In this document: piece by piece, positions 1-36,576 of the stretch
Layout of the letters: every line of letters starts with the position of its first letter
How positions within the stretch are numbered: position 1 is the first letter of the stretch
DNA from: an uncultured delta proteobacterium
Lineage (GTDB): Bacteria > Desulfobacterota > Desulfobulbia > Desulfobulbales > Desulfocapsaceae
NCBI GenBank assembly: GCA_903875445.1
Contig: CAIQWD010000097.1
Location: 1-36,576 of the forward strand
Direction: 5' to 3'
Length of the DNA: 36,576 nt
Translations under genes and position numbers: made by a program
Notes under the pieces: model-generated
The model's database searches: none
The model's input: the letters and a program-made list of their open reading frames with translations, nothing else
Told to the model about the DNA's origin: nothing

Positions 1-151
1 AGTTATGTTGCATGACAAAGAAGAATTGCTACCAAAAACAGCGTAACGTTATGAAATAAATGAAAAAATTAGACACCGGGGGGCTATTTCTAAAAATCAC
101 ATTATTTCAACTAGATACAACAACTCGCAACATAACAGGAATAGTCTTAAC

Positions 152-274
152 TTATGAGAACGCAACAAGAGGGTCTATCATCCTCCAATTAGTGAGTTCA
201 GACAGCCCCACCCCGGCAATGACTCCAGCCGAAGTCCATACATCAGTCATGAGGTGTTGAGAATCAGCCGTCAT
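152..274 (-). pseudogene. Fragment of a cation diffusion facilitator (CDF) transporter
   Basis: Read on the minus strand, this stretch gives 40 residues starting [15 protein letters not shown] and continuing through VGLSELTNW and MIDPLVAF to a stop. This matches the conserved CDF core, where the AxxxHxxxD metal-site helix (here ADSQHLMTD) is followed by a glycine-rich helix and a W-x-D-P-x-V/I motif. CDF pumps export Zn, Fe, Mn or similar ions in exchange for protons. A real member is about 300 residues, so N- and C-terminal parts are missing; upstream the frame loses similarity close to the 3' end of the histidine kinase gene. I call it a decayed remnant. The family is fairly certain, the exact limits are not. 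Confidence 0.6.
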
Positions 275-328
275 TGTGAAACAGTATGTGGGGGTGGGTT
301 TAGAATCCCAATTTCCTGTCGATTCCAT

Positions 329-1723
329 TCACAACAGAGTAACGGAGAACGTCGTCCACCCGTCGCGGTTTTGCACTGCAATGGAACCCCCGTGTAATTC
401 GACGATTCTTTTTACTATCGTCAGGCCGAGGCCTGAGCCGCCAAAGGATTGGGAACGGGATTTTTCCACTCGAAAAAACTGTTCAAACAGTCTTGGCAAA
501 TCAGCAGGAGGAATCTCCTGACTGGTGTTGGCGATAGTCAGGTGTAATTTTCCTTTATTTATGCGGGCTATGATCCTGACTCTGCCATTTGTCTCTGTGT
601 TGTATTTTGTCGCGTTGTCGATGAGATTAATGAGGAGTCGAATGATCTTTTCTGAATCGCCAGAGAAATGGCATTCCTCTATATCAGTCTCCACGGTAAT
701 ATTTTGTACCTGGAGAATATCACGATAGTCTTCGAGGACCTGCTCAATGAGTGCATCCACTCTGACAAGTTCACGATCGCAGTTTTCATCTTGTTCCAGC
801 CGCGAAATATCGAGAAGATTGCGTATCAACCTGCTCAGACGACGCATTGTGCTGAGTTGTTTTTCCAATTCCAAACGAAGGTGTCCCGACGACCTCTTGG
901 TCAACATTTCTTCTTGTCCCAGCATCAAGATGGTCAAAGGACTTTTGAGCTCGTGGGCGGCGTTGCTGATAAATTCTTTCTGCCTGAAGAAGGAATGTTG
1001 CAAGCGATCAACCATCGAATTGAGAGAGAGGGACAGGACATACAACTCATCTTTACTAGTACCAAGCGGGATCCGCCGATCTAATGAATTCTCGCGGATC
1101 TCTTTTATTTTATAATTGATGGTTGCCAGTGGCTGAAGAATCCTGCCGGCCAGGAAGTAGCTTAAAATAAAAATAAAGATAATTGTTGTGAAAATTCCAA
1201 CAGTAAGACGAGTGAGTAATTCTTGGAGCTCCAGATCCAGGAACAGAAGGGGTTTGGCAATCAGAAGAGTGTACTTTTGTTCTGAGAAGTTTTTAGTCAG
1301 CATCAACACCCTGAATCTAACCGAGTCATCTCTTATTTTTTCCAGTTTTTTTGCGTCTTGGGGGTCAATCCAGAGGGCGGTCAAAGGGATTTCTTTTTTG
1401 ATGAAATACGCCTGCGTATCTTCTAGGAAAGGAATATCAAATTCCCGAGTGAGAGGGGAGGCAAAAATGGCCTTCCCCTTGCTGTCAATAATTTTCAGCC
1501 AGTATCGCTGCACATGACGATCTTCATGCCGAAGATGGGCTTCATCCCCAGACTCGGAGAACGCAAGATTATTAAATACGGTTCCGGCAATTTCCGTGAG
1601 TTCTCTGTCTATCAGTCTATAGGGTTCCTCAACGAGTTCAACGTACACAAATAGAGAAAAGATTGTGGCCGTTGCCAGGGCTGCAAGGGATATCCAGAGA
1701 GTAAATTTTGTCCTAACCTTCAT
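329..1723 (-). CDS. Sensor histidine kinase, CusS/IrlS-like layout
   Basis: Membrane histidine kinase that would phosphorylate the response regulator encoded just upstream. The 464 residues show a first membrane helix (about 8-28), a periplasmic sensor region of about 145 residues, a second helix (about 173-193), a HAMP linker, a HisKA H-box FISNAAHELKSP with His257, an N-box LINLIDNATKYN with Asn370, an F-box around LFEQFFR and a G2 box GGSGLGL at 428-434. The G1 box is not the usual DxGxG but IANTSQEIPPADLP, a form typical of CusS/IrlS heavy-metal sensors. Its start overlaps the regulator stop by 4 bases, so the two are translationally coupled. The periplasmic part does not reveal its ligand; metal or envelope stress is a guess from family and context. 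Confidence 0.93.
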   Translation of the reverse strand: MKVRTKFTLWISLAALATATIFSLFVYVELVEEPYRLIDRELTEIAGTVFNNLAFSESGDEAHLRHEDRHVQRYWLKIIDSKGKAIFASPLTREFDIPFLEDTQAYFIKKEIPLTALWIDPQDAKKLEKIRDDSVRFRVLMLTKNFSEQKYTLLIAKPLLFLDLELQELLTRLTVGIFTTIIFIFILSYFLAGRILQPLATINYKIKEIRENSLDRRIPLGTSKDELYVLSLSLNSMVDRLQHSFFRQKEFISNAAHELKSPLTILMLGQEEMLTKRSSGHLRLELEKQLSTMRRLSRLIRNLLDISRLEQDENCDRELVRVDALIEQVLEDYRDILQVQNITVETDIEECHFSGDSEKIIRLLINLIDNATKYNTETNGRVRIIARINKGKLHLTIANTSQEIPPADLPRLFEQFFRVEKSRSQSFGGSGLGLTIVKRIVELHGGSIAVQNRDGWTTFSVTLL

Positions 1724-2400
1724 TTTTCTTCTTTTTCAATAAGATAGCCAAATCCTCTAATGCTCTTTATTGCCGATTCCTGTTCGGGAAAATTGAGTTT
1801 TTTCCGAAGATTTTTCATATGAACATCAATGAAGTTCGACATTCTAAAAGGGTCGAAGTTATCTCCCCAGACATGCTCGGCCAAGGTAAACCGCGAGACT
1901 GCCCGACCGCGGTTGTGTAAGAGAAACTCAAGGAGAGCGAATTCTTTGGTGGTAAGTACCAGCGGTTCACCATCTTTTGTTACCTCGCGACTTACAGTAT
2001 TGAGGCGGACGCCTCCGACCTCCAGAATAGGACTACCGGTATTGCCACGCCTGAGCAGGGCTCTGATCCTGGCCAGCAGTTCGCCCAGGGAAAAAGGTTT
2101 CGCCAAATAGTCGTCAGCTCCGAGGTTGAGGCCGGTAATCTTGTCTTTTATATCGCCTTTGGCGGTGAGCATCAGGACTGGTGTCAGAATGCCGGCCGCC
2201 CGAATTTCGGAGAGCACCTCAAGGCCGTTCATCCCCGGCAACATAATATCCAGGAGTATCAGGTCGTAGGTGTCGTTCCAGACCTTTTCCAACCCTCCCC
2301 TGCCGTCAGCGGCAGTCTCGACGGTGTAATGCTCGCTCGTCAGTACAGATTTGAGTTTCTCAAGGAGCTCACGCTCATCATCGATAATTAGGATATTCAT
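1720..2400 (-). CDS. OmpR-family response regulator
   Basis: A 226-residue DNA-binding response regulator. The receiver domain (1-115) has the acidic pair Asp7/Asp8, the phosphoacceptor Asp51 in LILLDIMLPG, the conserved Thr in MLTAKG and Lys in LAKPF. The C-terminal half is a winged helix of OmpR/PhoB type, ending in the wing hairpin SIRGFGYLIE. It is the first gene of a two-gene operon with the histidine kinase, overlapping it by ATGA. OmpR-type proteins bind as head-to-tail dimers to direct repeats about 11 bases apart; exactly such repeats occur upstream at 2557-2574 and 2740-2757, and again near the efflux operon at 10204-10221. They are the best candidates for its operators. Confidence 0.95.
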   Translation of the reverse strand: MNILIIDDERELLEKLKSVLTSEHYTVETAADGRGGLEKVWNDTYDLILLDIMLPGMNGLEVLSEIRAAGILTPVLMLTAKGDIKDKITGLNLGADDYLAKPFSLGELLARIRALLRRGNTGSPILEVGGVRLNTVSREVTKDGEPLVLTTKEFALLEFLLHNRGRAVSRFTLAEHVWGDNFDPFRMSNFIDVHMKNLRKKLNFPEQESAIKSIRGFGYLIEKEEK

Positions 2401-2556
2401 CGTTGAACCACTCGGCTATCGGTCTTTAACATAGTTATTGGGCAGGTGCCGGCAGCAGGAAGGAAAGATGGTTGAACCGGAGCGCATGGACGGATACCTC
2501 TCTTTATTGAATTGCCGCAAATTTTTCTGCAACCGACCACAGGATAACCTGCAAAA

Positions 2557-2574
2557 ATGAAGAAATGATGAACA
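2557..2574 (+). promoter_or_regulatory. Candidate response-regulator box (copy 1)
   Basis: ATGAAGA-AATG-ATGAACA: two 7-base direct repeats with 11-base spacing, 157 bp upstream of the response regulator start. It differs from the other two copies by only a few bases. The arrangement is the one used by OmpR-family dimers; binding by the neighbouring regulator is inferred. Confidence 0.45.
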
Positions 2575-2739
2575 TTAGCCCTCTGGAAGATAATTTCTGT
2601 TACGTTCGGTGTTTAAATCCTGCCTAACACTCCAGGAAAAGGCATAAAAAGGTGAGCAAATACAAAAATACAAAAAGTGAATTACTGGTTTTATGCGGAT
2701 TATCCAACACTTCCAACGGATTTACAGGTTTTCGTCATT

Positions 2740-2757
2740 TCTTCATCAATTCTTCAT
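2740..2757 (-). promoter_or_regulatory. Candidate response-regulator box (copy 2)
   Basis: On the minus strand this reads ATGAAGA-ATTG-ATGAAGA, a perfect 7-base direct repeat with 11-base period. All 18 bases are identical to the site at 10204-10221. It lies between the response regulator gene and the cytochrome b561 remnant and could serve either direction. Confidence 0.5.
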
Positions 2758-2876
2758 TGTCCACCAAGTATATTCCAAAAATGATCAAACAAAGACTTAT
2801 AAAAAAAGTCCAACAAAAGATTGCATGGAACGCTTGATTACTATCTGAGGGAAATAATACCAATGAACGAGAATAA

Positions 2877-3062
2877 TCAAATACGCGCGTATGGAATGAC
2901 CTCCATGAAATGTCGGCACAATTCATGTTGTTTTTGATTGGGTTACATCTAATTGGCGTTGCTGTTTCAAGTAGAAAGCATAATGAAAACCTTGTGATGG
3001 CTATGATAACAGGGAAAAAAGACAAGAAAGGAGAATTGCGTGAGTCAAATAGATTTATCTGA
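2877..3062 (+). pseudogene. C-terminal remnant of a cytochrome b561-type membrane cytochrome
   Basis: This open frame has no upstream start: a stop codon (2874-2876) lies directly before it. It translates to a clear b561-like C-terminus, with LHEMSAQFMLFLIGLHLIGV followed by VSSRKHNENLVMAMITGKK. In the family the two histidines of this last helix region (His in LHE and in GLHL) belong to the haem-binding four-helix bundle, and the H-x-E-N-L-V-x-A-M-I-T-G ending is characteristic. Only about 60 of the usual 180-200 residues remain, so at least three helices are gone. The frame overlaps the GTG start of the next gene, suggesting the intact gene was once translationally coupled to it. Confidence 0.65.
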
Positions 3063-3408
3063 AATAATACGGAGAGTTATGGCGAATGACCAGCTTAAGA
3101 AGAAGCTTAAAGTATTCCTTGGGATAGGTTGCCTCGGCATCCTGCTGGTGGGTGGTCTCATTATTTGGGCAGGTGTTGCGACCATTAAAAATGTTGCAAG
3201 CATCGGAGCAAAAGTCAACGTGCAGGAACAGGTTCAAAACCTAAAGACAGGGACTCTCACTTTGCCGGCCATTGCAAAGGTTGGCTGCTGGGAAAAAGTG
3301 CAAAGCCTGTTGGCTGTCCAAGTTTGGCTTGAAAAGCCTGTTGGTGAAAACATCCAGGGCCTAAAGGACGCCTGCTTAGGTTCGGAGGGAAAGTCATCAG
3401 CCAAGTGA
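3040..3408 (+). CDS. Small single-helix membrane protein of unknown function
   Basis: 122 residues, GTG start preceded by a good ribosome site (AAGGAG, 3027-3032). The N-terminal 25 residues are charged and amphipathic (ending QLKKKLK). One strongly hydrophobic helix follows (about 25-48, glycine-rich), then a C-terminal soluble part with two cysteines (GCWEKV and DACLG). Positive charges before the helix suggest the C-terminus is periplasmic, where the cysteines could pair. I do not recognise a named family. It sits between a cytochrome b561 remnant and a PDZ-domain remnant and appears to be the only intact member of a decayed three-gene operon, so its role may have been tied to a membrane cytochrome or a periplasmic protease. 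Confidence 0.7.
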   Translation: MSQIDLSEIIRRVMANDQLKKKLKVFLGIGCLGILLVGGLIIWAGVATIKNVASIGAKVNVQEQVQNLKTGTLTLPAIAKVGCWEKVQSLLAVQVWLEKPVGENIQGLKDACLGSEGKSSAK

Positions 3409-3432
3409 GAGAGTTCGGATTTGGATGCCTGA

Positions 3433-3600
3433 AGGAATAGGGGTAACATTATTATTGCCGTTGGTGGCGTCAAAATACAATCGTATGAAGATTTACGGAC
3501 GGAAATCGAAAAGTTCAGTGTAGAGTCGGAAATTATCCTGGCCATCCTGAGAGATAATAAAATATTTGACGTACCCCTCAGGCTCACAGCTATCAATTGA
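3433..3600 (+). pseudogene. C-terminal PDZ-domain remnant (HtrA/S1C-like protease)
   Basis: The frame opens directly after a stop codon (3430-3432) and has no start. It encodes a typical last half of a PDZ domain: GNIIIAVGGVKIQSYEDLR, then an ILAILRDNKIFDVPLRL ending before TGA. The order GD/GN-I-I-x-x-V-x-G, a helix with DL, then a V-x-R-D/N-x-K strand is that of the PDZ repeats in periplasmic DegP/HtrA-type serine proteases. The trypsin-like domain is absent, so nearly all of the gene has been deleted. A different PDZ protein cannot be excluded. Confidence 0.5.
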
Positions 3601-3629
3601 GTTTTTGGTTGAAAGCTCATTCATGAAAC

Positions 3630-4292
3630 ATGAATACTCATTTTATACCTAATCTAATGTTCAAATTTCCCGATATTATTGGATTTTATTCCATCATTGA
3701 GGCAATCCGTCGGGCGACTGATGCGTTCCTCTCATCTCCCTCTGCATTGTTTTCCCGCGCCCTTCTTGCCAATCCAAGAGCCATGGGTGCTGCCTGCCCC
3801 AGTTCCTTGAAGTTGGCTCGGACGATTGCAGATCTAGTCATTCCACCTGACAACGATAGCCTTGTTCTGGAGCTAGGTGGTGGCACGGGCATAGTGACAA
3901 AGGCCTTGTTGCAACACGGTGTAGCCCCGGAGAAGCTAGTGGTTGTTGAGCTGGATAGGTTGCTGGCTCGGCACTTGAAGCGACAATTTCCAGATGTTGC
4001 GGTAATCCAAGGCAACGCGGTCAAACTCTGCCAGCTGTGCAATCGGTATGAGAGACATATCGGAACCGTGGTTTCAAGTCTGCCGTTACTTTCCTTGCCA
4101 TCCTCCTCGGTAGCAGCCCTTGGTTTGGAGATTCATAAGATGCTGGGGACAAAGGGTTCGCTTGTTCAGTATACTTACCGTCTTAATAATCGCCCCTCCC
4201 CCCTTGCTGTATATCTCGACAGAGTGTCGACACAAACCGTTTGGTGCAATGTGCCTCCCGCCAAAATCGAAGTATTTAGGGCTCGTGCTTAA
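3630..4292 (+). CDS. SAM-dependent methyltransferase, phospholipid N-methyltransferase/KsgA-like
   Basis: 220 residues with the class I methyltransferase glycine motif VLELGGGTGIVT (about 78-89), an acidic residue ending the next strand (VVVELD) and a later acid-poor strand VVSSLPLLSLP. The latter takes the place of the NPPY-like motif of true rRNA adenine methylases and is typical of the COG3963 group. The C-terminal WCNVPPAKIEVFRAR resembles the W-x-N-x-P-P-A ending of PmtA-like phosphatidylethanolamine N-methyltransferases. It probably methylates a membrane lipid headgroup, but no substrate can be read from the sequence. No strong ribosome site is visible. It is convergent with the efflux operon, and a hairpin at 4352-4370 separates them. 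Confidence 0.75.
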   Translation: MNTHFIPNLMFKFPDIIGFYSIIEAIRRATDAFLSSPSALFSRALLANPRAMGAACPSSLKLARTIADLVIPPDNDSLVLELGGGTGIVTKALLQHGVAPEKLVVVELDRLLARHLKRQFPDVAVIQGNAVKLCQLCNRYERHIGTVVSSLPLLSLPSSSVAALGLEIHKMLGTKGSLVQYTYRLNNRPSPLAVYLDRVSTQTVWCNVPPAKIEVFRARA

Positions 4293-4351
4293 GCCTCGGG
4301 CATGAAGATCCATTCAAACATGTTGCTGATTCCTCATTTCCCTTAGGTAAC

Positions 4352-4370
4352 TCCCCGGTTTTACCGGGGG
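4352..4370. terminator. Terminator-like hairpin between convergent genes
   Basis: CCCCGGT-TTT-ACCGGGG forms a 7-bp G+C-rich stem with a 3-base loop, lying 60 bp after the methyltransferase stop and just past the stop of the RND pump. Neither side has a long T run, so it could act as a weak bidirectional terminator or an RNA 3'-end stabiliser. Confidence 0.5.
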
Positions 4371-4374
4371 ATGT

Positions 4375-7300
4375 TTAACTCGCCTTTGCCACCTTTGAGG
4401 TACTGAAAGGAGCCATCCTGTCAAACCACAGGTACAGTACAGGCGTGATAAACAACGTAATCATCTGCGAGAACAAAAGTCCGCCAACAATTGCGACACC
4501 GAGTGGCTGACGCAATTCAGCTCCCGCACCCAACCCAAACGCAATGGGTAACGCGCCCATGATGGCGCACAGTGTTGTCATCATAATTGGCCTGAAGCGG
4601 AGTAAACAAGCCTTCCGAATCGCCTGTGCCGGTGGCAATCCTTCCCTGCGTTGTGCGTCCAGGGCAAAGTCGATCATCATAATAGCGTTCTTTTTTACCA
4701 CCCCAATCAGCAACAAAATACCAACCATGGCAATAAAGCTCAGTTCCAACCCGGTTATTCGTAACGCTAATAATGCACCAACAGCTGCAGATGGAATACC
4801 GAGCAAAATCGTCACAGGATGAATCCAGCTCTCGTATAACATGCCAAGAATCACATAAATCACTGTTATCGCAATAGCGATGAGCCACAATTGGGTACTT
4901 TGTGATTGTTGAAACAATGCCGCCTGACCTGCATAAGCGCCGAAGATCGAAACGGGGAGAGCAATCTGTTGCTGCGCGGCTTTGATCGCCGCAGTTGCCT
5001 CAGACAGCGACTTTCCAGGCTGAAGATCGAACGAAATCGTGACCGCCGGTAGCTGCCCCTGATGATTGATTGCCATAGTACCTTTCGCGCGATCGACCCT
5101 GGTGAAGGCACTGAGGGGGACCAAGGTTCCGGTTGCGCTACGTACCTGTATTTTCGAAAGATTACTTTCGTCGCGGCGATATTCATCTGCAAACTCCATG
5201 ATTACCTGATAGCTGTCCTCCGGCGCATAGATAGTCGATACCTGTTGCGTACCGTAGGCGGCATACAAAGTATTGCGTACACTGGCCATGTCGACACCCA
5301 AAAGCGAAGCCTTATCGCGGTCGACCACCAGGCGCGCTTCGAGACCATCTCGCTGAGAATCGGAGTTCAATCCGACGAACACGTTTGATTTTTTTAATTC
5401 AGCAATCAATTTCTCAGACCAAACATCCAAGTCCCCCGGGCTAACCGATTGCAAGGTGTACTGGTACATACTCTTCGAACCGCGGCCGCCAATTTTCAGA
5501 TTCTGGACCGGGCTGAAAAACACCTGAATATTCGGCAGGTAGCTGGTCTCCTTTCGCAACTGAGTAAGTACAGCCGCCATCGGCGGACGCGTTCCACCGG
5601 CTTTCAGTGTGATGAAAAATGAAGTCGTGTCATGGTCAACTTTCGATGCCACGTCACTTACGCTTGGATCCTTCAATATCACGGCTTCAAGCTGCGATAG
5701 AACGGCCAACCGACCTTCGTATGACATATCTTGAGGTGCGTCCACATTAGCTGAAATCTGCCCAGTGTCCTCCAGCGGGAAAAATCCCTTAGGAGCGATC
5801 ATATATAGCCATGCAGTAAGGCCAAACGTTGCAAGCGCTACGGTTAGCACAACCGCCCGATTGGCCAGTGCCCAATCAAGAGCAAGGCTGTACTTGTTCA
5901 ACACATAGTTGAATCCATCCTCGAACGTTCGGCTCCAGGCGGACGGCGAACGGCTCTGGTGACGATTTTTGATTAGCATCGGCACCAGCACTGGTATGAT
6001 CGTAAGGGAGGCGGCTGCAGATACCATGATTGAGAGAGATACAACGATCGCAAACTCATGAAAAAGCAACCCTGTTGTGCCAGGCATGAAAAAAATTGGG
6101 ATGAAGACGGCGATCAGCGAAACCGATATCGATATAACGGTAAAAGCGACTTCCGAAGAACCACGCACTGCGGCCGCATACGGTTCCATACCTTCCTCTA
6201 TATAGCGCATGATGTTTTCAAGCACTACTATGGCATCGTCGACCACTAATCCGACCGCAATCGTCAATCCCATCAGCGAAATATTGTTGAGACTCAGATT
6301 GAACGTATACATAAGGCCGAACGTGGCGAGCAGCGAGATAGGCAGGCTTATGGATGGTATCAACGTTGCAGCAAGTTGCCGCAAAAACAACAGAATAACC
6401 AAGATGACGAGACCGATCGTCAGCAGCATTGCCATGTTGACGTCGTGAATGGAATTGCGAATCGAAATTGACCGATCATTTAACAGCTGTACTTTCACTG
6501 AGCCGGGCATTTGACTTTCCAACTTTGGAATCATGGCCCGAATGGCATCGATAGTAGCAACCGTGTTGGCGCCTGGCTGACGTTGAACTGACAATAGAAT
6601 CGAATTTTCACCATTGATCGAGCTGGTATTTTGTGTATTCTCTATGCTGTCGAGAACGGTTGCAAAATCGGATAAACGGACCGTTTGGCCGTTATGTGAC
6701 GCCACGATCACGTTGCCAAAATCTTTGGCTTTCATGAGTCCGGCGGCCATTTGCAATGCCATCATTTGACGGTTACTATCAAGTTCACCAAGTGGCGCGT
6801 TGGAGTTCGCCGCCTTCAATGCAGTAGTTACGTCGGCCAAAGTTAGGTTAACTGCGGCCAGTCGATCAGGATCGACCTTGATGCGTACTGCGAATCGCTT
6901 CTGCCCTGAAACAGTGACCTGCGCCACGCCGTTCAACGTCGAAAGAGCAGGCACAATAAGATTGTCGGAATACCCGTTCAAATCGGTCAACTTCAACGCC
7001 GGCGAACTGAGACCGATCAACAATACGGGAGCATCGGCGGGATTGATTTTTCTGTACGATGGCGGAGTTGTCATTTCTGACGGCAACGACCGGGTTGTCC
7101 GATACAATGCAGCCTGTACATCCCCTGCAGCAGCGTCGATATTGCGGCTTGGATCAAATTCAAGGGTGATTTGTGTTTCACCCTGAATGCTACTAGACGT
7201 TGTCGTTATCAATCCGGGAATCGCCGTAAACTGCTTTTCAAGCGGCGTGGCGACCGACGTTGACATGGTTTCCGGGCTTGCACCAAGTAATTTCGCGCTG

Positions 7301-7440
7301 ACCTGAATGGTCGGTGTATCGTAGTTGGGCAATGCGGAAATTGGCAGCTGTAGCCAGCATGCGACCCCGCCGACAATTACACTTAACCACAACAGCATTG
7401 TGGCAATCGGGCGCTGCAGGCACTGTTCGGAAATTTTCAT
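4375..7440 (-). CDS. RND multidrug efflux pump, inner-membrane subunit (AcrB/MdtB/C type)
   Basis: 1021 residues, the full length of the HAE1 RND family. The protein begins with the usual short cytoplasmic helix and TM1, has two large periplasmic loops after TM1 and TM7, and carries the proton-relay pair in TM4 (GLTIAVGLVVDDAIVVLENI, Asp-Asp). Motif GPSLS-like and MdtB/C-like stretches (FNLSLNNISLMGLTIAVGL) favour the drug or bile-salt type over metal pumps of CusA type. The trimer would take substrates from the periplasm and outer leaflet and drive them through the adaptor and channel encoded upstream, powered by proton influx. It is the last gene of the operon and overlaps the adaptor stop by 4 bases. 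The substrate is unknown. Confidence 0.96.
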   Translation of the reverse strand: MKISEQCLQRPIATMLLWLSVIVGGVACWLQLPISALPNYDTPTIQVSAKLLGASPETMSTSVATPLEKQFTAIPGLITTTSSSIQGETQITLEFDPSRNIDAAAGDVQAALYRTTRSLPSEMTTPPSYRKINPADAPVLLIGLSSPALKLTDLNGYSDNLIVPALSTLNGVAQVTVSGQKRFAVRIKVDPDRLAAVNLTLADVTTALKAANSNAPLGELDSNRQMMALQMAAGLMKAKDFGNVIVASHNGQTVRLSDFATVLDSIENTQNTSSINGENSILLSVQRQPGANTVATIDAIRAMIPKLESQMPGSVKVQLLNDRSISIRNSIHDVNMAMLLTIGLVILVILLFLRQLAATLIPSISLPISLLATFGLMYTFNLSLNNISLMGLTIAVGLVVDDAIVVLENIMRYIEEGMEPYAAAVRGSSEVAFTVISISVSLIAVFIPIFFMPGTTGLLFHEFAIVVSLSIMVSAAASLTIIPVLVPMLIKNRHQSRSPSAWSRTFEDGFNYVLNKYSLALDWALANRAVVLTVALATFGLTAWLYMIAPKGFFPLEDTGQISANVDAPQDMSYEGRLAVLSQLEAVILKDPSVSDVASKVDHDTTSFFITLKAGGTRPPMAAVLTQLRKETSYLPNIQVFFSPVQNLKIGGRGSKSMYQYTLQSVSPGDLDVWSEKLIAELKKSNVFVGLNSDSQRDGLEARLVVDRDKASLLGVDMASVRNTLYAAYGTQQVSTIYAPEDSYQVIMEFADEYRRDESNLSKIQVRSATGTLVPLSAFTRVDRAKGTMAINHQGQLPAVTISFDLQPGKSLSEATAAIKAAQQQIALPVSIFGAYAGQAALFQQSQSTQLWLIAIAITVIYVILGMLYESWIHPVTILLGIPSAAVGALLALRITGLELSFIAMVGILLLIGVVKKNAIMMIDFALDAQRREGLPPAQAIRKACLLRFRPIMMTTLCAIMGALPIAFGLGAGAELRQPLGVAIVGGLLFSQMITLFITPVLYLWFDRMAPFSTSKVAKAS

Positions 7441-8618
7441 TTTGTCGACTCAGTTGCCATGGAGTCGGCACCAGTAAGTTTGTCGGTAGAATTCTTAGGG
7501 ATGGACGGGTCTGCCACTTGTACCAACATTCCAGAACGCAGATTCTGGCCACCTTCGAGAACCACTCGTTCGCCATCTTTAAGCCCGTCGATTACGGCCA
7601 TTTCATTTTGAATGCGCAACAACGTCAGGGCCTTGGAAGTGACCTTGTTATCAGCATCCACGGCATACACAAAACGCCCGTTTGGTCCTTCCATGATCGC
7701 TTGCGGTGGTAAAACCACAGCCCCCTTGCTAAGACCGGCATGCACCGTGACCCGCGCGAAAGCGCCGGGCCATAGATTCTGCTGCGGATTGGGAAAGGTC
7801 GCTTTCAAATTGATTGTGCCGGTATCGGGGTTGACTGTGTTATTGATAAACGAGAGCTTGCCTTCAATTTTGTTACCATCAGGACAGTCAATCGTAACTA
7901 TGACCGGCATAGTTGCTCGCGCCGCAAGGATCGGGTTCAAGTTCTGCTCGGGAAGTCTGAATTCAACGCCGATAGGATCAAATTGCGCAAGAGTTACCAA
8001 GGGTGCGGTTGCACTCACCTGGGCCAAACTGCCAGAATAAACCATGACAGCACCGGCTTTTGCCGAAATCGGTGCAGTGATTCTGGTATGCTCGACGACT
8101 ATGCGTGCACTATCAATTTCAGCGCCGGCGGCTTTGAGTTGAGCCTGTAAAGCATCGACTTTGCTGGCGGCTGTATCGACCGCGCTGGGTGCAATGAAAT
8201 TTGATTTTGCTAATTCTGTTGCGCGGCTGTAGTCACGTTTGGCATCGACAAGCTGCGCATTGATTTGCGCAGCCTGTGCCTCGAATCGTTTCAACTGCGC
8301 GGTCGCGTCACTTGCGTCGAGTGTGAACAACAATTGACCGGCTCTGATTTCATCGCCTTCCTTGAAATTCACGCTCTGAATTGTTCCGGTGAGTTGCGGC
8401 CGCACGTCCACTTGGTTAAGCGCAACAAGATGTCCCTGTGCTGCAAATTCAATCGGGAAATCTTGTGTCTTTGTCTCCGTTACACTGACGAGAGGAGTTT
8501 TTTTCGGGGTGGAATTATCTGTCTTGCGACCGAAAGAAAATCCGAATGTGAGCGCGAGGGCAGAGCCGATGATAATAATGCCAATTAGAATTGTTGCTCT
8601 TTTCTTGTCGATAGCCAT
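7437..8618 (-). CDS. RND efflux periplasmic adaptor (HlyD/AcrA/MdtA family)
   Basis: 393-residue membrane fusion protein. An N-terminal hydrophobic anchor (about 10-28, no lipobox cysteine) is followed by the split lipoyl domain (GHLVALNQVDVRPQLTGTI with KEGDEIRAGQLLFTLD), an alpha-helical hairpin (about 100-165), the second lipoyl half, a beta-barrel and the membrane-proximal domain ending LKDGERVVLEGGQNLRSGM. Adaptors of this kind form a hexamer that bridges the RND trimer and the TolC-like channel. It lies between the channel and pump genes and overlaps the pump start by 4 bases, so the three are one operon. The last 20 residues are a polar tail. Confidence 0.95.
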   Translation of the reverse strand: MAIDKKRATILIGIIIIGSALALTFGFSFGRKTDNSTPKKTPLVSVTETKTQDFPIEFAAQGHLVALNQVDVRPQLTGTIQSVNFKEGDEIRAGQLLFTLDASDATAQLKRFEAQAAQINAQLVDAKRDYSRATELAKSNFIAPSAVDTAASKVDALQAQLKAAGAEIDSARIVVEHTRITAPISAKAGAVMVYSGSLAQVSATAPLVTLAQFDPIGVEFRLPEQNLNPILAARATMPVIVTIDCPDGNKIEGKLSFINNTVNPDTGTINLKATFPNPQQNLWPGAFARVTVHAGLSKGAVVLPPQAIMEGPNGRFVYAVDADNKVTSKALTLLRIQNEMAVIDGLKDGERVVLEGGQNLRSGMLVQVADPSIPKNSTDKLTGADSMATESTK

Positions 8619-8685
8619 GGGAGTAATTTATTCTCACAGTATGCAGATCTAATCTGTGTGCATTTTAAGGGGCTTTATTCCCCCG

Positions 8686-10020
8686 TTACATAATCGTGAT
8701 AAGCCAGCCATTAACATTTTCTATTTCGCTTTCGTCGAGGTTGCCAACCGCTGCCGCCAATTGAAGCTTACTTAGCAAATATTGATATCTTGCAACAACC
8801 AGGTTGTAGAGATTCTGGTAGTGGATTTGCTGCGCATTGAGAACGTCGACCGTTGTTCTAATACCTACATCTCGCCCCATCTTGCTTGATGCTACGAAAG
8901 ACGCACTTGATATCAGCACCTGCTCAAACGCTTTGATCTGCGCTGCACCGGTTTCGACACCATAGAATGATTGACGGATCGTTTGCTGCGCATCACGAAT
9001 CACTGCCTCAAGCGCGTCGCGCTGCTGAGCAGCTAACGAAACGGATTCCCTGTATTTGGAACTGCGATAGCCGCCGGTATAAAGTGGAATAGTAAGTTGC
9101 AAACCAATGGTGCCGTCGGAAGTACGATCCGGAAGGTCAGAATGGGTGGACGTGCTCCCATCCCATTGCGTCCCGAAACCGGCAACCAATGAAAGGATGG
9201 GAGAGGTTTCTAACCGATAGCGTGCAATCTCACTCTTTGCAATCTGTAGACCCATCTTTTGGGCAATCACTGTCAGGTTGCCGGACGGTGCTTTTTCAAG
9301 CCAAGTGTCAATAACTGCGGGTTGGGGTGGGATCGGTGTTCGGGTCTCTGAGATCGGGACTAATTCAAAAGGATCAAGGTTGGTGAGTTGCCGGTAAGCG
9401 GACTGCTTGAGCTTGAGATCGTTTCGCGCTGAAATGTCGCCGGCAACAATAGCATCGAAACGAGCTTGTGCCTCATTTGTGTCGGTAATAGTCGCCGAGC
9501 CGACTGAGAACATTTTTTTTGCTTGAGCCAATTGCTGACTCACCGCATCCATTTGTGCTTTCACCAGGTCGACATTTTTCTGCGACAATAATACTTCGAA
9601 GTAGGCTTTGGCGACACGCAACATCAAATCCTGTTCAGCGATACGATATTGCACTTGGGCTTCTTCAGCCTGAAGATTGAGTTCATCGCGAATGGCAAAT
9701 GCAGAAGCATTGTAGATCGGTTGTACCAGCGATATGGCTGATCCGTACTGAGGCCCATGCTCGTCTGTGCCGGCAGTTAAAGGATCCCCGGGATGCACGC
9801 TCTTCTTGGTTTGGTCCATATTTGCCGTGAATGCGATTTGTGGTAAAATCAGCGAATCGCCCTGCGTCGATTTCTCTAAACCTGCTGCCGATGCTTTACC
9901 TGCAGCCAAAAAACTTGCGTCGTAGGCCCGCGCTGCATGCCATGATGTAAGAAGATCCCCCGCATGGGAATTTGACACAAAAAACGTGATTATCACGACC
10001 AGTAGTACTTTTTTTAACAT
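8686..10020 (-). CDS. TolC-family outer-membrane efflux channel
   Basis: I chose the ATG at 10020, which gives 444 residues beginning with a clean signal peptide (MLKKVLLVVIITFFVSNSHA, cleavage before GDLL). A TTG start at 10095 would put 25 polar residues before it and is unlikely. The mature part is typical of TolC: two repeats of long amphipathic helices with LQAEEAQVQYRIAEQDLMLRV-like heptads, the QPIYNASA strand, GTIGLQLTIPLYTGG and the second-repeat VDVLNAQQIHYQNLYN. Three such subunits form the tunnel across outer membrane and periplasm. It is the first gene of the efflux operon, so the promoter should lie in 10021-10300, where a candidate response-regulator box (10204-10221) is found. 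Confidence 0.93.
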   Translation of the reverse strand: MLKKVLLVVIITFFVSNSHAGDLLTSWHAARAYDASFLAAGKASAAGLEKSTQGDSLILPQIAFTANMDQTKKSVHPGDPLTAGTDEHGPQYGSAISLVQPIYNASAFAIRDELNLQAEEAQVQYRIAEQDLMLRVAKAYFEVLLSQKNVDLVKAQMDAVSQQLAQAKKMFSVGSATITDTNEAQARFDAIVAGDISARNDLKLKQSAYRQLTNLDPFELVPISETRTPIPPQPAVIDTWLEKAPSGNLTVIAQKMGLQIAKSEIARYRLETSPILSLVAGFGTQWDGSTSTHSDLPDRTSDGTIGLQLTIPLYTGGYRSSKYRESVSLAAQQRDALEAVIRDAQQTIRQSFYGVETGAAQIKAFEQVLISSASFVASSKMGRDVGIRTTVDVLNAQQIHYQNLYNLVVARYQYLLSKLQLAAAVGNLDESEIENVNGWLITIM

Positions 10021-10203
10021 GAATTTTTTTTGGTTCGGTGTTTCGTTGACATGAATTTGTTGGTGATCAATCAACTGGCTGTCTACACTAGACAAGCTTC
10101 AGTTAGGGTGTCATATCAATCATCATAACAATCCAGTTGAGCTAATATCGTCTGAATCGATAGCGTCGGAGACACCACTAGCTGTATTAGTAATCGATCT
10201 ATC

Positions 10204-10221
10204 ATGAAGAATTGATGAAGA
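10204..10221 (+). promoter_or_regulatory. Candidate response-regulator box (copy 3) upstream of the efflux operon
   Basis: ATGAAGA-ATTG-ATGAAGA, an exact copy of the 18-base site at 2740-2757. It lies 184 bp upstream of the channel gene start. Two 7-base direct repeats with 11-base period are the footprint expected for an OmpR-family dimer. Confidence 0.5.
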
Positions 10222-10269
10222 GGATTCCATCTAGAGGGGAGCCCGAACCCCCTCAAGAAAGTCTTTCCC

Positions 10270-10407
10270 GTTTGGCCGAAGCAAATCAGAATCCATTCGA
10301 TCTCATCGACGGCCATAGAGACCTGTAGTACGAGCTGATTCGTGATTGGCCATTTGTTGGGCCACCTCGAACTTGCAGTCTTTCCTTAAATACCGTGGGG
10401 TAGGCTT
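10270..10407 (-). pseudogene. C-terminal remnant of a tyrosine recombinase (phage-type integrase)
   Basis: The minus strand reads RYLRKDCKFEVAQQMANHE, then SARTTGLYGRR, before a stop at 10303-10305; one frame over, the sequence continues VDEIEWILI. Together this matches the end of a site-specific recombinase family with the box AQ-x-M-A-N-H-E-S-x-R-T-T-x-L-Y-D-R-R followed by a DEVERI tail, which contains the conserved His and the catalytic Tyr. The frameshift and the missing first 85-90% show that it is dead. It indicates that a mobile element once inserted beside the efflux operon. Limits are approximate. Confidence 0.6.
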
Positions 10408-10529
10408 AAAAATCCGCCCAAGCTGGCACTTGCTCTAATCGCAATAGCAATTATCATCTAAAAACAATTGATTGCCAGGAAGATCAATCTATGCGATGAA
10501 CAACTTTTGGCTTGACCGAGGCAAGCTAA

Positions 10530-10539
10530 ACCTATAGGT
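10530..10539. promoter_or_regulatory. Palindrome ACCTATAGGT upstream of the Nramp gene
   Basis: A perfect 10-base palindrome, 88 bp upstream of the metal transporter start, within an otherwise non-coding stretch (10408-10626). DtxR/MntR-type metalloregulators often use AGGT/ACCT half-sites around transporter promoters, so this is a possible metal-responsive operator. A site this short can occur by chance. Confidence 0.25.
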
Positions 10540-10626
10540 ATCCATGAATCTGTTGCACCCTGGCATCTGCGAGGTTGGGTCTGAGAAAATCACCATTTGT
10601 TTCTTCAGTCAATTTGGAAAGCAAGA

Positions 10627-11928
10627 ATGCAGAGTAACCATTCAGAAACACATTCTAAGAGCTCTGATTGCAAGACAGTGCAGAGTGCCTTAAAGATCCT
10701 CGCTACGGCTCCTGCCAAAAACAGACTGACACGCCTTCTTCCATTTCTTGGCCCCGCCTTTATTGCCAGCGTTGCCTATGTCGATCCGGGTAACTTTGCC
10801 ACCAATATCCAGGCTGGGGCTCAATTCGGTTACATGCTGATCTGGGTTATCGTAGTCAGCAACCTGATGGCCATGCTCATTCAGACCCTGTCCGCAAAAC
10901 TAGGACTTGTCACTGGGAAAAATCTTGCGGAACACTGTCGGGAACAGTTTCCCCGACCGGTTGTCCTGGTCATGTGGGGTCTGATGGAACTGGTGGCCAT
11001 TGCAACTGACCTCGCAGAATTCCTGGGTGCTGCACTAGGATTTAACCTCCTTCTGGGTGTGCCACTCCTGGTGGGAGCACTTCTCACCGGAGTTGCCACC
11101 CTGCTGATTCTTGGACTTGAACGTTATGGATTCAGGCCACTGGAGGCAGTTATCTCTGGCATGGTAGGGATGATTGCCCTGTGCTATCTGGTGGAGACCA
11201 TTCTCGACAAACCGGACTGGGGCCAGGTTTTTCACTCCACGGTTATTCCCCAGTTTGCAGGGCCGGAAAGCATTGTACTTGCGGCCGGAATTCTCGGAGC
11301 GACAGTCATGCCTCACGCCATATTTCTCCATTCTGCTCTCATGCAGGGTCGGATTGTGGTTAAGGAAAAAAGCCAGCTGCAGGGATTGTATCGATTTGAA
11401 ATAATGGATATTGTTATCGCCATGGGCATTGCCAGTTTTGTCAATGCAGCGATGCTGATCATGGCAGCAGCTACATTCTATAAAACGGGACTTACCCATA
11501 TTGCCACTATCGAAGAGGCATATCTAACGCTGGAGCCGCTTCTCGGCGCTGGGGCAAAATGGTTTTTCGGCCTGTCACTGCTTTTTGCCGGGTTGTCATC
11601 ATCCACCGTGGGCACCAGTGCCGGACAGGTGATAATGCAGGGATTTTTGAAAACACATATCCCTGTTTTGGTGCGGCGACTGATCACTATGGTTCCGGCG
11701 ATTTTGGTAATCTGGATCGGCCTGGACCCCACCCGCACCTTAGTGATGAGTCAGGTTGTCCTCAGTTTTGGGCTACCCTTTGCCGTCGTGCCTCTGGTTA
11801 TATTCACCCGGAACAAAACTATTATGGGGGAGATGGTCAATAAGCCAGTGACCACAGCTCTGGCCGGGCTAATCGCATTTATCATTGTTACTCTTAACGT
11901 GTATCTTCTCTATCAACTTCTCAGTTAG
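10627..11928 (+). CDS. Nramp-family divalent metal (Mn2+/Fe2+) transporter
   Basis: I chose the ATG at 10627 (433 residues), preceded by GGAAAG; a TTG at 10597 would add 10 residues. The protein has a polar N-terminus of about 35 residues and then roughly 11 membrane helices. The two metal-site motifs of the family are present: DPGN in helix 1 (ASVAYVDPGNFATN, Asp53-Asn56) and MPH in helix 6 (GATVMPHAIFLHS). Keeping the methionine of MPH fits transition-metal transport rather than the Mg or Al variants. It works in the inner membrane by proton-coupled import. A tandem universal stress protein follows after 12 bases and is presumably co-transcribed. Confidence 0.93.
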   Translation: MQSNHSETHSKSSDCKTVQSALKILATAPAKNRLTRLLPFLGPAFIASVAYVDPGNFATNIQAGAQFGYMLIWVIVVSNLMAMLIQTLSAKLGLVTGKNLAEHCREQFPRPVVLVMWGLMELVAIATDLAEFLGAALGFNLLLGVPLLVGALLTGVATLLILGLERYGFRPLEAVISGMVGMIALCYLVETILDKPDWGQVFHSTVIPQFAGPESIVLAAGILGATVMPHAIFLHSALMQGRIVVKEKSQLQGLYRFEIMDIVIAMGIASFVNAAMLIMAAATFYKTGLTHIATIEEAYLTLEPLLGAGAKWFFGLSLLFAGLSSSTVGTSAGQVIMQGFLKTHIPVLVRRLITMVPAILVIWIGLDPTRTLVMSQVVLSFGLPFAVVPLVIFTRNKTIMGEMVNKPVTTALAGLIAFIIVTLNVYLLYQLLS

Positions 11929-11940
11929 CAGAGTTATATC

Positions 11941-12855
11941 ATGTTCAAGCATATTCTCGTTCCGTTAGATGGGTCTCGGCTGGCTGAATCAGCACTGCCG
12001 GCAGCTGCCTATATAGCTGTTAAGCTGGCCTCCATGGTCACGCTTATTCATGTTATAGAAAACAATGCACCTCAAGAAGTCCATGGCCAGCCTCATCTGA
12101 GGACAGCTCAAGAAGCAGAGCTCTATCTGCAGGAAATACGCAAGCTCTGGTTTCCAAAAGTACAGCTTCTCGACTGCCATGTGCACACCGCGGAAGTAGC
12201 TGATGTTGCCCGCAGTATTGTCGACCATTCGGGTGAGCTGGACTACGATTTGATTGTCATGTGTTCCCACGGGCGGGGTAAGGCAAAGCAACTGTTTATG
12301 GGTAGCATAGCGCAAACAATTATCGGTCTCGGATCAATTCCCGTGCTGATCATCCACCCTGATGCGACCGGGGCACTTTCTGAATTTTCTTGCAGAACCA
12401 TCTTAGTACCGCTGGATAACGACCCGGATCACGGTCAGGGACTTCCGGTTGCGAAGGAATTAGCAGGCAAGTTTGGAGCAGCACTCCATTTGAGCATGGT
12501 TGTTGAACTTTTCACTACCCTGTCAGGAGTTAGGGCTGTGACCAGCAGGCTGCTTCCAGGAACCACATCGAGACTACTGGAAATATCCGCCCGGAATGGA
12601 GAGAAATTCGTCCAACAACGCCTTAGCGAACTTCTGCGCCAAGGATACAATGCAAGTGCTGATGTACTTCGGGGAGACCCCGTCGGCGTCATTGTTAAAT
12701 CGGCCCAGACCATTAAGGCTGATCTCATTGTCCTGGCAACCCATGGGAAATCGGGCATGGAGGGGTTCTTGGCCGGCAGCTTCAGCCACAAACTCTGCAG
12801 CCTCTGCACAACTCCGCTGCTGTTGATTCCAGTGGTAAGCGATCCCGCTTTATAA
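11941..12855 (+). CDS. Tandem-domain universal stress protein (UspA family)
   Basis: 304 residues with two Usp domains. Domain 1 (about 1-142) begins MFKHILVPLDGSRLAESAL and ends SHGRGKAKQLFMGSIAQTI...VLIIHP. Domain 2 (about 148-300) begins RTILVPLDNDPDHG and ends THGKSGMEGFLAGSFSHKL...PLLLIPV. Both keep the glycine-rich ATP-binding loop G-x2-G-...-G-S, so nucleotide binding is likely at both sites. The gene follows the Nramp gene by 12 bases, an association often seen in proteobacteria, in which the Usp may tune the transporter or act under the same stress. The protein is soluble, with no signal peptide. Confidence 0.93.
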   Translation: MFKHILVPLDGSRLAESALPAAAYIAVKLASMVTLIHVIENNAPQEVHGQPHLRTAQEAELYLQEIRKLWFPKVQLLDCHVHTAEVADVARSIVDHSGELDYDLIVMCSHGRGKAKQLFMGSIAQTIIGLGSIPVLIIHPDATGALSEFSCRTILVPLDNDPDHGQGLPVAKELAGKFGAALHLSMVVELFTTLSGVRAVTSRLLPGTTSRLLEISARNGEKFVQQRLSELLRQGYNASADVLRGDPVGVIVKSAQTIKADLIVLATHGKSGMEGFLAGSFSHKLCSLCTTPLLLIPVVSDPAL

Positions 12856-13007
12856 CAGTCATAAGAAAACGATATGATGATCAGTTGGAGAGCACCGATG
12901 GAAAGGATGCCCTAAAAGACGAGGTCCTCAGCTGGCAAGAAGAACTAAAGCAGTATCCCTATGGAGGAGAAGCAAAGAACATCATTGTCGATATGATAAG
13001 ACAATGA
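12852..13007 (+). other. Short orphan reading frame, possible gene remnant
   Basis: Downstream of the Usp stop, one frame runs open for 51 codons and reads like real protein: ITVIRKRYDDQLESTDGKD, then a charged helical part ending QYPYGGEAKNIIVDMIRQ and a stop. There is no ATG/GTG/TTG in a sensible place at its beginning, although the frame continues open into the Usp gene. It may be the tail of a small protein whose beginning was lost, or an overlapping gene with a non-standard start. No family is recognised. Confidence 0.3.
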
Positions 13008-13039
13008 CAATGTGAGGAAAGCGCCATGGGGCTTTGCCG

Positions 13040-14581
13040 CTAGCGCTTGCGCAGCTGCAAACTCAAGCTGGCAAGGTCTGTTCGCACAGCCTCCGGCAGG
13101 TCCCGATATGGCTGCATGACCGTGCCGGGGTAGCCCTCGGTGATAACCGCGAAAGTTCGCGCGAAGGTGAGGGTGTAGCGCGTCAGATCCGGCGGCGCGG
13201 GCTGCAGGGCCCTGCCGAAGGTGCTGAGTCCGCCGCCCTGTCCATGGCAAGTGGCGCAGGTCGTGTCCCAAATCTTCCGGGACTCGGGACCAATGGCTCC
13301 AGGCGTGGTCGCGCGCGCAAACATGGTGAAGCGCCCGTCCAGCTCATCCAGAAGGCTGTCTAGTTTCGCGCGATCGAAGAAGGTAAAATATGGCATGTCC
13401 GAACCCGGCACGCCTTTCAGGAGAATTGCATTGATGTATTCCCTGTCGGCGCGGATGGAAGACAGATCCTCGGCGGGAATCAAAAGCCGCCGCGCGGCCG
13501 GACCGTCTCCCAAGCCGTTCTGCCCATGGCAGGGCCGGCAACTCCCTGCATAGATAGTTTTGCCGTTGTCGTAGACCGTGCGCAGCTTGGTGTTGAAGGC
13601 CGCCAGGGCCTGGGGCTGTTGGACCGCTAGGGCCGCAATTTTGAGGGTACGGTTGGCCAGGGCCTGGGCACGCACTTCCGTGAGTGCGCTGTCTTGGATA
13701 AGCTGACGCGCCGACAGCATAGCTACAAGGACTACGGGCGACAGCAGGAGCACGCGCAGGCGGATGATGCCGAACACAGGCGCGCGGAACAGCCAGATCA
13801 GAGCCATGGCGGCCGATGTGCCGATGGTGACAGCCGCGAGTCCGGGTCCGCCGAGTGTGCCCTTGATCGTGACGAGCAGGGGAACCCCCACCACTACCTG
13901 AAACAGGACGGCTGCGAGAATCCAGCGGCCCAGGCGTTCGCTGCGCTCCGAATTGCCCGTGGCGGAAAAGACGAGATGGAAGATACCGCCGAAGACCACA
14001 GCCGCGCCCAGGATGTGCAGATAACGGAAGATCCAGTGCATCAGGTAGCCGCTGTCCGAGGCCGGGCCCTGTGAGGCCACCTGGGCCCAGAAGGCCGGCC
14101 GCTCCATGAGTGACAGCGCACCGGTGAAGATCGCCGGCACGGTAAGCAGGGCGCAAAGCCCGACTACGCCGAACAGCAAGTGCAACAAGGGCCGTGTGCC
14201 AAGCTTGTGCCCAAAAGCATCAATACTCAAAAAAGCCACAATGAGCAGCGGGATAACCGCCAACCAGGCATAGGCATAAAGCCCCGTGGCCGTGAAAAAG
14301 GCATCGGAATAATAGACCTGAATCACCAGCAGGGGGGCCACACCGAGAACCACGGCGAGACTCTTGAGACCCAGGTGCGACTCCACCACCTTCTTGTTCC
14401 AAGGTTGCTGTTCTGGATTACCCAAAAACCAAGCCTCCAGAAAAGAGTACAGGCCAATCATGGCCGTACCCAGCATGAGCAGCACGAAAAGCAGGTGCAA
14501 CCCGAAGGTGACGAAAAGCATGCCGCGCAGCCAATGCTCCGGCAAAGGCAGCGCTAGGAACAGATCCTCCCAAGGCTTCAT
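13040..14581 (-). CDS. Membrane cytochrome with two C-terminal haem c domains (bd-like module, subunit 2)
   Basis: 513 residues. The first 290 form about eight membrane helices with several histidines suited to haem b or quinone sites (ESHLGLKSLAVVLGVAPL with His69; MHWIFRYLHILG with His182 and His189; His202). Two cytochrome c domains follow, CRPCH (348-352, candidate distal Met396 in SDMPYF) and CATCH (442-446, candidate Met489 in TVMQPY). The fold resembles the uncharacterised bd-oxidase-like membrane cytochromes fused to haem c that are known from Nitrospira and Geobacter relatives. It overlaps the upstream CydA-like gene by ATGA and has its own ribosome site (GGAGAAGAAG), so the two products probably form one complex. 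It is last in the operon. Confidence 0.78.
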   Translation of the reverse strand: MKPWEDLFLALPLPEHWLRGMLFVTFGLHLLFVLLMLGTAMIGLYSFLEAWFLGNPEQQPWNKKVVESHLGLKSLAVVLGVAPLLVIQVYYSDAFFTATGLYAYAWLAVIPLLIVAFLSIDAFGHKLGTRPLLHLLFGVVGLCALLTVPAIFTGALSLMERPAFWAQVASQGPASDSGYLMHWIFRYLHILGAAVVFGGIFHLVFSATGNSERSERLGRWILAAVLFQVVVGVPLLVTIKGTLGGPGLAAVTIGTSAAMALIWLFRAPVFGIIRLRVLLLSPVVLVAMLSARQLIQDSALTEVRAQALANRTLKIAALAVQQPQALAAFNTKLRTVYDNGKTIYAGSCRPCHGQNGLGDGPAARRLLIPAEDLSSIRADREYINAILLKGVPGSDMPYFTFFDRAKLDSLLDELDGRFTMFARATTPGAIGPESRKIWDTTCATCHGQGGGLSTFGRALQPAPPDLTRYTLTFARTFAVITEGYPGTVMQPYRDLPEAVRTDLASLSLQLRKR

Positions 14582-15933
14582 TGCTTCTTCTCCTTCTGTA
14601 ACTGGGGTGCAGGCCGCGAGTCCTTGTTGGCCAAGGAATAGAGATAGGTGGACAAGGTCAGGCGCTCCTGCTCTGTACCGGAGAACGGCGTCATGAAGGG
14701 TACTAAGCTTTCCGTAATGGAGGTGATGGCATTGACCCCTTCCAGAGTACGCCCGGCGATGCGCTGGGTGATGTCGTTAACCCCGCCGATGGTGTGGCAA
14801 ACTGCGCAGTTGGCGTCGAACAAGGCCTGGCCCGAGCGCGCCGCCGGGGCGGTGTCGGTACGGACCTCGCGCACCCAGTGCAATCCAGGGAGTGTACCCT
14901 CCTGTTCGGCGGCAAGGTTGTTTACGAGAGGAATCTGGTTGGCGTACATGTAACCGGGCAGCAGATAGGGCCCACGCACGAACTCGCGCACGCGTTCGAA
15001 CTCGGAGATGAATCCGACGCTCAGAACCAGTGCGGGGATAACCAGGACCCGGCTCAGGGTGGCGCGTTTGGCCACGCCGGCCAGTGCGGCCAGAACGAGG
15101 ACCAGCCCGGCTACCACGTTCAGCAGGATCACCAGCTCCGGCCGCTGGGAAAGAGCCGAGGTGGCCACCGCGAAGATCCAGTGAGTCAGATAGGTTTGCG
15201 GCACGCGGGAGAAGTAGACAACGCCTGCAGCAGCGGTCACGGCAGCGGCCGCGAGGAAGACAAACCCGCACAGGCGCAGTGCACGGCCCCGCTCCTCGGC
15301 CGGACCGTTAAAGGTCCAGGCCGTCCAGGTAAGCGCCACCAAGGCGCCGATACTTATGCCGCCCGCGATGCGCAGGAAGCATTGCGGCACAAAGGTCGGG
15401 TTGAAGTAGGCCTGGACGAAGCTCTGTCCCGAAGGCCAACCGCCCGGCGTGAGCATGAAGCCAAGGATACCGGAGATGAGGATACCGGAGAGCACGGCCA
15501 TGACCACATAACCGCAACCCACGGCGAGAAGCAATCTCGGTCGGGTGTCCACGGTACGATCCCAGAGGGAATAATAGATGAGCAGAAGCACAACCTCCGC
15601 GGTGAAGGCACCCCACTCGATGAACCAGGGCCAGAAGAACAGATGGATGAGTGAGCCGATGCCGCCGGGGGCCAGGGCTCCGGTGATGAACCAGATGCCC
15701 ACGCCTGTGACCGCACCCACCGAGGTCGTGGTCATAACCAACGGGCCGAGCATCGAGCGACCGAGTCTAGTCCAGAAGGTACCCCGCCCAGCCGCACCAA
15801 GGGCCTGGAAAAGCACAACCATGGTTATTGCGCCAATGGCTAGCCCGTGACTGATGAGCACATGCAACACTGCGTCAAGGGCTATGGTCATACCATCGCC
15901 CAGCCCAGGAATGTGCAGAATGGGGAAGTTCAT
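14578..15933 (-). CDS. CydA-like membrane cytochrome with C-terminal haem c domain (subunit 1)
   Basis: 451 residues: about eight or nine membrane helices (20-310) and one C-terminal cytochrome c domain, CAVCH (376-380) with Met414 in PFMTPF as likely distal ligand. The helical part recalls subunit I of cytochrome bd in its early His (LHVLISHG, His24/His30), RLGRSMLGPL and the FIEWGAFTAEV helix with paired glutamates. It lacks the long quinol loop and overall motifs of real CydA, so it should not be called an oxygen-reducing bd oxidase. I expect electron transfer between the quinone pool and periplasmic cytochromes. It follows the TsdA-like gene by 13 bases with a strong AGGAGG site and overlaps the next gene. 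Confidence 0.8.
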   Translation of the reverse strand: MNFPILHIPGLGDGMTIALDAVLHVLISHGLAIGAITMVVLFQALGAAGRGTFWTRLGRSMLGPLVMTTTSVGAVTGVGIWFITGALAPGGIGSLIHLFFWPWFIEWGAFTAEVVLLLIYYSLWDRTVDTRPRLLLAVGCGYVVMAVLSGILISGILGFMLTPGGWPSGQSFVQAYFNPTFVPQCFLRIAGGISIGALVALTWTAWTFNGPAEERGRALRLCGFVFLAAAAVTAAAGVVYFSRVPQTYLTHWIFAVATSALSQRPELVILLNVVAGLVLVLAALAGVAKRATLSRVLVIPALVLSVGFISEFERVREFVRGPYLLPGYMYANQIPLVNNLAAEQEGTLPGLHWVREVRTDTAPAARSGQALFDANCAVCHTIGGVNDITQRIAGRTLEGVNAITSITESLVPFMTPFSGTEQERLTLSTYLYSLANKDSRPAPQLQKEKKQ

Positions 15934-15946
15934 ACCGTTCTGCCTC

Positions 15947-16810
15947 CTATTTTGCTTCGTCGATAGACTTCGGCTTACTCGGTTTTGTGCCGGGGAAATG
16001 CGGCCGGGGCTTGTCGTGGACGAACGCAGCGACGTCCAGTGCCTGCTCCGGGGTCAGATTGGGCGAGGCCTTGGGCATGAAACGCCAGACGAAGGCCGCG
16101 AAGGTTTCCACCCGGTTCATGCCCGCGCCGCTGTTGTATGAGCCGTTGCCCCATACGGCCGGGGCGATGGGTGTGCCAAGCCCGTCACCGCCGTGGCAGC
16201 GGGCGCAGACGTCCTTATACACCGGATCTCCTTTGGCGGCGTCAGGCTTGAGATTCTTGTCCATCTGCGGCAGGCCGATCCAAGGCACTTCCGCATAAAT
16301 GGGGATTCCCTTAGAGATCCACTGGAAATAGGCGGTCAGTGCCTGCATTGTCTCACTGTCGGCCGGAGGCGCGGTGCCGTTCATGCTGCGCTGGAAGCAG
16401 TCCATGGTACGAAGGGTCAGGTCGGTCGAGAAATCGGAACGGCTGCGGTATTGCGGGTATACGGCGGCCACGCCTACCAGGGAGATAGTGTCCTTGCTGC
16501 GACCGCCTTCGAAGTGGCAGTTGGTGCAAGCCAAGTTGTTGCCCACGTATTCGCCGGCGTATTTCTTGGTCTCGGTCATGATCTTGAAGCCGAGCAGCAC
16601 CGCGTCTCTGTTCTCGGCAGGGGCATCCTCCAGGGCCGGAGGATTGAAGACTACGTCAAGAGGTTTGACGATGCCTTGGACTGATCCCCCGGTCAGTGTA
16701 ATGGGTCGGTTCGCCGTGCCTGAAACGTTGAAGAAGAACACGAGCCATGCGGCGATGCACAGCAAAATCACCGTCAAGGCAAGGGCGAAATACAATTTCC
16801 CATGTTTCAT
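15947..16810 (-). CDS. Membrane-anchored TsdA-like dihaem cytochrome c (thiosulfate dehydrogenase/tetrathionate reductase family)
   Basis: 287 residues with an N-terminal anchor helix (6-28) and two haem c sites in the periplasm: CTNCH (95-99) and CARCH (202-206). The blocks NLACTNCHFEGG, SLVGVAAVYPQYRSR, MDCFQRSMNG, PVWG-like AVWGNGSYNSGAGM and DVAAFVHDKPRP are those of TsdA, which interconverts thiosulfate and tetrathionate. Importantly, Cys138 in MDCFQRSMNG corresponds to the unusual cysteine ligand of the active-site haem in TsdA. Met231 and Met245 are candidates for the second haem. TsdA proteins are normally soluble; here the helix tethers it to the membrane beside two bd-like cytochromes encoded in the same operon. 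Start: ATG with GGAG 8 bases upstream. A related non-TsdA dihaem role remains possible. Confidence 0.8.
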   Translation of the reverse strand: MKHGKLYFALALTVILLCIAAWLVFFFNVSGTANRPITLTGGSVQGIVKPLDVVFNPPALEDAPAENRDAVLLGFKIMTETKKYAGEYVGNNLACTNCHFEGGRSKDTISLVGVAAVYPQYRSRSDFSTDLTLRTMDCFQRSMNGTAPPADSETMQALTAYFQWISKGIPIYAEVPWIGLPQMDKNLKPDAAKGDPVYKDVCARCHGGDGLGTPIAPAVWGNGSYNSGAGMNRVETFAAFVWRFMPKASPNLTPEQALDVAAFVHDKPRPHFPGTKPSKPKSIDEAK

Positions 16811-17293
16811 AAGAGAGGCTCCGACAAAGTGTTGAGGTGATAAGAAAGGGCTTCTTCAGTGTACCCCAAAAACACATCCCAGCGAAGAGCCACCCGACCC
16901 GATGCTTCAAGCCTACCCTTTTAAAGCAGCTTTAGCAATAATTTTAGTGCCAACAGCAATAACAGGAATTAGTTCAAAACTAACCAAAGATCTTTTCAAA
17001 AATTTGTTTCTTTTTCTGCATCTGAAGACAATATGCGCTTCAACAGTCACACTCAGGTTGCTTGATTCTCTCCTCCTTTCAGTGACCGTACAAGAAAGTA
17101 ACAAATTTTCCGGAAACACAATCATAACTCAATCCAATCTTTAGCCTAACAATCTTCTTGGATAGTGAATGGTCTTCGACGTGGCAATTCTCAAAAACTT
17201 CGAGATATGTCTTGCGCAATCGAACCGTGATCTTTCGGCTTTGCAGCCGGAGTGATCATGCCCCTCACTCTCACCTTACTAGGAGATTTCGTT
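16811..17293. other. Divergent intergenic region with an A+T-rich core
   Basis: These 480 bases separate the minus-strand cytochrome operon from the plus-strand polyamine operon, so both promoters must be here. The core, about 16915-17150, is clearly richer in A and T than its surroundings. It is open in one frame on each strand, but neither translation resembles a known protein nor has a convincing ribosome site. A small stem (CGGCT-TTGC-AGCCG, 17232-17245) lies in the probable potD leader. I recognise no known riboswitch or operator. Confidence 0.4.
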
Positions 17294-18349
17294 ATGAAAA
17301 AAGTTGTGCTTTTTGCGGTATTCCTGATGTTATGTTCCTCGGCGGCGATGGCAGACACCCTGCAGCTCTTGACCTGGAAAGGCTACGCGCCCAAGGAGCT
17401 GGTCGACAAATTCGAGAAGGAGACCGGCATCAAGGTCGAAGCTACCTTTTCCAATAACGAGGAAATGATTGCCAAGCTTCGGGCGACCCGCGGTGCCGGT
17501 TTCGATCTGGTCCAGCCGAGTCAAGACCGGATTTCCTCGGTGCAGAAGGAATTCAAGATCTATCAACCCATCGACTACAAAAAGATCGATGTTGGTCAAA
17601 TCGTTCCCTCAATGCTTGAGGCGGTTAAAAAGAACACTTTGGTCGAAGGCAAATCCTATGCGGTGCCTTTCTGCTGGGGAACCTCAGGCCTAGTGGTCAA
17701 CGGTGCCCAGGTCAAAGGAGCCACCTCTTGGAAGGCGCTCATCGACCCGCAATACAAAGGGAGGATTAGCTATCGCCTGAAACGCCCGGCCTTGATTGGT
17801 CTCGGTTTCGCGCTTGGTTTTGACCCCTTCGCCCTCTATGCCGACGAGAAGGGTTACGCGGCAATGCTTGCCAAGATCGAGGAGGAGCTGATAAAGGCCA
17901 AGCCTCTTGTCAAAAACTACTGGGCCAATGGCGACCAGTTGCTCGAATCGGTACGTGCCGGCGAAGTCACCGTCGCCGAGGCCTGGGACAACGGCGCTTG
18001 GAAACTGCACGACGGAAACAAGGATATCGATTTCGTCGCTCCCGTCGAAGGTGCCCTCGGCTGGATCGACACCTTTGCCATTCCGGCTAAGGCCAAGAAT
18101 CTCGATGCCGCCTATAAGTGGATAAATTTTATAATGAAGCCGGAAAACAGTGCGGTATTCACTAACGCCGAGAAGACCGCGACCGCCGCAAAGGGTGCCG
18201 GTAAATTCATTGATCCGGCTTTCCAGGCCAATTTCGATCGTTCTTATCCCCAGACGGTCATCGACAAGATCAAATGGTATCCACCGGTCCCAGCCAAGCT
18301 GGAAGCGCTGGAAGGCAAGGTACTGGATAAGATCAAGGCCGCCAACTAA
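17294..18349 (+). CDS. potD: Polyamine (spermidine/putrescine) ABC transporter, periplasmic binding protein
   Basis: 351 residues from the ATG at 17294, with AGGAG 8 bases upstream. A signal peptide ends SSAAMA before DTLQLLTWKGY. The mature protein has the PotD/PotF pattern: an LTWKGYAPKELVDKFEKETGI start, the aspartate strand FDLVQPSQDR, VPFCWGTSGLVVN, then YWANGDQLLESVRAGEV, AEAWDNGAW and GALGWIDTFAIP, which supply the aromatic and acidic polyamine-contacting residues. It delivers substrate to the PotBC channel. It is the first gene of the operon, unlike E. coli where potD is last, and two hairpins follow it. Spermidine versus putrescine cannot be told from sequence alone. Confidence 0.88.
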   Translation: MKKVVLFAVFLMLCSSAAMADTLQLLTWKGYAPKELVDKFEKETGIKVEATFSNNEEMIAKLRATRGAGFDLVQPSQDRISSVQKEFKIYQPIDYKKIDVGQIVPSMLEAVKKNTLVEGKSYAVPFCWGTSGLVVNGAQVKGATSWKALIDPQYKGRISYRLKRPALIGLGFALGFDPFALYADEKGYAAMLAKIEEELIKAKPLVKNYWANGDQLLESVRAGEVTVAEAWDNGAWKLHDGNKDIDFVAPVEGALGWIDTFAIPAKAKNLDAAYKWINFIMKPENSAVFTNAEKTATAAKGAGKFIDPAFQANFDRSYPQTVIDKIKWYPPVPAKLEALEGKVLDKIKAAN

Positions 18350-18366
18350 CCCCGGCAAGCGGGATA

Positions 18367-18420
18367 AGTACCTTGACGAAATTCGTTTATATAAACCAAG
18401 AAACGAATTTCTAAGGTACT
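18367..18420. repeat. 54-base near-perfect inverted repeat between potD and potA
   Basis: AGTACCTT and GAAATTCGTTT on the left pair with AAACGAATTTC and AAGGTACT on the right, giving 8 + 11 bp of perfect stem with a small asymmetric internal bulge (GAC opposite T) and a 12-base loop. It starts 18 bases after the potD stop. It may be an RNA stability or processing element that raises potD levels over potA, or a small hairpin-type repeat element. Confidence 0.6.
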
Positions 18421-18431
18421 AAAAACTCCTC

Positions 18432-18461
18432 TGCATCCGGGGCCTGTTTGGCCTCGGATGC
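18432..18461 (+). terminator. Attenuator-like hairpin just upstream of potA
   Basis: GCATCCGGGGCC, loop TGTTT, GGCCTCGGATGC: a 12-bp stem with one G-T pair, directly after the 54-base inverted repeat. The following bases are C/T-rich without a proper T run, so it would be a partial terminator or a barrier to RNA decay between the binding-protein gene and the rest of the operon. Confidence 0.5.
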
Positions 18462-18474
18462 TCTCTCTCCTATC

Positions 18475-19560
18475 ATGGAAGCCGATCTTATCGTCACCTG
18501 TCTCAACAAAGAGTTCGGCTCTTTTCGCGCCGTCGAAGAAGTGTCGTTTTCAGTTGCCAAAGGAGAATTTTTCTCCATCCTCGGTCCGTCAGGCTGCGGT
18601 AAGACGACACTGTTGCGGATGATCGCCGGTTTCGAGGAGCCGAGCAGCGGCGATCTTTTGATCGGCGGCCGCAGTATGCGCGGGATCACCCCCGACAAAC
18701 GTCCGGTTAATCTGGTGTTCCAGCACCTGGCCCTCTTCCCGATGATGAACGTGGCGGAAAACATTGCCTTCGGCCTGAAGCGGCGGCGAGTGGCGGCAGC
18801 GGAAATCCGTAGGCGGACAGACGAAGTCCTCGAACGTGTCGAGCTCCCCGGATTTGGCGACAAACGCATCCATCAACTCTCCGGCGGTCAAAAACAGCGG
18901 GTTGCCATTGCCCGCTGCCTAGTGCTGGACCCCTCGGTATTGCTCCTTGATGAACCGCTCGGCGCCCTTGATCTCAAACTGCGCCAGCAGATGAAGGTGG
19001 AACTTAAGAAACTCCAGGCCAAGGTTGGAACCACCTTTATCTACATCACCCACGACCAATCGGAGGCCCTGGTCATGTCCGACCGGGTTGCCGTTATGAA
19101 CCGCGGCCGATTTGAGCAGATAGGCAGTCCGCAACAACTTTACAATGATCCCACGACTCCTTTCGTTGCCGGTTTCGTGGGCGACAGCAACCTTTGGACG
19201 GGTGTCGTTGTGGAAAAGGATGGAGAGGCAGTGAAGGTCCTCACCGATGAAGGTTTTGTTTTTCACTGTCGGCAGCGTGGCGGAAGTGGACGCAGCCGGG
19301 TCACCCTTTTTTTACGCCCCGAAGCGATGATCATCGAACCGATCGACCGGGCGGGGCTCAATATTTTCCAGGTGACGGTCAAGTCCATCCTCTTTGATGG
19401 CGCCAACAGCAGGTTATTGACTGCCACCGCTGCCGGCCACGAACTCCTGGTTGCTCTGCCCCAGAATCGTGCCTTCGACCATATCGCTCCGGCAACCGAG
19501 ATCACCCTCGGCTGGCATCCCAAAACCGGAATCGCCTTTGAACTTCTGGACCAACCATGA
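18475..19560 (+). CDS. potA: Polyamine ABC transporter, ATP-binding subunit
   Basis: 361 residues from the ATG at 18475; the frame is open further upstream, but a TTG there falls inside a hairpin. Walker A is GPSGCGKTT, the Q-loop region LVFQHLALFPMMNV, the signature LSGGQKQR and Walker B VLLLDEPLGALD with the following His in ITHDQSEAL. The C-terminal 110 residues are a TOBE-like regulatory domain (FLRPEAMII) typical of the CUT1/PotA type. The dimer hydrolyses ATP to drive polyamine import through PotB and PotC. The stop overlaps the potB start (ATGA). Confidence 0.93.
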   Translation: MEADLIVTCLNKEFGSFRAVEEVSFSVAKGEFFSILGPSGCGKTTLLRMIAGFEEPSSGDLLIGGRSMRGITPDKRPVNLVFQHLALFPMMNVAENIAFGLKRRRVAAAEIRRRTDEVLERVELPGFGDKRIHQLSGGQKQRVAIARCLVLDPSVLLLDEPLGALDLKLRQQMKVELKKLQAKVGTTFIYITHDQSEALVMSDRVAVMNRGRFEQIGSPQQLYNDPTTPFVAGFVGDSNLWTGVVVEKDGEAVKVLTDEGFVFHCRQRGGSGRSRVTLFLRPEAMIIEPIDRAGLNIFQVTVKSILFDGANSRLLTATAAGHELLVALPQNRAFDHIAPATEITLGWHPKTGIAFELLDQP

Positions 19561-20393
19561 AACGCTCCGGGATGTTTTGGATATTCATAACCCCGGTGCT
19601 GCTCTGGTTGGTTCTCCTCATCTTTCTGCCGCACCTGGATCTGCTGCTCCTCAGTTTTCGCGGCGACGCTTCCTGGACCCTCGACAACTACCGCAATTTT
19701 TTCACCGAGCCGATCTACTGGCTGACCTTTGTCCGCACCGCCCTCTATTCGATCATAACCACCCTGCTTACCCTGATTCTGGCGCTGCCCGTGGCCTTGT
19801 ATGTCACAAAAATCGCCAAGCCGGGCCTACGGGGTTTTCTGATGGTGTTGCTCATGCTGCCGTTCTGGGTGAGCGAACTGGTGCGTATCTACGGTTGGAT
19901 GATTCTTTTGCGGGAGTCTGGGGTACTGAACTATTTCCTCCAGAGTCTCGGACTTACCAATCAACCTGTGGAGATGCTCTACAATGATGCGACGATGATC
20001 ATGGGCTTGGTCTACACCTCGATGCTTTTTATGGTTATACCCTTGGTGTCGGTTATGGACAGCCTGGACAACAGCCTCATTGAAGCCGCCTGCGACCTCG
20101 GGGCAAGCAAAATATGCATCTGGCGGACGATCATCATCCCCCACTGCAAACCGGGTATTGTTTCCGGCTCAATCGTTGTGTTCATGCTGGTGCTCGGCAA
20201 CTACCTGACCCCCAACCTGATGGGCGGTAAGAATTCCCTGTGGTTTACCGAGCAGATCTACAACCAGTTCATCGCCAGCTTCAACTGGAACCAGGGGGCG
20301 GCCTTCGGCTTTCTTCTCCTGGTCCTCAGCTCGGCAATCATCTGGCTCGGACTGAAGCTGACCGGGCAACGGCTTGGGGAGTTATCATCATGA
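19557..20393 (+). CDS. potB: Polyamine ABC transporter permease 1
   Basis: 278 residues, six predicted membrane helices. The coupling (EAA) loop that contacts the ATPase reads SLIEAACDLGASKICIWRTIIIPHCKPGI, the standard E-A-A-x3-G-A-x9-P pattern. The first helix (VLLWLVLLIFLPHLDLLLLSF) and the periplasmic part between helices 1 and 2 are as in PotB. Forms a heterodimer with PotC. It overlaps potA upstream and potC downstream by 4 bases each, so the three are tightly coupled. Confidence 0.93.
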   Translation: MKRSGMFWIFITPVLLWLVLLIFLPHLDLLLLSFRGDASWTLDNYRNFFTEPIYWLTFVRTALYSIITTLLTLILALPVALYVTKIAKPGLRGFLMVLLMLPFWVSELVRIYGWMILLRESGVLNYFLQSLGLTNQPVEMLYNDATMIMGLVYTSMLFMVIPLVSVMDSLDNSLIEAACDLGASKICIWRTIIIPHCKPGIVSGSIVVFMLVLGNYLTPNLMGGKNSLWFTEQIYNQFIASFNWNQGAAFGFLLLVLSSAIIWLGLKLTGQRLGELSS

Positions 20394-21253
20394 TCAGGTC
20401 TCTGCCCCGGTCACGGGCCTACGACAGATCGTTCACCCTGTTTATGGTTCTCTACTTTCTCTTTTTATTCGCCCCGTTGCTGGTGACTTGTGTACTGGCC
20501 TTCAACAATTCCGACTTCCCTTCATTACCTTGGCACGGCTTCACGCTCGATTGGTTTTTCTCAGAGGGACCAAAGCGAGTGGGTATTTTTGCCGATGGAG
20601 AGAACCTGCGGGCCATCAGGACGAGTTTCCAGACCGCCGTCTGCGTCTCGATCCTCTGTGTAATTGTGGGGGTATGCGCCGCCTTCTTGTTTGAACAGGA
20701 AAATTTCTGGGGCAAGGAACTGCTCTATTTCCTGATGCTTGCCCCTTTAGTGATTCCGGGAGTGATCCTTGGAATTTCTCTTCTTCTTGGGGCAAACAGC
20801 ATTGGGGTCTTTTTTGAAGACGAGTTCGGCCTTGATCTGGAAATCTTTCGTCCGAGTTTTTGGCTGGTGGTATTTGGCCAGTTTTCCTTTATCACCACCT
20901 TTGTCACCCTGGTGATATCGGCCAGGCTGCGCAAATTCGACCGTAGCTTGGAGGAGGCGGCTCTTAATCTCGGTGCCGGCCCTTTCGAGGTTATTGTTCA
21001 CGTCACCCTGCCCTATCTGCGCAGTTCGATCATTGCCGCCGGGGCCGTGTCTTTTCTGATGAGCTTTGAAAATTTCAATACCACCCTCTTTCTCGTTGGT
21101 GCCCGTCCGACCCTGCCAATCAACCTCTACCTGCAGGTGAGGGATGGCTCCACCCCGGTGATCAACGCGATTTCTCTGCTCCTTATCGTCGGCACGTTTT
21201 TGCTGGCCCTTGTCAATTTCTTTTACAATCATAACAAAAACCAAATGGTTTGA
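20390..21253 (+). CDS. potC: Polyamine ABC transporter permease 2
   Basis: 287 residues from the ATG at 20390, which overlaps the potB stop; the frame is open upstream but that part is only a shadow of potB. Six membrane helices, with an EAA loop SLEEAALNLGAGPFEVIVHVTLP. The first helix is followed by a long periplasmic stretch (SDFPSLPWHGFTLDWF) typical of PotC. Partner of PotB in the import channel. An EAL-GGDEF gene begins 90 bases later on the same strand and may share the transcript. Confidence 0.93.
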   Translation: MIRSLPRSRAYDRSFTLFMVLYFLFLFAPLLVTCVLAFNNSDFPSLPWHGFTLDWFFSEGPKRVGIFADGENLRAIRTSFQTAVCVSILCVIVGVCAAFLFEQENFWGKELLYFLMLAPLVIPGVILGISLLLGANSIGVFFEDEFGLDLEIFRPSFWLVVFGQFSFITTFVTLVISARLRKFDRSLEEAALNLGAGPFEVIVHVTLPYLRSSIIAAGAVSFLMSFENFNTTLFLVGARPTLPINLYLQVRDGSTPVINAISLLLIVGTFLLALVNFFYNHNKNQMV

Positions 21254-21343
21254 CTGTAGATATACTTGTACAGCAAGTGTATCCAAGCGGGATCCACTTT
21301 GAATTGCACTCCCTATTCTCATCATTCAAGGAACTCGGCGAAG

Positions 21344-23128
21344 ATGGACAACATCACATGTGATTTACTGAATACAATAATTGAACAACAAAATATCAAG
21401 GTACATTTCCAACCGATCATTCATCTGCAAACGCAACAGATCTATGGATATGAAGGTCTGGTTCGCGGTCCGGTAAATACCGTGCTCCATTCTCCGACAA
21501 GACTTTTTGAGGCGGCAACCTGGGCGGGTCGTTTGACGGAACTCGATTTTCTTTGCCGTAAAACAGTGATCAATCGGTTCGCCCAGATGGAGTTGCCCGG
21601 CAGGCTGTTCATCAATGTCGATCCATACAGTCTGATGAATGAGCACTTCCGCGAAGGCGAAACGCTGCGTTATATTGAAGAGGCTGGACTGAAATCCAGC
21701 CAGGTCATCATTGAATTGACGGAAACCCATATTGTGGAGGATGTCCAGATGATGCAGCAGGCCATGACGCATTACCGGGACATGGGTTTCAGGGTTGCTC
21801 TCGATGATCTTGGCGCCGGCTATTCCGGATTGAAACTCTGGTCGGAGATCCATCCCGACATCGTCAAAATCGACCGGCATTTCATACATGGCATAGACGA
21901 AGACCGGACCAAGCAGCAATTTGTTAAAGCCATTCTCAGTACCGCAACCTTGCTAGGATGTAGAGTAATCACCGAAGGAGTCGAAACCGCCAAAGAATAT
22001 GCAACATTACGAATATTAGGAGTAGAAATGGTGCAGGGGTATTATTTTTCTCGCCCCGTGGAGATACCACCGCTCGTTATTTCTCCAAAATTATTCAGAA
22101 AAGAAACCCGTGATAACGCGGCAGAGGTCGAATCGCCGACTGTAGAGATCCTCCTCAAGCCGGCAATATCGGTACAGGCCGATACAAAGGTTATGCAGGT
22201 CGGCGATCTCTTTACAGCCATGCCTGAAGAAAAATCCATCGTGATTCTTCATGACAGTGAGGTCCTCGGTATGGTCTTACGAAAGGATTTTATGAATCTT
22301 TATGCGAGCCTCTACGGGAGGGCAATCTACGATAAGCAACCGATCTTTCGTTTCATGAATCGCAACGTCATGCAGGTGGAAAAGGGTTTACCTTTGGAAA
22401 AAGCCAGCTTCCGATTGACTACTTCTCTTGATATTCACACCGATGAATTCATCATCCTGGATGGCTGTTCGCTCGCCGGGAAAGGACGGATTCTCGATTT
22501 GCTTCATGAAATCACCAAACTGCAGATCACTCGGGCCCGCTACGCCAATCCGTTGACGTTGTTGCCGGGGAATGTTCCCATCCAGCAAGAGCTGCAGAAG
22601 CTTTTCAGAGAATCCGTCACCTTTGCCGTCTGCTATTTTGATCTCGACAACTTTAAACCATTCAATGATTTTTTCGGATTCAGTCGCGGCGATAAGGTAT
22701 TGCGATTGGTTTCCGAACTGTTAGTTGCCAATGTCAACGGTCAAGATGACTTTATCGGTCACATAGGAGGAGATGATTTCGTGGTCATTTTCAGGACTGA
22801 CGCCTGGCAGGCCATCATTAAGCGTATCCTGCAGCAGTTCGACAACAGTATCGGCGGTTTTTACAAGGACCATATCGGCAGCGTTATCACAGTCGCCGAC
22901 CGGGAAGGTAAGGAGAGGCAATATCCGCGAATGACCCTGTCAGTCGGGGCTGTAGTCGTCAAACCATCGGATTGGCAATGCCAGATAGACCTTTCCGAGG
23001 CGGCGGCTATTGCCAAGCACCATGCCAAATCCATTATGGGAAGTTCTCTTTTTATCTACGAAGTGGAACCCACTTTGCCAAAGGACATTTTCGCCGCTGA
23101 ATCATCCACTTCTGCATTGGCCGATTAA
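21344..23128 (+). CDS. EAL-GGDEF protein (c-di-GMP phosphodiesterase/cyclase), cytoplasmic
   Basis: 594 residues from the ATG at 21344 (AAGGA upstream). Domain order is EAL (about 5-245), a middle segment that looks like a CBS-like pair (about 268-395, TKVMQVGDLF and NVMQVEKGLPLEKA), then GGDEF (about 420-580). In the EAL domain the first motif is EGL instead of EAL, but the catalytic set appears complete: Glu37, Asn91, ELTE, Asp154-Asp155 (ALDDLGAGYSGLK), Lys175 and Glu211 (TEGVET). The cyclase motif is GGDDF (475-479), an accepted functional variant; the RxxD inhibitory site is absent. There is no membrane helix or signal peptide. It probably breaks down c-di-GMP, perhaps gated by the middle domain; cyclase activity is also possible. 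Confidence 0.88.
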   Translation: MDNITCDLLNTIIEQQNIKVHFQPIIHLQTQQIYGYEGLVRGPVNTVLHSPTRLFEAATWAGRLTELDFLCRKTVINRFAQMELPGRLFINVDPYSLMNEHFREGETLRYIEEAGLKSSQVIIELTETHIVEDVQMMQQAMTHYRDMGFRVALDDLGAGYSGLKLWSEIHPDIVKIDRHFIHGIDEDRTKQQFVKAILSTATLLGCRVITEGVETAKEYATLRILGVEMVQGYYFSRPVEIPPLVISPKLFRKETRDNAAEVESPTVEILLKPAISVQADTKVMQVGDLFTAMPEEKSIVILHDSEVLGMVLRKDFMNLYASLYGRAIYDKQPIFRFMNRNVMQVEKGLPLEKASFRLTTSLDIHTDEFIILDGCSLAGKGRILDLLHEITKLQITRARYANPLTLLPGNVPIQQELQKLFRESVTFAVCYFDLDNFKPFNDFFGFSRGDKVLRLVSELLVANVNGQDDFIGHIGGDDFVVIFRTDAWQAIIKRILQQFDNSIGGFYKDHIGSVITVADREGKERQYPRMTLSVGAVVVKPSDWQCQIDLSEAAAIAKHHAKSIMGSSLFIYEVEPTLPKDIFAAESSTSALAD

Positions 23129-23140
23129 TTGCCGCCATCG

Positions 23141-23168
23141 CATCATTTCACAGTTATGTGAAATGATG
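23141..23168. terminator. 12-bp perfect hairpin upstream of the chemoreceptor
   Basis: CATCATTTCACA, loop GTTA, TGTGAAATGATG: a perfect 12-bp stem 13 bases after the EAL-GGDEF stop. No T run follows, so it is either a weak terminator or a dyad operator for the chemoreceptor gene 57 bases further on. Confidence 0.45.
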
Positions 23169-23225
23169 CTCAAGAAATGAAGGAAGAGCCAATTGGTAAT
23201 CGGTAGACATCAAAAAAGGAAGTAT

Positions 23226-24956
23226 ATGCTCCAAAAGTTAACTATATTTTCAAATCCAGTCTTTCGGCCAATGCACTGGCTTTATCTTAGAAGTTTCGGC
23301 CGTATTCAGCTTACAATTCGAAGCCGAATTTGGTTATTGAATTGTGTCGCCATAGCAGCACTTGCCGCAATAATCGTCTTCAGTTTATTTCAGACGCAAC
23401 TGACACAGAGTTCCATTGAAGATATTATTCAAAACAGTTTCCCCGGTGTATTACTGGTCACCGATATGGAATCCACTCTTCATCGACTGCAGGCCGATGC
23501 TGCCGGAATGGCAATAGAATCTGATAAAAACCAGCTGATGAAGGAGCAAGCACACGTCGATCAGGCCCACAAAGATGTCATGCTGATGCTGGATAAATGC
23601 TCAATCCTCTTGATTTCCGACAAACAACAGGGGTTGCTTTTGGAACTCAGAGATAGTTTGAAGGGCTACTTTAAGGCATTAGAAAGCCTTAGCAAAATGG
23701 CTGTTACCGGAAATCAAGAAATCGCTATGGCGGTGTTGGCTGGTTCGGTGAAACCCTCCCTCGTTGAGGTTCAGCAAGTGGCAGATACTTTGCGGATCGA
23801 AGCTGAGCGTAACCAGGACGCTGCAACTCTGAACCTCAAAATGGGTATGCGGCATGCTGCCATACGCTTTATCGTTGTGGGGATACTGACATCTATTTTA
23901 TTGTTAAATATCGGAATGATACTGCAGCGACGAATTCTTCGTCCACTCTGCCAAATGAATGCAACTATCCAGAAAATAACACAAGATCTTGATTTTACGC
24001 AGAGAGTCCCTCATCAAGGTAATGATGAACTAGGGCGCTCAATAGCTGCCATCAATCAACTGCTTGCCACTTTACAAGAATGCCTCACCGAGATGATTGC
24101 AGTGATACATAAAAGCATTCAAGCGACAGAAATAGTGCGCGAGGATGCCAATATCGTTGAAGGTATTGCTGCATCAGGCACGATTGCCGCAACGAATATA
24201 CATGTTACAGCTGTGAACCTTGCAGAGCATATCCGGAAGATTGCCCGGCATAGTATGGATGCGGCCGACATTGCACAGCATTCTGGTCTAATTGCCACTG
24301 AAAATGCCGAAATAATCCGATCGGGAGTAGCCGAGATTGACGGCGTGGAGGGCATTGTCAAGCAGGCCGCTGATCGTATTTTTGCATTGGTTGATGCTTG
24401 TCAGAAAATTGGAGGGGTCGTAGAGAATGTGCAAAATATTACAAAACAGACAAAACTACTCGCACTCAACGCCCACATTGAAGCGGCTCGAGCCGGTTCA
24501 CTCGGCCGTGGGTTTGCAATTGTCGCAGGCGAGGTGAAGAACCTGGCAGTAGCAACGGAAGAAGCAGCGCAAGAGATTGGCAGGCGTGTCGTTGATATGG
24601 AGATTATTTCGACGGAATCGGCAGATGCAATAAATCGGATGATCGATCATGTGAATGTCAGCATCTCAGCCACACGTCCGGCTGGAGAGGCCGTAGCCCA
24701 GATAGAACGAGAAACTATAAAAGTACTTAACGTTGTTGCAGAGATTTCCGACGCTATCAAGGCAGGCGACCAGTCAGGGGACGAAATCATTCATCTCTCA
24801 AACTCCATTACCGGATTATTGCAAAACGCCCAATCGGCAGCCCATCGGACTACCGACTCTGCTGATCACATCCAAGCTATCGCTCAACACCTCACAGGAA
24901 TTATTGAGCGTTTTCGTATTGTCCCTGCATCCGATTTTAGGACACTAAAAAATTGA
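23226..24956 (+). CDS. Methyl-accepting chemotaxis protein
   Basis: 576 residues from the ATG at 23226 (GGAAG just upstream; a TTG at 23193 is an alternative). TM1 is at about 36-56, followed by a periplasmic sensor of about 150 residues that looks all-helical (four-helix-bundle type), TM2 at about 207-228, HAMP (ILRPLCQMNATIQKI) and a long cytoplasmic coiled coil. The conserved signalling tip is VENVQNITKQTKLLALNAHIEAARAG split over about 410-440, including the E-A-A-R-A-G hairpin that contacts CheA and CheW. No C-terminal pentapeptide for CheR is seen. The ligand is unknown; the neighbouring polyamine operon makes a polyamine-related signal conceivable but unproven. Confidence 0.92.
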   Translation: MLQKLTIFSNPVFRPMHWLYLRSFGRIQLTIRSRIWLLNCVAIAALAAIIVFSLFQTQLTQSSIEDIIQNSFPGVLLVTDMESTLHRLQADAAGMAIESDKNQLMKEQAHVDQAHKDVMLMLDKCSILLISDKQQGLLLELRDSLKGYFKALESLSKMAVTGNQEIAMAVLAGSVKPSLVEVQQVADTLRIEAERNQDAATLNLKMGMRHAAIRFIVVGILTSILLLNIGMILQRRILRPLCQMNATIQKITQDLDFTQRVPHQGNDELGRSIAAINQLLATLQECLTEMIAVIHKSIQATEIVREDANIVEGIAASGTIAATNIHVTAVNLAEHIRKIARHSMDAADIAQHSGLIATENAEIIRSGVAEIDGVEGIVKQAADRIFALVDACQKIGGVVENVQNITKQTKLLALNAHIEAARAGSLGRGFAIVAGEVKNLAVATEEAAQEIGRRVVDMEIISTESADAINRMIDHVNVSISATRPAGEAVAQIERETIKVLNVVAEISDAIKAGDQSGDEIIHLSNSITGLLQNAQSAAHRTTDSADHIQAIAQHLTGIIERFRIVPASDFRTLKN

Positions 24957-24980
24957 ATAAAAACTATGGCAGAGGAGCAA

Positions 24981-25832
24981 TCAACCGAACCGACCGGTGA
25001 CGTAATCTTCCGTGTCCTTATTATCCGGGTTTAAGAAGATTTTACTAGTCGCCCCGAACTCCACCAGTTTACCCATATACATATAGGCGGTGTAGTCGGA
25101 AACTCTGGCCGCTTGCTGCATATTATGGGTAACGATGATGATCGTGATCTTTTCCTTGATAACCCCGATGAGTTCTTCTATTTTCGAACTCGCTATCGGA
25201 TCAAGGGCTGAACAGGGTTCATCCATAAGGAGGACATCGGGTTCCACGGCCAAGGCCCTGGCAATGCAGAGTCGCTGCTGCTGGCCTCCGGACAGTGCCG
25301 TGCCGGGGTAATGAAGTTTATCCTTTACCTCGTCCCAGAGGGCGGCATCCTGCAGGGCCTTGGAAACCCTCCCGGCAATTTCATCTTGGCTGTATCCACC
25401 ATACAAGCGCAAGCCATAGGCAATATTATCGAAGATGCTCATGGGGAAGGGGGTTGGTTTCTGAAAGATCATTCCCACTTTGCGGCGAAGATGCAGCGCC
25501 GGGATGGCCGGATCAAGGATATTGATCCCGTCCATCCAGATTTCGCCCTCGGCCCGGAACCCTTTATAAAGTTCGAACATTCTATTGTAGGTTCGGATAT
25601 GGGTGGATTTGCCGCAGCCGGACGGGCCTATGAATGCCGTCACCCGCTTGTCGGCTATATCCAACGTATTATCAAACAGGGCCTGCTTATCGCTGTAAAA
25701 AAAATTGAGATTACGGATGGAAAGTTTGATCTCGCCCATTTCCTGTTTTTTATGTGGTCCCAATTCCATCCCCTCGTTTTCTCTCTTCATTTCTATTTTC
25801 TTTCGGAATTTTGCCTGTTTGTCCATGATCAT
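24981..25832 (-). CDS. pstB: Phosphate ABC transporter, ATP-binding subunit
   Basis: 283 residues from the ATG at 25832, 2 bases after the pstA stop and with GGGGAGAA about 10 bases upstream; the frame is open further into pstA but that part is a shadow. A charged extension of about 33 residues precedes the ABC domain. Walker A is GPSGCGKST (69-77), signature LSGGQQQR, Walker [13 protein letters not shown], and the H-loop [21 protein letters not shown] is specific for PstB. After Walker A it has HIRTYNRM where LLRTFNRM is usual. It powers high-affinity phosphate uptake through PstC and PstA. Last gene of the pst cluster, convergent with the chemoreceptor. Confidence 0.95.
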
Positions 25833-25834
25833 AT

Positions 25835-26680
25835 TCAAGACGTTCTCCCCTTGGTGCGCAGGACCATTCTCGTGAAGATATTCACGGCCAGGACTGTCAT
25901 AGTGATAAGGAAGGCTGCTCCCCAGGCCATCCTGTGCCAATCATCATAGGGACTCATGGCATAATTGAAGAGGACCACGGTTAGATTGGCCATCGGTTCA
26001 TTCATGCCATGCATCCAATACGGGCTGTTCAGGGCGGTAAAGAGGAGCGGCGCTGTTTCTCCGGCGACCCTGGCGACCGCCAGCATGACTCCGGTCAAAA
26101 TGCCGGAAGACGCCGAACGGTAGATAACATTTATTGTCATCTTCCAGTAAGGCGATCCAAGCGCCAAAGCTGCCTCGCGAATCTCCGCCGGCACCAGCAG
26201 GAGCATTTCCTCGGTTGTTCGACTGACCACCGGCAGCATGATGATTGCAAGAGAAATGGCCCCCGCCCAGCCGGAAAACTGATGCATCGGTTTAACGAGA
26301 ATCAGATAGACAAAGACGCCGATGACAATCGAAGGGGCGGAAACCAGAATATCGGCAAGAAAACGAAGAACATTGCCAAATTTATTGTTCTTGCCGAACT
26401 CGGCGAGATAAGTTCCCGACATCATCCCAAAAGGGACGGCAATGCAGGTGGCAACACCCGTCATCAGGAGGGTTCCAACGATGGCGTTGACCAGTCCTCC
26501 ACCCTTGACACCGGGAGGCGTCGGCAGTTTGCTGAAAAAGTCCCAGTTGATGGCGGCAAAGCCCTTCCAGGCTACATCGCCCAAGATCCAGGTCAACATA
26601 AACAGTCCGGCAACTGCGGCAAGACTCGATAGGGTCAGGACTATGGAATTAGTGAGTTTTCTTCGGGTGAGTCGGGTCAT
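25835..26680 (-). CDS. pstA: Phosphate ABC transporter permease A
   Basis: 281 residues beginning MTRLTRRK, from the ATG at 26680, which overlaps the pstC stop by one base (TAATG). Six membrane helices, with a periplasmic segment after TM1 ([24 protein letters not shown]) that is a hallmark of PstA, and a coupling loop [34 protein letters not shown] and the C-terminal [16 protein letters not shown] are also family signatures. A GGAGGG sequence precedes the start. Works as a heterodimer with PstC. Confidence 0.95.
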
Positions 26681-27603
26681 TATGCCCTCCCTGCCTGACT
26701 GCGGCGAAGCCAGTACTGCGCCAGGCTCAGTATAATCAGGGTGATCAAAAACAGCACCAATCCCAATTCGATTAAAGAGGAGAGATAAACCGTGCCATCC
26801 GCCTCGGTAAATTCGTTGGCAAGAGTCGAGGCAATCGAGTTGCCCGGGGAGAATAAAGACCAGGAGAGATGGTAGGCATTGCCGATAACAAAGGTTACCG
26901 CCATGGTCTCGCCCAGCGCTCGTCCCATGCCGAGAAAGATGGCCCCGGCAATACCCTTTCTGCCGTAGGGAATCATGATATCCCTGACCACCTCCCAGGT
27001 AGTGCCGCCAAGGCCGTAAGCGGCCTCCTTCAAAGGTTGCGGTACCATTAAAAACACATCCCGGGCCACCGAGGAGATAAAGGGAATGATCATGAGGGTC
27101 AGAACAAGACTGGCAGTCAACATGCCGATGCCCATGGAGGGACCTGAAAACAGCGGAAGAAATCCAAGAGTGGTTTTCAGAAAAGGCTGGACATAATCGG
27201 CCATCAAAGGTCCCAGCACAAATAATCCCCACATGCCGTAAACGATGGAGGGTATTGCCGCCAACAGTTCAATAGCAGTGCCGAAGGGTGCCCGCAACCA
27301 ATGGGGTGCCAGTTCCGCCAGAAACAAGGCAATCCCCAGGCTGATTGGGATAGCAAACAACAAGGCAAGAAAGGTGGAAAGCAGAGTGCCGACAATCGGG
27401 ATCAAAGCTCCGAAATTATCCTTAACGGGATTCCAGGATGTGTTGAAAAGAAAAGAAAAACCGAATTTTTCAAGAGAAGGCTGAGATTGGTTCCAAAGTA
27501 CCAGAAGGATCGCAACAAAGATCACAGCAATACCTGAAGCAAAAGAGGCAGTCAGGCCACGGAAAATAAGGTCACCCCAGATTTTGGTTTGTTTCATCTT
27601 CAT
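26680..27603 (-). CDS. pstC: Phosphate ABC transporter permease C
   Basis: 307 residues with six membrane helices. FGFSFLFNTSWNPVKDNFGALIPIVGTLLST after TM1, the AIPSIVYGMWGLFVLGP segment and the coupling loop PQPLKEAAYGLGGTTWEVVRDIMIP are characteristic of PstC, as is RALGETMAVTFVIGN. It is translated from the same transcript as pstS, 45 bases downstream, and overlaps pstA by one base. A second ATG two codons in is an equally possible start; neither has a strong ribosome site. Confidence 0.95.
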   Translation of the reverse strand: MKMKQTKIWGDLIFRGLTASFASGIAVIFVAILLVLWNQSQPSLEKFGFSFLFNTSWNPVKDNFGALIPIVGTLLSTFLALLFAIPISLGIALFLAELAPHWLRAPFGTAIELLAAIPSIVYGMWGLFVLGPLMADYVQPFLKTTLGFLPLFSGPSMGIGMLTASLVLTLMIIPFISSVARDVFLMVPQPLKEAAYGLGGTTWEVVRDIMIPYGRKGIAGAIFLGMGRALGETMAVTFVIGNAYHLSWSLFSPGNSIASTLANEFTEADGTVYLSSLIELGLVLFLITLIILSLAQYWLRRSQAGRA

Positions 27604-27648
27604 AAGTTGGCAGTAATTCCAGGCCTGAACTTGGGATTTATGTGTTGA

Positions 27649-28701
27649 TTATTGCCAGATTGCTTTGCCTTCCTTATCCTTCAGATCTTTCTGCCAGGTC
27701 ATCTCCACCATTTTCACGACCTCGGCCGGCATCGGCACATAGTCGAGAGCCAAAGCGGCCTTGCCGCCATGTTGATAACTCCAGGCAAAAAACTTCAAAA
27801 CCTCTTTCGCCTGAGTTGCATTATCCTGGGTCTTATAAAGAAGTATGAAAGAGGCTCCGGTGATCGGCCATGAGTTTGCACCCGGTTGATCGGTCAGGAC
27901 CATGTAATATCCTTCTGCATGGGCCCAATCGGCACCGGAGGCGGCTGCCTGGAAATTTTCGGCGGTGGGCGCGACATATTTTCCATCGTGGTTCTTCAGC
28001 ATCACCGAAGTCATCTTGTTCTGCAGGGCGTAGGCATACTCGACATACCCGATGGCACCGTCAACCTTATCGACGAAAGCGGCAACGCCCTCATTGCCTT
28101 TTCCGCCAAGACCGACAGGCCATTCAACCGATGTCTTGCTGCCGACTTTTTCGCTCCACTCTTTGCTCAACTTTGTCAAATAATTGGTGAAGATCCAGGT
28201 AGTTCCAGAGCCATCGGCGCGATGGACAACGGTGATGTCCTCAGCGGGAAGGGATAAACCAGAGTTTTCGGCCACAATCTTGGGGTCGTTCCATTTGCTG
28301 ATCTTCCCCATAAAGATATCGGCAAGGATATCGCCCGACAACTTCATCTGACCGGATGCAATCCCTTTGATGTGGACTACCGGAACGACACCACCCATAA
28401 TCATCGGAAACTGCATCAGGCCGGCTTCGTTCAGTTCTTTTGGTTCAAGGGGGGCATCCGATGCTCCGAAATCGACAGTTTTTGCCTTGATCTGCTTGAT
28501 GCCGCCACCCGATCCGATGGACTGATAATTCAGGCGAACACCGGTTTCCTGATTGTAATCGTAGGCCCATTTGCCATAGGCGGGATACGGGAAAGTTGCC
28601 CCCGCTCCGGTGATGGTGGTTTCTGCCTGGCAGGGGCCGGAAAATACGGCAACTGCCGCAGCGGTTAGAAAAAGTGTGCTGATGATTCTCATTTTTTGCA
28701 T
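27649..28701 (-). CDS. pstS: Phosphate ABC transporter, periplasmic phosphate-binding protein
   Basis: 350 residues with a signal peptide ending GPCQA before ETTITGAGATFPYPAY. The phosphate-contacting motifs are visible: GAGATFP near the N-terminus, SIGSGGGIKQI, DFGASDAPL, and RADGSGTTWIFTNYL with the Arg-Asp-x-Ser-Gly-Thr cluster, followed by GNEGVAAFV and GAIGYVEYAYA. This is the full PstS (not the shorter PstS-like) form. Ribosome site AAAGGAGA upstream. A pair of direct repeats with 11-base period lies 96-113 bp upstream (28797-28814) and may be a PhoB box. It captures phosphate and hands it to PstCA. Confidence 0.96.
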   Translation of the reverse strand: MQKMRIISTLFLTAAAVAVFSGPCQAETTITGAGATFPYPAYGKWAYDYNQETGVRLNYQSIGSGGGIKQIKAKTVDFGASDAPLEPKELNEAGLMQFPMIMGGVVPVVHIKGIASGQMKLSGDILADIFMGKISKWNDPKIVAENSGLSLPAEDITVVHRADGSGTTWIFTNYLTKLSKEWSEKVGSKTSVEWPVGLGGKGNEGVAAFVDKVDGAIGYVEYAYALQNKMTSVMLKNHDGKYVAPTAENFQAAASGADWAHAEGYYMVLTDQPGANSWPITGASFILLYKTQDNATQAKEVLKFFAWSYQHGGKAALALDYVPMPAEVVKMVEMTWQKDLKDKEGKAIWQ

Positions 28702-28796
28702 TTTACTATTCTCCTTTGAGGAATAATGATTGTGCTTGAAGGAACCGTTACGATTCGAAGCACATACGAAGACAAGGCCAATTTATGCAGTCTGTA

Positions 28797-28814
28797 TTAG
28801 AAAATTGTTAGAAA
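28797..28814. promoter_or_regulatory. Candidate Pho box upstream of pstS
   Basis: TTAGAAA-N4-TTAGAAA: two identical 7-base direct repeats exactly 11 bases apart, in the only gap between phoU and pstS. PhoB dimers bind two direct repeats with 11-base period, so spacing fits, although the bases differ from the enterobacterial CTGTCAT consensus. Confidence 0.35.
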
Positions 28815-28847
28815 CAGGTTAATATTTCAATTGTGGGCAATCGTCGC

Positions 28848-29507
28848 TTACTGGGCCCGGGTGATGGTCCCCTCAACAAGATAGATGACTTCTTCCGCGA
28901 TGTTCACGGCTCGATCGGCAATGCGCTCAAGATGGCGACCGAGGAGAAACGTGTTGATATGGTAACCGGGGTGTTCCGGGTCATTTTTAATTCTAATTTT
29001 TATGTCTTCGTAGCAGCGGTCTTTCAAGGCATCGACCTCGTCATCATCGACAAAGAGTGACCTGGCGAGCGCAGCGTCGCCCCCAATCAAGGCATCGATG
29101 CTTTTCTTCAGCATGAGCACCGCTTTCTCACTCATTTTTGAGAAATCGTAGGAAACCGCCCCGGCATGTTTGAATTTCGAGATATTCTGCACACGTCTGG
29201 CGATGTTCACGGCGATATCGGCGATTCTCTCCAACTCACTATTGATCTTGATGACGGTAATCAAAAACCTGAGATCCTTGGCGACCGGCTGGTGAAGCGC
29301 AAGGATCTTCAGGCAGTCCTCCTCTATCTCTATCTCCAGATCGTCCACTTCATAGTCGGAGAGAATGAGGGCCTGAATCATCTCCCGGTCTTTGCTCTCA
29401 ATTATCTGTGCCGCTTTGCGGACACGCTCTTCAACCATGGCGCTCATTGTCAGCAGTTTTTTATTGAGCTTGGTAAGTTCGTGGTGGAAGGTGAAGTGAT
29501 GTTCCAT
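28848..29507 (-). CDS. phoU: Phosphate-uptake regulator PhoU
   Basis: 219 residues from the ATG at 29507 (MEHHFTFHHELTKLNKKL), with AAGGA upstream; the open frame extends further but codes nothing PhoU-like. Two three-helix PhoU repeats are seen, each with an acidic E/D-x3-D metal-cluster helix (VDDLEIEIEEDCLKIL, VDALKDRCYEDIKI) followed by an R-x-L/x-E-R-I-A-D motif (SELERIADIAVNIA, RHLERIADRAVNIAEEVIYL). PhoU restrains the Pst transporter and the PhoR kinase when phosphate is ample. Here it is upstream of pstS, whereas in E. coli it is at the end of the operon. The gap of 146 bp before pstS may hold a second promoter. Confidence 0.94.
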   Translation of the reverse strand: MEHHFTFHHELTKLNKKLLTMSAMVEERVRKAAQIIESKDREMIQALILSDYEVDDLEIEIEEDCLKILALHQPVAKDLRFLITVIKINSELERIADIAVNIARRVQNISKFKHAGAVSYDFSKMSEKAVLMLKKSIDALIGGDAALARSLFVDDDEVDALKDRCYEDIKIRIKNDPEHPGYHINTFLLGRHLERIADRAVNIAEEVIYLVEGTITRAQ

Positions 29508-29834
29508 TATGCAAAAATTCCTTGATCGGTTAGGGTTGATATTTGCTGCAGGACAAAAGTGGCGCATTCCAGAGCTGCATGAGAAGATAGATGAGAATTG
29601 TTTGTAAATGATTAGGGAAATATTAATATTCAATTAAATTGCTGGGAGGGGATTGCGGTCAGGTGAAAAATGGTACACGATACAGGCGGAGTACACAAAG
29701 CACGCTGTATCTCACAGCAGCTCCGGAAATAACCAGTTGGAACGAGAGTTCCCATTATCTGAAAACTCCCGCGATGTTGGTGCTATCCAGCAAATCGAAG
29801 CTGCAAGTTTTGGCATTCTTTGCCGACATACCGG
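29508..29834. other. Intergenic region between the dksA-like gene and phoU
   Basis: About 330 bases without a recognisable gene. The part nearest phoU is A+T-rich, with a near-palindromic AATATTAATATT at about 29617-29630, and is the likely phoU promoter. A small stem CCGGT-CAGA-ACCGG overlaps the end of the dksA-like gene (about 29830-29843). Open frames here show no family resemblance. Confidence 0.4.
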
Positions 29835-30281
29835 TCAGAACCGGCAAGCTGCTATTTGCGAATATCGCATTCCTCGTTCAGCCCGCTCAACCATCTCCTG
29901 GGCTTCGACGCAGAGGGTTGCAGTCGGCTGTATTTCAAGACGTTTCAGGCCAATTCTTTCACCGGTCATTTCACAATAGCCATAGGTGCCATCCTTAATC
30001 CTGTCCAATGCTTTATCAATCATCACGATTTGTCCTCGGTGCCTTTTCATCCCTTCAAGCTCAACGTGAATTTCTGTTTGTGCCGAGGCGACATCATAAA
30101 GATCAGGAACTCCAAAACAGGTTTCTTTCAGGTCATTTTTCGCCGAAAGAGAAACACCAATCAACTCATGTCGCCATTGCCGCAGTATCTTCTCAAAATA
30201 GGCCAACTGGGCTGGTGTCAAATATTCTTCATTCTCGATAGAGGAATAATCTGTGATCTTAGCTAGTTCGTTATTCTGCAT
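29835..30281 (-). CDS. DksA/TraR-family transcription factor, two-cysteine form
   Basis: 148 residues from the ATG at 30281, preceded by a strong GGAGG. N-terminal helix LTPAQLAYFEKILRQWRHEL, a coiled-coil hairpin whose tip is DLYDVA (Asp60, Asp63, Ala65), the D-x-x-D-x-A motif that reaches into the RNA polymerase secondary channel, then the globular part YGYCEMTGERIGLKRLEIQP...LCVEAQE. Of the four zinc cysteines of classical DksA only Cys103 and Cys124 remain; the partners are Thr106 and Ala127, as in zinc-independent paralogues such as Pseudomonas DksA2. Together with ppGpp it would adjust transcription under starvation, without needing zinc. It follows the fusion-protein gene by 25 bases. 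Confidence 0.88.
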   Translation of the reverse strand: MQNNELAKITDYSSIENEEYLTPAQLAYFEKILRQWRHELIGVSLSAKNDLKETCFGVPDLYDVASAQTEIHVELEGMKRHRGQIVMIDKALDRIKDGTYGYCEMTGERIGLKRLEIQPTATLCVEAQEMVERAERGMRYSQIAACRF

Positions 30282-30306
30282 GGTGAACCTCCAATAAATA
30301 TTTTTT

Positions 30307-32229
30307 TTACTTGAGCCAGACTTCAACCCGGCGGTTCTTTTCCTTGCCGGAGGTGGACAGATTTGTTGCAACCGGAAGCTCCTCACCGGCACTTGCTATT
30401 TGTTGGACGACAATACCCCTGGAACGAAGTTGTACGGCCACTGTTTCGGCTCTAAATTTCGCCAGTTTCAAGTTCACATCGTAGTCACCGGCGTTGTCGG
30501 CAAAACCGGCCAGAATAATTTTCCGATCAAGTCTCTCTTTGAGAAAATCAACAACCCTGGTCAGGTCACGTTCACCTCTATTGTCGAGCGTCACCTTGCC
30601 GGTGTTGAAGCGAAAATTGAGGGAAAGACGCTGAGCGTTATCAGTGGCTTTGAGATAATCCTGGACCATTGCGATGTTTTTTATTTGGGCCTGATCAATT
30701 TTTTCGCTATAAAATGTTTTGATGTTCATGTCCACAAAATCGATTTTATTGGTTATTTCTTGTCCCTGCCGGGAATGTACATATTCAATAAAATCTCGCA
30801 CATGATTGTTCTTCGGATAGGTTGCCGTGTACAAGTACAAACGCCTGGCAATCGGATAATCCTCGGTGGCAACGGTAAAGAAGCTCGGGAAAATAGGTTT
30901 GGCGCCGGTGTCGGCTACGGCTATTGCCTTCGCTTTGTCAATACTTGGCAAACTGGTAAATCCTATGCCGAAGGGATCGCGGGAAACCTGTTCCGACAGC
31001 TCCGGATTCGATTCAAACCTTTTAATGCCTTGCTTCAGCTCCAATTTATCGAGGACAATGGATTTGAAAGTATCGTAGGTTCCCGAATTATCATCTCTTG
31101 CATAAACCGTTATCTCTCCTGGTACTCCTCCCACTTGGGACCAGTTGGTGGTTTTACCGGAGAAGATGTCAGCAAGCTGCTGCATGTTCAACGTATCGAT
31201 TTTGTTACCCTTGTTGACAATAACTGCAATGCCGTCAAGGGCAATGACATGTTCATTAGTTGGGGCGGTCATTTCACCGAATTTGTTGAGTTCGACAACC
31301 TCCTTTTCCTTTATTTTCCGGGATGCCATGCCGATTTCGCATTGTTCCTCCGCGAGACCTTTAAAGCCGGTGGTCGAGCCATGGGCATGAATCTCCACCA
31401 CCTTGATGGAATCTTTGAATTTTGCCTTGATAACGACCTCATTGGCTTGTTTCCCAGGTAGCTGTTCGACCTTTTCAGCCCCAAGTATGGTGGTCAGGTA
31501 GCCGCTGATCAGTGCAGGGGCAAGCTTTGCCCCTATAGTATTTGAGCCGTGCAGGCGAAGGATAGTTTCTTCGGGAAGGCTTTCTTTCCCCTCAGTTTTT
31601 ACCAGAGGTCCGATGGAAATCGATTGGTTGGTCGCCGCAGGCTTGGCAGTTGGCTGTTCAGCGACAGCTGATGCTTGCGTAGTTTTTGGGGAGGTGACGG
31701 CAAAAGCCGGGACGGGTAATCTGTCGATGAAATTTAAAACCAGCATAAGAACCGCTATGGCGCAAATCGGCAGGATAGTGGTCAAGGCCAGGAGGGTTCG
31801 TTTTCTCCTTACCGGTATCTTGGTGGGAGTCTGCCCGATTGGATTGTCAGATTGCTGCATAATATTACCTGACCGTTCAGAAGCCTCTGTCTCGGATGTG
31901 GAGTTTTCGACGCGGGCGGCAGCCTCAATAAGGAGAGAGCGATAATCCTTGTCGATATTCGGCAACGGCAGTTTCTTTATTTTCACCTCTCTGAACGAGC
32001 CTTTTTTCCAGGAAAGGATCTGACATAAGGCGTCAATTCCCAGGAGCCTGTCCTGAGAGGAAAAAATTATTTTGCCTTGATCGATGAAAATCAACCCTTT
32101 CTCGCCCTGCTGGGTAACGCGGATGGCCTTGGTAGAGTTTTTCATGCAGATCAACTGGATATAGTCTTCCAGACTGATATCACTCAGGACACCAAAAAAA
32201 CCTGTATCACCTACGTCTGTTGTTTTCAT
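30307..32229 (-). CDS. Fusion protein: DUF4388-like domain, membrane helix, phosphate-type binding domain, OmpA domain
   Basis: 640 residues in four parts. Residues 1-105 resemble the DUF4388/PATAN module (GVLSDISLEDYIQLICM, GLIFIDQGKIIFSS), usually found in cytoplasmic signalling proteins. RRKR and a hydrophobic helix (145-167) follow, then a Thr/Ala-rich linker. Residues 222-500 form a PstS-like type 2 periplasmic binding domain with LHGSNTIGAKLAP, HGSTTGFKGL, EIGMASRKIKE and RDDNSGTYDTFKSIV. Residues about 535-640 are an OmpA-type peptidoglycan-binding domain (NFRFNTGKVTLDNRGERDL, AGFADNAGD, NRRVEVWLK). Topology by the positive-inside rule places DUF4388 in the cytoplasm and the rest in the periplasm. 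It may be a wall-anchored phosphate or anion sensor rather than a transporter component. Located directly upstream of the dksA-like gene. Confidence 0.82.
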   Translation of the reverse strand: MKTTDVGDTGFFGVLSDISLEDYIQLICMKNSTKAIRVTQQGEKGLIFIDQGKIIFSSQDRLLGIDALCQILSWKKGSFREVKIKKLPLPNIDKDYRSLLIEAAARVENSTSETEASERSGNIMQQSDNPIGQTPTKIPVRRKRTLLALTTILPICAIAVLMLVLNFIDRLPVPAFAVTSPKTTQASAVAEQPTAKPAATNQSISIGPLVKTEGKESLPEETILRLHGSNTIGAKLAPALISGYLTTILGAEKVEQLPGKQANEVVIKAKFKDSIKVVEIHAHGSTTGFKGLAEEQCEIGMASRKIKEKEVVELNKFGEMTAPTNEHVIALDGIAVIVNKGNKIDTLNMQQLADIFSGKTTNWSQVGGVPGEITVYARDDNSGTYDTFKSIVLDKLELKQGIKRFESNPELSEQVSRDPFGIGFTSLPSIDKAKAIAVADTGAKPIFPSFFTVATEDYPIARRLYLYTATYPKNNHVRDFIEYVHSRQGQEITNKIDFVDMNIKTFYSEKIDQAQIKNIAMVQDYLKATDNAQRLSLNFRFNTGKVTLDNRGERDLTRVVDFLKERLDRKIILAGFADNAGDYDVNLKLAKFRAETVAVQLRSRGIVVQQIASAGEELPVATNLSTSGKEKNRRVEVWLK

Positions 32230-32375
32230 TTTATTGTCACGGTTCAGTGGGAGATGGAAAGATTGTTTATGATTACTTTGTGCAACCTTTCGATCATTTT
32301 TAAAAAAGAAAGATTAAACAGGAATGAGATTTTCATTAAGCTTCTGTTGCCCGGCACCTTCTATTTGATATCTGG

Positions 32376-33719
32376 TCAGAGAATATTGCTGGCCAGTTCC
32401 GCCAACTCCGAACGTTCACCTTTACGCAGGTCAATGTGGGCATAAATTTTCTGCCCCTGCATTTTGTCGATGAGGGTGCGAAGGCCGTTTGAATGGATAC
32501 CCAGATAGGGATGGTCGATCTGGTTGATGTCCCCAGTCAAGACAATTTTTGTACCCTCCCCTGCCCGGGTGATGATGGTCTTGACCTCATGGGGAGTAAG
32601 GTTCTGCGCCTCATCGACGATCATGAACATCTTCACTAGGCTGCGCCCGCGGATATAGGCGAGGGGTTCGATAGCCAGCTTGTCTCCCTCCAGCATTACT
32701 CGCAACCGTTGAAACATTTCGCTCTTTTCTGGAAACTGCCCGCTGATGACGGCGAGATTGTCATAAAGCGGTTGCATAGAGGGCTTAATTTTTGCGGCAA
32801 TATCTCCCGGAAGAAAGCCGAGATCCTTGTTGGACAGGGGAACAATGGGACGGGTCAAGAGGATCTGCCGGTATTCGGATCGGCTCTCTAGGGCCGCCGC
32901 CAGGGCGATAAGGGTTTTGCCGGTTCCCGCCTTGCCGGTGATGGTCACCAGTTTGATATGGCGTTTGAGCAGGGCATCGATGGCGAAAATCTGTTCGGCA
33001 TTGCGTGGGGTTATGCCATAGGCAGTTTGTTTTTCGACCCGTTTGATGACCGTCATTTCTTTATCATCACCTGCAAGATAGGTGGCAAGTACCGATTTTT
33101 TGCCGTTACGAAGGACCAGATATTCGTTGGCGTACAGAGGTGTGGCGGGAGAGTAGTCACGGCTGGTGAGTTTTCCCTCCGGTTCTGAGAGTTTAACCAG
33201 CAGTTCGCTGGCCATGCCTTCGGCTACGTGGCATCCGGAGTAGAGATGGGTTGGGTCACGAACGTAGTCGGTAGTGTAGTCCTCAGCCATCAGTCTGACG
33301 GAGCGGGCTTTCATCCGCAGATTGACGTCCTTGCTGACGAGAATGACGGCGTGGTTTTTGTGTTTTTGCGAAATGTGGTAAGCGATATTGAGAATGCGGT
33401 GATCTTTTTTCTCAGCATTGGGAAAGACCAGCTGCAGGTCCGCGTGCATTTCTTTATCGAGGCGGATGGCCAATACACCCTTGCCTTCTCCCAAAGTCAT
33501 ATTGCCGTTGAAAAGCTTGCCGGTACTCAGCTTGTCGATTTCCCTGACAAATTCCCGGGCATGATGGTTGATGATTTGCGTGCCCTTCTTGAACTGATCG
33601 AGTTCCTCAAGAACCGGGATCGGGATGATAATATCGTGTTCCTCGAAGTTGTAGATACAGGAACTGTCATGGAGGATGACATTGGTATCGAGAATGAAAA
33701 ACTTTTTCTTTTTTTGCAT
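32376..33719 (-). CDS. PIN-PhoH protein (PhoH2-type ATPase/ribonuclease)
   Basis: 447 residues from the ATG at 33719; the frame is open upstream but overlaps the next gene. The N-terminal PIN nuclease domain (5-150) has FILDTNVILHD with Asp11, an acidic site around Glu38-Glu39 and VSKDVNLRMKA with Asp131. The C-terminal PhoH ATPase (about 240-447) has Walker A GKAGTGKT (262-269), Walker B MIVDEAQN (Asp369-Glu370) and the sensor TGDINQID. Such fusions act as ATP-driven RNA helicase-nucleases in the cases studied. The phosphate-starvation link of the PhoH name is historical, but here it does sit in a phosphate gene block. It is preceded by the acyltransferase gene at 46 bases. Confidence 0.93.
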   Translation of the reverse strand: MQKKKKFFILDTNVILHDSSCIYNFEEHDIIIPIPVLEELDQFKKGTQIINHHAREFVREIDKLSTGKLFNGNMTLGEGKGVLAIRLDKEMHADLQLVFPNAEKKDHRILNIAYHISQKHKNHAVILVSKDVNLRMKARSVRLMAEDYTTDYVRDPTHLYSGCHVAEGMASELLVKLSEPEGKLTSRDYSPATPLYANEYLVLRNGKKSVLATYLAGDDKEMTVIKRVEKQTAYGITPRNAEQIFAIDALLKRHIKLVTITGKAGTGKTLIALAAALESRSEYRQILLTRPIVPLSNKDLGFLPGDIAAKIKPSMQPLYDNLAVISGQFPEKSEMFQRLRVMLEGDKLAIEPLAYIRGRSLVKMFMIVDEAQNLTPHEVKTIITRAGEGTKIVLTGDINQIDHPYLGIHSNGLRTLIDKMQGQKIYAHIDLRKGERSELAELASNIL

Positions 33720-33765
33720 GGCATTATGCTCTCTCTTGTAGGGGGTGCACTCCGTGAACTCGATA

Positions 33766-35484
33766 TCATTCAAGAATTGTTTGCTCCATATAGCGTTTTC
33801 TTTTCTGCTCCTTGAGTTTATGGATATCGACGATGACCAGGCCATCGACACAGTTATTGAAGGCCGGATCAATGTTGAAATCAAGGAAGGTCACGCCGCC
33901 CGGTTCGCAGAGTTCGGCATACTGTTTATAAAGTGGAGGTATCGCTGTGCCGAGGTTGTTCAGCAGTGACTTGAGTCTGCGCAAATCACTGCGATAATCA
34001 TCACCAGTGAATTCCTCTGCCAGGGTCGCAAGCGGCAGGGAGAAGCTGAAGGGGTTGCGGGAACAAGAAATCTCGCTTACCCCGGCGAAGTAGAGTTTGT
34101 AGAAATAAACCATGAGTTCCCTGGCCAGACTGGGCATGGCATTGCTGATGCTGACCGCCCCGAAGAGGAAGCGGTATTGCGGGTTTTTTGCGAGAAAGGC
34201 ACCGATCCCGTACCAGAGATAATCAAGACTGCGTTTTCCCCAATAACGCTGCTGCACAAAGCTGCGCCCGAGTTCCAAACCCTCGTGCAGAAATGGGGAG
34301 GATTCCGCATCAAACTTAAAGAGACTGGCGGAATAGAGACCGTCGGGGCCTTTATCTCGAATAATTGTCCCGGCATCGACAAACCGGTAAGCCCCGGCGA
34401 TTTCCAGATCCTCTTCGTCCCAGAGGATGAGATGCCGATAATACCAGTCGAAGTGGTCGAAATCCCGACGCCTGCCGCTCCCTTCTCCGACCGCTCTGAA
34501 GGCCTGCTCGCGCAGTCTGCCGATCTCCCGCATCACCGGCGAGGAGTCAACCGGTTCAAAGAGGTACATGGTTTTGCCGTCCGGCGTTCTACCAAGTCTT
34601 TCGCCTTGACTGATCGCCTTTTTTAAATCGGCCTTCCGTTCCGGGCGCGCGATGGCCGATTCGGTGACAAAAAGAGGCCTCTTGCCGTGTCCGATACGAT
34701 ACACATGTTTTTTAAACAGCTTGACTTTGTCGCTGCGACGGATTGCCGTCCCGCTGTATGCCCGATAGGGAATAATCGAACCGATGGTCATACGGAGTTG
34801 TTTTCTTTCCTGGCGAAACATTTCGCCGACCAGCATTATTGTTGAAAGCGGCCTCGCCAGGATTGATGCAAGATAGAAGGAGACGGAATTGTGCCCGGCG
34901 ATATGTATGGGCAGGATGGGAGCCTTGGCAGTTTCGGCAATTTTCAGAAATCCCCTGTGCCATGGCCCGTCTTTGATCCCCTGGAGACCAAACCTGCTGA
35001 CCTCGCCTGCTGGGAAAATAATTACCGCCTGTTCACCGGCCAGAGCCTCAATTATCCGTTCAATGTGTTTTTTTCGGCTTGTTCCGGTCATATTTTGCAC
35101 GGGCAGGAGCAGGGCACGGAGCGGTGCGATTGCCATCAACAGGCCGTTGGCGACAATCTTCACATCGGAGCGTATTTCATGGACGAGTTTCAAGAGGGTC
35201 AAGCCATCAAGTGATCCGATCGGATGATTGGCAATGATCATCACCCTGCCGGATGCCGGGATGTTTTCCCGCTCGGTGTCGGACACGGCAAAACTGAAGT
35301 GGAAATAGCTGAGGACCTGTTCGATGAACTCGATGCCGCGCAAATGGGGATAGTGTTCGGCAAAATCCTGAAAGGCTTGTTCGTGGAGGAGCCTCCGCAA
35401 CAGGGTCTTGATGATCGGACCACTGATTTTGCGATGGTTCAGGGCGGGGTAATGGTCGGTCACTACCTGATCAATAGTAAACAT
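33766..35484 (-). CDS. olsF: OlsF-like bifunctional acyltransferase (ornithine lipid synthesis)
   Basis: 572 residues in two halves. The N-terminal half (about 60-260) is a PlsC-type acyltransferase with the NHPIGSLDG active-site motif (His87, Asp93) and FPAGEVSRFG, which corresponds to the acyl-acceptor site. The C-terminal half (about 300-520) is an OlsB-like GNAT fold, ERLGRTPDGKTMYLFEPV...LREQAFRAVGEGSGRRRDFDHFDWYYRHLILWD and ELGRSFVQQRYWGKRSLDYLWYGIGAFL. This order matches OlsF of Serratia and Flavobacterium, where one protein makes ornithine lipid: the C-terminal part N-acylates ornithine and the N-terminal part adds the second, ester-linked chain. These lipids lack phosphorus and often replace phospholipids in phosphate starvation, in keeping with the Pst/PhoU genes nearby. 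Confidence 0.8.
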   Translation of the reverse strand: MFTIDQVVTDHYPALNHRKISGPIIKTLLRRLLHEQAFQDFAEHYPHLRGIEFIEQVLSYFHFSFAVSDTERENIPASGRVMIIANHPIGSLDGLTLLKLVHEIRSDVKIVANGLLMAIAPLRALLLPVQNMTGTSRKKHIERIIEALAGEQAVIIFPAGEVSRFGLQGIKDGPWHRGFLKIAETAKAPILPIHIAGHNSVSFYLASILARPLSTIMLVGEMFRQERKQLRMTIGSIIPYRAYSGTAIRRSDKVKLFKKHVYRIGHGKRPLFVTESAIARPERKADLKKAISQGERLGRTPDGKTMYLFEPVDSSPVMREIGRLREQAFRAVGEGSGRRRDFDHFDWYYRHLILWDEEDLEIAGAYRFVDAGTIIRDKGPDGLYSASLFKFDAESSPFLHEGLELGRSFVQQRYWGKRSLDYLWYGIGAFLAKNPQYRFLFGAVSISNAMPSLARELMVYFYKLYFAGVSEISCSRNPFSFSLPLATLAEEFTGDDYRSDLRRLKSLLNNLGTAIPPLYKQYAELCEPGGVTFLDFNIDPAFNNCVDGLVIVDIHKLKEQKRKRYMEQTILE

Positions 35485-35498
35485 GGCACCTGTTCTGG

Positions 35499-36230
35499 TT
35501 AGTCAGCCCTTCCCAGGCTGATGCTCTTAATAAAAGCCGAAGACCTTTCGCCAAAGGCCAATTCCCCGGTATCGACTTCGATGGCAATTCCGGTGACGGG
35601 TGGCATTTCTCGGTCACCGAACCACAAATGAAAGGCCTTGGCTATATCGAGTCTGCTGGTGATCACCTGCCCCGGTTCGGGGTTTCCAAGGCAAACATAT
35701 CTTCCTGTTTTTGAATAGTTTTTGCTGGTATATGGCTGTTGAGGGGGTTCGTTTCTGCCGAGAAACATCCCGATGAACAGGGGGGTGTTGGGCAGAAAAA
35801 GATGATTGCTCGGCAGTACTTCGCCGAAAAAAAGAATGACCATCAACGGTTCATAGTTGTTGCCATAGCGCCAATCAGCCCCTGGAGGATAGGTGTCCAC
35901 CCCCCATTCGATTTCGAGCTGGTTAGGCTGATCGACGTGCAAATCTTTCTTCACCATAAAGCCGAAGGCCTGGCCGGAGGTGGAGATTTTCAGACGTCCG
36001 TTCTCCGATGCAAGATGGATCTTGTTTTCGTCCTGCATCTGTTTTTCTAAGGCAAACCCAAAATTCACCAAATTCTTGTGCAGTGGCGCAGGTAATGTAG
36101 AGAAGTCGATTGCCAGAAGAGAGGTTGCGGCAGGAAGACCTGAACCGTAAAAGGCTTGCCCATAAAGAATTCCCGGGGCGAGGCACATATGCAGTAAAAC
36201 CAGCAAAAACAGGGAGGTGTCGATTCGCAT
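35499..36230 (-). CDS. Exported DUF3047-like protein
   Basis: 243 residues from the ATG at 36230; a TTG at 36242 is less likely. A signal peptide (about 1-24, ending GILYG) marks export. The body is rich in beta strands, with LLAIDFSTLP, a SENGRLKISTSGQAFGFMVKK stretch, QLEIEWGVDTYPPGADWRYGNNYEPLMVILFFG and a late HLWFGDREMPPVTGIAIEVDTGE. The W-x-V-D...D...FFG arrangement and the final IEVDT...A strand recall DUF3047, a periplasmic family of unknown role with a jelly-roll-like fold. The assignment is tentative. It precedes the OlsF-like gene by 14 bases, so they are probably co-transcribed. Confidence 0.6.
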   Translation of the reverse strand: MRIDTSLFLLVLLHMCLAPGILYGQAFYGSGLPAATSLLAIDFSTLPAPLHKNLVNFGFALEKQMQDENKIHLASENGRLKISTSGQAFGFMVKKDLHVDQPNQLEIEWGVDTYPPGADWRYGNNYEPLMVILFFGEVLPSNHLFLPNTPLFIGMFLGRNEPPQQPYTSKNYSKTGRYVCLGNPEPGQVITSRLDIAKAFHLWFGDREMPPVTGIAIEVDTGELAFGERSSAFIKSISLGRAD

Positions 36231-36576
36231 TCGAGTTAACAATATGCCGGCGTTGTCGAGTGTGTGACGATCTTTCGGGGCGAGACCATTCTCTCCCGCC
36301 GAGAAAGCGGTAACCAGATGGAGAATGCCGGAGAAATGTTATGGGAATAATAGAATGAGTATAAATATTGATTAGGAGCCGTCGCAAAATTTCCTGCCCA
36401 TTTTTCGGCAATCAATATTTAAACACATCGTAACTGTATCGTGTCCTTTCGGCAAGCCTGCCTATCTTGCCAGAACAATAGCTGGTAAAGTCCGGTGGGG
36501 GAGTAGGTGCTGGATCTCGTTCAACAAGCGGGAGATGTGAAGTTTTCCTTATAATTCCAGGGCAACCAACCTCGCG
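36231..36576. other. Upstream region at the end of the window
   Basis: These 346 bases before the DUF3047-like start hold the presumed promoter and the inverted repeat at 36362-36421. I see no coding sequence with family resemblance. Confidence 0.35.
36362..36421. repeat. 60-base inverted repeat upstream of the DUF3047-like gene
   Basis: TAAATATTGATT and AATCAATATTTA are perfect 12-bp arms, 36 bases apart, with inner GCCG/CGGC that can extend the pairing. It could be a terminator of a gene beyond the window, a dyad operator, or a small mobile hairpin. It lies 132 bases upstream of the gene start. Confidence 0.4.

Follow-up and report, generated by a model that had tools for sequence, protein, structure and literature searches.

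Extra c haems of TsdB and of TsdBA fusions are said to act as the electron acceptor for TsdA, and the phylogeny of the CydA superfamily reportedly includes the OR-C and OR-N families. TsdA works both ways: the enzyme of C. jejuni is a tetrathionate reductase, the TsdBA of M. purpuratum is biased to oxidation, and CccC, a C. jejuni protein related to TsdA, donates electrons to a cb oxidase (excerpt of PMC5146829). OR-N members of the bd superfamily are without the b558 histidine, have short loops and are thought to be fed by cytochrome c (excerpt of PMC10839748). For Erythrobacter flavus, a TsdA-SoxB pathway of thiosulfate oxidation has been described (excerpt of PMC7608252).

The locus analyzed here lies in a window (the whole stretch of DNA under study) of 36,576 nucleotides and encodes a TsdA-like protein and two membrane proteins, herein referred to as BdA and BdB (Table 1). 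We put at about even the chance that this operon encodes a membrane-bound thiosulfate:oxygen oxidoreductase, with TsdA feeding a bd-superfamily oxidase. The window TsdA shares with the enzymes of A. vinosum and C. jejuni the dihaem domains, the catalytic Cys ligand, and equivalents of Arg109, Arg119, and Ser127; it differs from them by its N-terminal anchor, its separate branch in the tree, and its bd-like gene neighbours. Additional c haems next to TsdA are also found in the TsdBA of M. purpuratum (5lo9), whereas here they form the tails of membrane subunits. In comparison with the OR-N and OR-C members, as these are described in excerpts of PMC10839748 and PMC12342949, the CydA-like fold, the oxygen-site residues, the missing canonical quinol site, and the presence of two bd-like subunits are alike, but the window proteins carry c haems on both subunits and have TsdA as the apparent donor. 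As in E. flavus, TsdA and a SoxB-like gene occur together in some of the operon loci; unlike in E. flavus, bd-like genes are part of the operon, and the SoxB-like copy is diverged.

Gene order and conservation

The three ORFs occupy positions 13040-16810 on the minus strand in the order TsdA, BdA, BdB. The gap between tsdA and BdA is 13 bp, BdA and BdB overlap by 4 bp, and AGGAG stands ahead of both BdA and BdB. In total, five CXXCH motifs were found in the trio (TsdA 95 and 202; BdA 376; BdB 348 and 442). The ORFs thus confirm the first-pass annotation, which had noted a linked trio of a tethered dihaem TsdA-like protein and two haem-c-tailed membrane proteins with this number of motifs.

Table 1. 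Positions of the genes and of the candidate functional features in the window.
Feature	Position	Strand	Remark
tsdA-like gene	15947..16810	-	287 aa, dihaem, N-terminal membrane anchor (likely)
BdA	14578..15933	-	451 aa, CydA-like membrane domain and one c haem
BdB	13040..14581	-	513 aa, bd-like membrane domain and two c haems
TsdA hydrophobic anchor segment, residues 8-26	16733..16789	-	Sole hydrophobic segment; alignable in relatives
TsdA haem 1 CXXCH, residues 95-99	16514..16528	-	Catalytic haem; alignment and motif
TsdA Cys138	16397..16399	-	Matches Cys123, the catalytic haem ligand in A. vinosum TsdA; alignment
TsdA haem 2 CXXCH, residues 202-206	16193..16207	-	Alignment and motif
BdA His24	15862..15864	-	CydA His19; profile alignment
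BdA Glu106	15616..15618	-	CydA Glu99; profile alignment
BdA Glu113	15595..15597	-	CydA Glu107; profile alignment
BdA Glu317, in REFVRGPY	14983..14985	-	CydA Glu445 (AExGRQPW motif); matched by eye, not by profile
BdA CXXCH, residues 376-380	14794..14808	-	Met414 likely sixth ligand
BdB His189	14015..14017	-	Candidate axial ligand of b558-like haem; 34/34, and 17/17 in the common family
BdB Met288	13718..13720	-	Candidate ligand, opposite His189, of the b558-like haem; 34/34, and 17/17 in the common family
BdB first CXXCH, residues 348-352	13526..13540	-	Met396 likely sixth ligand
BdB second CXXCH, residues 442-446	13244..13258	-	Met489 likely sixth ligand

The same order recurs across genomes of several phyla, which argues that the trio is more than a chance arrangement; the first-pass annotation had proposed a search for it in other genomes, and the genes were found together there. 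Species genomes were scanned by sequence pattern, which yielded 33 loci; a whole or partial TsdA was found upstream in 31 of these and BdB downstream in 31. One carrier of the operon is Desulfogranum japonicum DSM 18378 (L035). Only one locus (L062) is truly without TsdA, and in L057 the operon-linked TsdA is split in two pieces, the second being L057_2. An apparent fusion of TsdA with BdA in L043 and L050 was rejected as the result of reading beyond a stop. Among the matches listed by literature searches on TsdA with cytochrome bd, tetrathionate, or menaquinol, the operon was not described in the titles or the starts of the abstracts.

The TsdA subunit

The TsdA protein matches the Pfam family SoxA-TsdA_cyt-c (E 2e-11), and its best solved relative is the thiosulfate dehydrogenase of A. 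vinosum (4wq7, E 8e-41). An identity as SoxA was rejected, since the protein reaches only 41 bits with the NCBIfam SoxA model, whose cut-off is 110. Residues R124, R134, C138, and S142 align on R109, R119, C123, and S127 of the A. vinosum enzyme. With the catalytic Cys and the substrate residues kept, the window protein is predicted to interconvert thiosulfate and tetrathionate. Operon-linked TsdAs form their own well-supported branch in a tree of 45 of the 54 rows (identical and short rows removed), which holds 37 operon-linked rows including L057_2, only 8 rows for TsdAs outside the operon, and long branches for M. purpuratum, A. vinosum, L074, L060_2, and L057_2. The TsdA identity given in the first-pass annotation therefore stands, with neither a clustering with non-sulfur cytochromes nor a mismatch in the active site. 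The membrane tether that it had also claimed is supported: since the N-terminal segment can be aligned in relatives and its F26 and F27 are invariant (9/9 rows), it is likely a membrane anchor rather than a cleaved signal.

The membrane subunits

Pfam recognised only the c domains in BdA and BdB. The best PDB chains for the predicted folds are nevertheless all bd-oxidase subunits (18/18 for BdA and 19/19 for BdB), in support of the bd-like fold proposed earlier for both membrane partners. BdA also matches CydA (5doq) by sequence (E 1e-7), and its N-terminal half aligns with CydA by profile (E 1e-8), with H24, E106, and E113 on H19, E99, and E107. These CydA positions, like Glu445, are given in E. 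coli numbering. Judged by fold and sequence relation, BdA probably belongs to the cytochrome bd superfamily. Residues H24, E106, E113, E317, and R320 are invariant in 39/39 distinct BdA sequences. Relatives of BdA without TsdA, common in the class, keep the same residues in 21/21 sequences, and thus these residues need not mean oxygen. A loss of the oxygen site in BdA was considered and rejected, Glu99 being kept within AIEG; the glutamate that CydA carries in TGxxxEF, at the position of Trp81 in BdA, is presumably Glu74 in E. coli numbering.

Profile comparison gave no usable alignment of BdB with CydB (E 0.36) or with CydA (E 0.02). Its His189/Met288 pair is invariant in all sequences compared. 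Candidate Met ligands of the tail c haems are conserved in both BdA and BdB; Met ligation of c haems is usual for high potential. Counted against reading the pair as an oxidase were the weak BdB-CydA alignment, the matching of Glu317 to Glu445 by eye, and the mean pLDDT of the BdA model, which is only 75.

Features of the canonical quinol-oxidising CydAB were not found in BdA. The b558 histidine (CydA His186) is absent from all 39 sequences, being replaced by Leu in 37 and by Trp or Ser in the other two, and the BdA model has only short loops with no visible subunit I Q-loop. No Q-loop is visible in the BdB model either, where the loops are likewise short, and neither the alignments nor the models of BdA and BdB revealed a canonical bd quinol site; a quinone site of another kind may exist.

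Electron path and acceptor

We infer a single complex of the three proteins, with haems in the membrane part and oxygen as the final acceptor, working in the oxidative direction. The tethered periplasmic TsdA would join two thiosulfates into tetrathionate at its Cys/His haem. By way of its haem 2, TsdA would hand the two electrons on to the three c haems in the tails of BdB and BdA, from which they would pass to a b558-like haem in BdB (His189/Met288) and on to a two-haem site in BdA (His24, Glu106, Glu113, Glu317), where oxygen would be reduced with cytoplasmic protons and energy conserved without quinone. Points in favour of this path are the gene order conserved in several phyla, the TsdA catalytic residues, the CydA-like oxygen-site residues of BdA, the missing b558 histidine and short loops that recall the OR-N members, the candidate Met ligands of the tail haems, and the precedents of CccC and of the TsdA-SoxB pathway.

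The first-pass annotation had instead leaned toward a complex exchanging electrons between the sulfur couple and the quinone pool. Its TsdA, tether, bd-like fold, and gene order hold; its quinone end is not supported, with no visible Q-loop in either model, the b558 histidine absent from BdA, and oxygen-site equivalents kept instead. The reduction of quinone by thiosulfate electrons agrees with the presence of membrane partners with likely b haems, and doxDA-type thiosulfate:quinone oxidoreductases exist. The midpoint potential of menaquinone is about -74 mV. That of thiosulfate/tetrathionate is +198 mV (excerpt of PMC6879331). Electrons from thiosulfate would thus have to move about 270 mV uphill to menaquinone, and this reading appears very improbable.

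The main rival runs the other way, as a menaquinol:tetrathionate reductase: BdA and BdB would oxidise menaquinol at a site other than a Q-loop, and their b and c haems would carry the electrons outward to TsdA for the reduction of tetrathionate in anaerobic respiration. This direction is downhill, TsdA is bidirectional and acts as a reductase in C. jejuni, and both dsrA and mqnC are present in the window genome. Against it, a quinol site was not found in BdA or BdB, and BdA is without the b558 histidine. The Asn-Met motif at haem 2 of C. jejuni TsdA, found in 31/54 TsdA rows including rows outside the operon, seemed to favour reduction, but it is also carried by the oxidation-biased TsdBA of M. 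purpuratum, and the window protein has Phe-Met. The motif is therefore silent on direction and was dropped as a marker. On balance, we consider tetrathionate reduction rather unlikely.

Neighbouring genes bear on the same question. SoxB-like genes were found immediately after BdB in L042, L045, and L055 and 2-3 kb away in L044 and L050; their product scores 352 bits, under the cut-off of 550, and no obvious signal peptide was seen in it. SorA-like sulfite dehydrogenase genes were found in L045, L048, and L050. Both appear to be genes of oxidative sulfur metabolism; they were counted for the thiosulfate:oxygen reading and, pointing to oxidation in their loci, stand against tetrathionate reduction. 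In the locus without TsdA, some 2.7 kb separate BdA-BdB from a cluster resembling alternative complex III; the genes of this cluster point away from BdA, and five small ORFs lie in the interval. In L060, BdA-BdB are preceded by a single frame that combines cytochrome b, c domains, and TsdA. Other complexes can thus oxidise quinol in these two loci, which was also counted for thiosulfate oxidation with oxygen, although the L060 frame suits a flow from quinol to tetrathionate as well. The named hosts, mostly sulfate-reducing or other anaerobic groups, were counted against oxygen as the acceptor. The low SoxB-like score, the lack of an obvious signal peptide, and the orientation and spacing of the complex III-like cluster were likewise counted against the thiosulfate:oxygen reading.

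With TsdA as electron source, the bd-like pair might also reduce a different small molecule, such as nitric oxide or peroxide, or mainly scavenge oxygen. The signs of this come from neighbouring genes: a COX1-family gene adjoins the operon in L049, another was noted by eye beside a related pair in L114, and MauG/peroxidase-TsdA fusions occur near the operons of L046, L056, and L059, of which L046 alone was scanned. The residues kept in BdA are presumably the ones with which CydA reduces oxygen, and we regard a different acceptor or role as improbable.

Significance

Sulfate reducers reportedly oxidise sulfur compounds with oxygen, and we know of no enzymes established for this oxidation in them. 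Because the conserved trio appears to join a thiosulfate enzyme to an oxidase-like protein, some sulfate reducers may be capable of oxidising thiosulfate at the expense of oxygen. The window host probably gained the operon by transfer. A broader proposal, to which we give slightly less than an even chance, is that of a dedicated thiosulfate oxidase, passing electrons from thiosulfate to oxygen via a core of the bd superfamily, with neither quinones nor soluble cytochrome c as intermediates, and carried by gene transfer between sulfate reducers and Nitrospirota; BdA/BdB would then belong to a larger group of bd-like pairs exchanging haem modules, which would be TsdA with three haems on the tails, a tail of eight haems, or one c haem. 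If the oxidoreductase reading is true, the operon would be a directly testable candidate for the oxidation of sulfur compounds with oxygen in sulfate reducers and, to our knowledge, the first known case in which TsdA is coupled to a bd-type oxidase, and it would suggest the swapping of haem modules among bd-like cores.

TsdA Operon and Its Host Genome

The genes for TsdA and for two cytochrome bd-like membrane proteins with c-haem tails, herein referred to as BdA and BdB, are tightly linked (see table), with a gap of 13 bp between TsdA and BdA and an overlap of 4 bp between BdA and BdB. The c-haem motif CXXCH occurs twice in TsdA, once in BdA, and twice in BdB. The downstream genes, convergent with the operon, are a universal stress gene and one for an Nramp transporter, and a gene for a solute-binding protein with ABC-transporter genes lies upstream in divergent orientation; none of these is taken as a member of the operon. 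No second TsdA was found in the window's genome, and a canonical CydA is encoded elsewhere in it. Genes dsrA and mqnC were both found above cut-off, and the genome belongs to the same taxonomic order as that of locus L003, whose sequence lies wholly within L035 from Desulfogranum japonicum. Thus, the host is probably a sulfate reducer with menaquinone.

Positions of the operon and of further features in the window and in loci from other genomes (L-numbers)
Sequence	Positions	Strand	Feature	Remarks
Window	16810-13040	minus	TsdA-BdA-BdB	287, 451, and 513 aa, in this order
Window	24981-29633		Phosphate-uptake genes (pst/PhoU-like)	By eye
Window	30307-32229		Apparent PstS-type binding protein with an attached OmpA-like end	By eye; follows the pst/PhoU-like genes
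L042	9942-11387		SoxB-like gene	352 bits (cut-off 550)
L047	868-2223		Operon TsdA, 452 aa	Additional C-terminal c-haem domain (third CXXCH)
L060	2721-6981		Single open frame, 1152 aa: cytochrome b, three c domains, and TsdA domain	Followed by a second TsdA with haem-2 CXXCH lost

Active Site and Phylogeny of TsdA

The first-pass annotation described the first protein as TsdA-like, and this holds: its closest solved structures are thiosulfate dehydrogenases. Residues Arg109, Arg119, Cys123, and Ser127, reported to matter in the Allochromatium vinosum (A. vinosum) enzyme (PMC4423706), align with Arg124, Arg134, Cys138, and Ser142. Its domain, active-site residues, and closest solved structures identify the window protein as a TsdA. 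In an alignment of 54 rows, where some genomes occur twice and six non-operon rows and three second copies are included, Cys138 is present in all rows, Arg134 and Ser142 in 48 each, and Arg124 in 45. Both the operon TsdAs of Desulfovibrio-type genomes (L036, L037, and L071-L073), which keep the catalytic Cys, and the second TsdA copy of L060 are changed at Arg124, Arg134, and Ser142. With all three substrate residues changed, these proteins may act on a different substrate.

In the TsdA tree (45 rows), a branch with support 100/99 separates the 37 operon-linked TsdAs from the enzymes of A. vinosum and M. purpuratum and from fusions of a TsdA domain with a MauG/peroxidase-like part; this tree has only eight outside rows, with long branches flagged among them. 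The sister of the window TsdA is L038 from a Desulfovibrionaceae bin (support 100/99). Proteins with the TsdA domain behind a MauG/cytochrome c peroxidase-like part are found in L075 and L076, with four CXXCH each, and as second TsdAs in L046, L056, and L059; they have about 640-750 aa, and the domain scan covered the L046 copy only.

BdA and BdB as a bd-Like Pair

AlphaFold models of BdA and BdB have mean pLDDT values of 75 and 88, and their best PDB matches (best 18 and best 19, respectively) are cytochrome bd chains only. A profile of 42 BdA-type sequences aligned with 12 CydA proteins over the N-terminal half (E 1e-8), pairing His24, Glu106, Glu113, and Leu187 of BdA with His19, Glu99, Glu107, and His186 of CydA (Escherichia coli numbering). 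By sequence and fold, BdA belongs to the bd superfamily. Residues His24, Glu106, Glu113, Glu317, and Arg320 are present in all 39 distinct BdAs (47 rows minus identical ones, L062 included) and in 21/21 distant-family proteins. The BdA motif REFxRGPY resembles AExGRQPW of CydA by eye, a match which suggests Glu317 as the counterpart of CydA Glu445. In BdB, His189 and Met288 are invariant (34/34, and 17/17 in the distant family) and would form a His/Met pair of the b558 kind. Conserved Met residues, candidate c-haem ligands, are Met414 of BdA (21/21) and Met396 (33/33) and Met489 (28/28) of BdB, the BdB counts covering rows that extend to each position.

Unlike quinol-oxidizing bd members, BdA lacks both features tested. 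In none of the aligned BdA sequences does a His occupy the place of the b558 histidine, and, judged by helix spacing, the models have no long loop at the place of the CydA Q-loop. The link to the quinone pool proposed in the first-pass annotation found no quinol site to rest on, and flow from thiosulfate to menaquinone is very doubtful, the least likely of three readings. The bd-like OR-N enzymes are thought, in genome papers, to draw electrons from cytochrome c (PMC10839748, PMC12342949). Among the matches listed for TsdA with cytochrome bd, tetrathionate, menaquinol, or cydA, titles and abstract starts hold no description of a TsdA-BdA-BdB operon.

Distribution of the Operon

A collection of 84,980 species was scanned for BdA by two peptide patterns representing the BdA alignment, a search blind to relatives without those peptides, and 33 loci were found. 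The three-gene order proved to recur: in 31 loci a whole or partial TsdA is located upstream in the same orientation, and BdB lies downstream in 31, the contig ending there in L052 and L063. Upstream exceptions are L062 (Bdellovibrionales), having no TsdA, and L064, where the contig begins within BdA. TsdA is cut by the contig start in L053 and L061, has no haem-bearing stretch in L049, and is divided into two frames in L057; BdA and BdB are still present in the latter two. Locus titles include Desulfovibrio, Bilophila, Desulfogranum, Desulfarculaceae, Nitrospirae, Planctomycetota, and Deltaproteobacteria, among others; for Methanoperedens and Bacteroidetes, each the title of a single bin, misbinning is possible.

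In the window's class, BdA with at least 47% identity was found in 8 of 256 other genomes, several of them also in the 33-locus scan; TsdA adjoins it in all eight and BdB in seven, the eighth being a short contig. In the phylum (297 genomes), TsdA matches with E < 1e-30 were found in 13 genomes, beside BdA in nine including the window's own; the other four are two fusions, one unlinked gene, and one fragment. In the phylum of L042, the operon is present in 3 of 198 genomes, including that of L042.

Of 14 further genomes sampled from the genus, none has the operon (nine have only the distant BdA family, five no match). Because of this absence and the Desulfovibrionaceae neighbor (L038) in the tree, acquisition by gene transfer is likely. 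The operon genes have a third-position GC content of 0.75-0.76 vs. 0.48-0.53 in the four genes on the Nramp side; the transporter genes on the opposite flank have 0.63-0.76, so composition alone does not set the operon apart.

Neighboring Genes and Proposed Electron Flow

A SoxB-like gene overlaps the BdB end in L042 and L045. In L055 it was recognized by eye, starting close behind BdB and truncated where the contig ends; in L044 and L050 it is 2-3 kb from the operon. No obvious signal peptide was found in the SoxB-like proteins of L042, L045, and L055. SorA-like sulfite dehydrogenase genes in L045 and L048 scored 383 and 525 bits, respectively, against a cut-off of 600, and clustering points to such a gene in L050. 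A DsrE-family gene is next to the operon in L046, and L055 has a gene of TauE type. In L062, an alternative complex III-like cluster, transcribed away, lies about 2.7 kb off; Pfam identified its NrfD and iron-sulfur/molybdopterin-domain genes, and the remainder was assigned by eye. In most other loci, no sulfur or oxygen gene recurs beside the operon.

Oxidation of thiosulfate to tetrathionate releases electrons at +198 mV (PMC6879331). The most parsimonious reading, to which we give about even chances, has electrons passing from thiosulfate to oxygen, because no quinol site was found, the residues of an oxygen-type two-haem site are kept, the c haems have conserved candidate Met ligands, and oxidative sulfur genes lie near some copies. 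Flow from quinol to tetrathionate is rather unlikely but keeps some weight, because TsdA is bidirectional, the operon hosts are mostly anaerobes, and a quinol site of an undetected type may exist.

Wider Family of bd-Like Pairs

A BdA relative was found in 143 of 257 genomes of the window's class, mostly with about 30-36% identity among the matches listed, and a BdB-like gene adjoins it in 20 of 21 such loci inspected. Many distant BdA-like frames have 800-1000 aa (L011-L031 and L118-L127, from the window's class and the phylum of L042); we know of no function for this widespread pair. Among the frames read, CXXCH occurs eight times in L011, L014, and L118, three times in L013, and once in L029. 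All 17 aligned distant-family BdB-like sequences are without the c-haem tail, and pairs in the phylum of L042 (L114, L128, and L131) carry a single c haem, on BdA, and leave BdB without any. Given these varied motif counts and tails, different haem modules appear to have been attached to the core bd-like pair.
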